Source: Chloroflexota bacterium
GTDB lineage: Bacteria > Chloroflexota > Dehalococcoidia > Lucifugimonadales > Lucifugimonadaceae
Length of the DNA stretch: 64,000 nt
Assembly (NCBI GenBank): GCA_027618835.1
Contig: JAQCHZ010000013.1
Location: forward strand, 1 to 64,000
Direction of reading: 5' to 3'
Made by a program: the position numbers and the translations under genes. Below the pieces are notes generated by a model, which did no database searches, was not told where the DNA came from, and saw nothing but the letters and a program-made list of their open reading frames with translations. The stretch's first letter is position 1; every line of letters starts with the position of its first letter. Positions 1 to 64,000 of this stretch are shown here, one piece after another.

Positions 1-253
1 AAGACATTAATAGATCTCCTCAGCAAATGAGGAACGATGTTATTCTGCCCCGGCGCTGAGTTCTGACAGAACCGTTCGGGCAACCGCTATGGGCTCGTAC
101 CAAGCGCTCTACGCCATCGGAATGCTTCTCGGCCCCGCTGCCTCAGGTCCCATCGCAGCAGCGTTCGGAATCGAGATGGTGTTCTGGGCGGCGGCGGCAG
201 CGACAGTTCTTGGCGGAGCAATGGCTGTCGTAAAACCGCTCCCACGAAAATAG
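1..253 (+). pseudogene. C-terminal remnant of an MFS transporter
   Basis: The frame ending at the TAG of 251-253 encodes a typical MFS C-terminal end: a charged loop (SDRTVRATAMGSY), then two hydrophobic stretches with the LYAIGMLLGP pattern. Reading upstream in this frame reaches tandem stops TAA-TAG at 8-13. Another frame gives GTMLFCP just before base 50, which would fit the same helix if a frameshift lay near 45-52, but that frame has a TGA at 28-30. The simplest reading is a decayed 3' end of a transporter gene. The rest lies outside the window, so a sequencing error or assembly edge cannot be excluded. Confidence 0.45.
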
Positions 254-360
254 TTCAAATCGTCATCCCGGGACTATCATTAGTTTCGCTTTATGCAGCG
301 AGAACTGACGCTAAAGATTAATATGCTCGAACGAGAAATCCACTAAAACAGGAGTGAACG

Positions 361-1758
361 ATGGCTTCGCAGGACATGCGGCTCGAACGTGATTCGATGG
401 GTGAACTAGAAGTTCCAGCAAACGCTTACTACGGCGGAAACGCCCGGCGCGCCGAATTGAACTTCCCGATTAGCAACCTGCGACTCGGACGTTCGTTCAT
501 CAAGGCAATTGGCCAAATCAAGCAATCAGCAGCCGTCGTAAACCTCGAACTAGGAGCGCTCGACGAAGAGATCGCCAACGCGATCATCGCTTCCGCGGAA
601 CGAGTCATCGACGGTGATTTCGACAGTTCGTTCGTTGTAGACATCTTCCAGACAGGCTCTGGAACGTCGACCAACATGAACGCCAATGAAGTCATCTCGA
701 ACGTGGCGATCGAATCACTTGGCGGCGAACTCGGATCTCGAAACCCCGTTCACCCCAACGACCATGTAAACAAAGGCCAGTCGTCGAACGACGTGTTCCC
801 ATCCACGATCCACCTAGCAGCTGCCGGAGCGATCAAAGACAACCTACTTCCTTCGCTTAAAGAACTTGAAGATTCACTTAGGTCAAAATCCGAAGAGTTC
901 TGGGGAGTCGTGAAAACAGGCCGTACCCACCTGCAAGACGCCACACCGATCCGACTAGGTCAGGAATTCCTTGGCTACGCGGGTCAACTCGAATTTGCCG
1001 GCAAGCGAGCCGAGAAAGCACTCGCCGAACTATCAGTCCTAGCCCTCGGCGGAACCGCAGTCGGAACCGGCATTGGCATGCACCCCGAGTTCTCAACGCG
1101 GGTTATTTCACGATTGCGCGATCTCACCGGTCTCGATCTTTCAGAAACCACGAATCACTTCCAAGCCCAAAGCACTCTCGACGCCGCCGTATCTGCGTCT
1201 GGCGAACTCAAATCGATCGCAGTCGGAATGCTTAAGATCGCCAACGACGTTCGTTGGTTAGGCTCTGGTCCCCGAGCTGGCATCGGCGAAATTTCGTTGC
1301 CAGAAGTCCAGCCTGGATCATCGATCATGCCAGGCAAGGTAAACCCAGTTATCGCTGAGTCTGTCGCGATGGTTTCGGCTCAAGTAATCGGCAATGACGC
1401 CACGATTACTATCGCTGGCCAGTCAGGCAATTTCGAGCTAAACGTGATGATGCCTGTGGCGGCACACAACCTGCTCGAATCGATCGATCTACTAGCGGCC
1501 GCAGCCCGCAACTTCGCCCGACAGTGCATCAACGGCCTTGTAGCAACCAGCAAGGGACCAGAAATGGTCATGCAGGGACTAGCGATCTGCACCGCCCTCG
1601 CACCGATCATCGGATACGACGAGGCAGCCCGCCTTGCACACGTAGCGTCCGAAAGCGGCGAAACAATCAAACAGGTCGCCCTACGAGAAACCGATCTAAC
1701 CAGCGAAAAACTCGACGAAGTCCTTGAACCGTTGTCGATGACTGAACCGAAGGCATAG
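361..1758 (+). CDS. fumC: Class II fumarate hydratase
   Basis: Cytosolic TCA-cycle enzyme that interconverts fumarate and L-malate. The 465-residue length is normal for class II. Visible signatures are TGSGTSTNMNANEVI (98-112), HPNDHVNKGQSSNDVFPS (131-148), the GRTHLQDATP segment with catalytic His190, and the family signature GSSIMPGKVNP (319-329) that carries the catalytic loop serine. The SSND and TGSGT signatures favour fumarase over aspartate ammonia-lyase. ATG at 361 follows an AGGAG ribosome site at 350-354. A hairpin terminator follows at 1805. It stands alone, but mdh and sdhABE in the same window supply the adjoining TCA steps. Confidence 0.93.
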   Translation: MASQDMRLERDSMGELEVPANAYYGGNARRAELNFPISNLRLGRSFIKAIGQIKQSAAVVNLELGALDEEIANAIIASAERVIDGDFDSSFVVDIFQTGSGTSTNMNANEVISNVAIESLGGELGSRNPVHPNDHVNKGQSSNDVFPSTIHLAAAGAIKDNLLPSLKELEDSLRSKSEEFWGVVKTGRTHLQDATPIRLGQEFLGYAGQLEFAGKRAEKALAELSVLALGGTAVGTGIGMHPEFSTRVISRLRDLTGLDLSETTNHFQAQSTLDAAVSASGELKSIAVGMLKIANDVRWLGSGPRAGIGEISLPEVQPGSSIMPGKVNPVIAESVAMVSAQVIGNDATITIAGQSGNFELNVMMPVAAHNLLESIDLLAAAARNFARQCINGLVATSKGPEMVMQGLAICTALAPIIGYDEAARLAHVASESGETIKQVALRETDLTSEKLDEVLEPLSMTEPKA

Positions 1759-1804
1759 CCTTCCCAAAACTCTCTCTGATAGGGATAACCGAATAGAAAA
1801 TCAC

Positions 1805-1843
1805 ACGAGACCGGTGCATACTGTCGCCGGTCTCGTTGTATTT
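1805..1843 (+). terminator. Intrinsic terminator after fumC
   Basis: A 10-bp perfect stem (1805-1814 with 1827-1836), 12-base loop, followed by the T-rich TTGTATTT. It lies 46 bases after the fumC stop and 30 bases before the next gene. Confidence 0.65.
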
Positions 1844-1875
1844 AACACTCAGGTCGCAAGATGGAGATTTCGTAA

Positions 1876-2334
1876 ATGGGCGCTGAAGCTAAAGTAAAAG
1901 AACTCGGACTTGATCTAACTCACCCGTCAGGTCCGGTCGCCAATTACGTGCCTGCCGTTACTGTCGGAAAACTCGTTTATCTTTCAGGTAAAGGCCCCAA
2001 TCGACCCGATGGATCGCAGGTCACTGGCAAGGCCGGATCAGAACGCACCGTCGACGAAGCTTACGATGCTGCACGACTCTGCGGCATCCAGCTTCTCTCA
2101 GCATTGAAAGAGCATGTTGGAAGCCTCGACAATGTAAAACGTGTCGTCAAATTGCTCGGCATGGTCAACGCTACCCCTGATTTCGCCGATCAACCCAAAG
2201 TCATAAACGGCTGTTCCGATCTACTCGTCTCGATTTTTGGCGAAAATGGCAAGCACGCCCGTTCAGCCGTCGGAATGGGCAGCCTCCCCGGCCAAATCAC
2301 CGTTGAAATCGAAATGATCGTCGAACTAAACTAG
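1876..2334 (+). CDS. RidA/YjgF family protein (atypical long subgroup)
   Basis: RidA-family proteins are small trimeric enzymes. The archetype hydrolyses reactive enamine/imine intermediates made by PLP enzymes. At 152 residues this one is longer than E. coli RidA and fits the longer RidA-like subgroup. The conserved C-terminal block ARSAVGMGSLPGQITVEIE (128-146) keeps the substrate-binding Arg (Arg129) and a Glu (Glu144) equivalent to the active-site Arg and Glu of RidA. ATG at 1876. It is followed at 51 bases by the VOC gene on the same strand, so the two may be co-transcribed. The exact substrate cannot be told. Confidence 0.85.
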   Translation: MGAEAKVKELGLDLTHPSGPVANYVPAVTVGKLVYLSGKGPNRPDGSQVTGKAGSERTVDEAYDAARLCGIQLLSALKEHVGSLDNVKRVVKLLGMVNATPDFADQPKVINGCSDLLVSIFGENGKHARSAVGMGSLPGQITVEIEMIVELN

Positions 2335-2385
2335 CGATCAGTCATATTCGCTAAATCGGATCAACCCAAAAGAACGGATCATCAG

Positions 2386-3276
2386 TTGCCCGGAACAATC
2401 AGCATCAAAACTATCAACCACGTCGGCATCCCAATATGGGATCGACGCGTTGCGCTCAAGTTCTACCGAGATATTCTCGGGCTTCAGGTGATCCCTTCAA
2501 TGGTCGATTCGCCCAACATCGTTTGGACCAAAACTCTTGATGGAACAATGGTTCACTTGATCGAGCCATCTGATGGCGAAAATCTTGGCGATCCCCACAT
2601 CGCTTTTGAGGTCGACGATTTCGATTCGTCTGTCGAGGCTTTGAGGGCTTCTGGCTACCCAAACATTAGCGACACAGGCGAACGGCACGACGGCCAAAAG
2701 TGCATCTTCATTGACGACAACGATGGCAATCGCCTCGAATTCGCTACCGCCAGCAATTTGCGCTCATCGACTCGTGTCGCCGACGCACTTGGCTACACAT
2801 CAGAATCAGGTACTAACGCCAATGCCGATTCGCCTTCAAAGATTAAATTACTCACGATCAATCACGTCGGTTTGGCAGTGAGCGATCGTGCAGGGTGCAT
2901 GGGTATGTACCGTGATCTGCTGAACATCAACGTGATTCCACACCAGATCGACGGTAACACGCTGAGTTGGACCGAAATGCCCGACGGCTCCATGGTTCAC
3001 GTTATCGACCCTCCACAGTCGGTGGGTCCACGAGGCGACGGCAGACAGCATGTAGCTTTCGAGGTCACCGATCTTGAGGCGACTGCTGAAGCTCTAAGCG
3101 ATGCCAACATCGAAATCGTTGAAGGAATCGGAACTCGACACGACGGTCAGCAGTTCCTGTTCATCTACGATCCAGATGGCAACCGCATTGAAATAGCGAC
3201 ACGTGGTGATCATTCGAACACCCCTCGCACCGCCGATGAAAACGGCTACACAAGCGAAAACGGTGTGCTGCTTTAG
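2386..3276 (+). CDS. Two-domain VOC family protein (glyoxalase/dioxygenase fold)
   Basis: Two tandem vicinal-oxygen-chelate domains (about 8-125 and 155-275), each with the metal-ligand pattern of the superfamily: His12 (NHVG), His71 (HIAFEV) and Glu118 (RLEFA) in the first; His160 (NHVGLAV), His222 (HVAFEV) and Glu269 (RIEIA) in the second. Both halves keep the ligands, so both may bind metal. Each half ends in a similar NGYTSE/LGYTSE tail, which indicates internal duplication. The start is TTG at 2386; no better start is visible upstream. Members include glyoxalases, epimerases and extradiol dioxygenases; the sequence does not decide which. Confidence 0.83.
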   Translation: MPGTISIKTINHVGIPIWDRRVALKFYRDILGLQVIPSMVDSPNIVWTKTLDGTMVHLIEPSDGENLGDPHIAFEVDDFDSSVEALRASGYPNISDTGERHDGQKCIFIDDNDGNRLEFATASNLRSSTRVADALGYTSESGTNANADSPSKIKLLTINHVGLAVSDRAGCMGMYRDLLNINVIPHQIDGNTLSWTEMPDGSMVHVIDPPQSVGPRGDGRQHVAFEVTDLEATAEALSDANIEIVEGIGTRHDGQQFLFIYDPDGNRIEIATRGDHSNTPRTADENGYTSENGVLL

Positions 3277-3324
3277 AAGGTCAATACCTGCCGAAACAGT
3301 CTGATGCGCGGGCAAATTAGCTAC

Positions 3325-3774
3325 TTAATCCGACGAATCAGCGCCCTCAACGCTGGCGAAGTACGACTCTAGGAATCCGATCGCGGCCGTTTCGATTTTT
3401 GAGTCGGCAACCTTCTTCAACATCCCCGAAGTTTCGACCGATCCTGCCATTTTAACGGTCGTACTTCCTGAATTGTCTCCAGTGCTCGTCAGGGTCACGT
3501 CGGCTTTGCCTGAAACCCCAGCGCCCATCGATTTTCCTGAAAGTTCGATCGTGAAACCACGAGACTCGTCGATGTTCGACAACCAGACATCGGCATTCAC
3601 AGTCGGACGTAAAAACCCCATTCGGATCTTCATTGAAACGCGGTAGCTGTTAGATCCGGTCGAAACCACTTTCGCTGTTCCCGGCAAGTGCGGCTCCATA
3701 GTCGCTGGATCAGTCAACACACCCCAAACGGTCGACAATGAAGCTTCAACTGTTCGGTCGTAATCAAATTTCAA
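3325..3774 (-). CDS. CoxG/SRPBCC family protein
   Basis: A START-like hydrophobic-pocket protein of the CoxG family (carbon monoxide dehydrogenase subunit G-like). Typical features are the VWGVLTDPATMEPHLPGTAKV opening helix-loop and the later GKADVTLTS strand. CoxG proteins are membrane-associated accessory proteins in aerobic CO dehydrogenase clusters, but many homologues lie outside them, and no coxLMS genes are present here. I chose TTG at 3774 because GAAAGG lies 8 bases upstream and the product then begins MKFDYDRTVEAS, as family members do. A longer TTG start at 3813 is possible (162 residues). It is convergent with the VOC gene. Confidence 0.75.
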   Translation of the reverse strand: MKFDYDRTVEASLSTVWGVLTDPATMEPHLPGTAKVVSTGSNSYRVSMKIRMGFLRPTVNADVWLSNIDESRGFTIELSGKSMGAGVSGKADVTLTSTGDNSGSTTVKMAGSVETSGMLKKVADSKIETAAIGFLESYFASVEGADSSD

Positions 3775-3902
3775 TCGGGATGCCTTTCGACCACGAAAAA
3801 TCGGTCGGAACAACTGGATTTCTAAAAAACATGTTCAAGAAGGTCAATTCTATCCACCAAACGCTCTCACGCCTCGTAGCGCTGGATTAGGATTAGACCC
3901 AT

Positions 3903-5177
3903 ATGTCAACGCCCGAGACGTCACCGGCGCCTGAGTCCGCACCAGTTCGCAGTTCAGTTCGTTCAACCATTCGCTCGCTCGTATGGTCTGTTTACGCGCC
4001 CTCATTTCTGCTGTCGATGGGTCAGGGCATCCTCATCCCAGTTCTACCTGGGTTCGCAAAAGAGGAAATGGCCGCAACTATCGGGCTCATTGGTCTAGTA
4101 ATCGCAGCACGCCACATCGGCACGATGATTTTCGATGTACCGGCAGGAATTCTTGTTGGTCGACTCGGACTTCGCAAGACCATGATCGCAGGCGTCATCC
4201 TGTTCGGCATTTCGGCTGTCTGGGCAGGATTATCCCCTAACTTTTCGTCGCTCATGGCGGCACGAGTGCTAGCCGGGGTCAGTTTCGCTCTTTGGAGTAT
4301 TTCTCGACACTCCTATATCGCAACCGTAGTTCCGATCGACGTTCGAGGAAGAGCGCTTTCGCTATTCGGTGGAATATCACGTATCGCCACAATCCTCGGC
4401 CCGCTAATGGGTGGAATCCTCGCCGAGAGTGTAGGCATCCGAGTACCGTTCTACGCCCAAGCCGGTGTTGCCGTACTCACGCTGATCATGGTCTTAATCA
4501 CAACCAGAAATATAATCGAGCCAAAACGCTCAGGCAACCGTCACAACGTATTTGCCGAACTTGGAAGTGTGGTCACTCGACACCGCCGTGATTTTGCAAC
4601 TGCCGGTGTAGCCGCCGTCGCTCTCCAATTCGTTCGTGCCGGACGAGAATTCTTGATTCCGGTTTGGGGTGGAGAACTCGGGCTTGGTAAAGACCAGATC
4701 GGTTCCATCGCCGCCGCGTCATTTGCCGTCGATTCAATGCTATTTCCACTCGTCGGATACTCGATGGACAAATGGGGTCGCAAGTCGACCGGCATCCCCG
4801 CATTCATCGTGCTCGGCACGGCCATCGCACTAATTCCGCTGACGGGATCGTTCGGCGCGCTGATGGCAGTCGGGCTAATTGCAGGACTCGGTAACGGCCT
4901 GTCCAGCGGGTTCGTGCTAATCATGGGCACTGATCTCGCTCCAAAAGACAACCCGGGCGAGTTCTTGGGAGTTTGGCGTCTTATCTCAGACACCGGTGGA
5001 GCAACCGGCCCGATCGCCATCGGCGGAATCGCTCAGGTTCTCACGTTGGGTGTAGCAGCAGCGGCTACCGCAGGTATCGGCGCATTCGGCGCTCTAGTAC
5101 TGATCTTCGTAGTCAAAGAAACTATGACGAGAACGCCAAGATCCTCTGTCAAAACTGCTCGACCAAAGGCCAAGTAG
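3903..5177 (+). CDS. MFS transporter
   Basis: A 424-residue, roughly 12-helix major facilitator superfamily permease in the inner membrane. The loop-2/3 signature is visible as GILVGRLGLRKTMIAG (about 82-97), with a second-half equivalent near GYSMDKWGRKST. The N-terminus is rich in Ser/Pro and the C-terminus is basic. The last helices resemble those of the remnant at 1-253, so the two may belong to related subfamilies. Substrate is unknown; drug and metabolite efflux are both common in such families. The ATG at 3903 lies in a CATATG context with no strong ribosome site. Confidence 0.85.
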   Translation: MSTPETSPAPESAPVRSSVRSTIRSLVWSVYAPSFLLSMGQGILIPVLPGFAKEEMAATIGLIGLVIAARHIGTMIFDVPAGILVGRLGLRKTMIAGVILFGISAVWAGLSPNFSSLMAARVLAGVSFALWSISRHSYIATVVPIDVRGRALSLFGGISRIATILGPLMGGILAESVGIRVPFYAQAGVAVLTLIMVLITTRNIIEPKRSGNRHNVFAELGSVVTRHRRDFATAGVAAVALQFVRAGREFLIPVWGGELGLGKDQIGSIAAASFAVDSMLFPLVGYSMDKWGRKSTGIPAFIVLGTAIALIPLTGSFGALMAVGLIAGLGNGLSSGFVLIMGTDLAPKDNPGEFLGVWRLISDTGGATGPIAIGGIAQVLTLGVAAAATAGIGAFGALVLIFVVKETMTRTPRSSVKTARPKAK

Positions 5178-5192
5178 CAAGCAGATAGCGAC

Positions 5193-5226
5193 CCAACGGC
5201 AGCTCGCAGCGAGCGAAGCACGTTGG
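5193..5226. terminator. Hairpin between convergent genes
   Basis: Nested inverted repeats between two convergent genes: CCAACG (5193-5198) with CGTTGG (5221-5226), enclosing GCTCG/CGAGC (5202-5206 with 5210-5214). No T-tract follows, so a terminator role is an inference from position. Confidence 0.35.
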
Positions 5227-5240
5227 AGAATCCGAAGACG

Positions 5241-6107
5241 TTAGAGTCCTTCAACACTCAACAAGGCGTGTAGGTCTCGCAAGCACATTGCGTCATCTTC
5301 GGGTGCCCTAGCGTCAACCCAGTCCTTCGACTCGCCTGACATGCCCTCAACGGCTCCGACAGCGACGATTTCCTTCACCCACTCGTAACCCTGCTCTACC
5401 GACGGTAGTAGGTTCTTACCTGTCTTAAGCGATAGTGCAGCAATCAAGCCGTACCCGCCCCAGTTCGAAACGCTGGCAGTGATGAGTTCAGTCGTTGTCG
5501 TGACACAAGGATCGTCTGGCAGATTTTCGATATCGGGAATCACATGCCGCATGTTCCCCATACCAATCTCATTCCCACCATCGCCAATCCCGACTGTGTA
5601 CGGGTGCTCATCAAACATATGGTCGATCTTGGCGTTGAACTTCGAAAAGTCGACGCCCTTCCAGTTCCGATACGTCCCGTCACCCAGCAAACCTGCCCGT
5701 TCAATCGAAACCATCGCCGACGGGGCGTGCTCCACCAATAATTTGTGAGCGAACATGCTCGATTCGTGATGATTCGTAATCGGAAATTCGATCACTTCGT
5801 CATCACCGGCAATCGCCCTAATCGCCGTGGAACACAGTTCATCCGTTACATAGGCAACCGTGTTGCCAAGCGATTTCAGTGCTTCACCAATAGCAACCGC
5901 GCCGGGAGGCCCATCGGTCTCTGGTTCTCCAGCTCGAAGAATATAAAACCCGGTCGCAATCAGCACCTTGCCAGGATGATCGAGCAGCAACTGCGCCGAC
6001 CGCTCAAGCCAACCCTCAGGCATGTGCTCCCGCAACGCCTTCATCCCGCGAATATCGTCTTGTAGAACAATGTCTTCGATCTTGGTGAATACTGATGATT
6101 CAGGCAT
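5241..6107 (-). CDS. D-glutamate cyclase C-terminal-like protein (DUF4392)
   Basis: A 288-residue stand-alone protein matching the DUF4392 domain, which forms the C-terminal half of vertebrate mitochondrial D-glutamate cyclase (DGLUCY; D-glutamate to 5-oxo-D-proline). Family hallmarks are ATGFYI (51-56), PETDGPPGA (62-70) and the glycine-rich IGDGGNEIGMGN (174-185). The other half of the vertebrate enzyme (DUF1445) is encoded at 6768-7568 in the same operon. The ATG at 6107 overlaps the stop of the intervening AbiU2-like gene by 8 bases. That it acts on D-glutamate here is inferred from the family. Confidence 0.8.
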   Translation of the reverse strand: MPESSVFTKIEDIVLQDDIRGMKALREHMPEGWLERSAQLLLDHPGKVLIATGFYILRAGEPETDGPPGAVAIGEALKSLGNTVAYVTDELCSTAIRAIAGDDEVIEFPITNHHESSMFAHKLLVEHAPSAMVSIERAGLLGDGTYRNWKGVDFSKFNAKIDHMFDEHPYTVGIGDGGNEIGMGNMRHVIPDIENLPDDPCVTTTTELITASVSNWGGYGLIAALSLKTGKNLLPSVEQGYEWVKEIVAVGAVEGMSGESKDWVDARAPEDDAMCLRDLHALLSVEGL

Positions 6108-6767
6108 TTGGTTTCAATCCGCCTCCGTCACTAATTTTTTTATTATGCGCTTCGAGATCATCCATCATTTTTCTTTCGATGTTCTCTTTGCGAGTAACAA
6201 TTCCAAGTTCCGCAACTTCAAATAATAATTTCGTACGCGATTCGGTGTCTCGTTCAATCTGTATCCAAGATGTCACCGATCGATCAACTGCGGAAGAAAT
6301 TACGTTGAATATCTTGATCGCCTGATCAATCAATTCATCAATTTCCTGTTTTTCAATTCTCGGAAGTTTGATGCCCCCTCGATTCCAATGCGCCAGCCTT
6401 TGATTTCGAAGCTGATTCAGTCGGGTTCCAGATCCTGACATCGCGGTCAAATCTGAAACAAGTTTGGCTATAGTTTCATCGGTCCTGTGAGGGAGCAGTT
6501 CTTGATTTTCTTGAATCGCGATGATCAGGTTTGGGATACTCGCTGTGCGAGTGTCTTTGTCGATAATTCGAGCGGTTGTCATCAACATCGTTTGCCTCAG
6601 TGCTTCCCGGGCAGGGCTGCAGGGCTAAAGAAACCCTTGTGTCGGTTAAGCACGGGCAACTGATCTTCAGTCTGCCAAGATGCGTAAAAGGCAACACGAC
6701 TGCTTTTTATTAACGATATTTCGTTTTTGAGCTGCGAAAATGCTGCGCCAAATTCTTCCAAGTCCAT
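6100..6767 (-). pseudogene. AbiU2/HEPN-like protein, frameshifted by an 8-bp tandem duplication
   Basis: Two overlapping frames make one protein. From ATG 6767, directly after the TAG of the upstream gene (TAGATG), the frame encodes MDLEEFGAAFSQLKNEIS and on to HKGFFSP, then soon stops. A second frame runs from before ATG 6588 to 6100 and begins SPAREALRQTML. The break is at 6611-6626, where GCAGGGCT occurs twice in tandem; removing one copy joins the frames into 219 residues with FFSPAREALRQ intact. The C-terminal part has an RNQRLAHW segment, an R-x5-H arrangement like the HEPN RNase motif, within an AbiU2-like context. Real mutation, reversible slippage and read error are all possible. A 162-residue product from ATG 6588 could still be made. 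Confidence 0.65.
6611..6626. repeat. 8-bp perfect tandem duplication inside the AbiU2-like gene
   Basis: GCAGGGCT GCAGGGCT (plus strand). Deleting one unit restores the reading frame of the AbiU2-like protein. Confidence 0.9.
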
Positions 6768-7568
6768 CTACAAAACAGCCAAATCTTCGTCCATAAGATC
6801 AGTCACGAACATGTGACCCGGTGAGTGCGTAATCATCAGCTCCGGTTTTGACGCCATCGCCACCGATTGCGGGGTCACTCCGCACGCCCAGAACACCGGA
6901 ACTTCGTCCTCATTGCCCTGCTCCCACACTTCGCCGAAATCAGGCTTCGTAATATCGGATATTCCGATCTTGGAAGGATCGCCAATGTGAATTGGTGCGC
7001 CATGCGTACTCGGGAATCGTGAAGTCGCTTGCACCGCACGAACTACTTTATCCTGCGGAATCCATCGGTGCGAAACCACCATCGGACCACCAAATTCGCC
7101 CGATTTTTCAGTTTGAATATCGGTAATAAACATCGGCACATTGCGTTCAGTTCCGTAGTACGGCAGATCGATTCCGTTCGCCATCAGAGCATGCTCAAAC
7201 GAGAAGCTGCACCCAAGTAGGAACGTAACGAGGTCGTCCCGCCAGTGCGACTCTAGAGTCGTCGGTTCATCCACCATCTCGCCGTTCTTGTACACCCGGT
7301 ACAAAGGAACGTCGGTGCGTATATCCGAACCGGGAGCCGTAAGAGCGGCCTCAACGTGATCAGCTTCGATCACCTCGATGACCGGACATGGCTTCGGATT
7401 TCGCTGGCAAAACAACAAAAACTCGAACGCAACTTCTTTGGGCAATATCGCTACATTCGCCTGCACATGATGAGGCGCAACACCCGAAGTCGGCTGCAAG
7501 AACTTACCTTCTCGAATGAGCCGTCGGACTTCTGCACCCGTTTGTGGAACTGTTATCTCTGTGGACAT
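6768..7568 (-). CDS. Putative hydro-lyase, DUF1445/YcsI family (D-glutamate cyclase N-terminal-like)
   Basis: A 266-residue protein of the DUF1445 (YcsI/PA2116) family, annotated in many genomes as putative hydro-lyase and forming the N-terminal half of vertebrate D-glutamate cyclase. Recognisable family segments are the N-terminal TSGVAPHHVQANVAILP, CSFSFEHALMANGI in the middle, and CGVTPQSVAM and THSPGHMFVTDL near the C-terminus. It is the first gene of a three-gene operon (DUF1445, AbiU2-like, DUF4392), with the next start immediately after its stop. The pairing with DUF4392 supports D-glutamate/5-oxoproline metabolism; the reaction in this organism is inferred. Confidence 0.82.
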   Translation of the reverse strand: MSTEITVPQTGAEVRRLIREGKFLQPTSGVAPHHVQANVAILPKEVAFEFLLFCQRNPKPCPVIEVIEADHVEAALTAPGSDIRTDVPLYRVYKNGEMVDEPTTLESHWRDDLVTFLLGCSFSFEHALMANGIDLPYYGTERNVPMFITDIQTEKSGEFGGPMVVSHRWIPQDKVVRAVQATSRFPSTHGAPIHIGDPSKIGISDITKPDFGEVWEQGNEDEVPVFWACGVTPQSVAMASKPELMITHSPGHMFVTDLMDEDLAVL

Positions 7569-7759
7569 ACGAGCATCTTAGGTACTCGAATATTCTGGGT
7601 CAAACTACAAACACAGCCAACTTCGCCCCCATTCATCGTGGAACAGGGCTAACATCTTGGCGATTCAGTGACTCGTGAGACCGAACCTCATCGATCTGAA
7701 GACACGTTGTGGCACTTGCACAACTTCCAACCTGAAACAATCGACCAAACCCAAAAACA

Positions 7760-8914
7760 ATGAAAATTACGAGAGTTGATCAGTTCGCACCGCGTAACCG
7801 CACGCGACTGATCCGCATATCTACCGACACCGGAATCGAAGGCTGGGCCGAGAGCACGCTTGAAGGCAAGCCCCAGAGCGTTCCCGCCGCCATCGACGAG
7901 TTCGCTCAGTACCTCATCGGCAAAGACCCGCTGAGGATCGAACACCACTGGCAGCAGATGTACCGTTCCTCCTTCTTCCGAGGCGGAGCTCACAACATGT
8001 CAGCGATCGCAGCTATCGACGCTGCGCTCTGGGACATATCAGGCAAGCACTACGGCGTTCCAAGCTACATGCTCATGGGTGGCAACGTCCGCGACAAGAT
8101 TCGTGTCTACGCCCACTGGGGAATCAGTGATCTCTCCGACGAAGGTCTTGAGAAGTCAAGAAACCGCCTCACGATGCTGCAAGAGAGCGGGTACACCGGC
8201 TACAAAGCTGGACCCTCCGGAACATGGCGCGCCCACGAGCCACCGTCACGCATCGACGAGTTCGTAAAAGCCGCCTACATGATGCGAGAGTGGGTCGGCG
8301 ATGATGTTGAACTATGTTTCGATTTCCACGGGAAGATGACACCGGGTCTGGCAGTAGAGATCTGTAACGAGATAAAGGGAATGCGCCCGATGTTCGTTGA
8401 AGAGCCTGTGCCACAAGAAAACCCTGATGCTCTGAAGAGAATTCAGGAACAGGTTTCATTCCCACTGGCGACCGGCGAGCGACTTCTCTCTCGTTGGGAG
8501 TTCCGCGAAATTATCGAAAAGCAGGCAGTTTCGCTGCTCCAGCCCGACGTCGCCCACTGCGGTGGTCCTTCTGAGCTGAAGCGAATCGCTAACTACGCTG
8601 AGGTCTACTACCAGCACATCATGCCCCACTGCGCAATCGGCCCGCTGGCCCTCGCAGCTTGCATGCTTGTCGACGCTGTAGTTCCGAACTTCCTAATTCA
8701 AGAACAGGTCGACGCCGGTCTCGGTGTTGGACTGCTCAAGAAGCCTTGGGAAGTCAAAGATGGGCACATCGATCTCTGGACAACTCCGGGTCTCGGTGTG
8801 GAGCTAGACGAAGCTGAAGCAACCAAGACCTACGATGGTGAAGCCTATGGCTACCACAAGGAACTTGGTGGCGAGTACTACTACGAAAACGACGGATCGG
8901 TCGCTGACTGGTAA
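7760..8914 (+). CDS. Enolase-superfamily sugar-acid dehydratase, D-galactonate dehydratase-like
   Basis: Mandelate racemase/muconate-lactonizing fold: capping domain 1-120, then a TIM barrel. Expected metal ligands are Asp188, Glu214 (FVEEPV) and Glu240 (TGERLLSRWEF). The galactonate-dehydratase type catalytic pair is His190 (DFHG) and His290 (MPHCAIGPLALAA), with Asp263 (LQPD) behind it. These residues and the IQEQ segment near the end match DgoD-like dehydratases, which convert aldonates to 2-keto-3-deoxy acids. It is a single gene with a strong terminator downstream and is separate from the four-gene enolase cluster at 55-61 kb. Exact sugar acid is not determinable. Confidence 0.86.
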   Translation: MKITRVDQFAPRNRTRLIRISTDTGIEGWAESTLEGKPQSVPAAIDEFAQYLIGKDPLRIEHHWQQMYRSSFFRGGAHNMSAIAAIDAALWDISGKHYGVPSYMLMGGNVRDKIRVYAHWGISDLSDEGLEKSRNRLTMLQESGYTGYKAGPSGTWRAHEPPSRIDEFVKAAYMMREWVGDDVELCFDFHGKMTPGLAVEICNEIKGMRPMFVEEPVPQENPDALKRIQEQVSFPLATGERLLSRWEFREIIEKQAVSLLQPDVAHCGGPSELKRIANYAEVYYQHIMPHCAIGPLALAACMLVDAVVPNFLIQEQVDAGLGVGLLKKPWEVKDGHIDLWTTPGLGVELDEAEATKTYDGEAYGYHKELGGEYYYENDGSVADW

Positions 8915-8943
8915 GTCCTGCGGCTAGCACTATCGAACTACCA

Positions 8944-8980
8944 GTAGAGTCCATCGTTTCGGCGATGGGCTCTACTTTTA
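8944..8980 (+). terminator. Intrinsic terminator after the galactonate-dehydratase-like gene
   Basis: 13-bp stem with one T-G pair (8944-8956 with 8963-8975), hexaloop TTTCGG, then TTTTA. It lies 29 bases after the stop codon. Confidence 0.8.
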
Positions 8981-9047
8981 GGTAGCAACAAATTTGCCAG
9001 TCGGCGTAACATGTTGCGATCAACACCTGTCCTACGGAGACTCTCAT

Positions 9048-10145
9048 ATGAAAATGCGCCCTCTTGGATCGACCGGTCTTAACGTTGCTCCAATCGGACT
9101 CGGTGCCGCACAGCTCGGCTCATCCGAATACGATCATGCTAAAGACGTAGTCTTCAAGGCGCTTGATCTCGGGGTGAACTACTTCGACACAGCACGTGGT
9201 TACTGGGACTCCGAGATCAAACTCGGCAAAGCTCTCAAGGGCGAGCGCGAAAACGTCATCGTTTCATCGAAAACGACGGGCAAAACCAAAGCAGAGGCAG
9301 CTCAGCACATCGACGAGTCGCTTGCTCGGCTCCAAACCGATTACATCGATAACTATCATTTGCACGCTCTGAGCGATCTCGATGATGTCGACGTCCGACT
9401 CGGTGGCCCGCTAGAAGCACTACTTGAAGCACGCGAAGCCGGGAAAATTCGACACATCGGCGTCACCGGTCACACTTTCCCATCGGTGTTGATAGCCGCG
9501 CTAAAGCGATTCAAATTCGACACGTTCCTCGTTCCATTGAACATCGTTGAGCGTGAGCCGCTTGCCGAACTCATTCCACTAGCGTTAGAAACCAAACTCG
9601 GTATCACGATCATGAAACCGGTCGCCACCGGACTTCTCCCTGCACCCCTTGCTCTGAAGTGGCTGATGAACCAACCGATTTCTGTAGCTGTACCCGGAGC
9701 CACTACTGCAGCCGAGATGGAACAGAACGTGAGCATCGGCGCACTCGACGACTACACTCTCTCGGTGTCAGAAGAAGCTGAAGTGGCGAAGTGGGCGTTG
9801 GATCTAGCAACCGACCGCTGCCGCATCTGCATGGAATGCCTGCCCTGCCCTTCGGATATCGGAATTCCGGGCACGCTCGGCACCGACGTTATGTACAACC
9901 ACTACCGCTCGATGGGCTCAGCCAAGTTCGCGGAGTTCCCGTGGGAAGTCTCGCGGGTCGAAGACGAGTGGAAAGACCGCGAAGCAACTATCGCCAAGAT
10001 CGACGATCATGCCGCCTGTGATTCTTGTATGCAGTGCGAGTCACGTTGCCCTTACGGACTTCCTATCGTTTCGATGCTACGAACGATGTCGCCAAACATG
10101 AAAGACATGCTCGACATCTGGTCAAAGCAAAGCTCGAAGGTTTAG
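9048..10145 (+). CDS. Aldo/keto reductase with C-terminal ferredoxin-like cysteine motifs
   Basis: NAD(P)H-dependent oxidoreductase, 365 residues. The TIM-barrel tetrad is visible as Asp47 and Tyr52 (YFDTARGYWD), Lys75 and His104 (DNYHLHAL). Past the barrel come two cysteine clusters, Cys258/261/264/267 (CRICMECLPCP) and Cys324/327/330/334 (CDSCMQCESRCP), a typical two-4Fe-4S arrangement found in one AKR subfamily, suggesting electron transfer coupled to carbonyl reduction. I chose ATG 9048 because GGAGA lies 7 bases upstream and the product starts MKMRPLGSTGLNV as family members do; an upstream ATG at 8994 would add 18 unlike residues. Confidence 0.88.
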   Translation: MKMRPLGSTGLNVAPIGLGAAQLGSSEYDHAKDVVFKALDLGVNYFDTARGYWDSEIKLGKALKGERENVIVSSKTTGKTKAEAAQHIDESLARLQTDYIDNYHLHALSDLDDVDVRLGGPLEALLEAREAGKIRHIGVTGHTFPSVLIAALKRFKFDTFLVPLNIVEREPLAELIPLALETKLGITIMKPVATGLLPAPLALKWLMNQPISVAVPGATTAAEMEQNVSIGALDDYTLSVSEEAEVAKWALDLATDRCRICMECLPCPSDIGIPGTLGTDVMYNHYRSMGSAKFAEFPWEVSRVEDEWKDREATIAKIDDHAACDSCMQCESRCPYGLPIVSMLRTMSPNMKDMLDIWSKQSSKV

Positions 10146-10166
10146 CCCTGCTCCGACCCTGAGACC

Positions 10167-11603
10167 CTACGAAACCTGCGGTCGAGTTCCGCTCCACGGT
10201 CGAGCGATTTCGAACGCTCGGCTGCCACGGTAAACAGTCGCATCGTCGTCATAAGCGCCGATGATTTGCAAGCCGACTGGCATGCCGCCCTCACCAAATC
10301 CAGCCGGAATCGAAGATGCCGGGTTGAACGAGGAATTGAAAACCATCGTGAACGGGATTGCTCCGTAGTTGATACCAGCCATCTCGTCATCGTTGCTCTT
10401 CGTTCCGATCTGCGAAGGCGGGTCTAAATGCGGCCAAGCGACAGCTGCGTTAGTCGGAGCAAGAACAAGGTCGTACTCTTCGAACAGCTGGTGCATCTTC
10501 AATTGAAGATTCTGAACGTCTCTTAGCGCCGCCGATACATCAGCCCCGCTAAGCGTTTTGCCGTGGTTAATCATGTCGAGGGTGTAAGGCATCAGGTCTT
10601 CAGGTCGCTCTTCGGCGAGATGACCGTACATTGCGACCTGCCCTGCGGTCCAAAGCGTCCACCAAGCGTCACGAGGAACCGGGTCGAACTTTATATCCAC
10701 CGGTTCGACGTTCGCACCAAGCTCACTAAAAGCCGACCATGATTCCTCTACGGCAGCAGCAACGTCGAGGTTCACATCTGAAATTCCGAGCGTCATCGTC
10801 GTTCCGATTCGCATTCCCTTGACACCATCTTCGAGCTTCGCCAAATAGTCGGGTACGGCAGCCTTCACGGAACCGGGATCGCGGGCATCGAACCCGGCAA
10901 GAGCCTGGTTCAAAATCGCTGAGTCGCGTACGTCGTTCGACATTGGACCACTCGTTCCAGCGGAGTTGTAAGCCGGTTTAGCCTGTCCGCCAAATCGAGG
11001 AATACGGCCGTGCGTCGGCTTGTGCCCAAATATTCCACAGAACGAAGCCGGAAGTCGCACCGATCCACCACCGTCAGAGCCGGTACCTATCGAACACATG
11101 CCCGAAGCGATCGCAGCAGCCGTTCCCCCACTCGAACCACCCGGCATTCGCGCCGGATCCCACGGGTTGTTGCAAGTTGGTGCAACGTTTGTGAAAGTCT
11201 CTTCACGATTGCCAAACTCAGGCGTGTTCGTCTTGCCCAAGATCACCGCACCAGACGCTCGTAGTCGCTCTACCGCAACAGAGTCGTAGTCAGGTATCCA
11301 ATCCTCAAAGAACGTGCTTCCAAGAGTTGTACGAAGTCCTTTGGTGACTTCGAGATCCTTCACAGCGATAGGAACACCGTGCAGCGGTCCGGGTGTCAAC
11401 CCACTGGCTAGTGACTCATCAGCAGCCTTAGCTGCGGCCAATGCGCCCTGCTCATCAAGAGTGATGAATGCGTTTAGTTGGGGCTCCAACTCGGCGATGC
11501 GACGTAACGAAGCCTTAGTCATTTCAACCGACGAAATTTCGCCATCAACAATCATTTGGCGCTGCTTGTGCGCCGGGGTAAACATCAACTCGCGATCGTT
11601 CAT
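10167..11603 (-). CDS. Amidase-signature family hydrolase
   Basis: A 478-residue amidase. The Ser-cisSer-Lys triad is complete: Lys82 (PIAVKDLEV), Ser157 in MPGGSSGGTAAAIA, and nucleophile Ser181 in TGSDGGGSVRLPA. No GatB or GatC lies nearby and its C-terminal region is unlike GatA, so a free-standing aliphatic or aryl amidase is more likely than the tRNA amidotransferase subunit. ATG 11603 is preferred to GTG 11612 because AGG lies at a proper distance from it. It is convergent with the aldo/keto reductase. Confidence 0.85.
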   Translation of the reverse strand: MNDRELMFTPAHKQRQMIVDGEISSVEMTKASLRRIAELEPQLNAFITLDEQGALAAAKAADESLASGLTPGPLHGVPIAVKDLEVTKGLRTTLGSTFFEDWIPDYDSVAVERLRASGAVILGKTNTPEFGNREETFTNVAPTCNNPWDPARMPGGSSGGTAAAIASGMCSIGTGSDGGGSVRLPASFCGIFGHKPTHGRIPRFGGQAKPAYNSAGTSGPMSNDVRDSAILNQALAGFDARDPGSVKAAVPDYLAKLEDGVKGMRIGTTMTLGISDVNLDVAAAVEESWSAFSELGANVEPVDIKFDPVPRDAWWTLWTAGQVAMYGHLAEERPEDLMPYTLDMINHGKTLSGADVSAALRDVQNLQLKMHQLFEEYDLVLAPTNAAVAWPHLDPPSQIGTKSNDDEMAGINYGAIPFTMVFNSSFNPASSIPAGFGEGGMPVGLQIIGAYDDDATVYRGSRAFEIARPWSGTRPQVS

Positions 11604-11750
11604 ATTTCTCACTACCTGAATCTTTAACTTACTGCCTGTTTCGAACTCATCACCGCCTGCAAATCAGCAAGCTCTTGATCCAACTACCTGAAACCTCAAC
11701 ATCTCTACTCAGTCGACCACACACGACATCTCAGAAAACGAGCCACTGGC

Positions 11751-12593
11751 TCAATCGAACGCTGCGCCGCCGTTTACGTTGATTGCTTGGCCTGTTATTT
11801 CCTTCGAGTCGTCCGATGACAAGAACGCCACGCACTTCCCAATGTCCTCCGGAGTCTGTTCTCGACCCAACGGCATGATCGCCTTGATTTGGTCGATGAA
11901 AATCTCGTACGGAGTCATCTCAGCAAAATCGGGGTTCAAATCTTTGTGGTTCTGAGCAATCGCCTGCCACATTGGCGTCCACAACCTACCCGGACAAACA
12001 GCATTTACATTGATGTTGTAGGAACCAAGCTCCATCGCCAGTAAGTGCGTGTACTGAATCGCAGCCGCCTTCGACACCAAATACGGGTGCTGTGCGTTGC
12101 CTCGACCCTTGTCGCCAATTCCGCGTGGCTTGCGACCACCGTGTGAAGCAATAACAACAATCTTGCCCTGCTCACGGTCTTTCATGTGTTCCTTCACGGC
12201 GTCGGTCGTGTTCGTCATTCCCTGTACATTCACAGCGAACGTCATATCCCAATCCTGCTTAGTGAAGTCTTTCCGATCGGCGAAGCCACGACCACCGATA
12301 ACACCGGCGTTCGGCACACAAATATCGATTCCGCCGAGTTCAGAAATTGTTCTGCCAGCGAACTGATCCAAAGATTCTGGATCAGTTACGTCAACTGCTC
12401 CCGAAATCGCTTTGCCGCCCGCGGCGTTGATTGCGTTCGCTGTCTCTTCAGCCGCAGCGCCATCAATATCGCAAACAGCTACGGCGGCTCCCCGCTCAAC
12501 AAGAACATTTGCGATTCCCACGCCGATGCCTCGTCCCGCACCAGTTATCAATGCGACCTTGTCCTGAAGTTGTCCTGCCATCACACTAACCAT
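11751..12593 (-). CDS. SDR family oxidoreductase
   Basis: Classical short-chain dehydrogenase of 280 residues. Cofactor motif TGAGRGIG (17-24), NAG motif in VPNAGVIGG (94-101), catalytic Ser150, Tyr171 and Lys175 (YLVSK). About 20 residues separate Ser from Tyr (GGRKPRGIGDKGRGNAQHP), longer than the usual 12, so there is an insertion by the active site. Asp42 (VCDID) at the end of the second strand favours NAD. ATG 12593 is chosen because GAGGAG lies 10 bases upstream. It is transcribed away from glyS. Substrate unknown. Confidence 0.84.
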   Translation of the reverse strand: MVSVMAGQLQDKVALITGAGRGIGVGIANVLVERGAAVAVCDIDGAAAEETANAINAAGGKAISGAVDVTDPESLDQFAGRTISELGGIDICVPNAGVIGGRGFADRKDFTKQDWDMTFAVNVQGMTNTTDAVKEHMKDREQGKIVVIASHGGRKPRGIGDKGRGNAQHPYLVSKAAAIQYTHLLAMELGSYNINVNAVCPGRLWTPMWQAIAQNHKDLNPDFAEMTPYEIFIDQIKAIMPLGREQTPEDIGKCVAFLSSDDSKEITGQAINVNGGAAFD

Positions 12594-12749
12594 AATTCGT
12601 AAACTCCTCGATCCCCAGTTTGTCCTAGAGAAATATGTCCTAAAGAAAACGGCACACGTGCCCCTGATGGGCGAATCATAGAACACAGGAAATCCTCTTG
12701 CCGACGAATTCGACTGTCATTTTCACGTTCCAACTGTAGAATTTAGTTA

Positions 12750-12779
12750 GCGTCCGCAGCCTGCGGGCGCATTTTTTAT
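12750..12779 (+). terminator. Terminator-like hairpin in the glyS leader (possible attenuator)
   Basis: A 9-bp stem (12750-12758 with 12762-12770, one T-G pair) with loop GCC, followed by ATTTTTTAT. It sits in the divergent SDR/glyS spacer, 41 bases before the glyS start, where no plus-strand gene precedes it. It could therefore stop transcription into glyS. I see no T-box consensus (TGGNACCGCG). Confidence 0.6.
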
Positions 12780-12820
12780 GTGGACACGTCAGCCCGACGT
12801 GGACTACAGGAGCATTTCAA

Positions 12821-14158
12821 TTGGCCAAGCGCACTCTTACCGGTACTTCTCTCGACACTCTAGTTTCACTCGCAAAGCGACGTGGATTCGTTTTCCAGAG
12901 CTCTGAAATCTACGGAGGACTCTCCAGTGTTTGGGATTACGGCCCCGTCGGCGTTGAGCTCAAACGCAACGTAAAAGACGTCTGGTGGAAGTCGATGGTG
13001 CGCGAACGTGACGACGTTGTCGGCATGGACGCGTCGATCCTTATGCACCCCGACATTTGGGTGGCGTCAGGACACGTCGACAGTTTTTCCGACCCACTCG
13101 TCGAATGTCAGGATTGCAATAAACGCTATCGTCAGGACCAGCTCGAAAGCGAAGCATGCCCAAACTGTGGCGGTGTATTCGGCGAGCCTCGACAGTTCAA
13201 TCTTATGTTCAAGACCTTCTTGGGCCCTGTTGAAGACTCCAGCGCAACGGTCTACCTGCGCCCCGAAACTGCTCAGGCAATTTTTGTGAACTTCGAGAAC
13301 GTGCAGACCACTTCTCGCAAGAAAATTCCATTCGGAATCGCACAGCTCGGTAAGTCGTTCCGTAACGAAATCACTCCCGGTAACTTCACATTCCGAACTC
13401 GTGAATTCGAACAGATGGAACTTGAATTTTTCTGCGAGCCTGGAACCGACGAAGAGTGGCACGACTACTGGATGAACTTCTCAATGGACTGGTTCAAAAA
13501 GTACGGTATTCGAGGTGACAAGCTCCTGCTTCGTAACCACGAAGCAGACGAACTCCCTCACTACTCGAAGGCATCCGCCGATGTCGAGTACGAATTCCCT
13601 TGGGGTTGGGGCGAACTCGAAACCATCTCAAACCGAACAGATTTCGACCTAAAAGCACATGCGGAGAAGAGCGGAAAAAACCTTTCGTACTTCGATGACC
13701 AAAAGAAGGAACGATATGTTCCGTTCGTTGTCGAACCTTCTATGGGTGCCGATCGTTCAGCTCTTGCGTTCCTCTCAGATGCCTACGACGAAGAGGGCGA
13801 AGGCAAGGAAATGCGGGTTGTTCTGCGTTTCCACCCCGACATCGCTCCGTTCCAAGTCGCAGTGCTTCCGCTTTCAAAGAAGGACACCCTCAGCCCGACA
13901 GCGCAGCGCGTACACAACCTTCTACGATCGCACTTCAGCACTCAGTACGACGATACGCAGAGCATTGGTCGACGTTACCGCCGCCAAGACGAGATCGGCA
14001 CGCCTCTGTGCGTGACTGTCGACTTCGACACTCTTGACGACGATGCAGTCACTATTCGAAACAGAGACACCATGGAGCAGGTTCGGGTCCCGATTGAAAA
14101 CCTCGAATCAGCGATTCGTGACCTGCTAAACCAGATGCGAGCTGACGCACATGGATAG
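12821..14158 (+). CDS. glyS: Glycine--tRNA ligase (single-chain class II)
   Basis: Charges tRNA-Gly. This is the dimeric single-chain type found in many bacteria, archaea and eukaryotes, not the alpha2beta2 enzyme. Visible features are the N-terminal [18 protein letters not shown] opening, a zinc-ribbon insertion with Cys96/99/113/116, motif 2 with Arg181 in [19 protein letters not shown], the [14 protein letters not shown] glycine-site segment, motif 3 [11 protein letters not shown], and the C-terminal anticodon-binding domain. TTG at 12821 follows AGGAG at 12808-12812. A terminator-like hairpin lies in the leader. Confidence 0.95.
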
Positions 14159-14192
14159 CCAACAAATAGTTCAAACGTTGGGGGAACCGCCA

Positions 14193-14232
14193 GCGTTTGG
14201 TGTGCGTAGAACTTAACAAGCACCAAACGCTC
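14193..14232. terminator. Hairpin downstream of glyS
   Basis: An 11-bp inverted repeat, AGCGTTTGGTG (14193-14203) with CACCAAACGCT (14222-14232), 18-base loop. No T-tract; terminator role inferred from its place after glyS. Confidence 0.4.
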
Positions 14233-14339
14233 GGCTTCCTAACTGAGAACACTCAACTTAATCGCACCGTTATCGGCTTCAACAACATCAAACCTTTAGC
14301 AAATCCTCAGCAATAACGGAGATTTGAACAACCACTTCG

Positions 14340-14933
14340 ATGGATCTAATTTTCGACATGACAACCACTGCCTCCAACCGCAACCCCAAGCGCACGCTCA
14401 AGCGCCTATGGCTGCTGACTTTGATCGGTATCGTCGCGATAGCCGCGGTTGCATGTGGCAGCGATGACGACGCTAAATCGGTTGCGGAAGTGGCTGCCGG
14501 CGGGTCGAACGTAGAAGTTGGAACTGCTCCCGATGTCACCGGCGAAACATTCACGCACGGCGATTTCAGTCTCGATCAGCACGAAGGCAAACCGGTGTTG
14601 ATTAACTTCTGGTTCCCATCATGCCCACCTTGCCGAGCCGAAATGCCCGACCTTCAGGCAGCGTATGAGAAGTACGGAGACGACGTAGCGTTCATCGGGG
14701 TACAACAACTCGGGCTCGATTCAGCCGCCAATGGCCAAGCTTTCCTCCGTGAGCTTGGCGTCGTATACCCAAACATGCCCGATCTAAAGTCGACTGTGCA
14801 GTTCGAGTACGAAGTGTTCTCGTTCCCGAGCACGATCTTTCTAGACAAAAATCACAACATCGCCCGAACGTGGACCGGCATTATCAGCGAAGAACAACTC
14901 GGCGAACAGCTCGATGCTCTTCTTGCCGGTTAG
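14340..14933 (+). CDS. TlpA-like thioredoxin-fold lipoprotein
   Basis: An extracytoplasmic thiol-disulfide protein. The N-terminus has basic residues, a hydrophobic stretch and the lipobox AAVAC with acylated Cys39, so it should be anchored on the outside of the cytoplasmic membrane. The thioredoxin fold starts near residue 60. The active site is CPPC (Cys95, Cys98) in INFWFPSCPPCRAEMPDL, and the cis-Pro loop is FSFPSTIFLD. This is the TlpA/ResA/AhpC-TSA pattern, used for reducing apocytochrome c or other secreted cysteines. ATG 14358 is an alternative start; neither has a strong ribosome site. Confidence 0.85.
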   Translation: MDLIFDMTTTASNRNPKRTLKRLWLLTLIGIVAIAAVACGSDDDAKSVAEVAAGGSNVEVGTAPDVTGETFTHGDFSLDQHEGKPVLINFWFPSCPPCRAEMPDLQAAYEKYGDDVAFIGVQQLGLDSAANGQAFLRELGVVYPNMPDLKSTVQFEYEVFSFPSTIFLDKNHNIARTWTGIISEEQLGEQLDALLAG

Positions 14934-14993
14934 AGACCAAAACACCCGGTCAGCAGTGAACCACCCGCAAGACCTTGATGGCATAATCGCACG

Positions 14994-15485
14994 ATGTTTG
15001 GAGATATAGCAGCCGGCGACTGGATCATGCTAATCGTGCGATGGGCCCACGCAATTGGCGCCGTCGCATGGATCGGTGGAAGCGCGTTCTTCGCCTTCGT
15101 ACTCCGCCCTGTGGAAAGAGCCAATCCGGAACTTGTTCGACCGATATTGCGCCCACTCGGCTCGGTATATCGCGAGCTCGTCGATGTATCGGTGATCGCC
15201 ATCATCGTCACAGGGCTCGTCCTGATGTTCGACCGACTAACCGGAAACGACGCAACAGCAGCGTGGTTCATCGTCCTAGGCGTAAAACTGGCTTTGGCGA
15301 TCTGGATGTTCTACTTGGTTTGGCACTTCCGACAGTCCGACTTCGATCCCACAGAGCAGCCGAAAGGACTCGCAGCTCGCCTTTCGTGGCTCATCGGATA
15401 CAACGCCATGGTGTTCTTCGGCGTCATCATTTTCCTATTGGCGTCGATACTAAGAGTCCTCTTCGAAAACTCAATCTCGAGTTAG
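14994..15485 (+). CDS. CopD-like membrane protein
   Basis: A 163-residue protein with four predicted membrane helices. The first helix carries WAHAIGAVAWIGGSAFFAFV, the His-containing HAxGAxxWIGG pattern typical of CopD-like and related haem or copper membrane domains. Later helices are near 67-83, 91-110 and 130-158. It follows the TlpA-like lipoprotein by 60 bases on the same strand, and the two might cooperate in copper or cytochrome maturation; that is inference. A 184-codon frame overlapping this gene is a shadow. Confidence 0.7.
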   Translation: MFGDIAAGDWIMLIVRWAHAIGAVAWIGGSAFFAFVLRPVERANPELVRPILRPLGSVYRELVDVSVIAIIVTGLVLMFDRLTGNDATAAWFIVLGVKLALAIWMFYLVWHFRQSDFDPTEQPKGLAARLSWLIGYNAMVFFGVIIFLLASILRVLFENSISS

Positions 15486-15526
15486 CGATACGACACCTTT
15501 GGCATCAATGCCCAACCGCACCCCAT

Positions 15527-15568
15527 CGATTTCCCGAGTGCATCCGAGGGATCTGGGGTGGGGGATAC
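15527..15568 (+). repeat. Dispersed repeat A, copy 1
   Basis: Begins CGATTTCCCGAGTGCATCCG and runs on through AGGGATCTGGGGTGGGGGAT. It shares a near-identical core with the copy at 22413 and a related one at 22212. It is internally complementary (TTTCCCGAG-type arm against CGAGGGAT-type arm), so it can fold into a hairpin. Confidence 0.75.
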
Positions 15569-15617
15569 GCTTCGTCCGAACCTAACGAATCCTGAAAGAC
15601 AAGCACCGTCCACGCGA

Positions 15618-15652
15618 CACCCCACGAGATCCCTCCTTCGTCGGGAAATCTA
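15618..15652 (-). repeat. Dispersed repeat A, copy 2 (inverted)
   Basis: On the minus strand this reads GATTTCCCGACGAAGGAGGG then ATCTCGTGGGG, the same family as 15527 in opposite orientation. The two copies face each other in the spacer between the convergent CopD-like gene and folK. Confidence 0.65.
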
Positions 15653-15687
15653 TCGTCGGCGTTTTGCATCAAGCACCAAACCGCAAG

Positions 15688-16188
15688 CTAAGCGATTCCG
15701 CTAATTCCTGACCTGTCCGATTCTTCGGCTAATTCAGCAATCGTCCTCCCGAACACTGGATGCACAACATCAGGCGCAATCTGTGAAAGCGGAACCAACA
15801 CAAACGCCCGCTCATGCAATCGAGGGTGCGGAACAGTAACTCCACTAGCCTCAATCACATTCTCGCCGTGCAAAAGTAAATCGAGATCTAATGTCCGTGA
15901 TGCGTTCTTTTCCTCACGAGCACGCCCAAGCGAATATTCGATCGAAAGCAAATCGGTCACAACATCTAACGGATCGAGCGTAGTGCTAATCGCTGCAACT
16001 TGATTCAAATATCTAGGCTGATAACCATCAACGCCCCACGGCTTCGTTTCAAACACGGAACTAAGTGCCGTGATCGGTCCGATAGTCGCCAATCGTTCTA
16101 CCGCACCCTGAAGATTCCGAATCCGGTCTCCCAGATTGCTCCCTAAACCGATGTACGCCGTCACAACCCCGCTAGGCATCCGTCGCAC
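15688..16188 (-). CDS. folK: 2-amino-4-hydroxy-6-hydroxymethyldihydropteridine pyrophosphokinase
   Basis: Folate synthesis: transfers pyrophosphate from ATP to 6-hydroxymethyl-7,8-dihydropterin, making the substrate of FolP. Length 166 is usual. HPPK signatures are AYIGLGSNLGDR near the N-terminus, the FETKPWGVDGYQPRYLNQV segment, RTLDLDLLL with metal-binding aspartates, and VPHPRLHERAFVLVPL. The N-terminus overlaps the end of folP by 17 bases (or 5 if ATG 16176 is used), so the two are translationally coupled. Confidence 0.93.
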   Translation of the reverse strand: MRRMPSGVVTAYIGLGSNLGDRIRNLQGAVERLATIGPITALSSVFETKPWGVDGYQPRYLNQVAAISTTLDPLDVVTDLLSIEYSLGRAREEKNASRTLDLDLLLHGENVIEASGVTVPHPRLHERAFVLVPLSQIAPDVVHPVFGRTIAELAEESDRSGISGIA

Positions 16189-17059
16189 CGTCTCTCTTTT
16201 GCCGTGTTAGCGCATCGCTCATCTTCGACACACTCACCATCTCTCGCACGTCGTGCACTCGAACTATATCCGCACCACCTTGAATCGCCAGTGCGACCGT
16301 AGCCGCGGTACCAAATCGCCGGTCATTGACCGACTCACCGGTTACTGCTCCAATAAACGACTTCCTTGAAGTGCCAACCAACACTGGGAGCGCCAATTCG
16401 GCCCGCAACACTGAGATATTGCGCATCAATTCCATAGACTGGGCACCCGACTTAGCGAAGCCAATGCCAGGGTCGACCACAATGTTCGATCTTTCGACTC
16501 CAGCACTCATTAATTCTTTGATCGAACGCTGTAGGTCACCTAAAACATCGTCGACCACATCATCTTGATGTCCGCCCTGCCTGATGTGACTCACAATGAT
16601 CGGAACACCAGAATTGGCGAGCGTCTGCGGCATCTCAACATCGCCAAGCATCGACACATCGTTCACCAAAGCGGCGCCCGCAGCAACAGCAGCGGCAGCA
16701 ACAGCAGCCTTTCGAGTGTCGATCGATATCGGCACGTCCAGACGCCCGATCAGTCCCTCAATAATTGGAACCACCCGAGCAATCTCGTTCGCTGCTTCCA
16801 CAGGTTTGGCATCAGGATAAATACTCGCTGGTCGCGTCGACTCACCACCAACATCGATGATGTCGGCACCCTCGTCTCTCATGCGCAAAGCCTGATCTAT
16901 CGCCTGCTGCACTTCGCCTGTTGTGGGCAACACACCATCGCCGGAAAATGAATCTGGTGTAGCGTTCACGATTCCCATTACGTACGTGCGCTCTCCCCAA
17001 ACGAAATCTCGTTCGCCAATGCGAAGCGTTGGTACAGATATTTTAGGAAGTGAGGACAT
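16172..17059 (-). CDS. folP: Dihydropteroate synthase
   Basis: Condenses 6-hydroxymethyl-7,8-dihydropterin diphosphate with p-aminobenzoate to give dihydropteroate. The 295-residue TIM barrel shows VMGIVNATPDSFSGDG (pterin/diphosphate loop), GADIIDVGGESTRP (loop 2), ISIDTRK, LVNDVS, VDPGIGFAKS, LVGTSRKSFIG and the closing IVRVHDV. First gene of the folP-folK pair. Other folate genes are not in the window. Confidence 0.94.
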   Translation of the reverse strand: MSSLPKISVPTLRIGERDFVWGERTYVMGIVNATPDSFSGDGVLPTTGEVQQAIDQALRMRDEGADIIDVGGESTRPASIYPDAKPVEAANEIARVVPIIEGLIGRLDVPISIDTRKAAVAAAAVAAGAALVNDVSMLGDVEMPQTLANSGVPIIVSHIRQGGHQDDVVDDVLGDLQRSIKELMSAGVERSNIVVDPGIGFAKSGAQSMELMRNISVLRAELALPVLVGTSRKSFIGAVTGESVNDRRFGTAATVALAIQGGADIVRVHDVREMVSVSKMSDALTRQKRDGATDA

Positions 17060-17360
17060 CAGTCGCTCGGAGAATAAAACTTCGGTTTGTCATGAATTCA
17101 AGTTGATTCCAGCGAAGTTCACTTTTTCGCAAAATCGACTTATGAATATTAACACTCACCTACCCGCCAATAACCCCGAATCCAGAGTTGCTGCACAACT
17201 TGACCTAAGTTAAGATTTACCGGAGCTTTGCGACCGTTTCAAGCAGCTACACGCCGTTTGTTCTCAATTCGAACTACGCTCGAAGCAAATCCACTACCTG
17301 CGAGGCACTATAATATCCACCGAATCTTCATCCGACGCCGCGAACGATCAGGCTGAACCG
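17060..17360. other. Non-coding spacer between folP and the carboxyltransferase gene
   Basis: About 300 bases between divergent genes. I see no credible gene. The only clear signal is a TATAAT box (17309-17314), annotated separately. Confidence 0.5.
17309..17314 (+). promoter_or_regulatory. Possible -10 box for the carboxyltransferase operon
   Basis: A perfect TATAAT 46 bases before the GTG start at 17361. No good -35 box lies 16-18 bases upstream, so support is limited. Confidence 0.35.
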
Positions 17361-18908
17361 GTGCAGCAGTCGAAGCTAGACGATCTCAACGCTCGCCGCA
17401 AAAAGGCACACCTTGGCGGCGGCGAAAAGAGAGTTGAGTCTCAGCACAAACGTGGAAAGCTCACTGCACGAGAGCGGCTCGTCAGCTTTTTCGACGATGG
17501 CAGCTTCTCCGAACTTGACACTTTCGTAACTCACAGATCTACCGATCTTGGACTCGAAAAGCAGCGTTTCGAAGGTGATGCGGTCGTGACGGGCCACGGT
17601 ACGGTCGATGGTCGACAAGTATTTGCGTACGCCCAAGACTTCACCGTTCTCGGTGGTTCGCTATCGCTGGTAGCCGCCCAGAAAATATCTAAAGTCATGG
17701 ACCATGCAATGCGCATGGGCGCGCCGATCATCGGCATAAACGACTCAGGCGGAGCACGAATTCAAGAAGGAATCGACTCTCTCGCGGGCTACGGCGAAAT
17801 CTTCAAGCGCAACACTCTCGCATCGGGAGTAGTTCCTCAAATCACGATCATCGCTGGCCCAGCAGCCGGTGGAGCCGTCTACTCACCTGCCCTAACCGAC
17901 TTCATCTACATGGTCGAAGGCATCGGACAGATGTACATCACCGGCCCAGACGTGGTGAAAGCCGTAACAGGCGAAGAAGTCTCACATGAAGACCTAGGCG
18001 GAGCCGCAACGCACGCGTCCCGAAGTGGAGTCGCACACTTCACAGCCGAATCCGAGGAAGCCTGCTTCGCGGACGTTCGACGGCTTCTTTCCTATCTTCC
18101 GTCGAACAACGCCGAAAGCGCCCCCTCTTCAGAACCGGCAGACTCCCCTGATCGAGCCGACCCGTCGCTGCGAGATGTCGTGCCAGATGCTGCGAACCAG
18201 CCTTACGATGTGATGGACGTCATTACGAAAGTGATCGACAACGGAGATTTCCTGCCTGTTCACCATAATTTCGCACCCAACGTTGTAGTTGGATTCGCTC
18301 GTATAGACGGACGAAGCATCGGCATCGTCGCCAACCAAGCGAACCAGATGGCCGGAATGCTCGACATCGACGCCTCCGACAAAGCAGCTCGGTTCGTTCG
18401 ATTCTGCGACGCCTTCAATATTCCAATTGTTACTTTGGTCGACGTTCCCGGCTTCATGCCAGGAACCCAGCAAGAGTACGGCGGCCTGATCCGCCACGGA
18501 GCAAAATTGCTCTACGCCTACGTTGAAGCAACCGTTCCGAAGATCACCGTGATTCTCAGAAAAGCTTACGGCGGTGCGTACATCGTCATGGGCTCGAAAG
18601 AAATGCGAACCGACGTAAACCTTGCATGGCCAGGATCGGAAATCGCCGTGATGGGACCCGAAGGCGCCATCAATGTAATCGGTCGCAGAGAAATCGCTGA
18701 AGCCGATGACGCCGAAGCCAAACGCGCTGAGATGGTTGCCGACTATCGAGACCAGTTTGCGAATCCGTACGTTGCAGCCAACCGTGGCTACCTCGACGAC
18801 GTTATCGACCCTGCACAAACACGACCTGAACTCGTCAAAGCCCTTCGGATGCTCGAATCGAAGGTCGACAGTCTTCCACCTAAAAAACACGGAAATATCC
18901 CGCTCTAG
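17361..18908 (+). CDS. Acyl-CoA carboxylase carboxyltransferase subunit (propionyl-CoA carboxylase beta-like)
   Basis: A 515-residue carboxyltransferase that moves carboxyl from carboxybiotin to an acyl-CoA. Both crotonase-like halves are present, with the family start KRGKLTARERL, oxyanion-hole glycines in INDSGGARIQEG and IAGPAAGGAVYSPAL in the N half, and VDVPGFMPGTQQEYGGLIRHGAKLL and RKAYGGAYIVMGS in the C half. Closest in type to PccB or methylmalonyl-CoA decarboxylase alpha. No biotin carboxylase, biotin carrier or other decarboxylase subunit is in the window, so the partner must be elsewhere. GTG start at 17361. The MazG-like gene follows at 10 bases. Confidence 0.9.
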   Translation: MQQSKLDDLNARRKKAHLGGGEKRVESQHKRGKLTARERLVSFFDDGSFSELDTFVTHRSTDLGLEKQRFEGDAVVTGHGTVDGRQVFAYAQDFTVLGGSLSLVAAQKISKVMDHAMRMGAPIIGINDSGGARIQEGIDSLAGYGEIFKRNTLASGVVPQITIIAGPAAGGAVYSPALTDFIYMVEGIGQMYITGPDVVKAVTGEEVSHEDLGGAATHASRSGVAHFTAESEEACFADVRRLLSYLPSNNAESAPSSEPADSPDRADPSLRDVVPDAANQPYDVMDVITKVIDNGDFLPVHHNFAPNVVVGFARIDGRSIGIVANQANQMAGMLDIDASDKAARFVRFCDAFNIPIVTLVDVPGFMPGTQQEYGGLIRHGAKLLYAYVEATVPKITVILRKAYGGAYIVMGSKEMRTDVNLAWPGSEIAVMGPEGAINVIGRREIAEADDAEAKRAEMVADYRDQFANPYVAANRGYLDDVIDPAQTRPELVKALRMLESKVDSLPPKKHGNIPL

Positions 18909-18918
18909 TAGCCAACTG

Positions 18919-19356
18919 ATGCCAGACAACGATCAAAGTAATACCGAACGAAAATATGCACCCAACACCGTTGGGAGGCAGGAGTTCGTCGATTCGATGA
19001 GTCGAATGGCGGGCGAAGTTTGGGATTTCCACAATCGATTTGAAATCGGTTCGGGTCAGTTCGAAGGTCAAAGTGCAACCGACATCGTCGCAAACCGCAC
19101 CAGCATCCTCGACGAAGAATTCAAGGAATTAGCGCAAGCAATATCTGAAAAAGAAGGCGACGAAGCCGTTGCCGACGAAACAGCCGACATTCTGTTCGTA
19201 GCCATGGGGCATGCAGAAGCAATGGGCAATCCGGGAATCGATGGGATCGACCGCGTCAGTACCAAATCTGCGGCGAAGACCAGCGAAACCCATGCGATCA
19301 GGACCGACACCGGCAAAGTATTACCTAGAGAAGGAAAACCTCACAAGTGGCAGTAA
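18919..19356 (+). CDS. MazG-like nucleotide pyrophosphohydrolase
   Basis: A 145-residue all-alpha NTP pyrophosphatase-type protein. The metal-binding pattern ExxE then ExxD appears as EEFKE (66-70) and DETAD (86-90). Members hydrolyse nucleoside triphosphates to monophosphates and pyrophosphate, often as house-cleaning enzymes. ATG 18919 gives a product of family size; the frame is open upstream but overlaps the carboxyltransferase gene. It lies 10 bases after that gene and 69 before mdh. Confidence 0.7.
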   Translation: MPDNDQSNTERKYAPNTVGRQEFVDSMSRMAGEVWDFHNRFEIGSGQFEGQSATDIVANRTSILDEEFKELAQAISEKEGDEAVADETADILFVAMGHAEAMGNPGIDGIDRVSTKSAAKTSETHAIRTDTGKVLPREGKPHKWQ

Positions 19357-19425
19357 CGACTCGATAGTTTTGAGTCGTAATACGTTGCAATCACACTTCG
19401 TGAGAAGCTGAGGAAGAAATAAGTT

Positions 19426-20355
19426 ATGAAGTTCAAAGTGACAGTAGTCGGCGCCGGATTTGTTGGCGCAACAACGGCTCAGCGAGTGTTTGAAACAGGC
19501 TACGCCGACGTCGTTCTTGTCGACATCGTCGAAGGCAAGCCACAGGGCATAGCGCTCGACATGCTGGAGTCCGGACCAGTTGTCGGAACCGACGCGCAGA
19601 TCACCGGCTCAAACACATATGAAGACACCGTCGATTCCGACGTTGTAGTCGTAACCGCCGGCCTCCCCCGCAAGCCCGGCATGAGCCGTGACGACCTCCT
19701 GCTCACCAACATGAAAATCGTTGGTTCTGTCACGGCAGAAGTCGCAAAATACTCACCAAACGCGATTCTGATCGTTGTATCAAACCCGCTCGATGCGATG
19801 GTTCAGCACGCATTCAAGGTCAGCGGATTCCCGAAGGAACGAGTCATCGGCATGGCCGGTATTCTCGACACCGCACGATTCCGCACTTTCCTCTCGCAGG
19901 AACTGGGTGCGTCAGTAACAAACGTTTCCGCTTACGTTCTCGGTGGACACGGCGACACGATGGTTCCGCTGATCGGTTCAACAACCGTTGGTGGCGTTCC
20001 AGTTGCCAAGTTGATCGAAGCAAAGCGACTCGAAGAAATCGTTCAGCGAACTCGAGACGGTGGAGCTGAAATCGTGGGTCTCCTAAAGACCGGATCTGCC
20101 TACTACGCCCCGTCAGCAGCCGTCGCCCAGATGGTCGAAGCTGTTCTACTCGACCGCAAGGAGATTCTGCCTTGTGCGGCGTTCCTAGAGGGCGAGTACG
20201 GCATCAACGGTCTCTACGCCGGAGTTCCAGTGAAGCTTGGAGCAGCCGGAATCGAAGAAATCATCGAAGTCGAACTATCCGACAGCGAAGCGGCAGCCCT
20301 ACAGGCATCAGCCGACTCCGTTCAGGAACTAGTCGACATCATGGCAAAAGCCTGA
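19426..20355 (+). CDS. mdh: Malate dehydrogenase (LDH-like type)
   Basis: NAD-dependent oxidation of L-malate to oxaloacetate. 309 residues with the Rossmann motif GAGFVG (9-14), Asp33 for NAD, the substrate-loop arginine Arg82 in [14 protein letters not shown] (Arg at this position selects malate rather than lactate), Arg88, Arg151 and the proton-relay His175 in [17 protein letters not shown] lies a good distance before ATG 19426. With fumC and sdhABE it covers the succinate-to-oxaloacetate arc of the TCA cycle. Confidence 0.94.
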
Positions 20356-20442
20356 GTGGCATAGCCACGTTATCTGAGAGATCGACCGTTGATGTCCGAA
20401 AAGCAGCGACCGTTCTTCAGAAAACTTGAATCCTACAATAAT

Positions 20443-20469
20443 GTGAGGCGACCCATGTGGTCGCCTCAC
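20443..20469 (+). terminator. Hairpin downstream of mdh
   Basis: Perfect 11-bp inverted repeat GTGAGGCGACC (20443-20453) with GGTCGCCTCAC (20459-20469), loop CATGT. Only a short T-poor tail follows. Confidence 0.5.
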
Positions 20470-20487
20470 TCGTTCTACGGCCCGCTG

Positions 20488-20514
20488 TCACCCTGAATTC
20501 ATTTTCAGGGTCAA
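20488..20514. repeat. Dispersed palindromic repeat B, copy 1
   Basis: TCACCCTGAATTCATTTTCA followed by GGGTCAA: inverted arms ACCCTGAA / TTCAGGGT. Same pattern as copies at 21345, 21429 and 22323. Confidence 0.65.
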
Positions 20515-20552
20515 TCGCTCACCCACACACAAGCACAACAAGAGAACAACTC

Positions 20553-21293
20553 ATGACCGGCAGGCTCGCAGGAAAAACCGCAGTAGTAACAGCCGCAGCT
20601 CAAGGAATCGGTGAAGCAACAGCCCGAGCGTTTGCTGCCGAAGGCGCGCAGGTCTGGGCGACCGACGTGAACACGGAAAAGCTGAGCGAACTCGATACGG
20701 TTGAAGGCATCACGACTCGTCGCTGCGACGTCACGGACGAAACCTCAATCGCTGCTTTATTGGCTGACTCCGGCGCTCCCGATATCTTGTTCAACTGCGC
20801 CGGGTACGTTGCTGTGGGAACAATCCTCACTTCAACTGAAAAAGACTGGGATTTCTCGTTTGAACTCAACGTGAAGTCGCTCTTCCGCATGCTTCGAGCC
20901 TACCTTCCGCCAATGATCGAAAATGGCGGTGGTTCGATAGTAAACATGGCGTCTCTTTCATCCCACCTGCTCGGAGTCCCCGACCGTGCCGCCTACACAG
21001 CGACAAAAGCGGCCGTGATAGGAATCACCAAGTCAGTCGCCAAGGACTATCTTTCCGACAACATTAGAGTGAACGCAATAGCTCCGGCGACTGTCGAAAC
21101 ACCATCTCTGCAAGATCGAATCAACGCCACCGGCGACGCTGAAGCAGCCCGTGCCGCCTTCATCGCCCGACAGCCGATGGGTCGAGTTGGAACACCCCGA
21201 GAGATCGCACATTTGGCCGTCTACCTCGCCTCAGATGAGTCGTCTTACACCACCGGCCAAATCCACGTCATCGACGGCGCTATGAGCCTCTAG
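20553..21293 (+). CDS. SDR family oxidoreductase
   Basis: A 246-residue classical short-chain dehydrogenase. The cofactor loop is TAAAQGIG (13-20), where alanines replace the usual first glycines, then NCAG (81-84), catalytic Ser134, Tyr148 and Lys152 (YTATK), and the closing YTTGQIHVIDGAMSL. Asp38 at the second strand favours NAD(H). ATG 20553 is chosen since upstream residues of the open frame lie over repeat B. The AxxxGIG variant and overall pattern resemble 3-hydroxybutyrate-type dehydrogenases such as DHRS6, which is only a hint at substrate. Confidence 0.83.
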   Translation: MTGRLAGKTAVVTAAAQGIGEATARAFAAEGAQVWATDVNTEKLSELDTVEGITTRRCDVTDETSIAALLADSGAPDILFNCAGYVAVGTILTSTEKDWDFSFELNVKSLFRMLRAYLPPMIENGGGSIVNMASLSSHLLGVPDRAAYTATKAAVIGITKSVAKDYLSDNIRVNAIAPATVETPSLQDRINATGDAEAARAAFIARQPMGRVGTPREIAHLAVYLASDESSYTTGQIHVIDGAMSL

Positions 21294-21344
21294 GCGGTGC
21301 GAGGTTGAATCGCAGTAATCCGGGCCAAGACCGAACCCACACAA

Positions 21345-21369
21345 CGTCATTCTGAATTCATTTCAGAAT
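21345..21369 (+). repeat. Dispersed palindromic repeat B, copy 2
   Basis: GTCATTCTGAATTCATTTCA then GAATC: arms ATTCTGAA / TTCAGAAT. Its reverse complement recurs at 22323-22347 with two differences. Confidence 0.75.
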
Positions 21370-21428
21370 CTTTCTTCTTTAATTGCAGCGAGCACCGCTG
21401 AATCTCCACAACGCATCAAATGCCCATG

Positions 21429-21453
21429 ATCCTGAATCTAATTCAGGATGACA
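21429..21453 (+). repeat. Dispersed palindromic repeat B, copy 3
   Basis: ATCCTGAATCTAATTCAGGA then TGACA: arms ATCCTGAAT / ATTCAGGAT, with the same TGAC end as the other copies. Confidence 0.7.
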
Positions 21454-21519
21454 CCCAGTATTAGAACGGCATAAGCTGTCGTAAACCGCAACAAGAATCG
21501 GTGAGAGCCAGACATTCAC

Positions 21520-22137
21520 ATGCCCCCACGAGAAGTACAAATACTAGAAGCCCTGAGTTGGCGTCCAACACCTCCAATTCCGTCCACGATCGAGTTCGCC
21601 CGACTCGCATGGGATTTCGAACTTCCAACTCCCGATTATGAATACACAGTCGAACTGCCTGACGCCGAATTCGAGCCGATGTACGTCGATTTCGTGTCGG
21701 CAGCCTACTCCGCTGTGCTCGACGTCGTGGGCAACCTCAAGATTCCCACTAAGTTCGGTACAAAACCTAGTTTGTTACGAAGGTTCATAGGATTATTCCC
21801 CGGCACAAAACGCGGCACCGAAGGACGTGAACTCTGGACACTCGCAGTGGCATGGGAGTTCGACACTTGGCTAGAGCGAATACTTCGCATCAATGGCGGA
21901 GATGTTCCGGCAGCTAGGTCGATTATCGAAGACCGCTGCCCTGTTCCTGACTACGTTGGCAAAAAAACCAGTCTCAAAACCGAATTATTGAACTTCCCTG
22001 ATGATGCAAGTAAGCCTGACCTGCGAATAATTCTCCGCTGGATGGGCGCTCGAGGATGGAACGATGATCGAATACGTCAGATAGTCGAAGAAAACAGCAT
22101 CATGCTCAACGACTGGCACAATTCACCCTTCGTGTAG
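21520..22137 (+). CDS. Hypothetical protein
   Basis: A 205-residue soluble protein that I do not recognise. It has no signal peptide or membrane segment. The composition is normal for the region, with a tryptophan- and acid-rich N half (LAWDFELPTPDYEYTVELPD), a central basic patch (KPSLLRRFIGLFPGTKRG) and a helical C-terminus. It is flanked by intergenic repeats on both sides. Codon usage looks like its neighbours, so it is probably a real gene of unknown role. Confidence 0.55.
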   Translation: MPPREVQILEALSWRPTPPIPSTIEFARLAWDFELPTPDYEYTVELPDAEFEPMYVDFVSAAYSAVLDVVGNLKIPTKFGTKPSLLRRFIGLFPGTKRGTEGRELWTLAVAWEFDTWLERILRINGGDVPAARSIIEDRCPVPDYVGKKTSLKTELLNFPDDASKPDLRIILRWMGARGWNDDRIRQIVEENSIMLNDWHNSPFV

Positions 22138-22211
22138 CGGGTACTTGCGTAAACGCTCACGAAATCTGCGACGTCATAGTTCGATTCACGGTCGCAATCA
22201 AACACTAGCCG

Positions 22212-22257
22212 CAATCAATCTCCCGAGTTCAGTCGAGGGATCTGGGGCGGTGATTCG
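22212..22257 (+). repeat. Dispersed repeat A, copy 3 (diverged)
   Basis: CAATCTCCCGAGTTCAGTCG followed by AGGGATCTGGGGCGG. Same core as copies at 15527 and 22413 with a diverged centre and 3' end. Confidence 0.7.
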
Positions 22258-22322
22258 ATCGACCATACCGGCGAATTACTCGATCCATCCCATCATTCCT
22301 CAACACTGCAAACGAGTAGAAA

Positions 22323-22347
22323 GATTCTAAAATAAATTCAGAATGAC
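22323..22347 (-). repeat. Dispersed palindromic repeat B, copy 4
   Basis: GATTCTAAAATAAATTCAGA then ATGAC. It is the reverse complement of copy 2 with two changes. Confidence 0.7.
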
Positions 22348-22412
22348 ATTGCTCCAGTGTGCCCGACTAAGCGACTCACGCCCGAACTCACCACCGCCAC
22401 CCAAAAACACCC

Positions 22413-22458
22413 GCAATCAATTTCCCGAGTGCCGCCGAGGGATCTGGGGTGGGGGAAG
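22413..22458 (+). repeat. Dispersed repeat A, copy 4
   Basis: CAATTTCCCGAGTGCCGCCG followed by AGGGATCTGGGGTGGGGGA, the best match to the copy at 15527. Confidence 0.75.
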
Positions 22459-22503
22459 CGCGAGCAGCCAACAACGAACACTCTCCCGCCACCCGTCAAC
22501 CGA

Positions 22504-22540
22504 AGATCTCTCCACTTCGCTTCGCTGCGGTCGAGAAATG
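22504..22540 (-). repeat. Related palindromic element (repeat A-like)
   Basis: On the minus strand it begins CATTTCTCGACCGCAGCGAA and ends GTGGAGAGATC: the same 5' TTTC(T/C)CGA and 3' GGGATC-type ends as repeat A with a different centre. Confidence 0.45.
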
Positions 22541-22561
22541 CACTATCCGCTCAACCCATCC

Positions 22562-22602
22562 ACAAAAAAAAAGCCCCAAGGATTTCTCCCCGGGGCTTTT
22601 TC
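22562..22602 (-). terminator. Bidirectional intrinsic terminator after the sdh operon
   Basis: AAAAAGCCCC / GGGGCTTTTT stem with a run of A on one side and T on the other. On the minus strand it ends in nine T, just after the sdhE stop. Confidence 0.8.
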
Positions 22603-22624
22603 ATATTTCTATCTGAACGAAGAA

Positions 22625-23521
22625 CTAAATCCTTGTAGGTAAAGCCTCGGCCATTCGGACGATTTCCTTAGTCGAAACGATGTGCTTCTGAAGACCCAGG
22701 GCCTTCTCGCTCATACCCATCGCCAAGCCAATCAGCTGTGGAACGTGGATAACCGGCAAGTCTGCCTTATCGCCACGAACCTGCTTACGAGCCTTGGGTT
22801 GGTAACCATCGAGGTTCAAGTGACACAGCGGGCACGGAGTGACCATAGCGTCGGCGCCAAGGTCTTTCGCAGTACCAGTGTGATTCGCAACCATCTTCAT
22901 CGAGTTCGCCTGATTGATGAACAGAATTGGGAATCCGCAGCAAGCAGTCTTGCCAGCGAAGTCAGTCACAGTGCCACCAACAGCTTCAATCAAATCTTCA
23001 AGAGAAGTCTCACGAGTCGGGTTCGCCTTGAACTCAAGGGCGTCGGTAGGTCGAACCATGTAACAACCGTAGAACGGCGCCATGTTCATTCCCGTGAGCT
23101 CACGAGTGAAAGTCTCTTTGAGCTTGTCGAGACCAATGTCCTCGATCAAAGCCCATAAAAGGTGCTTCACGGAAGTTGTGCCCTTGTATTCAAGTCCCTC
23201 TGCTGCGAGGTGCTTATTGACCTCAGCAAGGTACTCAGGGTCCTTCTTTACACGGTGATTGGCCTGCGCCATAACACCCTGGCAGGTGGAGCACAGAACC
23301 ATGATCGGCAGACCCATCTGCTCGGCCATTGCGAAGGTTCGAACGTTCAAGATGTCACCCATCTTGAGGTTCTTTTCCTGCAACACACCAGCACCGGTAC
23401 AAGCCGCTTTTGTCAGCTCAACATGTTCGATACCGAGTCGTTCCATTACAGCAAGCGCTGAATCGTACAGTTCAGGAGCACCGCCACGGGCTACACACCC
23501 GGGATAGAAGGCGTACTTCAT
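22625..23521 (-). CDS. sdhE: SdhE-type CCG-domain subunit of succinate dehydrogenase (HdrB-like)
   Basis: A 298-residue protein with two cysteine-rich CCG domains, as in HdrB and the SdhE subunit of archaeal-type succinate:quinone reductases. Domain 1 shows YPGC, CTGAG and CSTCQG; domain 2 shows FYGCYMVRP, ACCGFP and CPLCHLN. In these complexes SdhE replaces the classical SdhC/SdhD membrane anchors and binds the complex to the membrane or quinone. Its ATG overlaps the sdhB stop by 4 bases. No classical haem-binding anchor genes are nearby. HdrB of a separate heterodisulfide reductase is less likely, given the operon. Confidence 0.88.
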   Translation of the reverse strand: MKYAFYPGCVARGGAPELYDSALAVMERLGIEHVELTKAACTGAGVLQEKNLKMGDILNVRTFAMAEQMGLPIMVLCSTCQGVMAQANHRVKKDPEYLAEVNKHLAAEGLEYKGTTSVKHLLWALIEDIGLDKLKETFTRELTGMNMAPFYGCYMVRPTDALEFKANPTRETSLEDLIEAVGGTVTDFAGKTACCGFPILFINQANSMKMVANHTGTAKDLGADAMVTPCPLCHLNLDGYQPKARKQVRGDKADLPVIHVPQLIGLAMGMSEKALGLQKHIVSTKEIVRMAEALPTRI

Positions 23522-24513
23522 TTGGATTCACCTTCCACACTTTCGTACAAATCTTTCACTTTTTTGTGGTCCTCAGCTTTGTGCGGGAACAAAGGCGGCA
23601 ATTTACCTTTTCTCATCGCGGCAATCCCAATTGGAGCAAGATCAAGCAATCGAGGTAAATTGGTCCAGCCAGCGGAATCGATCGCAAGACGTGTTTCGTC
23701 CAATCGACCGTTCTTCTTCACAGAGTTATAGAACGACTCGGTGTGGTGATAGCCAGGGGTGTTGGTGTTACCTGCTTGGATAGCGGCTTCACGCAGCTCC
23801 ATTATGCGATCCATCGGAGCCACACCTTTAGGGCAAACGTCGACACACTTCATGCAACGTGTGCAGTCCCACATCCCACCATCTTCATCGTTCAACATCT
23901 TCAGACGCTCATCACGTTTACCGTCACGAGGGTCTTCGGTGAACCGCCATGCTTTCGCAAGCGCAGCAGGTCCGATGAAATTAGAGTCCACTTCAAGCAC
24001 CGTACAGTCAGATACACAGCAACCGCACATGATGCAGTTCATCGAAGTGAGAAGATTTTCCATCGACGCGTTCGACGCAATGTACTCACCTTGCGCAGGC
24101 ACATGGTCCGGTTGCAGGAACGGCTCTACTCGCTTGATCTGAGCAAAGAAAGTATCGAGTGAGACAACGAGGTCTTTGACGACGTGCTGATTACCCATCG
24201 GCTCAATTGTCATCTGCTCGCCATTTGGCGAAACATCTATCGCACGAGTCTTACAAACCAGCTTGGCGCTACCGTTCACCTTCATACCGCAAGATCCACA
24301 GATCGAAGCTCGGCACGCACAACGCATTGCCAGAGTTCCGTCATTCTGTTCTCGGACCTCAATTAGAGCGTCCAAAACCGTTGAATCCGGGTGAATGTCA
24401 ACTTCATATTCCTGCCACCAGGTCTTTCCACCTGAATCAGCAGGATCGTATCGCTTTACCTTCAGATTGACATGCATAGTCTCTTGCTTGGTGCCTTGCT
24501 TCGCGTCTGGCAT
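23518..24513 (-). CDS. sdhB: Succinate dehydrogenase iron-sulfur subunit
   Basis: Electron-transfer subunit of complex II, 331 residues (longer than the roughly 240 of classical SdhB). The 2Fe-2S site uses Cys65, 67, 72, 75 and 87. The next cluster is CIMCGCCVSDC (Cys160-170). The third site reads CTRCMKCVDVCP (Cys217, 220, 223, 227). Classical SdhB has a non-cysteine at the position of Cys220 and holds a 3Fe-4S cluster; the extra Cys predicts a second 4Fe-4S cluster, as in archaeal-type enzymes. That fits the SdhE partner next to it. Confidence 0.92.
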   Translation of the reverse strand: MPDAKQGTKQETMHVNLKVKRYDPADSGGKTWWQEYEVDIHPDSTVLDALIEVREQNDGTLAMRCACRASICGSCGMKVNGSAKLVCKTRAIDVSPNGEQMTIEPMGNQHVVKDLVVSLDTFFAQIKRVEPFLQPDHVPAQGEYIASNASMENLLTSMNCIMCGCCVSDCTVLEVDSNFIGPAALAKAWRFTEDPRDGKRDERLKMLNDEDGGMWDCTRCMKCVDVCPKGVAPMDRIMELREAAIQAGNTNTPGYHHTESFYNSVKKNGRLDETRLAIDSAGWTNLPRLLDLAPIGIAAMRKGKLPPLFPHKAEDHKKVKDLYESVEGESK

Positions 24514-26196
24514 TTAGTAGACCCTCTTTACTGGTTCCCACTGCGTGATCTTCACATCAGAAGTTTCAACACGAACACCGTTATCGGCTTCATCGTCTTG
24601 ATACATGAGGGTGTGTTTCAGCCAATTTTTATCATCACGTTCAGTGATGTCGGTTCGGAAGTGCGCTCCACGACTCTCTTTACGAGTTAGAGCCCCCGCA
24701 ACAACTGCGTCGGCACAATCAACCATGAACTCGAGTTCGAGACCAAACATGAGATCGGTATTAAATACCTTGCCCTTGTTTTCGATCGAGAAGCCGCCCA
24801 TTCGAGATTTCACGTTATTAAGATTCTCGAGAGCGCCTTCCATCGACGCCTGGTCACGGAATACTCCTATTCCTTTCGTCATGCCGCGAGCCATATCGCC
24901 TCGGACGGTCGCGACCCGCTCGCCCTTCGGTCGGTCAAGCAACGCCTGCAATCGAGCCTTCTCGCTTGCGAGGTCTCCCTCAGTCTTCGAGTGAGCACCA
25001 ACGCCCTTGATGTACTCAACAGCGTGTACGCCCGACCGACGACCGAATACGACCGTGTCGAGCAGCGAGTTAGCACCCAAACGGTTCGCACCGTGAACAC
25101 TAACGTTTGCACATTCACCAGCTGCGTATAGACCGGGAACATTTGTCGCACCGTTCACGTCGGTCTTGATACCGCCCATGATGTAGTGCATTCCAGGCTG
25201 AACTGGCACTGGCTGTTCTGCCATATCGATTCCAAGAAATTCGACTGAGACCTCTTGAAGGTATCCTAGCTTAGCCTCAATGAAAGATCGACCCAAATGA
25301 CGCAGGTCGAGAAGAACGTTTCCGTCGATTCCCCTGCCCTCGTCAATCTCGGTCTGCTCTGCACGAGAAACAACGTCTCGTGAAGCAAGTTCCATATAGT
25401 CAGGAGCGGTCTTTTCCATAAACCGTTCGCCGGAAGCGTTGAGAAGATACGCACCCTCACCACGGGCGGCCTCCGACATAAGAATGCCGGTTCGAGCAAG
25501 TGTCGTTGGGTGGTACTGGATCATCTCCATGTCCATCAATGGAACACCGGCACGGTAAGCAAGTGAAAGGCCATCACCAGTACAGATCAGTGCGTTGGTT
25601 GAAGGTTCGAATACACGACCTGCGCCACCGGCTGCCATGATGACTGCCTTAGCCCTGATCGTGTGCATCTCGCCTGACTTCAGGTCGATAGCGACGACAC
25701 CACGGCAAACGCCGTCTTCGATGATCAGCTTGGTAACGAACCACTCTTCGTAAACATTGAGTCCTAGCTTGAGCGACTGCTCGAAGAGGACGTGAAGAAT
25801 GGCTGATCCGGTAATGGCTCCTACAAAGAACGTTCGAGCAACCTTCTGACCGCCGAACGCTCGTGTACCGAGTTTACCGTCCTCGCCACGGCTGAAAATA
25901 ACTCCCATGCGTTCAAGTTCGAGAACAGCCTCACCGGCTTCACTCGACATAACCTCAACTGCATCTTGGTCAGCTAGGAAGTCACTACCCTTGATCGTGT
26001 CGTAGGCGTGTCCCTCCCAGTCATCACCGCGGTCGGTCAGTGGAGCGTTGATTCCACCCTGAGCGGCGTTCGAGTGGCTGCGCACCGGGTGCACCTTGGA
26101 AATAACCGCAACGTCAGCGCCTGCACGCGTAACTTCAACGGCTGCCCTGAGCCCGGCGAGTCCTCCGCCGATAATCAGAACATCATGCTCATACAT
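24514..26196 (-). CDS. sdhA: Succinate dehydrogenase flavoprotein subunit
   Basis: Catalytic subunit that oxidises succinate to fumarate, about 560 residues. FAD-binding dinucleotide fold IIGGGLAGLRAAVE at the N-terminus, covalent-FAD histidine in the RSHSNAAQGGINA segment, MEMIQYHPTTLA, the active-site block RGEGAYLLN, and GLYAAGECANVSVHGANRLGANSLLD. First gene of sdhA-sdhB-sdhE; the sdhB start follows at once. ATG 26196 is preferred, with GCGAGG 6-8 bases upstream; a GTG at 26211 is possible. Fumarate reductase is homologous, but the aerobic gene set favours SDH. Confidence 0.94.
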   Translation of the reverse strand: MYEHDVLIIGGGLAGLRAAVEVTRAGADVAVISKVHPVRSHSNAAQGGINAPLTDRGDDWEGHAYDTIKGSDFLADQDAVEVMSSEAGEAVLELERMGVIFSRGEDGKLGTRAFGGQKVARTFFVGAITGSAILHVLFEQSLKLGLNVYEEWFVTKLIIEDGVCRGVVAIDLKSGEMHTIRAKAVIMAAGGAGRVFEPSTNALICTGDGLSLAYRAGVPLMDMEMIQYHPTTLARTGILMSEAARGEGAYLLNASGERFMEKTAPDYMELASRDVVSRAEQTEIDEGRGIDGNVLLDLRHLGRSFIEAKLGYLQEVSVEFLGIDMAEQPVPVQPGMHYIMGGIKTDVNGATNVPGLYAAGECANVSVHGANRLGANSLLDTVVFGRRSGVHAVEYIKGVGAHSKTEGDLASEKARLQALLDRPKGERVATVRGDMARGMTKGIGVFRDQASMEGALENLNNVKSRMGGFSIENKGKVFNTDLMFGLELEFMVDCADAVVAGALTRKESRGAHFRTDITERDDKNWLKHTLMYQDDEADNGVRVETSDVKITQWEPVKRVY

Positions 26197-26242
26197 AAGC
26201 TCGCCTCGCACTGCACTCGTTAATTGGTTTAGTCATTCTTTT

Positions 26243-26794
26243 TCAGCCCTTGATGTGTTCTGTGTACACATATTGAGCCGACAGCAATGCTGCTATCGAC
26301 ATCTGATCTTCAAGTTCACCTGATGAAATCAATCGTTGAATGTCTTTGAAATCAACTTCTTCAACAACAATGTCCTCTCCATCATCCGAGGGCAATGGCG
26401 CCAGTTCGAGTTCAGTCGCAATGTACACGTACGAATACTCCGTTGAATACCCCGGTGCGACCCACGAACCACCTATTGAAATTAATTTTCCGGCTCTGTA
26501 TCCGACCTCTTCTTGCAATTCCCGGTGGGCAGTTACCTCCGGGCTCTCACCTGCTTCTCTCGTTCCAGCCGATGCCTCTAGTAAAAAGCGCTCAGCCGCT
26601 TGTCGATATTGCCGAATAAGTAGGACCCTACCATCGTCTGTGATAGGAATTAGAACTACTGAACCCGGATGTTCGACTATCTCGCGATCAAACTCAGGAC
26701 CGTCTTCAAATCGTGCAGTATCCACTCGTAGGGAGATTCTATTCCCCTCATACTTGCGGTTTACAGATATTGTGGTCGGGCGTTTAGGTCGCAA
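26243..26794 (-). CDS. Nudix hydrolase (ADP-ribose pyrophosphatase-like)
   Basis: A 183-residue Nudix protein. The Nudix box G-x5-E-x7-RELQEEVGY is complete at about 78-100, preceded by VLLIRQYRQAAERFLLEASAG as in ADP-ribose pyrophosphatases, with the downstream VAPGYSTEYSYVYIA segment also typical. It would cleave ADP-ribose or related NDP-X compounds. The start is TTG 26794; no ATG fits. It lies between nadK and sdhA on the same strand; an NAD-related role is consistent with its neighbours. Confidence 0.85.
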   Translation of the reverse strand: MRPKRPTTISVNRKYEGNRISLRVDTARFEDGPEFDREIVEHPGSVVLIPITDDGRVLLIRQYRQAAERFLLEASAGTREAGESPEVTAHRELQEEVGYRAGKLISIGGSWVAPGYSTEYSYVYIATELELAPLPSDDGEDIVVEEVDFKDIQRLISSGELEDQMSIAALLSAQYVYTEHIKG

Positions 26795-26824
26795 AACGTA
26801 GTTATTTTACCGAATTTCCAGTGC

Positions 26825-27694
26825 CTAAATACGCCGACGAGGTGGACTTTTCACAGAACCTTTTCGCAGCTCCAGCCGAGTCGCCAAATCTCCCCAGAAA
26901 TCTGCCGCCGGTTTACGACGCAAGAAAGCTGCGAAATCGCCGCCCTGAGTAATCGTCACCATCTCGCCTGCGCTAAGAGTGTGATCGATGAATCCATCGG
27001 CATTTAGAGTCGCATCTTCGTACGCCTCAACAGTAAGTTCAACAGTTGAAGACGACTGCAAAATAGCACCACCAAATTGACTCATGTGAGAAGCAATTGG
27101 CTTTACCAGAAAATCTTTCGAAGTCGGATCCATCACAGGACCACCAAGTGCGAGGCTGTAACCGGTCGAACCAGTCGCGGTCGAAACAACCACCCCATCA
27201 CCACGGTACGTCGCCAGATGAACGCCATCAACAACCGTGCTTACTTCGATCACTCTCAACGCCGCCCCACGGGCAAGAGTTACTTCGTTCAAGGCAATGA
27301 TAGGTTCAGACTCGCCCTGGGAACGGGAGATAACAGCTTTGAGCATGAATCGATGTTCTATTCGGGCATTTCCCTCCAGGTACCAACCAACTTCGTCTAT
27401 GGCATCCTTGTTCTCGATATCGCTCATGAAGCCGACTCTGCCCATGTTGATGCCCAAAATCGGGATGTCACGAGAAGCAGCAGCATGAGCACCACGAAGA
27501 ATCGTACCGTCGCCACCAATAGTGACGATTAAATCGGATTTAGCGATCTCGGATTCACGCTCGTGAAGATCAGACTGGGTAGCCAACCACCAGTTCCGAC
27601 CATCACCATAGGTGTTCGTGAGTTTATGGGCGAGTTCGCCCGCCTCAGCCAGTTCGCCGTTGTGAACGATTCCGATGTTGTGGTAGCTGGGCAT
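26825..27694 (-). CDS. nadK: NAD kinase
   Basis: Phosphorylates NAD to NADP. 289 residues with the GGDGT motif (TIGGDGTILRGAHAAA), ILGINMGRVGFMSDI, NEVTLARG, GDGVVVSTATGSTGYSLALGGPVMDP and the C-terminal SS-containing strand. All are conserved NAD kinase blocks. It follows nuoN by 88 bases on the same strand and precedes the Nudix gene by 30, so a long co-directional energy-metabolism block is likely. Confidence 0.94.
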   Translation of the reverse strand: MPSYHNIGIVHNGELAEAGELAHKLTNTYGDGRNWWLATQSDLHERESEIAKSDLIVTIGGDGTILRGAHAAASRDIPILGINMGRVGFMSDIENKDAIDEVGWYLEGNARIEHRFMLKAVISRSQGESEPIIALNEVTLARGAALRVIEVSTVVDGVHLATYRGDGVVVSTATGSTGYSLALGGPVMDPTSKDFLVKPIASHMSQFGGAILQSSSTVELTVEAYEDATLNADGFIDHTLSAGEMVTITQGGDFAAFLRRKPAADFWGDLATRLELRKGSVKSPPRRRI

Positions 27695-27782
27695 ATTGAT
27701 AGATTGCAGTACATTGAGCCGGTATCGAACCGAAGTTTACAGTCCTTACGACATTTCCCCGACCGCATAGACCCGAAGCTTA

Positions 27783-29297
27783 CTAACCCGTGATCATCGC
27801 GGGGACAATCGAGAGTGCCTTTTCTGCAAGATCCAGCATCAGGAACGGAGCAATACCGAACACACCAGCTCCGATCGCAGCCAAGCCAGCCGCAACCAGC
27901 ATCGGCTTATCAGCACTGAACTTCGACTCGTCGACTGCGTCTTCGAACACAATCGCTCGAATCACACGCAGGTAGTAGTAAGCAGCAATCACAGTGTTCA
28001 CTACACCGATCACTGCGAGCCATGTCAGGTTAGCGTTTAATGCAGCGCCGAAGACCACGACCTTCGCCATGAATCCGACCGTTGGCGGCATGCCAAGAAG
28101 TGACAACAACCCAAATACAAGAAGCCCGGCCAATAGAGGCGACCGCTTCAGCAGACCATTTAGTCCTTCGATCGAGTCGTCATTTGTTCGAGATGTGATG
28201 GCTATCACTGCAAAGAACACAGCAAGGTTCGTGAACGCGTACCCGGCTAGGTAGTACATAACGCCCTGCGGACCCGCTCCGGCAGATGTAGCTCCTACTT
28301 GATTAGCTGGAACCGAAGCCAAACCAACCAGAATGTATCCGGCCTGAGCGATAGTCGAATAACCCAATAGCCGTTTTATATTCGATTGCGATAACGCCAG
28401 AGTGTTACCGAGCGTCATCGTTACGGCAGCCAGAATCGCAAATAGTCCCGACCAGTCCTGCATCAGGCTCGCATCGCCGAATGCAACGTACATGATTCGC
28501 ATAATCACGGCGAAAGCAGCGGCTTTAGATGCTACCGACAGGAATGCTGCGACAGGAGTAGGAGCACCCTGATAAACATCAGGTACCCACATTTGCCAAG
28601 GGACAACGGCCATTTTGAAGCCGAATCCAGCAACGATCATGATGACCGATAGCAGCACTGCGTAAGAACCAAACGGAACTCCGGGTTGGCTCGGCAGAAC
28701 AGCGAGCCGTTCCATAATCACATGGAGGTTCGTACTTCCGGTGTATCCGTAGATGTAGGCGAATCCGTACAGCAGAAGCGCACTTGAAATCGCTGAAAGA
28801 ACAAAGAACTTCGTTCCTGCCTCAACACCCTGCTTAGATCGGTGGATTGCAGCAAGAGCTACTACTGGTAGCGCCGTAAGTTCAAGAGCCACATAGATCG
28901 TAATCAGCTCTGTGGCCGAAACGAGAATCATCATTCCAGTGACGGAAAGCAGTACGAGGGAAACGAATTCGCCACCGTAGTCCTTCATCCGATCGCTGGC
29001 GATGTACTTCACCGAAGCGAGAATCGTTCCGGCAGTCACGGTAAGCAGAATGAACTTGAAGAACAGCGAGAATCGATCGGCTTCAAACGTGTCGAAAAGC
29101 GCCGGTCCAGTTGCAGGATCGCCAAACCAACCGTTCCAGAGGTTCAGCGTAAGAATCACAGGAACTGCGAGACCAACAAATGCGACCGTCGATACCTTCG
29201 CCATGCTGCGCGTGACGAGGTCGACAGAAATCACCACCAGAGCCAATACGGCCATGGCTATTTCAGGGGACAGTACCCAGAAGTCCTGTGCAGTCAT
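27783..29297 (-). CDS. nuoN: NADH-quinone oxidoreductase subunit N
   Basis: Antiporter-like proton-pumping subunit of the complex I membrane arm, 504 residues and about 14 helices. The proton-antiporter core is seen in GFGFKMAVVPWQMWVPDVYQGAP and NIKRLLGYSTIAQAGYIL, with the conserved Lys/Pro/Trp residues. Its ATG overlaps the nuoM stop region (27783-29297 against 29297). Last nuo gene of the operon. Confidence 0.94.
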   Translation of the reverse strand: MTAQDFWVLSPEIAMAVLALVVISVDLVTRSMAKVSTVAFVGLAVPVILTLNLWNGWFGDPATGPALFDTFEADRFSLFFKFILLTVTAGTILASVKYIASDRMKDYGGEFVSLVLLSVTGMMILVSATELITIYVALELTALPVVALAAIHRSKQGVEAGTKFFVLSAISSALLLYGFAYIYGYTGSTNLHVIMERLAVLPSQPGVPFGSYAVLLSVIMIVAGFGFKMAVVPWQMWVPDVYQGAPTPVAAFLSVASKAAAFAVIMRIMYVAFGDASLMQDWSGLFAILAAVTMTLGNTLALSQSNIKRLLGYSTIAQAGYILVGLASVPANQVGATSAGAGPQGVMYYLAGYAFTNLAVFFAVIAITSRTNDDSIEGLNGLLKRSPLLAGLLVFGLLSLLGMPPTVGFMAKVVVFGAALNANLTWLAVIGVVNTVIAAYYYLRVIRAIVFEDAVDESKFSADKPMLVAAGLAAIGAGVFGIAPFLMLDLAEKALSIVPAMITG

Positions 29298-30850
29298 TAC
29301 CTAAGCACCGCCTGAATACCAATATCGAACATGTCTGTGACCACTGAAGGCCAAATGCCAACTATGAAAATAGGAGCCGCTAACGCAATTACCGGGATCA
29401 TATCGACCCAGTTGGCGTCGGTCAGATCGTCGTAAACCTCGTCGGAAATACCGGGGCTAGCAGGACGTGCGCCAAAGAACACCCGCTGAATCATCCAGAG
29501 CGTGTAACCGGCTGCGAGCACGACACCGAATGCCGACACTCCCGTTGCCCATGGCCATACGGAGAATGTACCCAAGAAGATCATGATTTCAGATACGAAT
29601 CCAGAAAGTGCCGGAAGTCCTAGCGAACCAAACCCTGCGATCAAGAAGAAGATCGCAATCAGAGGCATCTTCTTCCAAAGCCCACCAAGGTGAGGAATAT
29701 GACGTGTGTGAGTTCGGTCATACACAAGACCGACCATGAGGAACGCCAGACCCGTGATAGTACCGTGCGTGAACATCTGTAACGCAGCACCGTTCAAACC
29801 GGCAGCCGAAGTCTCCGCAGCCGACGAACCGACAGCAGCAACACCCAACATCACGAATCCCATGTGACTCACAGAGCTATACGCAATAAGCCGCTTCATA
29901 TCCGTTTGGCGAATCGTGATGATTCCGCCATATATCACTGATATCGCCGCCACGACCGCCATATATCCGGCAACGTCGTGAATCGTGAACCCTTTGGTTT
30001 CTTGGAAGAAGCCAAGGTTGATTCGAAGCAGACCATATCCGGCCATCTTCAACAGCACACCAGCGAGCATCACAGAAACAGCAGTCGGAGCGTCGGTGTG
30101 TGCGTCAGGAAGCCAGCTGTGTAAAGGCCACAAAGGCAACTTCACTGCGAACGCAATGAAGAAGAACGCAAATATAAGCGCAGCCGGCACCACAAGATCG
30201 GCAGCAACCATCAGTTCAGGAATACCGGTGATTCCTAGTTCCGGAATCGAAACTATCGCCAACGTATTCACACCAGGGGTGACGTAGATGGCCAAGATAC
30301 CGACCAGCATGAACGCGCCACCGCCCAGAGTGAACAACACGAACTTCATCGCCGAGTAGCGAGGTCGTCCACTACCCCAAATGGCGATGAGCATGAACAT
30401 CGGAATGAGTTCGAACTCGAAGAAAATGAAGAACAACAGCAGGTCGAGCGATACGAACACACCCAGTACTGCCGTCTCGAGCAGTAGCAGCCACAGGAAG
30501 TACTCACGTACACGCTTCTTGATTCGCCACGAACCAAGCGCGGCTGCCATACCGAGTATTCCGGTGAGCAACACAAGAGGTGCGCTCAAACCATCGACAC
30601 CCAATAAGTAAGAAGATCGAAGTACATCGACCGGAATCCAGCGTTCGAAGTAGTCGATCATCTGGACGCCAGCTAGGTCTTGGTCGTATCCAACGAACAC
30701 CATCACGCTCAATACGAACGTGACGACAGTCGCACCGATCGAGATCCAGCGGATCTGTTGATCGGAGTTTTCGCCACGGGCGAACATCGTTACCAACAGC
30801 GCAACCGCTGCGGGTAGGAACACCGTTATCGTCAGCAACCCATCAAACAC
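29297..30850 (-). CDS. nuoM: NADH-quinone oxidoreductase subunit M
   Basis: Antiporter-like membrane subunit of complex I, 517 residues. Visible: LLGVDGLSAPLVLLTGIL, the conserved Glu in FEFELIPMFMLIAIWG, KLPLWPLHSWLPDAHTDAPTA and DMKRLIAYSSVSHMGFVMLG. These are the proton-channel Glu, Lys and helix-broken segments of NuoM. It follows nuoL by 66 bases. Confidence 0.95.
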   Translation of the reverse strand: MFDGLLTITVFLPAAVALLVTMFARGENSDQQIRWISIGATVVTFVLSVMVFVGYDQDLAGVQMIDYFERWIPVDVLRSSYLLGVDGLSAPLVLLTGILGMAAALGSWRIKKRVREYFLWLLLLETAVLGVFVSLDLLLFFIFFEFELIPMFMLIAIWGSGRPRYSAMKFVLFTLGGGAFMLVGILAIYVTPGVNTLAIVSIPELGITGIPELMVAADLVVPAALIFAFFFIAFAVKLPLWPLHSWLPDAHTDAPTAVSVMLAGVLLKMAGYGLLRINLGFFQETKGFTIHDVAGYMAVVAAISVIYGGIITIRQTDMKRLIAYSSVSHMGFVMLGVAAVGSSAAETSAAGLNGAALQMFTHGTITGLAFLMVGLVYDRTHTRHIPHLGGLWKKMPLIAIFFLIAGFGSLGLPALSGFVSEIMIFLGTFSVWPWATGVSAFGVVLAAGYTLWMIQRVFFGARPASPGISDEVYDDLTDANWVDMIPVIALAAPIFIVGIWPSVVTDMFDIGIQAVLR

Positions 30851-30916
30851 GGGCGACCTCCCATACGGTATTCAGGAAATATTCTGTTTTGCTTGCGCTA
30901 AATTCCACGTGCATTA

Positions 30917-32914
30917 TTAGCCCCATAGCAAGAACGCTGCTACTACTGCGACGACGCCGATGACCATGCCAACTGCATAAGTCTGTGTCTGACCGTTTTG
31001 AACCAGTGCCCCACTCTTTCCGATTCGGCTTACCAAATTCGAAATGTGGACGTTTGCGTTGTCGATCCAGTGCTCATCGAACCATCGCAAAGCATCAGCT
31101 ACATACGTGTAGAAGCCTTTGCGAACGATGATGTTCTCGTACGCTTCATCGAAGTAGTACTTACGGAACATGAGCGTGTACATCATTGGGAATCGAGCTC
31201 CCATCGCTGCCGGTGAGATCGATCTCTTTATGTACATGAGATAAGCGAGACCGATACCGGCCAAAGCCAGAACAGTCGAAATTACAGCGACCACGTAGTT
31301 GAACTCAGGTGCAGCGCCAGCGTGTTCGGCTGCTTCGTGTGTCGGGAATACGTCGTGGTTCTCTACGGTCACATAGTGGGCGAATGCGTGCTTGTCGATT
31401 CCGCCAACTTCTACCACCGGGTTCGAGAAGAAGCCAATGCCGACTGCGAGCACAGCAAGAACCATGATTGGTCCGACCATCAGCCAAGGCGATTCGCCAA
31501 AGTGCGAATGGGCACTTCCGACCGGAGCCGGATCACCAGCGACCTCAGCATCCTGCATTTCTTGCTCTCCCCCACCCTTCCACTCGCCGTGGAACGTAAG
31601 GAATATCGCTCGGAACATATAGAACGCTGTCATCAATGCAGCGACAAGACCAAGCGCTAAAACAATGTTGCCGGTAGTCGTACCGACTTCAGCAGCATGA
31701 CCTAGAATTTCGTCTTTCGACCAGAATCCTGAGAACGGGAATAATCCGGCAAGGCTCAAGCTAGCGATAACCATGCCCCAGTAGGTTTTAGGCATGTGCT
31801 TCTTCAAGCCGCCCATATAGTTCATGTTGAACGTACCTGAAGCGTGGTGAACCGATCCTGCACCTAAGAACAATGCTGCCTTGAAGAATGCGTGTGTGAA
31901 CAAATGGAACAGAGCGGGAGCGTAAGCACCGACTCCCAAAGCCAGCATCATGTAACCGAGTTGAGAGATCGTCGAATACGCCAACACCCGCTTTATGTCG
32001 TTCGCAACCAATCCCATCGTCGCCGCAAATACAGCGGTGAACCCGCCAATTAGTGCAACCAGAGTCATGATGTCCGAGTGCTCGAACAGCGGGAAGAATC
32101 GTGCAACGAGGAACACACCGGCCGTGACCATCGTCGCCGAGTGAATCAATGCAGATACAGACGTAGGACCTTCCATCGCGTCTGGAAGCCAGTTGTGCAG
32201 CGGGAACTGAGCCGATTTACCAATCGCACCAGCCAGTAGTCCAAGCGATACCCATGTCGCAACTGAAACGGCAATGTGACCCGCTTCAATAGCGTGGTAC
32301 AGCGTCGTGATGTCCAAGTACGACGAGTCTTGCGAGTAGAGATACAGAATTCCCAGCAGTAACCCGAAGTCTCCGAACCTCGTCATCAGGAACGCCTTCT
32401 TGGCAGCCGCTGCAGCCGTTGGTCGATCCATCCAGAACCCGATCAACAAGTACGACGAAACACCCACAAGTTCCCAGAAGACAAATATCTGAATCATGTT
32501 CCTCGAAAGAACAAGACCCAACATCGACGCTGTAAACAACGCCATGTAAGTGTAGTAACGGGTGTAGCTCTTATCGCCATGCATGTACGCCTGTCCGTAA
32601 ATCTGGACAAGCAAGCTGACTCCGCTGACAACCACAAGCATGATCGATGTGAGCTGGTCGACCATCAGGCCAAACGTGAGATTCAGGCCGCCAATATCGA
32701 TCCAATCGTGCGATTCAAGGTGCATTGGCCCGTCGGACATGACCGTGCCGAGAGTCATTAGCGACAGAATGAACGATCCGCCGATAGCCGCGATTGTGAT
32801 GTAGCCGGCGTACTTCGAGTTCGACCCTACAAAGGCGCGCACCAACACACCATTCACCAGCATTGCGGCGATGGGCAGGGCGATTATTAGCCAGGCTAAG
32901 CCTTCAGTAATCAA
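30917..32914 (-). CDS. nuoL: NADH-quinone oxidoreductase subunit L
   Basis: Largest antiporter-like subunit of complex I, 665 residues. Core signatures: FWELVGVSSYLLIGFW with channel Glu, KSAQFPLHNWLPDAMEGPTSVSALIHSATMV with Lys and Trp, and DIKRVLAYSTISQLGYMMLALG. The C-terminal part carries the lateral amphipathic helix region and last helix. GTG/ATG choices near the start do not change the product much. Confidence 0.95.
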   Translation of the reverse strand: MITEGLAWLIIALPIAAMLVNGVLVRAFVGSNSKYAGYITIAAIGGSFILSLMTLGTVMSDGPMHLESHDWIDIGGLNLTFGLMVDQLTSIMLVVVSGVSLLVQIYGQAYMHGDKSYTRYYTYMALFTASMLGLVLSRNMIQIFVFWELVGVSSYLLIGFWMDRPTAAAAAKKAFLMTRFGDFGLLLGILYLYSQDSSYLDITTLYHAIEAGHIAVSVATWVSLGLLAGAIGKSAQFPLHNWLPDAMEGPTSVSALIHSATMVTAGVFLVARFFPLFEHSDIMTLVALIGGFTAVFAATMGLVANDIKRVLAYSTISQLGYMMLALGVGAYAPALFHLFTHAFFKAALFLGAGSVHHASGTFNMNYMGGLKKHMPKTYWGMVIASLSLAGLFPFSGFWSKDEILGHAAEVGTTTGNIVLALGLVAALMTAFYMFRAIFLTFHGEWKGGGEQEMQDAEVAGDPAPVGSAHSHFGESPWLMVGPIMVLAVLAVGIGFFSNPVVEVGGIDKHAFAHYVTVENHDVFPTHEAAEHAGAAPEFNYVVAVISTVLALAGIGLAYLMYIKRSISPAAMGARFPMMYTLMFRKYYFDEAYENIIVRKGFYTYVADALRWFDEHWIDNANVHISNLVSRIGKSGALVQNGQTQTYAVGMVIGVVAVVAAFLLWG

Positions 32915-32927
32915 CAGATAGTCCCTG

Positions 32928-33122
32928 TTACAGCTTTCTCAAAATTTCGTCAGCAACGTGTTCCCGACCTTTGGGAACCATCACCCGGAACGACGCATCT
33001 TCAGCCCAATCGAGGATATTGCCCTCGGGAATGAGCTTAGTCGGCAAGCCTTCTCCTTCGAGAAGGTCTTTCCACATCTGCGCAGAAATTAGGTTCGGTG
33101 TCTTCTTGTAGTCGACCCACAT
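32928..33122 (-). CDS. Small DUF2007-like protein embedded in the nuo operon
   Basis: A 64-residue soluble protein lying 2 bases after nuoK and 13 before nuoL. The pattern (variable start, AQMWKDLLEGEGLPTKLIPEG, then FRVMVPKGREHVADEILRKL) resembles the small DUF2007 'putative signal transducing' fold, in which a helix and a closing VxVP strand-helix unit recur. It has no cysteines, signal or membrane segment. Its tight spacing argues for co-expression with complex I; a role in assembly or regulation is only a guess. Confidence 0.6.
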   Translation of the reverse strand: MWVDYKKTPNLISAQMWKDLLEGEGLPTKLIPEGNILDWAEDASFRVMVPKGREHVADEILRKL

Positions 33123-33124
33123 AG

Positions 33125-33475
33125 CTAGTTCTTCATCTCAGAGGCGTCGGTAATTTCTACCGATTCCGTTGCTCGATACATTGCGAACACTAGAGCGAAC
33201 GCCAACGCAGCCTCACCGGCAGCGACGGCAGTGACGAATATTGCGAAGACGTGACCAGTCAAAGCCGATCGAACGGCTTCGGCGGTAACAGGATCACCAC
33301 TAAGCAACTCGGCGGCAGGAGTGAACCGACTGAACCCAACCGCAGCAATCACTACACCGTTGAACATAAGCTCAAGCGACATGATTACCGTTATAAGGCT
33401 TCGACGTGAAACTGCCCCGTAAGCACCGATGGCGAACAATGCGCCTGAAACTAGAAGTACGTTTTCGATGGTCAT
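33125..33475 (-). CDS. nuoK: NADH-quinone oxidoreductase subunit K
   Basis: Small three-helix membrane subunit of complex I. The conserved glutamates of NuoK lie in helices as SLELMFNGVVIAAVGF and AAGEAALAFALVFAMYR. 116 residues, slightly longer than average because of an insertion after the second helix (LLSGDPVTAEAVRSALTG). Overlaps the nuoJ stop by 4 bases (ATGA). Confidence 0.94.
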   Translation of the reverse strand: MTIENVLLVSGALFAIGAYGAVSRRSLITVIMSLELMFNGVVIAAVGFSRFTPAAELLSGDPVTAEAVRSALTGHVFAIFVTAVAAGEAALAFALVFAMYRATESVEITDASEMKN

Positions 33476-34146
33476 ACCGAAGCGCCTCCTGATGTTGGCT
33501 CAGGCTCTTCAGTCGATTTCGGGTCACGCATCAGCAGTAATCCGCCAATCAATGCGGCAACAAGAAGCAATCCGATGAGTTCGAAGGCAAGCATGTACTT
33601 GCGAACGAGCATCACACCAATCGCTCCGGTGCTATCAACAAATACACCGTCATTTTCAATGGCAAGTGCGTTGCCGTCGAGAGGAAGATCAGTCAAGACG
33701 GTTATGTCATCACCGGTGCCAACCTCGACGAAGCCTTCAGTGAGAGCAGCGATTGCGACGGGATCAGTGATTTCATCCATTGACGACCACTCGGTGTTGT
33801 AAGCAGTAAAAGCCAGCGCAGCGAAAATCAGTACAGCCACTGTCGCTCCGACGAGCCTGCCCTGAGCCGGACGACTTCCAGATGCGATGTCCTTAATGAA
33901 CATCACTGCGAACGCCATGAGCACCGATATGGCACCGACGTACACCAATATCTGCACAACTCCAACGAATTCGGCGCTGAGTATGAAATACAAAATTCCA
34001 ACGCCAAGGAACGATCCCGCCAGCGCAATTGCTGCACGGAACACGTCTCGCTGAGTCACCACGATCGCAGCGAGCCCAAGCGTCATCGCCGACGCTGCCC
34101 AGAATGCGATAGTCGTAAGTGTCGAAACTTCCATAATTGCCATCAT
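33472..34146 (-). CDS. nuoJ: NADH-quinone oxidoreductase subunit J
   Basis: Five-helix membrane subunit of complex I. Typical segments are SFLGVGILYFILSAEFVGVVQILVYVGAISVLMAFAVMFI and the late helix ELIGLLLVAALIGGLLL. The loop between helices 4 and 5 is enlarged (roughly residues 118-160) and acidic. ATG 34146 is preferred because it overlaps the nuoI TGA as ATGA, like its neighbours; an in-frame GTG lies at 34161. Confidence 0.92.
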   Translation of the reverse strand: MMAIMEVSTLTTIAFWAASAMTLGLAAIVVTQRDVFRAAIALAGSFLGVGILYFILSAEFVGVVQILVYVGAISVLMAFAVMFIKDIASGSRPAQGRLVGATVAVLIFAALAFTAYNTEWSSMDEITDPVAIAALTEGFVEVGTGDDITVLTDLPLDGNALAIENDGVFVDSTGAIGVMLVRKYMLAFELIGLLLVAALIGGLLLMRDPKSTEEPEPTSGGASV

Positions 34147-34808
34147 CGTTCGTCGACCCACTTCCGTTTGAGGTCTTCGTCAGACGGACGTTCGTGCCGA
34201 CCAGCATCGTGGTGATCGTCGATCGTCTCTTTGAACGGATCGAAACCGTTTTCCTCGAACTGAGGTCTATAGAACGAGCTAGGTCGCTTTGGAGCGTCGA
34301 ACAGCTCTTCCTTGGTGATAATTAGCTCATCACGCACGTACTTCGATCGCTCGAAGCCCGTACCCATGTGCAGAGCGTCGTAAGGGCAAGCCTCAACACA
34401 GAGTCCACAGAACATGCAGCGCCCAATATCGATGTCGAAGACTTCGAGCTTATAGCTCTCACCCTCTTGTGCATCGATCTTGCCAGGCACGCTGACAATT
34501 TCAATAATCCCTAACGGGCAGTACTTCGCACAGCTAGCACACGCAGTGCAGCGGTCTTCAAAAAATGTGAACTCGTTTCCACGGAATCGAGGCGACTGCT
34601 TTACAGCGACAGGAACGGTGGCAAGTCCAGCAATCGCTTTCAGCGAATCTGTCGGCTTCTTCACCAAGAACTGGAACGGGTTCATTCCGGCCGCTTTTGC
34701 AGCACCAATGAGACCCACGTGTCGATCCGGATACTGTTCAGTAACCGCAGGTCGCAGGAAGTTCTTTAGCGTAACTGCGAAGCCACGAGACAAACCAAGA
34801 CCGATCAT
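34143..34808 (-). CDS. nuoI: NADH-quinone oxidoreductase subunit I
   Basis: Peripheral-arm ferredoxin-like subunit holding clusters N6a and N6b. Two 4Fe-4S motifs are visible: CTACASCAKYCP and CMFCGLCVEACP. 221 residues, with a C-terminal tail beyond the second motif (REDxxx-type acidic/basic segment). Its ATG overlaps the nuoH stop by 4 bases. Confidence 0.95.
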   Translation of the reverse strand: MIGLGLSRGFAVTLKNFLRPAVTEQYPDRHVGLIGAAKAAGMNPFQFLVKKPTDSLKAIAGLATVPVAVKQSPRFRGNEFTFFEDRCTACASCAKYCPLGIIEIVSVPGKIDAQEGESYKLEVFDIDIGRCMFCGLCVEACPYDALHMGTGFERSKYVRDELIITKEELFDAPKRPSSFYRPQFEENGFDPFKETIDDHHDAGRHERPSDEDLKRKWVDER

Positions 34809-36115
34809 TGGCCGCCTTCTTCTTGAATCCGGGCCTGAACTGGCGCCGATGTTGTTTCAGCACCAAGTACCGATGAAGCCGGAATCGACTCGCTACCGAC
34901 CGGGTAGGAAGGTGCATTCGGATCAGGCAGAGGCTGGTCGTACGGAGCAGTTCCAAGCAACTTGCTCACCAAGTAGATAGAGATGATCGCTACAGGCCAG
35001 TTGACAGCCGCCATCGCCCACAAGTTAGCAGTGGTTGGCTCTGGCCAGATCGCAATAAGGATCGCGGTTACGACGATGTTGATCATCGTCAATTCGAACA
35101 GACCCTTCCAAGCGAACTTAAGAACTTGGTCAACACGCAGTCGAGGCAGCGTCATCCTGAACCAAATGATGACGAACAGCACTGCGATCAACTTAGCACC
35201 GAACCAGAAGTGCGAAGGAATCGGATCAAACCCTCGCCATCCACTTAGGAACAACGTCGTAATGATTGCTGATGTGCTTATTTCAGCCATAAACTCAGCA
35301 AGGAAGAACAAACCGAACTTCATGCTGGCATAGTCATTCAAATAACCTGCTGCAAGTTCGGATTCAGCCTCAGTAAGGTCGAACGGCGCTCGAGCCATCT
35401 CTGCCATAGCAGCGATGAAGAAAACGAAGAACCCAAGCGGCTGTACCAATATGAACGGCACGCCCTGAGCAACAATGATGTCCCCGAGCGACATCGATCC
35501 AGCAAGCATGATTACGCCGACAACTGCCAAAGCCATCGGAATTTCGTAGCTAATCAACAGTGCGACAGAACGCAACGCGGAAAGAATCGCAATTCGGTTG
35601 CCTGACGACCATGCCGCAGTGAGAACAGATAACGTCGTCAACGACGTTATCGCCATGACAAACAAGACACCAACGTTCAGATCGGCAACATACGTACCTA
35701 CTCCGAACGGAATAACTGAGAACACCAACAACGCCGGAGCAGCGATCAAAATCGGAGCGAGATTGAACAAGATACGGTCTGCATCAGCGGGAACAATATC
35801 CTCTTTGAACATTGTTTTGACGGCGTCAGCAACTGAAGTAAGCGTTCCGAACGGCCCCCACCTGTTGGGTCCAGTTCGTGACTGGAAACGACCGAACAGA
35901 CGTCGTTCTCCCCAGATCAAAACGATCACACCACCAAGAACACCGTTCACTACCAATCCGATGATAGCCAGTGCCGCCAGAAGGAAAGCGAGCCACTCCA
36001 ACCCACCCGGCAAGAACCCGTCGGAATAGCCTCGACTAGCACAGCTAGCACTATCGCCAGCGAGTACACAGTAAATATTTCGCCAAAGCGAGTTGTCGAG
36101 GAAGGCCTGACCCAT
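34805..36115 (-). CDS. nuoH: NADH-quinone oxidoreductase subunit H
   Basis: Membrane subunit that forms much of the quinone chamber. Signatures include WGERRLFGRFQSRTGPNRWGPFG and VKTMFKEDIVPADADRILFNLAP, then RAPFDLTEAESELAAGYLNDYASM, which contains the conserved charged loop. 436 residues, with an N-terminal extension (about 35 residues, including two Cys) and a Pro/Ser-rich C-terminal tail beyond the last helix. Confidence 0.95.
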   Translation of the reverse strand: MGQAFLDNSLWRNIYCVLAGDSASCASRGYSDGFLPGGLEWLAFLLAALAIIGLVVNGVLGGVIVLIWGERRLFGRFQSRTGPNRWGPFGTLTSVADAVKTMFKEDIVPADADRILFNLAPILIAAPALLVFSVIPFGVGTYVADLNVGVLFVMAITSLTTLSVLTAAWSSGNRIAILSALRSVALLISYEIPMALAVVGVIMLAGSMSLGDIIVAQGVPFILVQPLGFFVFFIAAMAEMARAPFDLTEAESELAAGYLNDYASMKFGLFFLAEFMAEISTSAIITTLFLSGWRGFDPIPSHFWFGAKLIAVLFVIIWFRMTLPRLRVDQVLKFAWKGLFELTMINIVVTAILIAIWPEPTTANLWAMAAVNWPVAIISIYLVSKLLGTAPYDQPLPDPNAPSYPVGSESIPASSVLGAETTSAPVQARIQEEGGQ

Positions 36116-37227
36116 TACCGGTCCACCTCACCCATGTTCAAGTCGACGCTACCGAAAGTTACGAAAAGATCGCCGAACTGGCCGCCGATCAACATGTCCC
36201 GTAGAAGAGTCAGGTTGATTAGCGACGAGGCACGAACGTGCATCCGATACGGAGCAATACTGCCGTCGCTCACCAGATAGAAGCCGAGTTCACCCTTTGA
36301 GCCTTCGATAGCTGCATAAGCATCACCAACGGGCGGCCGAATAAGGCGAGGAACCTCGTCAAATGAAGGTCGAACATCGCCGGGCTCGATCTGCTCGATG
36401 CACTGGCGGATGATCTTCACACTCTCACGCGTTTCCTGAACTCTTACCCAGTATCGAGCGTAGTTGTCAGATGCTGTGTGAAGAATTCGATCAAACGAAA
36501 CTCGATCGTAGTAGTCGTACGGCGCTCGATGTCGCAGATCCCAGTCGACTCCACTTGCACGGAGCATCGGACCCGTAATCGAGGCGTTAATCAACAGCTC
36601 CTTAGGAAGAACCGCAGTGCCCTTAGTACGGGAGAATACGATTTCGTTGCCGCTCAGATACGTTTCGAGCTCATCGACAGTATTTAGAATATCGCCAAGA
36701 CCACGATCGAGAGCTGGCCAGAACTCGGCAGGAGCGTCCATGAACACGCCACCGGGTCGTAAGTACGAGTTTGTAATGCGAGCACCACAAAGCATCTCAA
36801 ACAAATCAAGAATATTTTCACGCTCACGCATTGCGTAAATGAGCGGAGTTCCCAGCGCACCGAGGTCCTGCAAGAGGAATCCGGTTGCCACCAAGTGACT
36901 AGCGATTCGCTGAAGCTCACTGGCGATCATTCGAAGCCAAACACCGCGCGGTGACGGCTCGATGCCAGCAAGCTTCTCAACAGCCAGAATGTACGCCTGG
37001 TTGTTGAGCATCGACGACACGTAGTCCATGCGGTCCGTCAGCGTGACGATCTGTGTATATGTGCGTTCTTCAGCTAGTTTTTCAGACCCGCGGTGCAAGT
37101 AACCGAAAACCGGCTCTACATCGACGATTTCTTCGCCATCGAACATGACACGCATGCGGAACACTCCGTGAGTCGATGGGTGCTGAGGACCGAGGTTAAC
37201 GGTTACTGGCTGTGTCTTAATCGCCAT
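36115..37227 (-). CDS. nuoD: NADH-quinone oxidoreductase subunit D
   Basis: 49-kDa-type subunit, which with NuoB forms the quinone-binding site. LGPQHPSTHGVFRM (quinone-site His), GYLHRGSEKLAE, TDRMDYVSSM and the closing SVDLNMGEVDR are diagnostic. 370 residues; not fused to NuoC. Start and stop abut nuoC and nuoH by single-base overlaps. Confidence 0.96.
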   Translation of the reverse strand: MAIKTQPVTVNLGPQHPSTHGVFRMRVMFDGEEIVDVEPVFGYLHRGSEKLAEERTYTQIVTLTDRMDYVSSMLNNQAYILAVEKLAGIEPSPRGVWLRMIASELQRIASHLVATGFLLQDLGALGTPLIYAMRERENILDLFEMLCGARITNSYLRPGGVFMDAPAEFWPALDRGLGDILNTVDELETYLSGNEIVFSRTKGTAVLPKELLINASITGPMLRASGVDWDLRHRAPYDYYDRVSFDRILHTASDNYARYWVRVQETRESVKIIRQCIEQIEPGDVRPSFDEVPRLIRPPVGDAYAAIEGSKGELGFYLVSDGSIAPYRMHVRASSLINLTLLRDMLIGGQFGDLFVTFGSVDLNMGEVDR

Positions 37228-37733
37228 TACTCGGCACCTTTAAGGCTGTCAGCGGCACCGGGAGCGGTCGAAGCAATCGACTGATCGTAAGTGACGTAAT
37301 CCTTGCGAAGAGGGTGACCGGGATAGCCTTCCCACAGCATGATTCGCTTGTGGTTAGGGTGACCATCAAAGCGGATACCCATCAAATCCCAAACTTCACG
37401 TTCTTGGTAGTCAGCCCCTCGCCAGATAGGCACGACGCTGGCAATCGAAGCTTCCGTGCGACCATGCCCAACGCGTGATTTCAGCACAGCTGAAGCGTTC
37501 ATTGGCAGCGACGTAAGGTGATATACGACTTCAAAATGATCGATGTAGTCGACCGCCGTGAGACTGCTGAGTAGATCAAATTTGAACTCAGAACGAATCT
37601 TAAGTCCTTCACATACGGTCGAAATAGATTCCGGTTTGAGCCACACATCTGAACCTGCACTCGACTCAACAGAGCCCGGTGCGAAGGCCTCGATGGCTTC
37701 GGCTAACGCTCCTCCACTCCAAACGGTGGTCAT
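37227..37733 (-). CDS. nuoC: NADH-quinone oxidoreductase subunit C
   Basis: 30-kDa-type peripheral subunit, 168 residues. Family block: [48 protein letters not shown] chose ATG 37733, which overlaps the nuoB TGA as ATGA; an upstream extension of the open frame lies inside nuoB and is unlike NuoC. Confidence 0.94.
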
Positions 37734-38380
37734 TCCCGGCCTGCCGCCTGCCCGTTGAGGCTGTATCGACGAATCTTGTCGTGAAGCTGCATGATGCCGT
37801 AGAGAAGAGCATCCGGACGCGGCGGGCAACCGGGAACATACACATCGACCGGCATGATGTGATTCACACCCGGAACGACTGAATAGCTCTGGTAGTAAGG
37901 ACCACCAGAAGTTGCACACACGCCCATTGAAATAACCCAGCGTGGCTCAGCCATCTGGTCGTAAAGCCTTCGCAGCGGAACCGCCATCTTCCAGGTCAAA
38001 GTTCCGGCAACAATCAACAAGTCGGCCTGGCGAGGAGAAGCTCGCATGGCTTCCATTCCGAATCGAGCAAGGTCGAATCGAGCCATCGCAGCGCTGATCA
38101 TTTCGAACGAACAGCACGCAAGACCCGACTGCAGAGGGAATACCGAAGATTTTCGCGCCCAGTTAAGCAAATAGTCGACTGAACTTACGATCACACTTCG
38201 TTTCAGATCGTCGGGAACTTCAAGTACCGGGTCGGGAAATGGCTCAAGATGAGTCGATTTCATCTTGTTGACGGATTCACCCTCAGTACGATCAAGGTCG
38301 AGGGTAATCGACTGCAATGCACCTCTAGGATCCGCACCTGCAGGTGTGCCGTATGGATCGATTAGTTTTGGACCGGTCAT
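37730..38380 (-). CDS. nuoB: NADH-quinone oxidoreductase subunit B
   Basis: Holds cluster N2 at the quinone site. Cluster cysteines: paired Cys in [10 protein letters not shown], then [10 protein letters not shown] and [15 protein letters not shown]. About 216 residues, with an N-terminal extension of roughly 45 residues compared with short family members. ATG 38380 overlaps the nuoA TGA as ATGA; a GTG at 38395 is the alternative. Confidence 0.95.
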
Positions 38381-38781
38381 TCGTTTGTCACCCACTCAAG
38401 AGCACCTTTTCGCCATGCGTATCCGTACGCGAATGTCACGATAAGAAGGAATATCAGCACCGCAGTTAGCGCAGCAAATCCGAACTGGCTGCTCATCACA
38501 CCGTACTTAACCGCCCACGGAAACAAGAATACAGTTTCAACGTCGAATATGACGAAAAGTATGGCGTAATTGTAGTAACGGAAGTTGAAACGAGCAGGTC
38601 GATCGCTGAACGGAGGCATGCCGCCTTCGTAAGCGCTTTCTTTTACTGCTGTCGGGCGAAACGGCCTGATTTTAACGAACTGAGCCATATAGCTCATCAT
38701 TAACATCCCAATAGGGACGGTTACCGCCGCGGCGGCGAAAATGATGAGCAGCGCGTACTGCCTGAAATAATCCTCGAACAT
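38377..38781 (-). CDS. nuoA: NADH-quinone oxidoreductase subunit A
   Basis: Three-helix membrane subunit at the junction of the two arms. Signature [41 protein letters not shown]. First gene of nuoABCDHIJK-x-LMN; there is no nuoE, nuoF or nuoG in or beside the operon. ATG 38781 preferred over TTG 38784. Confidence 0.94.
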
Positions 38782-38952
38782 CAACTACTAAATACTGATT
38801 ACCAAATACAGGTTAAAGAGCTTCGGAAAAGACGGTTTGCAGCATAGCAGTCGCCCGTTTTTGCAGCAAGTGAAAAAAAGAACAATCCACAGGGATCACA
38901 TCAGATTCCAACATAACGAAATCGTCGATCTCGTCTTGCAACCGACGAACAA

Positions 38953-40047
38953 CTAATCGAAAACGATCACTCCTCGACCGTCTTCACCACGAGCAAGCGC
39001 ATCGTACGCCTCGTTGATTTCGTCCAGCTTGTACTTACGAGTCACCATACCACCAACATCGATTCGACCCTGTCGGTAGAACTCCAACAGCTTGCCAAAC
39101 GTCTCGTGCGGGCTCGATGAGCCGTAGTAACTGCCAACAATTGTCTTCTGATTACGAACCAAGTCGACCAGCGGAATTTCAGCATTCATACCATCGGGAG
39201 CTAGCCCCACGACAACAGTAGTTCCACCCTTGCGGGTAGCTTTGTACGCCTGCTCCGTGGTGATCTTGTGACCAAACGTGTCGAACGCAAAGTCGACACC
39301 ACCGTCGGTCAATTCCTGAATAGCATCAACCGGGTCTTGCTCTTTCGAATTGACTACGTGAGTTGCTCCGAATTTGTAAGCGAACTCAAGCTTGTGATCG
39401 AAAATGTCGACAGCAATTATCTTGCTAGCGTTCATCAGTCGAGCACCTTGGAGAGCGTTCAGGCCCACTCCGCCGGTTCCGACCACCGCAACCGTCATTC
39501 CAGCCCGCATGCCAGGCTGGTTGATAACTCCGCCAACCCCGGTCGCAACAGAGCAACCGATCAATGCAGCGACTTCCATAGGCACGTCGTCTGGCATCGG
39601 GTAGCACGCCTGCTGAGGTACCACGATCTTCTCGGCGAACACGCCAAGCTTCGCAAATTGGTGAACTTCAGTGCCGTCAGAAGTGTGCAACCGGAACGTG
39701 CCATCGTACTGACGTGTACCTGTCTCCCTGTTCGTGTCACAGATGTTCGAAAGACCCTCACGACAAGATCGACAGTGACCACAGTTGGCAACGAACGACA
39801 GCACACAGCGGTCACCCACTTTGACTGAGCTAACACCCGGCCCGACCGCGTCGACAACGCCAGCGCCTTCGTGACCAAGCACTATTGGCATTGGCGTTGG
39901 ATTGTCGCCTGTCATCACATGATGATCTGACGCACAGATGCCCGCAGCCGACATCTTTACTCGTACTTCGCCTGTTTTTGGCTCCGACTGGTCAAGCTCC
40001 ACAATCGGCATGGGCTTTTTAGATTCGAATAAAACTGCGGCTTTCAA
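38953..40047 (-). CDS. Zinc-dependent alcohol dehydrogenase (MDR family)
   Basis: A 364-residue medium-chain dehydrogenase. Catalytic zinc ligands are Cys38 (GICASDHH) and His59/Glu60 (LGHEGAGVV); structural zinc ligands are Cys89, 92, 95 and 103 (CGHCRSCREGLSNIC). The NAD fold carries VGTGGVGLNALQGA, with Asp in IIAVDIFDHK favouring NAD. The pattern is close to the class III/ NDMA-dependent alcohol dehydrogenase group. It precedes no obvious partner; it is transcribed toward the nuo operon, 171 bases ahead of nuoA. Confidence 0.88.
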   Translation of the reverse strand: MKAAVLFESKKPMPIVELDQSEPKTGEVRVKMSAAGICASDHHVMTGDNPTPMPIVLGHEGAGVVDAVGPGVSSVKVGDRCVLSFVANCGHCRSCREGLSNICDTNRETGTRQYDGTFRLHTSDGTEVHQFAKLGVFAEKIVVPQQACYPMPDDVPMEVAALIGCSVATGVGGVINQPGMRAGMTVAVVGTGGVGLNALQGARLMNASKIIAVDIFDHKLEFAYKFGATHVVNSKEQDPVDAIQELTDGGVDFAFDTFGHKITTEQAYKATRKGGTTVVVGLAPDGMNAEIPLVDLVRNQKTIVGSYYGSSSPHETFGKLLEFYRQGRIDVGGMVTRKYKLDEINEAYDALARGEDGRGVIVFD

Positions 40048-40142
40048 CTACTGACTCCAGACGACAAACGATGACGGTACCAATTCTCTAAACAGATGAT
40101 TTCGAGCACCAATATGGTACTCCGTAAAACGTCATTTTCGGC

Positions 40143-40184
40143 AAAAAATAACACCCCTGTGGCGATCACAGGGGTGTTATTTAA
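40143..40184 (-). terminator. Intrinsic terminator after the Rdx gene pair
   Basis: A 14-bp perfect stem AATAACACCCCTGT (40147-40160) with ACAGGGGTGTTATT (40168-40181), loop of 7. On the minus strand it continues into TTTT, just after the selenoprotein stop; it can also work on the plus strand. Confidence 0.85.
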
Positions 40185-40209
40185 TTCTTACTCATTTACC
40201 GCGGTGCGG

Positions 40210-40485
40210 TTATACGGTGACGGCGGCGATCATATTTATGACCTTCGCCTTCACTTCTTTCGCATCCGGCAGGGTTGGATACCTACCCACTTCATCTTTA
40301 TCGAACGCAACCTCGCCATTGAGTGTCACTTTAAAGACACCACTATGCCCAGGTGTGAGCGTGATTGCGATGTGCGACCCACCGGCCGCAAAAAGTTCGC
40401 TTCCCATCCAGAAAGCCACTGAGTGATAACTTCAGGTTACGCAGTATTCAATCTCTGCTCGAACCTTTGCACGTACTGCAGCCAC
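40210..40485 (-). CDS. SelW-like (Rdx family) selenoprotein with CVTU redox motif
   Basis: Reading from GTG 40485 (GGAG 6 bases upstream) gives 91 residues with one in-frame TGA at 40432-40434, codon 18. The frame reads EIEYCVT-TGA-SYHSVAFWMGSELFAAGG and continues to TAA-type stop at 40210. The neighbouring Rdx gene (40570-40854) has EIEYCVPCGYANLAANMVNELFQAAG: the TGA falls exactly at the second Cys of its CxxC. The rest aligns without gaps (PGHSGVFKVTLNGEV against PGHSGAFKVTVDGRV). A hairpin with a GG-containing apical loop follows at a bSECIS-like distance. Together these support selenocysteine insertion, not termination. Conventional calling would start at TTG/GTG near 40419 and lose the active site. 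SelW-like proteins are small thioredoxin-fold redox proteins. The SelA/B/C/D machinery is not in this window. Confidence 0.85.
40399..40434 (-). promoter_or_regulatory. Sec UGA codon and bSECIS-like hairpin
   Basis: UGA at 40434-40432, then 15 bases, then a 6-bp stem GCUUUC/GGAAGC (40416-40411 with 40404-40399) enclosing the loop UGGAUG. The loop GG lies about 22 bases after UGA, within the 16-37 range given for bacterial SECIS elements. Confidence 0.65.
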
Positions 40486-40569
40486 ATCGATCTCCAACTC
40501 TTCCTGTTCAACTCGTAATCATCAACCGCCATTTCTAGGAATAATCCGAAGAAAGCGCGGCATTGCCAT

Positions 40570-40854
40570 CTAGCTGCTTTGAATTACAGCACTAGACTCA
40601 ATCATATTTGCAACAGTTGCTTTGAGTTCTTTTACTTCCATGATGTGAGGCGAGCGACCCGACTCTTTTTTGTCCCAAAGCACTCGACCGTCAACGGTTA
40701 CCTTAAATGCACCGCTGTGTCCTGGCTTAAGTGAAATTGCAAGAGCAGGTCCAGCTGCCTGAAATAGCTCGTTCACCATGTTTGCCGCTAAGTTGGCATA
40801 TCCACATGGCACACAGTACTCGATCTCAGCTTCCATCTTCCAGTGATCAGACAT
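40570..40854 (-). CDS. SelT/SelW/SelH (Rdx) family protein, Cys form
   Basis: A 94-residue thioredoxin-like Rdx protein. Redox motif CVPC (Cys14, Cys17) follows the first strand EIEY; downstream are GPALAISLKPGHSGAFKVTVDGRVLWDKKESGRSP, the usual GxFEVxxDGxxVxSK-type region of the family. AGAGGT lies before ATG 40854. It is 84 bases upstream of the Sec-containing paralogue on the same strand, and a terminator follows the pair, so they form one transcription unit. Redox partner unknown. Confidence 0.85.
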   Translation of the reverse strand: MSDHWKMEAEIEYCVPCGYANLAANMVNELFQAAGPALAISLKPGHSGAFKVTVDGRVLWDKKESGRSPHIMEVKELKATVANMIESSAVIQSS

Positions 40855-41117
40855 ATCTACCTCTTATTGACTATTGGAATTACTGGTTCGACGAATCACG
40901 ATCTATTCAAATACATCCGTCGATCTAGACTTCAAATCGTATCAGGTGGCGCAAGTCGTACGCGCAAACCGTAAAAATAGACCTATCAAATGCAGTACAC
41001 ATATTCCTGCGTTTCCGTTCCGGTATACTGTGCCTCTAGCCAGAGCATGGCGGCTGAGCCTATTGTGGTAAAGCGATCATAGAACGACCCTGACACAACA
41101 GACTGAAGGACGATAGA

Positions 41118-41732
41118 ATGCCCTCATTAGTTGAGTTACGCCCAGTTAGCCGAGAAGACGTACAGCGAGTCGCCGATTGGCTTGACGACACCGAAGTTGC
41201 TAACGCATGGTTTGGTCGATACACATACGGCGATGCTGCGCACCTTGGCTACAAGCCAAAAGAGATGATCGGGGCTTCGCAAGAAGCGTGGGATGAAGTA
41301 TTCCACGACCCGCACCACGAACCGCATCGAGACATCTTCTCTGTCTACACACTCTCAGGCGAACACATTGGCGAAGGTCAATTGTCTATCGACGAAGTGC
41401 TGGGCGACGCACAGATATCCGTCCTTATTGGCCAGAAAGCAACCTGGCATCAGGGCTACGGTACGTCTGGCGCAATTGCGATGCTTGAACACATCTTTGA
41501 ACACCTTGGACTACACAGAGCGTGGGTCGACGTACCTGAGTACAACACGGCTGCACGTGCCATGTTTGAGCACATCGGCTTCCAGCACGAAGGCACACTT
41601 CGACAAAGTCGACCTCATGACGGTGCTCGACACAACTCTGTGATTCTCGGCATGCTTTCCACTGAGTACACTGCGGCGTTCCCAGACGGCACACTTAGCC
41701 ACGTCACATCTTGGGACTCTCCGAAGGTTTAG
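41118..41732 (+). CDS. GNAT family N-acetyltransferase (RimJ/RimL-like)
   Basis: A 204-residue acetyl-CoA-dependent transferase. N-terminal strand VELRPVSREDVQRVADWL, acyl-CoA pyrophosphate loop near QKATWHQGYGTSGAIAML (the Q/R-x-x-G-x-G/A motif as QGYGTS), and the closing VDVPEYNTAARAMFEHIGFQHEGTLR typical of RimJ/RimL-type enzymes. A substrate cannot be named. The C-terminal 25 residues (FPDGTLSHVTSWDS) extend past the fold. Confidence 0.84.
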   Translation: MPSLVELRPVSREDVQRVADWLDDTEVANAWFGRYTYGDAAHLGYKPKEMIGASQEAWDEVFHDPHHEPHRDIFSVYTLSGEHIGEGQLSIDEVLGDAQISVLIGQKATWHQGYGTSGAIAMLEHIFEHLGLHRAWVDVPEYNTAARAMFEHIGFQHEGTLRQSRPHDGARHNSVILGMLSTEYTAAFPDGTLSHVTSWDSPKV

Positions 41733-41755
41733 TAACCACACCCAGTCACGTGGTT

Positions 41756-42958
41756 CTATAGGCCGAGTGCTGGTCCGAGAACATCGAGATACTTCAGTGC
41801 AGAACCTGTATTCAACAGCACTACACGTTCGTCCTTCGCAATCTCGCCGGAGTCCAGAAGCAACCGTAACGCCGACAGCGTTGCACCGCCCTCAGGAGCC
41901 GGGAATATGCCTTCGTATTCCGACATCTCTCGAACTGATTCAACCATCTGATCGTCGGTGACTGTCAGTGCCGTTCCACCGCTCTCGCGAACCGCTCGAA
42001 TTACTAAGAAATCACCGACAGCAGCTGGAACTCGCATTCCGGCTGCAATAGTTGAAGGGTTTTGGAACGGTTCAGCGAACTCTTCGCCCTTCTTATAGGC
42101 ATCAACCAACGGGGAGCAACCTGAAGCCTGAACACAAATCATCCTTGGTCGTTCGCTGCCAATCCAACCGAGTTGTTCCATCTCGTCGAGGGCTTTCCAA
42201 ATACCGACGATCCCTGTTCCACCACCAGTCGGATAAATCACGACATCAGGAACCTCAAAACCGAGCTGTTCGACGATTTCGTATCCCATCGTCTTCTTAC
42301 CTTCAACGCGATACGGTTCTTTCAACGTCGATACGTCGAAGTAGCCGTGCTTTTCGGCAGCCTCGCCAGAGATTCGACCTGCGTCAGTAATGAACCCGTC
42401 AACCAAGTTCAGTTCCGCTCCATAGGCGGCACATTCGATCTGGTTCGCAATCGGAGCGTCCTTGGGCATGTACACATGAGCTTCCATGCCAGCAGCAGCA
42501 GCGTACGCCGACATCGCCCCAGCAGCATTTCCGGCAGAAGGCATAGTCAACTTCATTTGCTTCAGTTCGAGTGCTTTCGAAACAGCAGCCGATAGCCCCC
42601 GCGCCTTGAACGATCCGGTAGGGTTCACACCCTCGTCTTTGATGAGCAGCGAACTCATTCCGAGCCGCGTACCTAATCGGGTTGCCTTGCGAAGTGGAGT
42701 GAATCCTTCGCCAAGCGTAACGATGTTTGCAGGATTAATAACAGGCATCACTTCTCGATACCGCCACATGTTTGGCTCACGCCCTGCCATCGATTCCTTA
42801 GTAAGAGTCTCGGCAGCCTTCGCAAGATCGTAGCGCGCCAAATATGGTTTGCCGTTCTTCGGGTTCAGCCGGTGCGGCATCTCGTGTCCACACTCTTCGC
42901 CCGAAAGCGAGCACTCAAGATGCGTGAGGTGACTGCGAATCTGTGTTCGATCTGACAA
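41756..42958 (-). CDS. thrC: Threonine synthase
   Basis: PLP enzyme converting O-phospho-L-homoserine to threonine. 400 residues with LGEGFTPL, the PLP lysine Lys118 in NPTGSFKARGLSAAV, SAGNAAGAMSAYAAAAG, and the phosphate-binding PTGGGTGIVGIWKAL. The N-terminal segment has three Cys and one His (LECSLSGEECGHEMPH), resembling the zinc-like knuckle seen at the start of some threonine synthases. Threonine dehydratase is homologous but the N-terminal region and LGEGFTPL favour ThrC. Confidence 0.88.
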   Translation of the reverse strand: MSDRTQIRSHLTHLECSLSGEECGHEMPHRLNPKNGKPYLARYDLAKAAETLTKESMAGREPNMWRYREVMPVINPANIVTLGEGFTPLRKATRLGTRLGMSSLLIKDEGVNPTGSFKARGLSAAVSKALELKQMKLTMPSAGNAAGAMSAYAAAAGMEAHVYMPKDAPIANQIECAAYGAELNLVDGFITDAGRISGEAAEKHGYFDVSTLKEPYRVEGKKTMGYEIVEQLGFEVPDVVIYPTGGGTGIVGIWKALDEMEQLGWIGSERPRMICVQASGCSPLVDAYKKGEEFAEPFQNPSTIAAGMRVPAAVGDFLVIRAVRESGGTALTVTDDQMVESVREMSEYEGIFPAPEGGATLSALRLLLDSGEIAKDERVVLLNTGSALKYLDVLGPALGL

Positions 42959-43023
42959 GCGAAACTCCGTGCGGCGTCGAATTCCGAAATTCGACTAACA
43001 ATTCAATTGAAAACTAACAACGT

Positions 43024-45948
43024 CTAACTCTCAATAATGAGAATACTCAAGATTTTCACGCCGGGTGTAGTGGCAGTATCAGGATCGCGCTCCGCCATGC
43101 TAGTGACAATCTCTAATCCAGCAGTGACGTGTCCGAAAACCGTGTGACATGAAACCGAATCGTCTGCACAATTCTTCGCCACTCCGTCTTCGTAAGCATC
43201 AAGCCAGTTGAAAGCATCGTGGGTAATAAAGAACTGGCTGCCGTTCGTATTCGATCCCGCATTCGCCATCGACAGCACTCCAGCCGAATCGTGCGATAAC
43301 GCCCGAGTGAACTCGTCGTTAAACGTATAACCAGGACCATCATCGCCATCGCCTACCGGGTCACCTGCTTGTGACACGAAATCCGCTAAAACACGATGGA
43401 ATTCAAGCCCATCGTAGAATCCAAGACGAGACAAATTCACAAAGTTTTCGACCGTCATCGGCGTTATATCGTCGTATAACTCAAGCTCTATATTGCCCGC
43501 ATCTGTTGAAATTACCCCGTTGTAATTCAATGAAGTGCCCAGAGCACCGATCGGTGCTCGTGGCTCATCCCCAAATACAAGCATTTCGGGATCGCCTTCA
43601 TAAACAGGCACAGCGACCGGATCGCCATACTCAGTCGGTCGCCACGACATCCGGGTGGGGACCTGCTTAGAATCGACGACTCGGCGTAGCCCAGTGCTGT
43701 CAGTGTCCACAAGCCAACCCGCTCCGAGAAGCGAGTCGATTCCCATTACTTCCGAACCGTCTGGCGACCAAGCGGCGACCAAGAATTCTAGATTCGTATC
43801 GATGAACTCAGGGTCGGAAGTTTCCAAATCAAGAGTGCCTATATCTAAAGCACCGCCCGCTGCAATTAATCCGATATGAATGCCACTACCATCTGAACTC
43901 CAACCAAATCCAACGCTTCCAAACGGTCCAATTGGTTGGGGTGGAACTTGCAACGATGGATCAAACATCATCACTCGCACTAGGCCTTCATCTGTATTCC
44001 TAGAAGCCAACACTTGCGTACCGTCTGGAGACCAGAACGGCAGGATGTGCTGCGCGGTGTCGTCGTCGGAGATCAACGTCGACATATCCAACGTGATCGG
44101 ATTTGTGCTCACATCCTCGGGTATATCGGCCGTGAAAAGTCTCCATTTTTCGCCTTCGAGACTCACGAAAACAATCGAATTCCCATCCGAAGAAATATCC
44201 GGCATTGAAACGCCACCGACAACATCAGTAAGCTGCATGATCTCACGAGTGGTCATATCTAGCGAATACGCCTGTAGTTCACCCGTCGGATCCGAGACGT
44301 AAACCAGCTTCGATCCATCTGGCCACCAACTCGGTGCAAGTTCGACGAAACCGTTGTTATTGAAACTAATATCAGCTGATCCCAACTGGGCAGTTTCGAG
44401 ATCGATGAAGAAAATTCCGCCACCGTCTTGATCTACTGTTTCCACAGCGATTATGTTCGACGAACGCTGTCTTACCGTGATGTCAGATTGAGCAACTATC
44501 GCCTCGTCATTTCCGGCGGTACCAGCCGGCAGAGTCACGGTAATAGCGTTTGCAAAATCACCGATTTCATACCCGGCAATGAATACTGCGACTTCATTCC
44601 CTCGCCCCGCCGACGAGTACTCGTATTCAAACTCTTCTTCAGCTATATCCAGAATATTTCCGTGTTCATCGGTAGCGATTACCACGAACGGGGAACCGGC
44701 AGCGATTGGAACTGAATCGGTGTCAGGGACTATATGAATCGCCGTTGCAATCCCTGCGGAGATCGTTACGGGAGCAATACTTACAGCCTCAATACCATTC
44801 AGCACTGCTCTTGCTGTAATACCTGCGTCGGTGTGTGCTCCAGCGCTCATTCCAGCGGTGAACAATCCATCACTAGTTATCGATCCTATTTCCGGGTCGG
44901 AAACGGCCCAAGTAAGTTCTTCGATTTCCAGTTCGTTTCCGAACCGATCGGTAGCAAGCGTCGATAGTTGATGCGTTTCGCCGGCAGCAAGGCTAGTCGG
45001 AAGGCTAGACACACGAATTTCATCAAGGATCCCCGGATGAATGGTGCCAGTAATCGTCGTTTCGATCTGTTCACCAGCAAGCTCAACTTCGATCCTGACC
45101 AGATCAACATCTTCTTCGGAGGCCAGCGAACTCGACTTGAACAACCCAGCTGAATCAACTGTGTCGCCTTCCCGCAATGCGGTGAACAATACGAGAGCCG
45201 AATCAAGTACATGTCCAGCTTCGTCGACCGCTTGAACATTGATCGTTTCAGAACGACCTACTTGGATATCTATGACGTTTGGAACAATTGAAAATGCGTT
45301 GAGCGGTCCTTCTACAATTTCGATACCGACGCTTGCCGATGCCACAGTTCCGAGACGCTCAATCTCAACCGAAATGGCTTCTTTAAACGACCCCAAATCG
45401 GCTGCGGCAGTGAACTTACCATTTCTATCGATATCGCCTAGCGACTCATCAGCGCTCCAAACGAAATTAGGGTTTTCGATTGAATTCCCTAGAACATCGA
45501 ATGCATTCGCTGAAAATTGAACCGTTTCGAATGAAGATACAACCGATTTACTTCCTTCGATCACCACCCAGCCTGCTTCACCAGCATCTACTGAAATAGT
45601 GGCCTGTGCGGTATCGACAACGTCACCTCGAGTGGCAGCAAGAGTGACTACGAACTCTCCGGTAAATTCGAACGAGTGCATGGGTTCAATATCGGTACTA
45701 CCTGAACCATCACCAAAGTCCCAGGTATAGCTATCGGCATCGGCGAATTCGCTGAGAAGGAATGTGACATCGAACGGAGCATTTCCTGAATCCGAAGTAA
45801 CACTAAATTTTGCGACAGGTGGCGATGCACAAGCGACAAACAAGAATGCCAACATTCCCACCAACAACAACGAAGCAATACCAGTGGTCGTAAGCGCTTT
45901 GTTGTTCACTATTTTCAAATTTAAAATGCCGCTCAGAATGGTCTCCAA
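43024..45948 (-). CDS. Large lipoprotein: PKD, Ig-like repeats, TolB-like propeller and C-terminal cyclophilin
   Basis: A 974-residue secreted multidomain protein. A hydrophobic segment ends in the lipobox LFVAC (Cys40). A PKD domain follows (about 47-125; SYTWDFGDGSGSTD). Next come several bacterial Ig-like (BIG2-type) units to about 490 (for example ELTWAVSDPEIGSITSDGLFTAG). Then a TolB/PD40-like propeller with repeated WSPDG-type turns (SWWPDGSKLVYVSD, ISSDGNSIVFVS, WSPDGTQVLASR, WSSDGSGIHIG, WSPDGSEVMGID; about 520-775). A complete cyclophilin domain ends the chain (about 805-974; GLEFHRVLADFVSQAGDP, GSQFFITHDAFNWLD). Start is TTG 45948; GTG 45909 is an alternative. Likely a surface-anchored folding or scaffold protein. 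Confidence 0.82.
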   Translation of the reverse strand: METILSGILNLKIVNNKALTTTGIASLLLVGMLAFLFVACASPPVAKFSVTSDSGNAPFDVTFLLSEFADADSYTWDFGDGSGSTDIEPMHSFEFTGEFVVTLAATRGDVVDTAQATISVDAGEAGWVVIEGSKSVVSSFETVQFSANAFDVLGNSIENPNFVWSADESLGDIDRNGKFTAAADLGSFKEAISVEIERLGTVASASVGIEIVEGPLNAFSIVPNVIDIQVGRSETINVQAVDEAGHVLDSALVLFTALREGDTVDSAGLFKSSSLASEEDVDLVRIEVELAGEQIETTITGTIHPGILDEIRVSSLPTSLAAGETHQLSTLATDRFGNELEIEELTWAVSDPEIGSITSDGLFTAGMSAGAHTDAGITARAVLNGIEAVSIAPVTISAGIATAIHIVPDTDSVPIAAGSPFVVIATDEHGNILDIAEEEFEYEYSSAGRGNEVAVFIAGYEIGDFANAITVTLPAGTAGNDEAIVAQSDITVRQRSSNIIAVETVDQDGGGIFFIDLETAQLGSADISFNNNGFVELAPSWWPDGSKLVYVSDPTGELQAYSLDMTTREIMQLTDVVGGVSMPDISSDGNSIVFVSLEGEKWRLFTADIPEDVSTNPITLDMSTLISDDDTAQHILPFWSPDGTQVLASRNTDEGLVRVMMFDPSLQVPPQPIGPFGSVGFGWSSDGSGIHIGLIAAGGALDIGTLDLETSDPEFIDTNLEFLVAAWSPDGSEVMGIDSLLGAGWLVDTDSTGLRRVVDSKQVPTRMSWRPTEYGDPVAVPVYEGDPEMLVFGDEPRAPIGALGTSLNYNGVISTDAGNIELELYDDITPMTVENFVNLSRLGFYDGLEFHRVLADFVSQAGDPVGDGDDGPGYTFNDEFTRALSHDSAGVLSMANAGSNTNGSQFFITHDAFNWLDAYEDGVAKNCADDSVSCHTVFGHVTAGLEIVTSMAERDPDTATTPGVKILSILIIES

Positions 45949-46212
45949 TATGCCTGTCGAGGCAGTCTATGTAAGAACTCGGTTAATAGGTAACGAATTA
46001 GGATACGTCGTACTGCCGATTTGGGATTGGCTTACAAATTCCCCTGATCGCCCATAGGGGCAATAAACGACCATTCCAGCCTATGTGTACACGTAGATAA
46101 ACGTGGGCTGCACACGAACGTTGAAAACCCAACCGAAATCTAGTCTAGATTCATACGAAGAATTAACACGGTTTCCAAGAGTGTTTAGCAGAGCGGGTTT
46201 CGGTTCAAACAT

Positions 46213-46905
46213 ATGACTTCAAAAATTCTTATTGTTGACGATGAGCCAGATATCTTGGAGCTCGTGCAGACCCGGCTAGAAATGTCTGGATACGAAACAG
46301 TTACTGCAGAGAACGGTGAAGAGGCGCTCAAAAGCTTCTTCTCCGACCGTCCCGATCTCGCTCTTCTCGATCTAGAAATGCCCGGAATGGACGGCTTTGA
46401 ACTGTGCGAGCGAATTCGCCAAATGTCAGACGTCCCGATCATATTTCTAACCGCGATTGGTTCTGAAACCCATCGGGTAAAGGGTCTTCATGTCGGTGCC
46501 GACGATTACATCGTAAAGCCGTTCTCGAAAAACGAATTGCTTGCGAGAGTCGAGGCGAACCTCCGACGAGCTTCGATGCCTTCGATCCAACGTGACGAAC
46601 AGGTCTACGTCGACCGGGTACTAACCATCGATCACAGGGCACATCTGGTCACCGTCCGAGGGAACGAAGGCTCACTTTCTCCTCTTGAATACCGATTGCT
46701 TACGGCTTTGCTGAAACACCCAGGGCAAGTATTGAGCCACACCCAACTGCTCAACCTAGCTTGGGAACCAAACTCAGCTGAAACCTCGACCGATAGCGTA
46801 CGACTCTACATTTCGTACATAAGAGGAAAGATCGAAGAAGATCCCAAGCATCCTCGGCTCGTCGAAACAGTACGAGAACTCGGCGTCTACTTCCAGCGAA
46901 ACTGA
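46213..46905 (+). CDS. OmpR/PhoB-family response regulator
   Basis: Two-component regulator of 230 residues. Receiver domain 1-118 with acidic pocket Asp9-Asp10, phosphoacceptor Asp53 (LLDLEMPGMDG), Thr80 and Lys102 (VKPF). Winged-helix DNA-binding domain from about 130 (LSPLEYRLLTALLKHPGQVLSHTQLL, DSVRLYISYIRGKIEEDPKHPRLVETVRELGVYF); the usual RGxGY end is changed to RELGVY. No intact kinase is adjacent; a possible sensor fragment lies downstream in opposite orientation. Confidence 0.9.
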   Translation: MTSKILIVDDEPDILELVQTRLEMSGYETVTAENGEEALKSFFSDRPDLALLDLEMPGMDGFELCERIRQMSDVPIIFLTAIGSETHRVKGLHVGADDYIVKPFSKNELLARVEANLRRASMPSIQRDEQVYVDRVLTIDHRAHLVTVRGNEGSLSPLEYRLLTALLKHPGQVLSHTQLLNLAWEPNSAETSTDSVRLYISYIRGKIEEDPKHPRLVETVRELGVYFQRN

Positions 46906-47298
46906 ATCGACCAACTCGTCGAATCGAAGATCACTCTGAGACTGGTTGATAGTACGAATTGAAATCGCCGTAGCCAACGCCATGGCAAGCAACATCGCCA
47001 ACGTGGCTGTCGCCGTAAATGATGGCAATCGTTCCAGCAAGTGACCAGCCGACTGATCTATGTCAGCAGCAGATCACCCATTATCTTTGACGAACGTTGG
47101 AATAGCTGGATTTATCAAACTCGGAAGTCGCTCACTCGCTACGTATGGCGCAGCGAAAAACGAGTCACTGCGTATCGAGATGAATAACTCGATACAAGCA
47201 TCATCAAAGATGAAGGTGTGATTAGCGTTGGGGTCGACACCCAGTCCGCATGTGAACGGGCTCTGAATTTACGAGCCAGTCACGATTGAACGAGAACG
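46906..47298. other. Spacer with possible sensor-gene remnant
   Basis: No intact gene. On the minus strand, one frame runs from about 47270 to the response-regulator end with a single internal TGA (47090 region). Its second part (ATG/TTG near 47040) encodes LERLPSFTATATLAMLLAMALATAISI, a membrane helix, then RTINQSQSDLRFDELVDSVSLEVDAEF, which resembles the start of CHASE-type sensors. It is cut off where it meets the regulator gene. Confidence 0.3.
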
Positions 47299-48036
47299 CT
47301 AGTTGAGCAGTTCTTCATGATCGGCCCAGGACAGTTCACGTTCCAGATTCGCCGCCAGTCTCTTTGCAACTTTCTCGGCGCACTCTCGTGTGTTGGCTGA
47401 TTCGCCCGATTCGAGTTCGATCGATGTAAACGGCAAATCAGGCATTCCACATGGAATAATGTGCTGAAAATATGTGAGATCAGTCGACACGTTTAGCGCA
47501 AATCCGTGCATCGTCACTCCACCAGAAATACGAACCCCGATTGCGGCGATCTTCCGCCCCTTCGGATTTCGATCAGAATCTCGTTTTTCGTCCGGAACTC
47601 CGTCGACCCAAACACCGGTCTCACCATCGACCAAATGGGCGTTGATGCCGTACTCAGTCAAAGTTTCTATGATCGATTTCTCGAGCATTCGAACGTAAGT
47701 AACTGGCCCAAGATTTGCAACACGTACATCGATGATCGGATAGCCGACCAACTGACCAGGACCGTGATAGGTCGCTTCACCACCACGATCGGTCTCGCAT
47801 ATCTCGACCCCAGCAGCCAACAATTTCGGACGCTCAGTTACCAGATGAGTATCGTCGGCTCGACGTCCGAGAGTTACGACATGACTGTGCTCAAGGAAAA
47901 GAACCGAATCGGAAATCGAACCCGACTTACGGTTATCAAGTATCGAGCGCTGAAGATCTAGCGCCGAGCCATAATCGATTTTTCCGAGCCACGTGGCGCG
48001 CAGCTCGGTGCCACTCACCCCAATGTCGGAGTTCAT
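47299..48036 (-). CDS. lipB: Octanoyl-[ACP]:protein N-octanoyltransferase
   Basis: Transfers octanoate from ACP to the lipoyl-domain lysine, the first step of lipoate attachment. 245 residues with EHSHVVTLGRRAD, RGGEATYHGPGQLVGYPI (84-101), the active-site Lys162 in GRKIAAIGVRI and acyl-thioester Cys196 in IIPCGMPD. Last gene of the E1alpha-E1beta-E2-lipB operon; its ATG overlaps the E2 stop by 4 bases. It would modify the E2 lipoyl domain encoded just upstream. Confidence 0.94.
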   Translation of the reverse strand: MNSDIGVSGTELRATWLGKIDYGSALDLQRSILDNRKSGSISDSVLFLEHSHVVTLGRRADDTHLVTERPKLLAAGVEICETDRGGEATYHGPGQLVGYPIIDVRVANLGPVTYVRMLEKSIIETLTEYGINAHLVDGETGVWVDGVPDEKRDSDRNPKGRKIAAIGVRISGGVTMHGFALNVSTDLTYFQHIIPCGMPDLPFTSIELESGESANTRECAEKVAKRLAANLERELSWADHEELLN

Positions 48037-49361
48037 TTGAGATCAGATTCGAGGTTAATCGCTTCAATTCCGGATTTCACGGCTTGAAGGAATTCAGACG
48101 CCTCAGCACCATCGATAATCCGGTGATCGAACGATAGGCAAATATTCATCATCGAACGAACTACGACCTCGTCTTTGCCATTGCTAGAAATGACTACCGG
48201 TCGCTTCACGATTGCTTCAGTCGTGAGAATTGCGGCTTGAGGATGATTAATAATCGCTCCGCCCCAAACCGATCCGAGTGCACCTGTATTGTTCAGGGTG
48301 AACGTGCCACCTCGCACATCTTCAATCGTCATCTTTCCAGAACGAGCACGCTTGACAATCCCCTCGAGTTTTCCAGCGAGTTCAGTAATCGTCCCTTCAT
48401 CAGCGTTGTGCACAACTGGAACGATGAGTCCGCCCCTTGCCGCAACCGCAACCCCAACATTAATTGCCTTTTTCAGCACGATCTTGCCGTCCAGCCAACT
48501 CGAATTGAGCCGCGGATTGGTTCGCAGGGCACCAGCAACCACGGACAGTGCGATAGGCAGATAGGTGAGTCGCACACCATTCTCGCTCTCGAATCGATCT
48601 TTGATGGCAGTGCGCCACTCGACCATTCCGGTCACATCGACTTCTATCGCCGACCACGCATGAGGAATCTCAGAAACGGCCTTCACCATGTGATCGGCAA
48701 TCATGCGTCGTATCGGCGTTGGTTCGATAATTTCATCTTCGCTCGTGACTAACGAATCCTTAGCCGAACCAGCAGAAGCACGACCCTGCCCTTTTTCAAC
48801 AGCAGCGAGCACGTCCTTCTTCGACACCCGCCCACCAAGACCAGTACCGACCAGCGAATTCAAATCAACGTCGTTTTCTGCCGCCAAGCGCGCCACAACA
48901 GGAGAAAATCCCTTTTGGCGAGTCGAACCGTGGCTCGATCCAGAAGTATTACCACCACCTGCCTCGTTAGTAACGGAAGCAGGTTCAGGAGTCGAAAGGC
49001 TGGTATCGAGAAATTCACCACCGGTAGGCCCTACGTTTGCACCCTGAACCATCGTTCCGATTCGGCTTGCTGACGGGGAACTCGTTGCGGCCCGTGCACT
49101 CGCAGACGCCGGCACTATTTCCTCATCAGTATCCATTTCGGCGATGACCGCTCCCATGAGAACGGTTTCTCCCTCTTCAACAAGAATTTTTGTGAGAGTA
49201 CCTGTCGCCGGCGACGGAACATCCATAGCAACTTTGTCAGTAACTACCTCAACCAGCGGATCGTATTTTTCGATCGCATCGCCGGGGGCTTTTAGCCATT
49301 TGCCAATAACTGCCTCGGTTACCGATTCGCCAACATGTGGCAGTTCAATGTTGAATGCCAT
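48033..49361 (-). CDS. 2-oxoacid dehydrogenase complex E2 (dihydrolipoamide acyltransferase)
   Basis: A 442-residue E2 core. N-terminal lipoyl domain with the modified Lys43 in VTDKVAMDVPSP, an Ala/Ser/Gly-rich linker, a peripheral-subunit-binding domain (FSPVVARLAAENDVDLNSLVGTG), a second linker, and the catalytic acyltransferase domain ending in SFDHRIIDGAEASEFLQ with the His and Asp of the HxxxD motif. VTDKV-type lipoyl site and two-chain E1 suggest a branched-chain oxoacid dehydrogenase; pyruvate cannot be excluded. Confidence 0.92.
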   Translation of the reverse strand: MAFNIELPHVGESVTEAVIGKWLKAPGDAIEKYDPLVEVVTDKVAMDVPSPATGTLTKILVEEGETVLMGAVIAEMDTDEEIVPASASARAATSSPSASRIGTMVQGANVGPTGGEFLDTSLSTPEPASVTNEAGGGNTSGSSHGSTRQKGFSPVVARLAAENDVDLNSLVGTGLGGRVSKKDVLAAVEKGQGRASAGSAKDSLVTSEDEIIEPTPIRRMIADHMVKAVSEIPHAWSAIEVDVTGMVEWRTAIKDRFESENGVRLTYLPIALSVVAGALRTNPRLNSSWLDGKIVLKKAINVGVAVAARGGLIVPVVHNADEGTITELAGKLEGIVKRARSGKMTIEDVRGGTFTLNNTGALGSVWGGAIINHPQAAILTTEAIVKRPVVISSNGKDEVVVRSMMNICLSFDHRIIDGAEASEFLQAVKSGIEAINLESDLK

Positions 49362-49363
49362 CT

Positions 49364-50347
49364 TTAAATCTCCGAGAGCTTCGTGATCGCTGCCAAAATT
49401 TTCTCAGGAGAAGGCATGAACGCTGCTTCTTGAATCGGAGAGAAAGGCATCGGCGGAAGTTCGGGCGGACCAAGGCGAGTAATCGGACCGTCAAGATCGA
49501 AGAAACATCGCTCGCCGATAATGGCGGCGACCTCAGAAGATATGCTCACCGCAGGAGTGTCTTCCTGAACGATCAATGCCTTACCGGTTCGGGAAGCCGA
49601 TTCTGCAATGGCGTCTGCATCGAGAGGACGCAGCGTACGTAAATCGAGAACTTCAACATCGATACCGTTCGCAGCAGCCATCTCCGCAGCCTGAAGCGAG
49701 TAGTGCAGCATCAGGCCATACGTAACGATCGTCATATCCGTACCGGGTCGCTTGATCTCAGCCTTGCCGATCGGAATTGTGTAATCCTCGTCCGGCACAT
49801 CACCCTTCACCAATCGATACGTTCGCTTGTGTTCAAGCACGATCACAGGATCGTCGGTGCGAATAGCGGTGGCAAGCAATCCTTTTGCATCATAGGGAGT
49901 AGCTGGAGCGACGACGGAGAGCCCCGGCGTGTGCGAAAACAGTACTTCTATGCTCTGTGAGTGATACAAGCCGCCTCTGACACCACCCCCGTAAGGGATT
50001 CGCACGGTCATGGGCGCGGTCTTGACACCATTCGTGCCATATCGCACTTTCGAAGCTTCACCAACCAGTTGATTAATGGCTGGCCATACAAAGTCGGCAA
50101 ACTGGATTTCAGCGACAGGCCGCATTCCGTTAACGGCTGCTCCGAGCGCAACTCCACATATCAATGATTCAGCCAACGGCATATCGATCACCCGGTTTTC
50201 ACCGAACTCATCGATAAGACCGTCCGTCGCCAGAAACACTCCACCACGACTGCCAACGTCCTCACCTAGAACAATCACTGTGTCGTCGCGACGCATCTCC
50301 GACTGCAACGTCGCTCGAACTGCCTCTATTACTGTCTGCTCACTCAC
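49364..50347 (-). CDS. 2-oxoacid dehydrogenase E1 component, beta subunit
   Basis: Transketolase-like beta chain of the thiamine-diphosphate E1, 327 residues. Signatures: VLGEDVGSRGGVFLATDGL with the ThDP-activating Glu, AEIQFADFVWPAINQL, RIPYGGGVRGGLYHSQSIE, and the C-terminal LRTLRPLDADAIAESASRTGKALIVQED. One base overlap with E1 alpha; 2 bases before E2. Confidence 0.93.
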   Translation of the reverse strand: MSEQTVIEAVRATLQSEMRRDDTVIVLGEDVGSRGGVFLATDGLIDEFGENRVIDMPLAESLICGVALGAAVNGMRPVAEIQFADFVWPAINQLVGEASKVRYGTNGVKTAPMTVRIPYGGGVRGGLYHSQSIEVLFSHTPGLSVVAPATPYDAKGLLATAIRTDDPVIVLEHKRTYRLVKGDVPDEDYTIPIGKAEIKRPGTDMTIVTYGLMLHYSLQAAEMAAANGIDVEVLDLRTLRPLDADAIAESASRTGKALIVQEDTPAVSISSEVAAIIGERCFFDLDGPITRLGPPELPPMPFSPIQEAAFMPSPEKILAAITKLSEI

Positions 50348-51366
50348 TAGAAATTACCTCCGACAGAGTCGACAACATGATCGAACATCGTATCGACGCT
50401 CGGATAGGGCTCGGCATCAACAGTATCGGTGGCGACGTTCACTCGTTTTTTAGCAGCAGCGTGAATTTCTGCGTCTGCATCATCGGTGAGCAAGTCACGT
50501 CTTTTCAGTAGCTCGGACAATATTTTTATTGGGTCTCTATTCGCCATCTGGGCGATATCTTCAGCAGAACGATAGCGAGTGTGGTCATCATCGGTTGTGT
50601 GAGGGAGAAGGCGTTCTACGGATGCCTCGATCAACGTAGGACCATCTCCAGCCCTGGCACGCTCTACGGCCGCTTTCGTCGCTTCGTGAACCGCCACGAC
50701 GTCCGTGCCGTCGACCTGTACTCCGGGGAATCCATAACCAGCCGCCCTACTAGCGACGCTCTCGACACCCATCTGTTTTTCGATGGGAACTGAAATTGCG
50801 TACCGGTTGTTCTCACAAAAGAAAATCACCGGTAATTTATGAACCCCAGCGAAATTCATCGCTTCATGAGTATCGCCTTGAGATGAAGCACCATCGCCGA
50901 AGAACACGATAGTTACTGCATCCGAGCCCTTCAAGGTATCGGCAAGAGCAACCCCGGCAGCCTGCGGAAGCTGTGTGGCAATAACGTTCGAAAAATTGAA
51001 CAAGTCGACACGAGGATGCGCCCCGTGAAGCGGGAACTGGCGAGCCCCGCTCATCGGATCGTCTTCTTTGGCGAGGAACCCCCGAAGCATTTCTTCCGGT
51101 GTTGTACCGAGTGCCATCATAGCTGCGAACTGGCGATAGTAGATCAAATAGTGATCTTTTGAAGGGTCGGTCGCCTCAATACAAGCAACCTGAGTCGCCT
51201 CATGTCCTTGAGCTGAAGCTGCGATAGCAGCCTTTCCCTGCCTGTTGAGCAGCCAGACCCGTTCGTCGAGGTAACGACTGAGGACCATGGTCTGATAAAG
51301 CTCTACAAGGCGTGTACCCGAAAGCTGTTCGGTTGGATCGGAAGGCTTGTTTGTAGTTGTTAACAT
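50347..51366 (-). CDS. 2-oxoacid dehydrogenase E1 component, alpha subunit
   Basis: Thiamine-diphosphate binding E1 alpha chain, 339 residues. ThDP motif GDGASSQGDTHEAMNFAGVHKLPVIFFCENNRYAIS, with the GDG...NN pattern, and the phospho-loop-like segment RYRSAEDI. YRQFAAMMALGTTPEEML and SGARQFPLHG are of the branched-chain type (BkdA) rather than pyruvate type, supporting use of branched 2-oxoacids. First gene of the operon. No E3 (lipoamide dehydrogenase) gene is in the window. Confidence 0.92.
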   Translation of the reverse strand: MLTTTNKPSDPTEQLSGTRLVELYQTMVLSRYLDERVWLLNRQGKAAIAASAQGHEATQVACIEATDPSKDHYLIYYRQFAAMMALGTTPEEMLRGFLAKEDDPMSGARQFPLHGAHPRVDLFNFSNVIATQLPQAAGVALADTLKGSDAVTIVFFGDGASSQGDTHEAMNFAGVHKLPVIFFCENNRYAISVPIEKQMGVESVASRAAGYGFPGVQVDGTDVVAVHEATKAAVERARAGDGPTLIEASVERLLPHTTDDDHTRYRSAEDIAQMANRDPIKILSELLKRRDLLTDDADAEIHAAAKKRVNVATDTVDAEPYPSVDTMFDHVVDSVGGNF

Positions 51367-51563
51367 GGACGGACATTATATGAGCCATAACCCGCCGAGA
51401 TAGACCCAAAACCTTCGACTCGTGCATTGTATTTTTGCAGGAATGACACCCAGTGATCGTTCTAGCCGACGATCTTGGATATACTTTTTGGCTTGTGAAT
51501 TTCATGCACGGCGCAATCTGATATCAGCATTTGCACCAATCAACTTCGTGGAGAACAGACAGA

Positions 51564-52226
51564 ATGAAACGGCTGCTACTACTAATTTCACTGCTAACGA
51601 TCTCATCGCTCCTATTCGTAGCATGTGGTGAAGACGCACCCGAAGCTACACCAACGGAAATCCCATCTGCTCCAGCTGCAACAGGCGGACAGATGGACGA
51701 TACAGCGGTCATGCTGTCGCCAGGTGACGAAGCTCGATCACCAACAGGGGCGCTTGACACGTCAAAGACCTACCACGCTACGTTCGATACCGACGCAGGT
51801 GAGTTCAAAATTCTGCTCTTCGATGACGAGGCTCCTCTAACTGTAGAAAACTTCATCAACCTCACAACCATCGGCTTCTACGATGGACTAATGTTCCACC
51901 GGGTGATCCCAGATTTCATGGCCCAAGGTGGTGACCCCAAAGGCACTGGTTCCGGTGGCCCTGGCTACCGATTCCGTGATGAATTCGATGCTAGTAGACG
52001 CCACGACAAGCCCGGAGTTCTTTCCATGGCTAACGCGGGTGCAAACACGAATGGAAGCCAGTTCTTCATCACATTCGTTCCAACTCCTCATCTCGATGAT
52101 GCCCACACAGTATTCGGAGAAGTTGTCGAAGGACTCCACAATGTTCTGAACATCGAAATTCGCGATCCCGGCAAAGCACAACTACCGGGCGATCTGATCA
52201 AATCGATCACAATTACCGAAAGCTAA
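51564..52226 (+). CDS. Cyclophilin-type peptidyl-prolyl isomerase, lipoprotein
   Basis: A 220-residue secreted PPIase. The N-terminus [20 protein letters not shown] gives a lipobox with acylated Cys, so it is anchored outside the membrane. A short Pro/Thr linker precedes the cyclophilin domain, with [19 protein letters not shown] (catalytic Arg, Gln), [17 protein letters not shown] and HTVFGEV. ATG 51564 is chosen for the short signal peptide; a longer frame opens at 51531. Its domain is close to that of the next gene. Confidence 0.9.
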
Positions 52227-52271
52227 ATACCGAAAGCTTGCTCATCCAGCAAGCTTTCAGCAGGAGAAATC

Positions 52272-52775
52272 ATGGCAGACCTAGCCCCACCACAAGGTGA
52301 ACTCGACAACTCGAAGTCATACACAGCCACGTTCAAAACTGAACGAGGTGAATTTGAGCTCATGTTGTACGCAAACGACGTACCACTCACAGTTGAAAAC
52401 TTCATCAACCTAGCTCGCGCCGACTACTACAACGGCACCACTTTTCACCGAGTAATCCCAGGATTCATGGTTCAAGGCGGCGATCCTACAGGAACCGGCA
52501 CAGGTGGCCCCGGCTACCGCTTCGGTGACGAGTTCAACAAAAACCTGCACCACGACTCAGAGGGAATTTTCTCGATGGCGAACGCAGGTCCCGGCACAAA
52601 CGGCAGCCAGTTCTTCATCACATTGGCGCCAACCCCTCACCTCGACGGACGCCACACGGTATTCGGCAAGATCATCAAGGGTATGGACGTTGTGAAGGCC
52701 ATCCGAGAACGAGACCCCATGAACGACCCAGAACCGGGCGACATGATCGAGACCGTCGTAATTAACGAGAAGTAG
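52272..52775 (+). CDS. Cyclophilin-type peptidyl-prolyl isomerase, cytoplasmic
   Basis: A 167-residue cyclophilin without signal peptide. It catalyses cis-trans isomerisation of X-Pro bonds. [42 protein letters not shown] and HTVFGKII carry the active-site Arg, Phe, Gln and Asn. CAGGAGAA lies before ATG 52272. Paired with the lipoprotein form 45 bases upstream; one tandem duplication followed by gain or loss of the signal peptide is likely. Confidence 0.92.
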   Translation: MADLAPPQGELDNSKSYTATFKTERGEFELMLYANDVPLTVENFINLARADYYNGTTFHRVIPGFMVQGGDPTGTGTGGPGYRFGDEFNKNLHHDSEGIFSMANAGPGTNGSQFFITLAPTPHLDGRHTVFGKIIKGMDVVKAIRERDPMNDPEPGDMIETVVINEK

Positions 52776-52800
52776 CTCTCAACTACCAATTGGCAAATAC

Positions 52801-52837
52801 AAAAAAAAGGGCTACTCATTGTGAGTAGCCCTTTTTG
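52801..52837. terminator. Bidirectional intrinsic terminator
   Basis: 10-bp stem GGGCTACTCA (52809-52818) with TGAGTAGCCC (52822-52831), loop TTG, A-run before and T-run after. Serves the cyclophilin pair and the convergent VWA gene. Confidence 0.9.
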
Positions 52838-52862
52838 ATTTCACTAATTTAGTGCGGTAAAC

Positions 52863-54956
52863 CTAGTCACCTGGTGATGACACCGGCGCTGCGCCAGGTA
52901 CAGCGCTTACCGAGTCATCAGCATCTGCTAACTCGACATCAACTGCTCTATCGGTCTTCTTCTGGAATGTCAGCAATCGTCCACCGACACCCAGCCAAAC
53001 GTTCTCACCCAAATCAACTTCCGGGCCAACAGGACGACTGTTTACCCGCATTGAAGGGTCGCCAACTGCTCGCTTGTGCACCAGCTTGACCTTGTCACCG
53101 CTGAATTTGAAGGTACCGCCTGTAAATGGCAGACCTGACACTTCACCAGCGCCAACACTATTCTTTGAGAATAATCGTCGAAGCAAACTGCGATTCAATC
53201 GTGAGAAGTCGACAACAACTCGATCGGCGTCATCCATGATGTAGCCGAACGGTAGAGTCTTCCGTGACACCCAGATCGTGAACCCTGCGGCAACAATCAG
53301 TAATGAGCCAATCACGCCAAAGATCCAAATCGGGATACCTAGAATCAAGACCGCTTCTTCAACGATCAAAGCCGATGAAGTGGCCGATGGCGCAACACGT
53401 GTGTACTGCCGCCCCTCAAATACGCTTTCGAGTGTGACCTCAACTTCGTAAGCACCCGATTCTGGAATTATCGCAGCGATGTCGAACTCCCAGGCCATCC
53501 CAGGCTCGAGCTCGTCAACTGTCAGGACAATTGCGTCAAATGAACCTGCAACTCCATTAAGTACTGCTTTGATATCAGATGGGTTAGTGAGATACGGATA
53601 GTCACCCACTCGCACTTGAACTCTGGCAACCGTCGCGTACTTACCTACAGCTGATTCAACGTTGTTGACAGCGACAAGACTCAATGTCGGGAATGATTCG
53701 CTTCGGAAAGCTGTATCGCTACGTAATGACGCTGCATAGTCGGTCCACGTCAGCTGAAGCACAACGTTGTTTATACCTTGCGACTTCGGAGCACTCAGGT
53801 GAACAGAGTAAATTCCGTCAGCGGCAAACTTATCGCCATTTTCGCCAATATCGTTCAATGAAACGACTTCGGTTGTGCCGCTCGCCTTGCTAATAGTGGC
53901 AGTCATTTCGGCACCAGACAGTAGTTGGGCAGATTCTCCATTGAAGGCCGCAGCCTCGATGACAGCAGCCTCGCCAACAGGCAGCGGTGGCTGTTCGATC
54001 AATCGAAGCTCAAGCGGGTTCCGCACATCAACGCTTGCAACAAGCTTCGACGCAGGTCCTGACCCCTGAAGACTCCAGTTACCGGGAACTGGCGAGTGAA
54101 TTCGAACGATAACCGCAGAAGGGGTCTCACGGATGTCCACATTCTCCATCTCGGCCTCTGCTCGCGTACCGTTTGGAGAAAACACCGAAACATCGACCAT
54201 GTCGTGCTGTCGGACGAACACAGTAGTGAACTCAGTTGTATGAGGCGCAATGTCGAGCGTAACGATAGCTGCCGAGTTGTCATGCATCTCAACGTCCATC
54301 GCATTTTCAAGCGAAAGTGCCGAGTAGTTTTCAAATAGTGCGGTAATGCCATCAGCAGTTCCGGTGTCGTAGAACACACCGTCAGAACCAGTCGAGAGTC
54401 CACTCATCAGATCTCGAAGCACTGGTTCAGCGGAAGGAAGAGTGACTACGTCAATCACCCAGCCTTCGGAAGAGAACAGATCGGCAACGCTGATGAGTCG
54501 CTCTCGGGTGTTTTCCGATTCGCCAAGTATCCGACCGGAAGTGAGCAATACGACTCGGGAGCCTTCAACAGCGTCGATACGCGAAAGGAAAGAGAATGCG
54601 TCGGTTAGAGCGGCGAATTGATCAGATCTTGCAGGCCCCATGTCCATTGAGCGAATATCAGTCACCACGTCATCGACGAGCCGTGTGCCAGCCGGACCCG
54701 ATTCCGCAGACACGATCTCGTTGGCCTCAACACCGTACGAAGCCGCAGCTATCGTTCCGGCAGTCGTTCCACGAGCGATCGTTAGCGCTACAGTCTCGAC
54801 AGCATCAAGATCACGCTGAATTGGCGAGGCACCCTTATCAATAAGTATGACCATGACCCCATTTTCACCGATGGGAACGGCGGCTCGAGCAGGCAGTGCT
54901 GCTCCTGCAAACAATACGGTGATAGCAATTAAGGCTATTAGTGAAGGGCCACGCAT
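52863..54956 (-). CDS. Membrane-anchored VWA-domain protein with C-terminal cytoplasmic domain
   Basis: A 697-residue protein: signal peptide (1-25, ending LPARAA), von Willebrand A-like domain (about 32-215), Ig-like beta regions, a membrane helix (about 550-577, LGIPIWIFGVIGSLLIVAAGFTIWV) and a cytoplasmic tail. The metal site reads LIDKGAS rather than DxSxS, so the first MIDAS serine is a glycine. The tail (MRVNSRPVGPEVDLGENVWLGVGGRLLTFQ) has an FHA-like strand pattern, which is a tentative reading. The function is unknown; surface sensing or adhesion linked to an intracellular phosphopeptide-type domain is conceivable. Confidence 0.7.
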   Translation of the reverse strand: MRGPSLIALIAITVLFAGAALPARAAVPIGENGVMVILIDKGASPIQRDLDAVETVALTIARGTTAGTIAAASYGVEANEIVSAESGPAGTRLVDDVVTDIRSMDMGPARSDQFAALTDAFSFLSRIDAVEGSRVVLLTSGRILGESENTRERLISVADLFSSEGWVIDVVTLPSAEPVLRDLMSGLSTGSDGVFYDTGTADGITALFENYSALSLENAMDVEMHDNSAAIVTLDIAPHTTEFTTVFVRQHDMVDVSVFSPNGTRAEAEMENVDIRETPSAVIVRIHSPVPGNWSLQGSGPASKLVASVDVRNPLELRLIEQPPLPVGEAAVIEAAAFNGESAQLLSGAEMTATISKASGTTEVVSLNDIGENGDKFAADGIYSVHLSAPKSQGINNVVLQLTWTDYAASLRSDTAFRSESFPTLSLVAVNNVESAVGKYATVARVQVRVGDYPYLTNPSDIKAVLNGVAGSFDAIVLTVDELEPGMAWEFDIAAIIPESGAYEVEVTLESVFEGRQYTRVAPSATSSALIVEEAVLILGIPIWIFGVIGSLLIVAAGFTIWVSRKTLPFGYIMDDADRVVVDFSRLNRSLLRRLFSKNSVGAGEVSGLPFTGGTFKFSGDKVKLVHKRAVGDPSMRVNSRPVGPEVDLGENVWLGVGGRLLTFQKKTDRAVDVELADADDSVSAVPGAAPVSSPGD

Positions 54957-55233
54957 TTCGGACTCCGGAAAATTAGCATGTGCTCCGAGAGTCGGTATTC
55001 CGTCTCACGAAACGACTATTGTCAGTACATCAACGTTACTAATAAGTGACGATTGCGACCAGATTGCACTTAGTACGGATTCCGAGTGATTTTGCAACGT
55101 ATTTGTTTGCAAGACGTACTTCGACTCAACTTCTCACCCGCGAGCCGTTGACCGTTCAGTTCACGATGCCTACACTCGGGCGGCTGGTTCGGTCAGCAAC
55201 ACTGCTGGCTAGCTTTTACTGAATGGAAAAACG

Positions 55234-56472
55234 ATGAAGATCACCGGATACGCAATCACTCTGTACGAATTTCCTCTTAACAGGCGCATGGGCGATGCGA
55301 ACTCGCCGTCAGGCCGTATCCGCGGGGCATCGAACGTCCTCGAGCTATTTACCGACGAAGGCATCACAGGCGTGTCATTTGGCGGTGGCGGCGCAGGTCC
55401 ACAGATCAAATCGATGGTCGAAGGCATGCTGATGGGCGAAGACCCACGGCGTGTAACGGGTCTTTGGAAACGCATGGTCGACCGAGCGTTCAAAGCAGGT
55501 CACGATGGTGTTGTAAACGATGCTATCGCGGTCCTCGATGTAGCTCTTTGGGATATCAAAGCAAAAGCAAACGACGAACCACTTTGGAAAACCCTAGGCG
55601 GCTCCAACCCGAAGGTGCATGCATACGCATCGGGTCTCGACTCTCCCCTATCTGATGACGAGATCGAAGACTGGTACGGCATGATGGCATCTGACTGGGG
55701 ATTCAAGGGTGGCAAGCTCAAAGTTGGGCTGGACCAAGATGCCGATCTTCGACGAATTGGTCGAATGAAGAAGGGTCTTGAACGAGCAACCGACAAGCCA
55801 CTCCTATATATCGATGCGAACGAAGTCTGGAATCCCAAGATGGCGATTCGCAAGGTGCGCGAAATGGAAGAGCAGTTCGACATTGCTTGGGTCGAAGAGC
55901 CAGCACGACGCTGGGATTTCTTAGGTCTTCGACGAATATCAGACCAAATCAAAGCTCCAGTTTGTGCAGGTGAGAACCTCGACTCTCTCGGAGATTTCCT
56001 ACCTTACTTCCACAATCGATCTGCCGATGTTGTTCAGGTTAGCCACGGTATGACCGGCATCACCTGCGCTCTACAGCTTGCCGACGCTGCGTACGGTTTT
56101 GAACTACCGATCACCCTCGGTGGTTCACCCGGAAACATGAACGCACAGCTTGCGCCATCCATTCCTAATTTCTTAACTCTCGAAGCGCAAAACGCCGAGC
56201 CTGACGATGGCGTGATGACCTCGGACATCAAAATCGTCGATGGCTGGGCAATATGCGGCGACCAACCCGGAACTGGTGTGAGCTTCGATCCAGAAGCACT
56301 TGCCCAAAAGAAGGTCGAAAAAGTCAGTGCATCCGCAGGCCCGTCGCCGTTCGGTCGACGCCCAGGATCTGGTCTTTGGGACAACCCGCCATCCAAGGAA
56401 GAAGCTGCTGCTGCTGCGACCGGCGTAAACGGAGAGCACTTCGTTCCCGCTCACGGTTCAAAGACTCAATAG
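55234..56472 (+). CDS. Enolase-superfamily protein, mandelate racemase-like (paralogue 1)
   Basis: A 412-residue capping-domain plus barrel protein. Barrel residues: KLK at 161-163, metal ligands Asp194 (YIDANEVW), Glu221 (WVEEPARR) and Glu247 (CAGENL). At the sixth strand the usual QPD is QVS (VVQVSHGMTG), and no His follows at the seventh strand (LPITLGGSPGN), so the standard His-Asp dyad is missing. The C-terminus has a Ser/Ala/Pro extension. It starts a co-directional run with 56534, 57758, 58605 and 59800. Function: an acid-sugar dehydratase or racemase; substrate unknown. Confidence 0.83.
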   Translation: MKITGYAITLYEFPLNRRMGDANSPSGRIRGASNVLELFTDEGITGVSFGGGGAGPQIKSMVEGMLMGEDPRRVTGLWKRMVDRAFKAGHDGVVNDAIAVLDVALWDIKAKANDEPLWKTLGGSNPKVHAYASGLDSPLSDDEIEDWYGMMASDWGFKGGKLKVGLDQDADLRRIGRMKKGLERATDKPLLYIDANEVWNPKMAIRKVREMEEQFDIAWVEEPARRWDFLGLRRISDQIKAPVCAGENLDSLGDFLPYFHNRSADVVQVSHGMTGITCALQLADAAYGFELPITLGGSPGNMNAQLAPSIPNFLTLEAQNAEPDDGVMTSDIKIVDGWAICGDQPGTGVSFDPEALAQKKVEKVSASAGPSPFGRRPGSGLWDNPPSKEEAAAAATGVNGEHFVPAHGSKTQ

Positions 56473-56533
56473 TCCAACTCACCCACCAACAACGAAATTC
56501 TTTCAACCGAAATAAATACCAAGTAACAAAAAA

Positions 56534-57700
56534 ATGAAAATCACCGGATACAGATTAGAAAAATTCACCCAACAGCTCGACCGAGCTATTGGTGACTCGA
56601 ACTACCCCGCTGGCGACGACCTCATGGATATGGCGATCCTGTGGATCGACACCGATGAGGGCATCACCGGAATGGCTCCAGCAGGCAACGACGCCATCGC
56701 CAGCCTCTTCCATGTAATCGAAGGCAAAGACCCACGAGGGGTTGTTGGCCTTTGGAAAGACATGGTCGATTGGGTGCACAAAGGAAACAACGAAGGCGCA
56801 GTAAACGACGCAATCGCTGCTATCGATGTAGCGCTATGGGATCTCAAAGCCAAAATAGCCGACGAGCCTTTGTGGCAAACGCTTGGTGCCCGTGAAGGTC
56901 GCGCCAAAGCGTATGCGTCGGACATTGGATACAACCTATCGGATGAAGAGCTGCACGCCTTCTACACGAGCATGGCAGACCATGGTGTCGATGGCGGCAA
57001 GATCAAAGTCGGACTCAATATGGACGACGACCTCCGGCGAATTGGCATCATGAGAGATGCCTTCCGCAAGGTGAAAGATCGCCCGTACTTGATGATCGAC
57101 TCCAACGAGTACTGGTCGCCAAAACAGTCAATCCGGTACATCAATCAGATCGAAGAACACTTCGAGATATTCTGGGCTGAAGAACCAGCACGACGTTGGG
57201 ATTTCGACGGACTGCGTCAGGTTTCTCGAAACGTGTCGGCGGCTGTCGCATCTGGCGAAAACCTCAACGACATTGGGCAGATGTACCCGCTCATTTCGCA
57301 GCAGGCTATCGACGTTGCAAACGTCGGCGTTGGTCATTCCGGTATCACCGGTGCTCGTCAGGTTTCGAACATGTGCTACGCCTACGAAATACCCGTAACA
57401 ATGATGAACTGCTCTGCAAACTTCATGTCTCATCTGGCAGCGGCACTTCCGAATCACAACATGATGGAAGTGGTAGATCCCGGTCGTGAAGGCGCATTCG
57501 AAAGCTGGGACAATCACATCGAAGATGGCTGGATCGTCATGGGCAACAAGCCTGGCCTTGGAATCGAAGTTTCTGAAGAGAAGCTCAAAGCCATGCAGGC
57601 TGTCGATTTCGGACGAAAACCCGGATTCCCGTTCCCTCGCCGCGAAGGCGCTGGACTCTGGATCAAGGACATCGAGCCGGGTGAGGTTAGCTGGAAGTAA
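56534..57700 (+). CDS. Enolase-superfamily protein, mandelate racemase-like (paralogue 2)
   Basis: 388 residues, clearly related to the gene just upstream (same starts MKITGY, PARRWDF, GENL). KIK at 156-158; metal ligands Asp189 (MIDSNEYW), Glu216 (WAEEPARR) and Glu242 (SGENL). The sixth-strand motif is NVGVGHSG and the seventh VTMMNCSANFMSH, again without the His-Asp dyad. The pair probably arose by tandem duplication and may act on related acids. It lies 61 bases after paralogue 1 and 57 before the SDR. Confidence 0.83.
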   Translation: MKITGYRLEKFTQQLDRAIGDSNYPAGDDLMDMAILWIDTDEGITGMAPAGNDAIASLFHVIEGKDPRGVVGLWKDMVDWVHKGNNEGAVNDAIAAIDVALWDLKAKIADEPLWQTLGAREGRAKAYASDIGYNLSDEELHAFYTSMADHGVDGGKIKVGLNMDDDLRRIGIMRDAFRKVKDRPYLMIDSNEYWSPKQSIRYINQIEEHFEIFWAEEPARRWDFDGLRQVSRNVSAAVASGENLNDIGQMYPLISQQAIDVANVGVGHSGITGARQVSNMCYAYEIPVTMMNCSANFMSHLAAALPNHNMMEVVDPGREGAFESWDNHIEDGWIVMGNKPGLGIEVSEEKLKAMQAVDFGRKPGFPFPRREGAGLWIKDIEPGEVSWK

Positions 57701-57757
57701 TTCTGGCTCAAATATTTGTGATGCTGAAGTGAAGTTAATGAAGTAGGAAAAAAGTAC

Positions 57758-58519
57758 GTGACAGATCGATTAAAAGGCAAAGTGTGTTTGATCACCGGTG
57801 GTGGTCGTGGTTTAGGCATGGCAATAGCTCTGGCGTTCGCAAAAGAAGGCGCCAAGGCAGTTGCAATCAGTTACGTTTCGAACGAAAAGTACGCTGAAGA
57901 TACCTGCAAGCAACTTGCTGAATTAGGTACAACTGCCTACATGACTCCAGTCGAAGTGACGAATCGAGAATCGATCAAAGCATGGGTTAACCACATCATT
58001 GATACCGAAGGTCACATCGACGTTCTGGTCAACAATGCCGGCATCAACAAGCAGGGCCCGATCGACACGGTCACGGAAGAAGACTGGGACAAAATCATGG
58101 CTGTGAACCTGAAGGGACCGTTCTTGGTTTCTCAGGAAGTTCTGCCCGACATGGTCGGCTCTGGTGGCGGACGTATCATCAACATCGCATCCGTAAGTGG
58201 ATTGTATGGCGGACCGACCACTGCACACTATGCTGCTTCAAAAGCTGGTCTCATCTCGCTCACTCAAGTGATTGCACGATGGGGAGCAGAGCACAACATC
58301 ATGGTCAACTCGATTGCTCCAGGCATCATTGAAACCGACCTCACACGAGAAGAGTTGGCTTCAGGCGGCGGCGCAGGCGTAGTTGCAATGACATTGCTAA
58401 AACGCCCTGGCCAAGTCGAAGACGTGTCATCTATAGCAGTGATGCTCGCAAGCGACGAACAGAACTACATGACGGGTCAAACGATTTCTCCAAACGGTGG
58501 AAGCTACTTCACTGCTTAG
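57758..58519 (+). CDS. SDR family oxidoreductase (3-oxoacyl-ACP reductase-like)
   Basis: A 253-residue short-chain dehydrogenase. TGGGRGLG at the cofactor loop, NNAG in [10 protein letters not shown], Ser of [13 protein letters not shown] catalytic Tyr and Lys, and PNGGSYF at the end. GTG start at 57758. It sits inside the enolase-superfamily cluster, so an oxidation or reduction step of the same hydroxy- or keto-acid pathway is likely, rather than fatty acid synthesis. Confidence 0.84.
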
Positions 58520-58604
58520 CGCAGCGAGTTACACTGCCGCCAAATGCACAAACCTGATCTGAGTCAACGTCAGATCATCCACGAGATAAAAAGTAACGGG
58601 TGCC

Positions 58605-59765
58605 ATGAAAGTAACGAAAATCACAAGCTATTCGGTCGAGGGTGAATCCGGTCGAGGATATTTCATCGTTAAAGTCGACACCGACGCCGGTCATTATGGT
58701 CTCGGTGAAATTGGAATGCGCGGATGGGGAGTTGCGATCGGTCACGCAATCGAACATCTTTCCGAACTCGTGGTTGGCGCCGATCCGTGGGAGACGGAAC
58801 GCCTGTGGCAGGAAATGTTCCGCTCGGGCTTCTTCCCGGCCGACACTGTCTATTCATGTGCGATATCGGCAATAGATATTGCGCTATGGGACATAAAGGG
58901 TAAATCCGTAGACAAGCCGGTCTACAAACTTCTTGGTGGTCCCGTACGAGACAAGGTCGTTTCTTACGCCCATGTACAGGGAATGGAAATCCCGGATGTC
59001 GTCGACAGCGCCAAAAGCCTGCAGGATGACGGCTGGAAGTTCTTACGATGGCACCAATTGGAGACTTCTCCGTTCGACGCAAACGGCTTCGGCGTGTTCG
59101 ACCCGCTTGCATCGATGCGAAAGACGGTAGAGTCGTTCTCTGCTGTGAGAGACGCTGTCGGTTGGGAGACTCAACTCTGCCTCGACGTTCACACACGCCT
59201 GCAGCCAGCAATGTCGGTCCAACTGTCCAGAGATCTTGAGGAATATAAACCATTCTTTATTGAAGATCCCGTCCGATCTGAAAACCCAGGCGCCTATCGT
59301 AACCTTCGACGCCAGATCAACCTACCGATCGCCGCTGGTGAACAGTGGGGTTCCAAATGGCCGTTCAGGCAAGTGATCGAAGAAGATCTCATTGACTACG
59401 CCAGAATCGACCTCTGCATCGTCGGTGGAATTACCGAGGCGTTGAAAATCACACATTGGGCAGAAACTCACTACATCGACATCGTCCCTCACAATCCGCT
59501 CGGCCCTGTTTCGGCAGCGGCGTGTGTATCTCTCTGCATGGCTTCTAGCAATGTCGGAGCGCAAGAAATGCCACGCCAACCCGGTACAACAGACACCAAG
59601 CTATTCCCTCGACAAATCCAATGGGAAGATGGCTACTCATGGTGTCCAGACGTACCCGGTCTTGGTGTCGACTTCGATGTTGAGGCAGCTGAGGGCGCTT
59701 ACGTAAACCCTACTGGAATGGGCTTACAACTTAGACAACCTGACGGTGCGAAAACTAACTGGTAA
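58605..59765 (+). CDS. Enolase-superfamily sugar-acid dehydratase-like (paralogue 3)
   Basis: 386 residues. Metal ligands Asp194 (LCLDVHTR), Glu220 (FFIEDPVRSEN) and Glu246 (AAGEQWGSKWPF); His196 after the first ligand and His296 in IVPHNPLGPVSAAA give the galactonate/mannonate-dehydratase-type pair, unlike paralogues 1 and 2. A WKFLRW segment replaces the KxK motif. The next gene is a close copy. Likely reaction: dehydration of an aldonate or uronate-derived acid; the substrate is not determinable. Confidence 0.85.
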   Translation: MKVTKITSYSVEGESGRGYFIVKVDTDAGHYGLGEIGMRGWGVAIGHAIEHLSELVVGADPWETERLWQEMFRSGFFPADTVYSCAISAIDIALWDIKGKSVDKPVYKLLGGPVRDKVVSYAHVQGMEIPDVVDSAKSLQDDGWKFLRWHQLETSPFDANGFGVFDPLASMRKTVESFSAVRDAVGWETQLCLDVHTRLQPAMSVQLSRDLEEYKPFFIEDPVRSENPGAYRNLRRQINLPIAAGEQWGSKWPFRQVIEEDLIDYARIDLCIVGGITEALKITHWAETHYIDIVPHNPLGPVSAAACVSLCMASSNVGAQEMPRQPGTTDTKLFPRQIQWEDGYSWCPDVPGLGVDFDVEAAEGAYVNPTGMGLQLRQPDGAKTNW

Positions 59766-59799
59766 CCCCAAACCTACTTATTCTGGAGACCCCTCAACT

Positions 59800-60966
59800 A
59801 TGAAAGTTACACAAATTAGCAGTTTCTCTGTTCAAGACGAAGGCGGCCGACCTTACATGATCGTTAGAGTCGACACCGATGCTGGTCATCATGGACTGGG
59901 TGAGGTCGGCATACGAAACTGGGGTCGAGCAATCGGAGCCGCCATCGAGCATCTTTCTGAACTTGTCGTCGGAGCCGATCCATGGGAGACCGAGCGACTC
60001 TGGCAGGAAATGTTTAGATCAGGGTTTTTCCCTGCCGACAAGGTTTATACGTGTGCGATTTCAGCAATCGATATAGCGCTATGGGACATCAAGGGCAAAT
60101 CGGTAAACATGCCGACATACAAGCTCATGGGCGGACCAGTTCGTAATAAAGTTGTGAGCTATCCACACACACAGGGCAAGACCACCGAGGAGTTAATTGC
60201 GAATTCGCTAGCCGCTGTTGAGGCTGGCTGGAAATTTGTACGTTGGGGTCAGCCCGAAACAGGAGCTGCAGGATTCGAAACACTTGGTATATCCACACTG
60301 GAACCAGTTGAGTCGATGAAGATAGCGATCGACCAAATGGGACAGCTACGCGAAGCCGTTGGTCCAGATATACAGATGACGTTTGACGTTCACACGAGGC
60401 TCGATACAGCTCACGTTGTTCAGATGTGCAAAGAGATGGAGCAGTTCAAGCCGTTCTTCATCGAAGACCCTATCCGATCTGAAAATCAAGGAAGCTACCG
60501 CAACCTACGTCGGCAAATTAATTTGCCGATCGCAGCGGGTGAACAATGGGCTTCAAAATGGCCATTCAGAGAAGTTATTGAGGAAGATCTGATCGACTAC
60601 GCTCGCATCGATCTCTGCATCGTCGGGGGGCTTACAGAAGCCCTCAAGATTACACACTGGGCGGAAACGCACTACATAGACATCGTCCCTCACAATCCTC
60701 TAGGACCTGTTTCAGCGGCAGCCTGTGTTGCGCTTTGTATGGCTTCAAGCAACGTTGGCGTGCAAGAAATGCCACAGCGCCCTGGTTCCTACGCTACTGA
60801 CTTGTTTCCACAGCAGATCGAATGGGCCGACGGCTATTCGTGGAGTCCAGACACCCCTGGACTCGGTGTTGAATTCGACATCGACGCAGCGGAAAGTGCC
60901 GCGGTCGACCCGCAGGGCTGGCCACCGCGACTGCGTCGTAACGACGGAGCGATCACCAATTGGTAG
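59800..60966 (+). CDS. Enolase-superfamily sugar-acid dehydratase-like (paralogue 4)
   Basis: 388 residues and a tandem duplicate of paralogue 3: long stretches are almost identical (for example HLSELVVGADPWETERLWQE and AISAIDIALWDIKGKS), as are the active-site blocks FDVHTR, FFIEDPIRSEN, AAGEQWASKWPF and VPHNPLGPVSAAA. They diverge most around 120-175, a region near the active-site cap, which could alter specificity. ATG 59800 is chosen with GGAG about 12 bases upstream; a longer frame opens at 59746 over the previous stop. Confidence 0.85.
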   Translation: MKVTQISSFSVQDEGGRPYMIVRVDTDAGHHGLGEVGIRNWGRAIGAAIEHLSELVVGADPWETERLWQEMFRSGFFPADKVYTCAISAIDIALWDIKGKSVNMPTYKLMGGPVRNKVVSYPHTQGKTTEELIANSLAAVEAGWKFVRWGQPETGAAGFETLGISTLEPVESMKIAIDQMGQLREAVGPDIQMTFDVHTRLDTAHVVQMCKEMEQFKPFFIEDPIRSENQGSYRNLRRQINLPIAAGEQWASKWPFREVIEEDLIDYARIDLCIVGGLTEALKITHWAETHYIDIVPHNPLGPVSAAACVALCMASSNVGVQEMPQRPGSYATDLFPQQIEWADGYSWSPDTPGLGVEFDIDAAESAAVDPQGWPPRLRRNDGAITNW

Positions 60967-61021
60967 GTAACGTAGCTATAAATAAAAGAAATGCACAACT
61001 AGACGAGAACTGAGATAGCAC

Positions 61022-61276
61022 GTGCCGTTTTTCTACACACCATCGATTTACGGGTTCGCTGGAGCATTGATCTTCTGGATTCTCGCTCTAATTTCGTTCA
61101 ACAATGACGGAGCTCTGATCGATACAGGAATGTGGGGTCTACTGGGTGTTGCATACCTATTAAAACACCTGCCGAAATTCCTTTTACTAAGAATGCTAAA
61201 CATGATCGCCCTCGCCCTACTTGCGATCGGACTCGTGTTGTTCCTAATTGAACACTTGCCGCAGATCAGCGGGTAG
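61022..61276 (+). CDS. Small hydrophobic membrane protein
   Basis: An 84-residue protein of three predicted membrane helices (SIYGFAGALIFWILALISF, about 33-48, and MLNMIALALLAIGLVLFLIE). It has no recognised motif. GTG start at 61022, 55 bases after paralogue 4 on the same strand, so it may be the last gene of that cluster. Function unknown. Confidence 0.5.
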   Translation: MPFFYTPSIYGFAGALIFWILALISFNNDGALIDTGMWGLLGVAYLLKHLPKFLLLRMLNMIALALLAIGLVLFLIEHLPQISG

Positions 61277-61613
61277 CAAGAGAGGCTTTTATTGAGTTAT
61301 CACTCAGGTGAAATCTACTTTATTCGTGAAAAATCTCATAGTGGCAGTGACCTAACTCCTCTGGTCAAGATTGGCCTTGTCAGACAACGCGAAGGCCGGA
61401 GTTAACTTGTGAGGGTGGAACGTCGTGCTGAATTACATGCCGGGTGGCTTTTAAATCGTGCTCATTATGCTTATAGAGGCTTTGCAGTTCCCTATTCGAT
61501 CTTGTAACGAACTCTGCACAAGCGACCTATGTGTTGTTCCTAAACACCCAATCGCAACTGTCAGCACCCGAAAAAAAACCGCGGTTAACGCCTAGTGATA
61601 AGTCGAATAACGA
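61277..61613. other. Spacer with a probable gene remnant
   Basis: No intact gene. On the plus strand, TTG 61292 (AGAGAGG upstream) opens a 37-codon frame, SGEIYFIREKSHSGSDLTPLVKIGLVRQREGRS, stopping at 61403. This resembles the start of T5orf172/MUG113-type domains (xIYxIRE...VKIGLVRxxEGRS). The same frame goes on past the stop with RRAELHAGWLLNRAHYAYRGFAVP to 61505. A decayed gene is the best reading. Confidence 0.35.
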
Positions 61614-62390
61614 TCAATCGATAGTCGCCCCTCCATCGATAACGATCTGAGCGCCGGTCATGAACGACGCTTCGTCTGAAGCGAGGAAAAGAGCCCCTGA
61701 TGCAATCTCTTCTGGCTTACCGATCCGTTTCATCAAAGAGTCTTTACCGAAATCGACGTATGCCTTTTCAGGATCAAGCCCAAGCGACGCAATGTGTCTA
61801 TCAGTAGCCCGAGTGCGAATAGAGCCTGGACACACTGCATTTACACGAATATTGTCCACTGCAAGATCCATCGCCAAACATCTAGTCAATTGGGAAACAG
61901 CGCCCTTAGAAGCGTTGTACGGAATGAATGCAGGTTGTGCGATGAACGATGATACTGAAGCGATATTGACGATCGCCCCGCCGTTCTTCCTACGCATTGA
62001 TGGCAACGCCTCTCGAACACAATTGGCGTAACCAATCACGTTCACACCAAATACCTTTGCCCAGTCGGCTTCAGTCACATCTTCAACCTTGCCGAACACA
62101 AATGCCGCGGCATTATTAACTAATACTTCGACATCACCGTGTATGGCGTTGGCAGCAGCCATCGTCGCGCGAACTGAATCAGAATCAGTGGTATCAGTTC
62201 GACTAAAAATTGCTGTACCGCCAGCATTGTTGATCAGTTCAACAGTTTCTTGTCCTGACTCTTCCTCAATCTCTGCAACCGTTACTTTTGCACCCTCAGC
62301 TGCAAATCGAATCGCAATCGCTCGTCCAATACCGTTACCACTGCCTGTGATAATTGCTGATTTCCCATCCAATGATTTCGCCAAGCCCAT
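61614..62390 (-). CDS. SDR family oxidoreductase
   Basis: A 258-residue short-chain dehydrogenase. TGSGNGIG cofactor loop, VNNAAAF motif, catalytic Ser (NIASVSSF), YNASK, and the terminal FMTGAQIVIDGGATID. Glu at the end of the second strand (VAEIEE) favours NAD. ATG 62390 is chosen: AGGAGA lies 7-8 bases upstream and the product begins MGLAKSLDGKSAIITGSG; the frame is open for a further 112 codons but that part is unlike SDRs. Divergent from the sulfite-oxidase-like gene. Confidence 0.87.
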   Translation of the reverse strand: MGLAKSLDGKSAIITGSGNGIGRAIAIRFAAEGAKVTVAEIEEESGQETVELINNAGGTAIFSRTDTTDSDSVRATMAAANAIHGDVEVLVNNAAAFVFGKVEDVTEADWAKVFGVNVIGYANCVREALPSMRRKNGGAIVNIASVSSFIAQPAFIPYNASKGAVSQLTRCLAMDLAVDNIRVNAVCPGSIRTRATDRHIASLGLDPEKAYVDFGKDSLMKRIGKPEEIASGALFLASDEASFMTGAQIVIDGGATID

Positions 62391-62523
62391 ATGTAAATCT
62401 CCTGTAACCCACGATCCAATTCGCTCTTCAATCCGTAATGCGTCAATATACTGCGCTAACGACATGCAGATGATGCGTAAACTTGGCTCATAGCAACTTT
62501 CTAAATATCTATTCTTTAGGTCC

Positions 62524-63138
62524 TTGGGCAGAACATTGATCAACAACAAATTCTTCGGACGAAAACGCGCTGAACCAGCACGCCCAATTCCACCCGGCCA
62601 ATATCTTGAAGATGGCTTCCCCGTACTGTCTGCTGGACCAACCCAGAGAGTCGACAAAGCGACTTGGAATTTCTCGATTGAAATTGGTGACGATACCGTC
62701 GGTACATGGACTTGGGACGAGCTCAATGCCCTGCCGCAAACCGACCTACATACAGATCTTCACTGTGTAACGAAATGGTCGAAGCAAGACACTCATTGGC
62801 GAGGTGTAACCATCGACGCCCTACTCGCCAATGCTGGAATCGAAGCTCCGGTCGGATTCGTCATGGCAAGTTCCGATGGTGGATACACAACCAATGTTCC
62901 ATCTGCCGATGTAATCGATGGGAAAGGGCTATTAGTGCACACCTACGATGGTGAGCCTTTGGAAGCAGAACACGGCGGTCCTGTCCGCCTGCTTATCCCG
63001 CACCTGTACTTATGGAAATCAGCAAAGTGGATACGCAGTCTAAAGTTCATAGATAAAGACGAACCCGGATTTTGGGAACGATACGGCTATCACATGTACG
63101 GCGATCCGTGGCGTGAGCAACGCTACACAAACGATTAG
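62524..63138 (+). CDS. Sulfite-oxidase-like molybdopterin oxidoreductase
   Basis: A 204-residue molybdenum-cofactor protein of the sulfite oxidase/MsrP-like fold. The Mo-ligand cysteine is Cys81 in DLHCVTKWSKQDTHWRGV, followed by VMASSDGGYTTNVP and the closing GPVRLLIPHLYLWKSAKWIRSLKFID. No Tat or Sec signal is seen, so it is probably cytoplasmic. TTG 62524 start is tentative (AGG 3 bases upstream; TTG 62536 is alternative). It is followed after 2 bases by a flavin reductase, which probably supplies or removes its electrons. Confidence 0.85.
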   Translation: MGRTLINNKFFGRKRAEPARPIPPGQYLEDGFPVLSAGPTQRVDKATWNFSIEIGDDTVGTWTWDELNALPQTDLHTDLHCVTKWSKQDTHWRGVTIDALLANAGIEAPVGFVMASSDGGYTTNVPSADVIDGKGLLVHTYDGEPLEAEHGGPVRLLIPHLYLWKSAKWIRSLKFIDKDEPGFWERYGYHMYGDPWREQRYTND

Positions 63139-63140
63139 CC

Positions 63141-63908
63141 GTGAATTCGACAGCGACCACAGATTGGCAAATAGCAACCGTTACGTCGATTCACGTCGAA
63201 TCGCCCCGGGTGAAACTATTCACGCTTGAACTTCCGGTCAATACACCGTTTCGTGCCGGTCAGCACTTCGACGTGCGCCTCACAGCCCCCGATGGCTACA
63301 AGGCTCAAAGAAGCTACTCCGTTAGTTCATCTCCCGAACCCGCTTCAAATCCGACATCTATCGAACTCGCCGTCGAACTGATCTCCGACGGTGAGGTGTC
63401 ATCGTACTTCCATGAAGCTGTTGAACTTGGCGACAAAATCGAATTACGCGGTCCCATTGGCGGACACTTCACTTGGAGTCCGATCGCTGCGAAACCGGTC
63501 GTTATGATCGCGGGTGGTTCTGGCATCGCCCCGATAATGTCGATGATCCGGCATCGCTCAAATGCAGCCGTAATCAAAATATCGCCGATGCTACTAATGT
63601 TTAGTGCACGCACTGAAGCCGATATTCTCTTCTCTGCCGAACTAGAATCCATAGCGGTCAATGACCCCGACTTCAATCTAATCATCGCCCTCACCAGATC
63701 CGAGGAAGTAGAGTCGGACAACCGCTCATTCAGACAGTTCCGCCGAATCGACCGCCCAACGATCAAATCCGCCCTGTCGACCCTCGCAACACACCCCTCG
63801 CGCTCCTACATCTGTGGAGGATCGAGTTTTGTCGAAGCTATGGCCAATTACTTGCTCGACTTAGGCATTCCAAATAACTCGGTCCGCACCGAGCGTTTTG
63901 GCCCCTAA
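63141..63908 (+). CDS. Ferredoxin-NADP reductase-like flavoprotein
   Basis: A 255-residue FNR-family oxidoreductase. FAD site RSYS (57-60; QRSYSVSSSPEP), phosphate loop GEVSSYFHEAVELGDKIELRGPIGG, NAD(P) loop IAGGSGIAPIMSMIRH and C-terminal YICGGSSFVEA. No 2Fe-2S ferredoxin domain, so it transfers electrons to a separate partner, most likely the Mo enzyme encoded immediately upstream. GTG start, 2 bases after the upstream stop. Confidence 0.87.
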   Translation: MNSTATTDWQIATVTSIHVESPRVKLFTLELPVNTPFRAGQHFDVRLTAPDGYKAQRSYSVSSSPEPASNPTSIELAVELISDGEVSSYFHEAVELGDKIELRGPIGGHFTWSPIAAKPVVMIAGGSGIAPIMSMIRHRSNAAVIKISPMLLMFSARTEADILFSAELESIAVNDPDFNLIIALTRSEEVESDNRSFRQFRRIDRPTIKSALSTLATHPSRSYICGGSSFVEAMANYLLDLGIPNNSVRTERFGP

Positions 63909-64000
63909 TAGCCTGCGTCCAGCTTTGAATACGCAAAAGAGACTGCGGGTTTCTTGTACCGATGTCCGTATTTATACGTACTCACGTAAATCGGTTAACT

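Follow-up and report, generated by a model that had tools for sequence, protein, structure and literature searches.

SelW-like proteins carrying a CxxU motif top the table of prokaryotic selenoproteins in the GOS marine survey, with 427 sequences (PMC2398784), and they rank first in a later set, in which they account for 11.3% of the selenoprotein genes (PMC9402790), according to the accessible sections of both papers. In the accessible part of a report on Epsilonproteobacteria, TGA-containing SelW genes with a SECIS element are likewise described, some of which had been overlooked in annotation (PMC4607533). A word search of PMC2398784 and PMC9402790 does not return "Chloroflexi", no paper combining SAR202 with selenoproteins was found in the open-licence literature, where seven are listed for selenoprotein together with Dehalococcoidia, and a word search of the main text of PMC10444878, which concerns cultivated SAR202, returns no word beginning with "selen".

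The stretch of DNA analyzed here (64,000 nucleotides, referred to as the window) belongs to a genome of 2.4 Mb in 41 contigs that is 88.94% complete, and the host is a SAR202-type member of the Chloroflexota near Candidatus Lucifugimonas. The locus of interest resembles the marine SelW-like selenoproteins of PMC2398784 and PMC9402790 in its family, its CxxU motif and its marine setting, whereas it differs from them, within the accessible sections of these papers, in that the host clade can be named and the Sec form stands in tandem with a Cys form. A comparison with the epsilonproteobacterial SelW genes reveals the same combination of a TGA and a SECIS element but in another phylum, and no tandem Cys form is seen in the accessible part of PMC4607533. 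Among the selenoproteins reported for marine prokaryotes, the SelW-like CxxU group is already the largest, and the gene does not represent a new kind; it is a well-preserved, ordinary member of a known family and is unsurprising to a selenoprotein specialist.

The Sec-form gene and its family

The Sec-form gene is located on the minus strand of the window (40210..40485) and comprises 91 codons, from a GTG start (40485-40483) to a TAA stop (40212-40210). A GGAG visible in the sequence 6 nt before the GTG (40492..40495, minus strand) is a likely ribosome-binding site. Codon 18 is an in-frame TGA (40432..40434, minus strand), which is followed by 73 codons and the TAA, giving 91 residues in total when the TGA is read as selenocysteine. 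The region around the TGA (EIEYCVT.SYHSVAFWMGSELF) reads EIEYCVT-TGA-SYH, and the matching stretch of the adjacent Cys paralogue (EIEYCVPCGYANLAANMVNELF) reads EIEYCVPCGY. The alignment of CVPC with CVT-TGA indicates that the TGA occupies the position of the second Cys of the CxxC motif, and the N-terminal CxxU motif of the Sec-form gene corresponds to residues 15-18.

The preliminary description had claimed an in-frame TGA at this Cys, 73 codons from there to a normal stop, a GTG start with a ribosome site, a hairpin with GG in its loop approximately 22 bases after the UGA, and a headless 69-residue protein as the outcome of ordinary gene calling. All of these elements are present in the sequence, and a mechanical call at the locus indeed yields a 69-aa ORF with a GTG start (40419-40210, minus strand). 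A 108-aa ORF on the plus strand (40096-40422), antisense to the Sec-form gene, is longer than this headless sense ORF; it is spurious and could mislead a gene caller. An inverted repeat that resembles a terminator, with a T run following on both strands, is found directly after the Sec-form gene (40146..40182).

The Sec-form protein scores above the curated cut-offs of both models of the SelT/SelW/SelH (Rdx) family, PF10262 (58 bits; cut-off 22.6) and TIGR02174 (40.6 bits; cut-off 34.2), and the unlike feature is a Sec in the position at which the neighboring paralogue has a Cys. Its score against the equivalog model NF041051 (SelTWH_Campy) is 50.3 bits, below the cut-off of 88. The solved Rdx proteins 2ojl, 2fa8, 3dex, 2oka, 2obk and 2p0g match with E values of 7.6e-9 to 1.4e-4 over 62 to 80 of the 91 residues, and in 2ojl and 2fa8, the two that were aligned residue by residue, the second Cys of their CTQC motif is aligned with the Sec position. 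Judged from its sequence, the gene product is very probably a CxxU selenoprotein of the SelW/Rdx family.

Conservation of the TGA codon and of the surrounding frame

At an E value of 0.001, 115 of 149 genomes (own genome included) contain a match to the Sec-form protein. A homologue search of genome contigs returned 17 loci, 16 of which are in records of Chloroflexi, Dehalococcoidia, SAR202 or Candidatus Lucifugimonas marina, and the complete Candidatus Lucifugimonas marina genome (strain JH1073, CP046147) encodes a protein with 82% identity over residues 1-91 and the motif CVPU. Among the 19 genomes of the same genus, 16 carry an intact copy with a single TGA, one (G001) carries a decayed copy, one (G018) has the Cys form only, and one (G002) has no match to the Sec-form protein in the E 0.001 search. 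Additionally, G001 is observed to keep both selA and selB.

The 16 intact copies and the locus L109 form an aligned same-genus set of 17 genes, in all of which the site is a TGA and never Cys, TAA or TAG. Pro precedes the TGA in 14 of these genes and Thr in the other three; 15 of them start with ATG and two with GTG, the gene in the window being one of the latter. A YCxxU motif is present in all 62 non-redundant intact Sec copies that were fetched, a set that leaves out the decayed G001 copy and duplicate records. Four further copies show YCxxU (L132 and L134), FCMSU (L135), or YCxxU together with an extra in-frame TAG (L133).

The preliminary description had proposed that homologues be compared at this site, and in these homologues the sequence upstream of the TGA is a conserved protein and not an unrelated sequence. 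Across the 17 genes of the genus, pN has a value of 0.109 over the 16 codons before the TGA and 0.130 after it, compared with 0.643 over the 16 codons that precede the start; pS values lie at 0.66-0.73 in all three regions. The corresponding pN/pS ratios of 0.07, 0.08 and 0.52 are rough because synonymous sites are near saturation.

These data bear on the alternative in which the TGA is a real upstream stop and translation yields just the headless 69-aa protein initiated at the internal GTG (40419). Such a product is the exact outcome of the mechanical ORF call, and the fragment still passes PF10262 (33.8 bits; cut-off 22.6). However, the codons before the TGA are conserved as strongly as those after it, and the internal GTG, although retained within the genus, often corresponds in wider relatives to a codon that is not a start codon. 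The fragment is also devoid of the CxxC/U motif and does not reach the cut-off of TIGR02174 (21.7 bits; cut-off 34.2), and a headless product is considered very unlikely.

A second alternative, a pseudogene or a sequencing error in which a Cys codon has become TGA and translation of the entire frame has been lost, is even less probable. Decay of this gene does occur, as the G001 copy (L059:823-1116) contains additional stops, with two TGA and one TAA within the match, but all 17 genes of the genus, which come from separate assemblies, share this TGA, and pN is low before and after it. On the evidence of this invariance and of the protein conservation flanking it, the in-frame TGA is more than a chance occurrence.

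The downstream hairpin and the selenocysteine genes of the host

Downstream of the TGA, the minus strand can form a hairpin of 6-7 pairs (40399..40416; GCUUUCU-GGAU-GGGAAGC, with seven pairs if the top U-G is counted), the apical loop of which, GGAU (40409-40406), begins 22 nt past the TGA. A published bSECIS model, as given in the accessible part of its source, has a stem of 4-16 bp, a loop of 3-9 nt located 16-37 nt from the UGA, and a G as the first or second nucleotide of the loop, in addition to a free-energy constraint (PMC13188914). The comparison covered the stem, loop, G and spacing features, with all of which the hairpin in the window agrees, and it is a probable bSECIS element. Its stability is ordinary (z -0.80; 39/200 shuffles equally good), and the minimum-energy fold lacks the hairpin in two of the five SelW genes that were folded singly (L034 and L083). 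Rfam scans of the gene region and of the whole window gave no match, which is not evidence against a bSECIS. The hairpin and its T run were also flagged as terminator-like, a reading that was rejected because the T run is lost in relatives.

The codons of the hairpin are more strongly constrained at synonymous sites than the gene as a whole. They (+5 to +12, six scorable) have a synonymous identity of 0.92, versus a gene mean of 0.51, and this value is reached by none of 20000 random codon sets; the same codons of the Cys paralogue have a synonymous identity of 0.46. In the 62 sequences, pairing of columns 18-24 with 30-36, a stem that was drawn after the alignment was inspected, is found in 75.1% of cells versus 58.1 after shuffling (0/500 as high), and the covariation score of this stem is 0.485 versus 0.166 after shuffling (0/500), with a best slide of 0.262. 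Two of the five stem measures are not clearly above the shuffles (70/500 and 53/500 as high), and within the 7-pair stem, two outer pairs are broken in 36/62 and 44/62 sequences. Unaided, RNAalifold recovers a core of columns 21-24 with 30-33 around UGGAU, with double changes at all four pairs.

Stems with a pairing score of at least 11, a threshold chosen within the same analysis that applied it, are present in 47/62 Sec genes, a count that averaged 18.4 and peaked at 28 when the sequences were randomised synonymously 200 times; of the Cys genes, 4/28 have such a stem. A bare 4-pair test is non-discriminating (57/62 Sec genes versus a randomised mean of 50.3 and maximum of 57; 12/28 Cys genes), and 5/62 Sec genes are without a conforming contiguous stem. 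Compared with that of the wider relatives, the stem of the genus is one base out of register.

The presence of Sec machinery in the same genome was the further check put forward in the preliminary description, and tRNA-Sec (anticodon tca), selA, selB and selD are all found there, each over its family cut-off. The selD gene contains an in-frame TGA of its own (LATCAG-U-AGKL; L024, minus strand, TGA 2397-2395, contig C41) and a hairpin with the loop GGUUU 32 nt past this TGA, which together suggest that selD itself probably encodes a selenoprotein.

Across genomes, the TGA copies track these genes. Among the 82 genomes with a TGA copy among the matches listed, which extend down to approximately E 9e-7 such that weaker TGA copies may count as absent, 78 contain selA, 78 contain selB over the cut-off, and 81 contain either; the TGA position in this class was verified in the fetched copies, and G137, which carries L133 with the extra TAG, was counted as having a TGA copy. 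The other 67 genomes contain selA or selB in 47 cases (Fisher p 2.5e-7 versus the TGA-copy genomes, uncorrected for shared descent). The exception is G101, a genome that is 74% complete, in which a Sec-form copy (L132, YCVSU) is present but neither selA nor selB passed the threshold applied. The occurrence of selA or selB without a Sec-form SelW copy is common, and would be expected if other selenoproteins are present in those genomes.

That the UGA is read as some other amino acid, through a variant code (e.g., Trp) or plain near-cognate read-through, is compatible with the frame alone but scarcely credible, given that TGA ends 14 of the 58 ORFs of at least 90 aa obtained by greedy selection from the window (the spurious ORF 40096-40422 is among the 14), that a tRNA-Trp identified in a scan of four loci has the anticodon cca, that plain read-through has no need for a frozen, covarying hairpin, and that the TGA copies follow selA/selB across genomes.

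The Cys paralogue and the proposed decoding of the tandem

The Cys-form paralogue (CVPC; 40570..40854, minus strand; PF10262 68.1 bits) is located 84 nt upstream of the Sec-form gene on the same strand, and this arrangement, with a Cys gene just upstream and on the same strand, is found in all 16 genomes of the genus whose Sec copy is intact. The Cys and Sec forms are on separate contigs in G038 and G047. In another genus, the two forms are adjacent in the reverse order (L066 in G030 and L077 in G020). The locus L109 comes from a record titled Gammaproteobacteria (N075bin67) that contains a SAR202-type Cys/Sec pair; it falls inside the genus in both trees described below and is probably a misbinned contig.

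In a tree of 110 rows, 34 Cys rows, including L109 and one row from another family (L116), form one clade (99/91), which lies among Sec forms as the sister of the genus Sec clade at 83/82, and the other Cys forms of the order are separate. A tree of 90 rows, to which the larger tree adds 20 and which is without most of the order-level Cys forms, also contains one Cys clade, placed beside other Sec rows. A switch from Sec to Cys after a duplication may be read from these trees with caution, because both are built on 90 columns and midpoint-rooted, and the separate Cys forms of the order bring the number of label changes to five. It is conceivable, if rather unlikely, that the tandem is a functional pair of co-expressed CxxC and CxxU SelW partners that act in a redox relay or provide a backup that spares selenium. 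In this reading, duplication of a Sec-form ancestor would have been followed by a change from Sec to Cys in one of the copies, and the pair would have stayed adjacent across the SAR202 genus.

The proposal of the preliminary description that the UGA encodes selenocysteine is supported by the alignment with Cys homologues, the hairpin, the synonymous constraint and the covariation. The locus contains a tandem of two SelW/Rdx genes, with the CVPC form first and the CVTU form after it, which may share a transcript. In the reading that these sequence comparisons make almost certain, SelB with Sec-tRNA(UCA) would decode the UGA of the CVTU gene as selenocysteine, and the bSECIS hairpin with its GGAU loop would direct this decoding. 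The predicted product is a 91-residue protein with a Cys-x-x-Sec pair, for which thiol/selenol redox chemistry is the most likely role.

A clear predicted selenoprotein and the accompanying Sec genes are now placed in a SAR202 genus, and the SAR202 members and their Cys/Sec tandem are additions to a known family. The case, in which mechanical calling yields a headless ORF, is useful for annotation. Additionally, the adjacent Cys and Sec forms provide a natural comparison of the contribution of Sec to a SelW-type protein.
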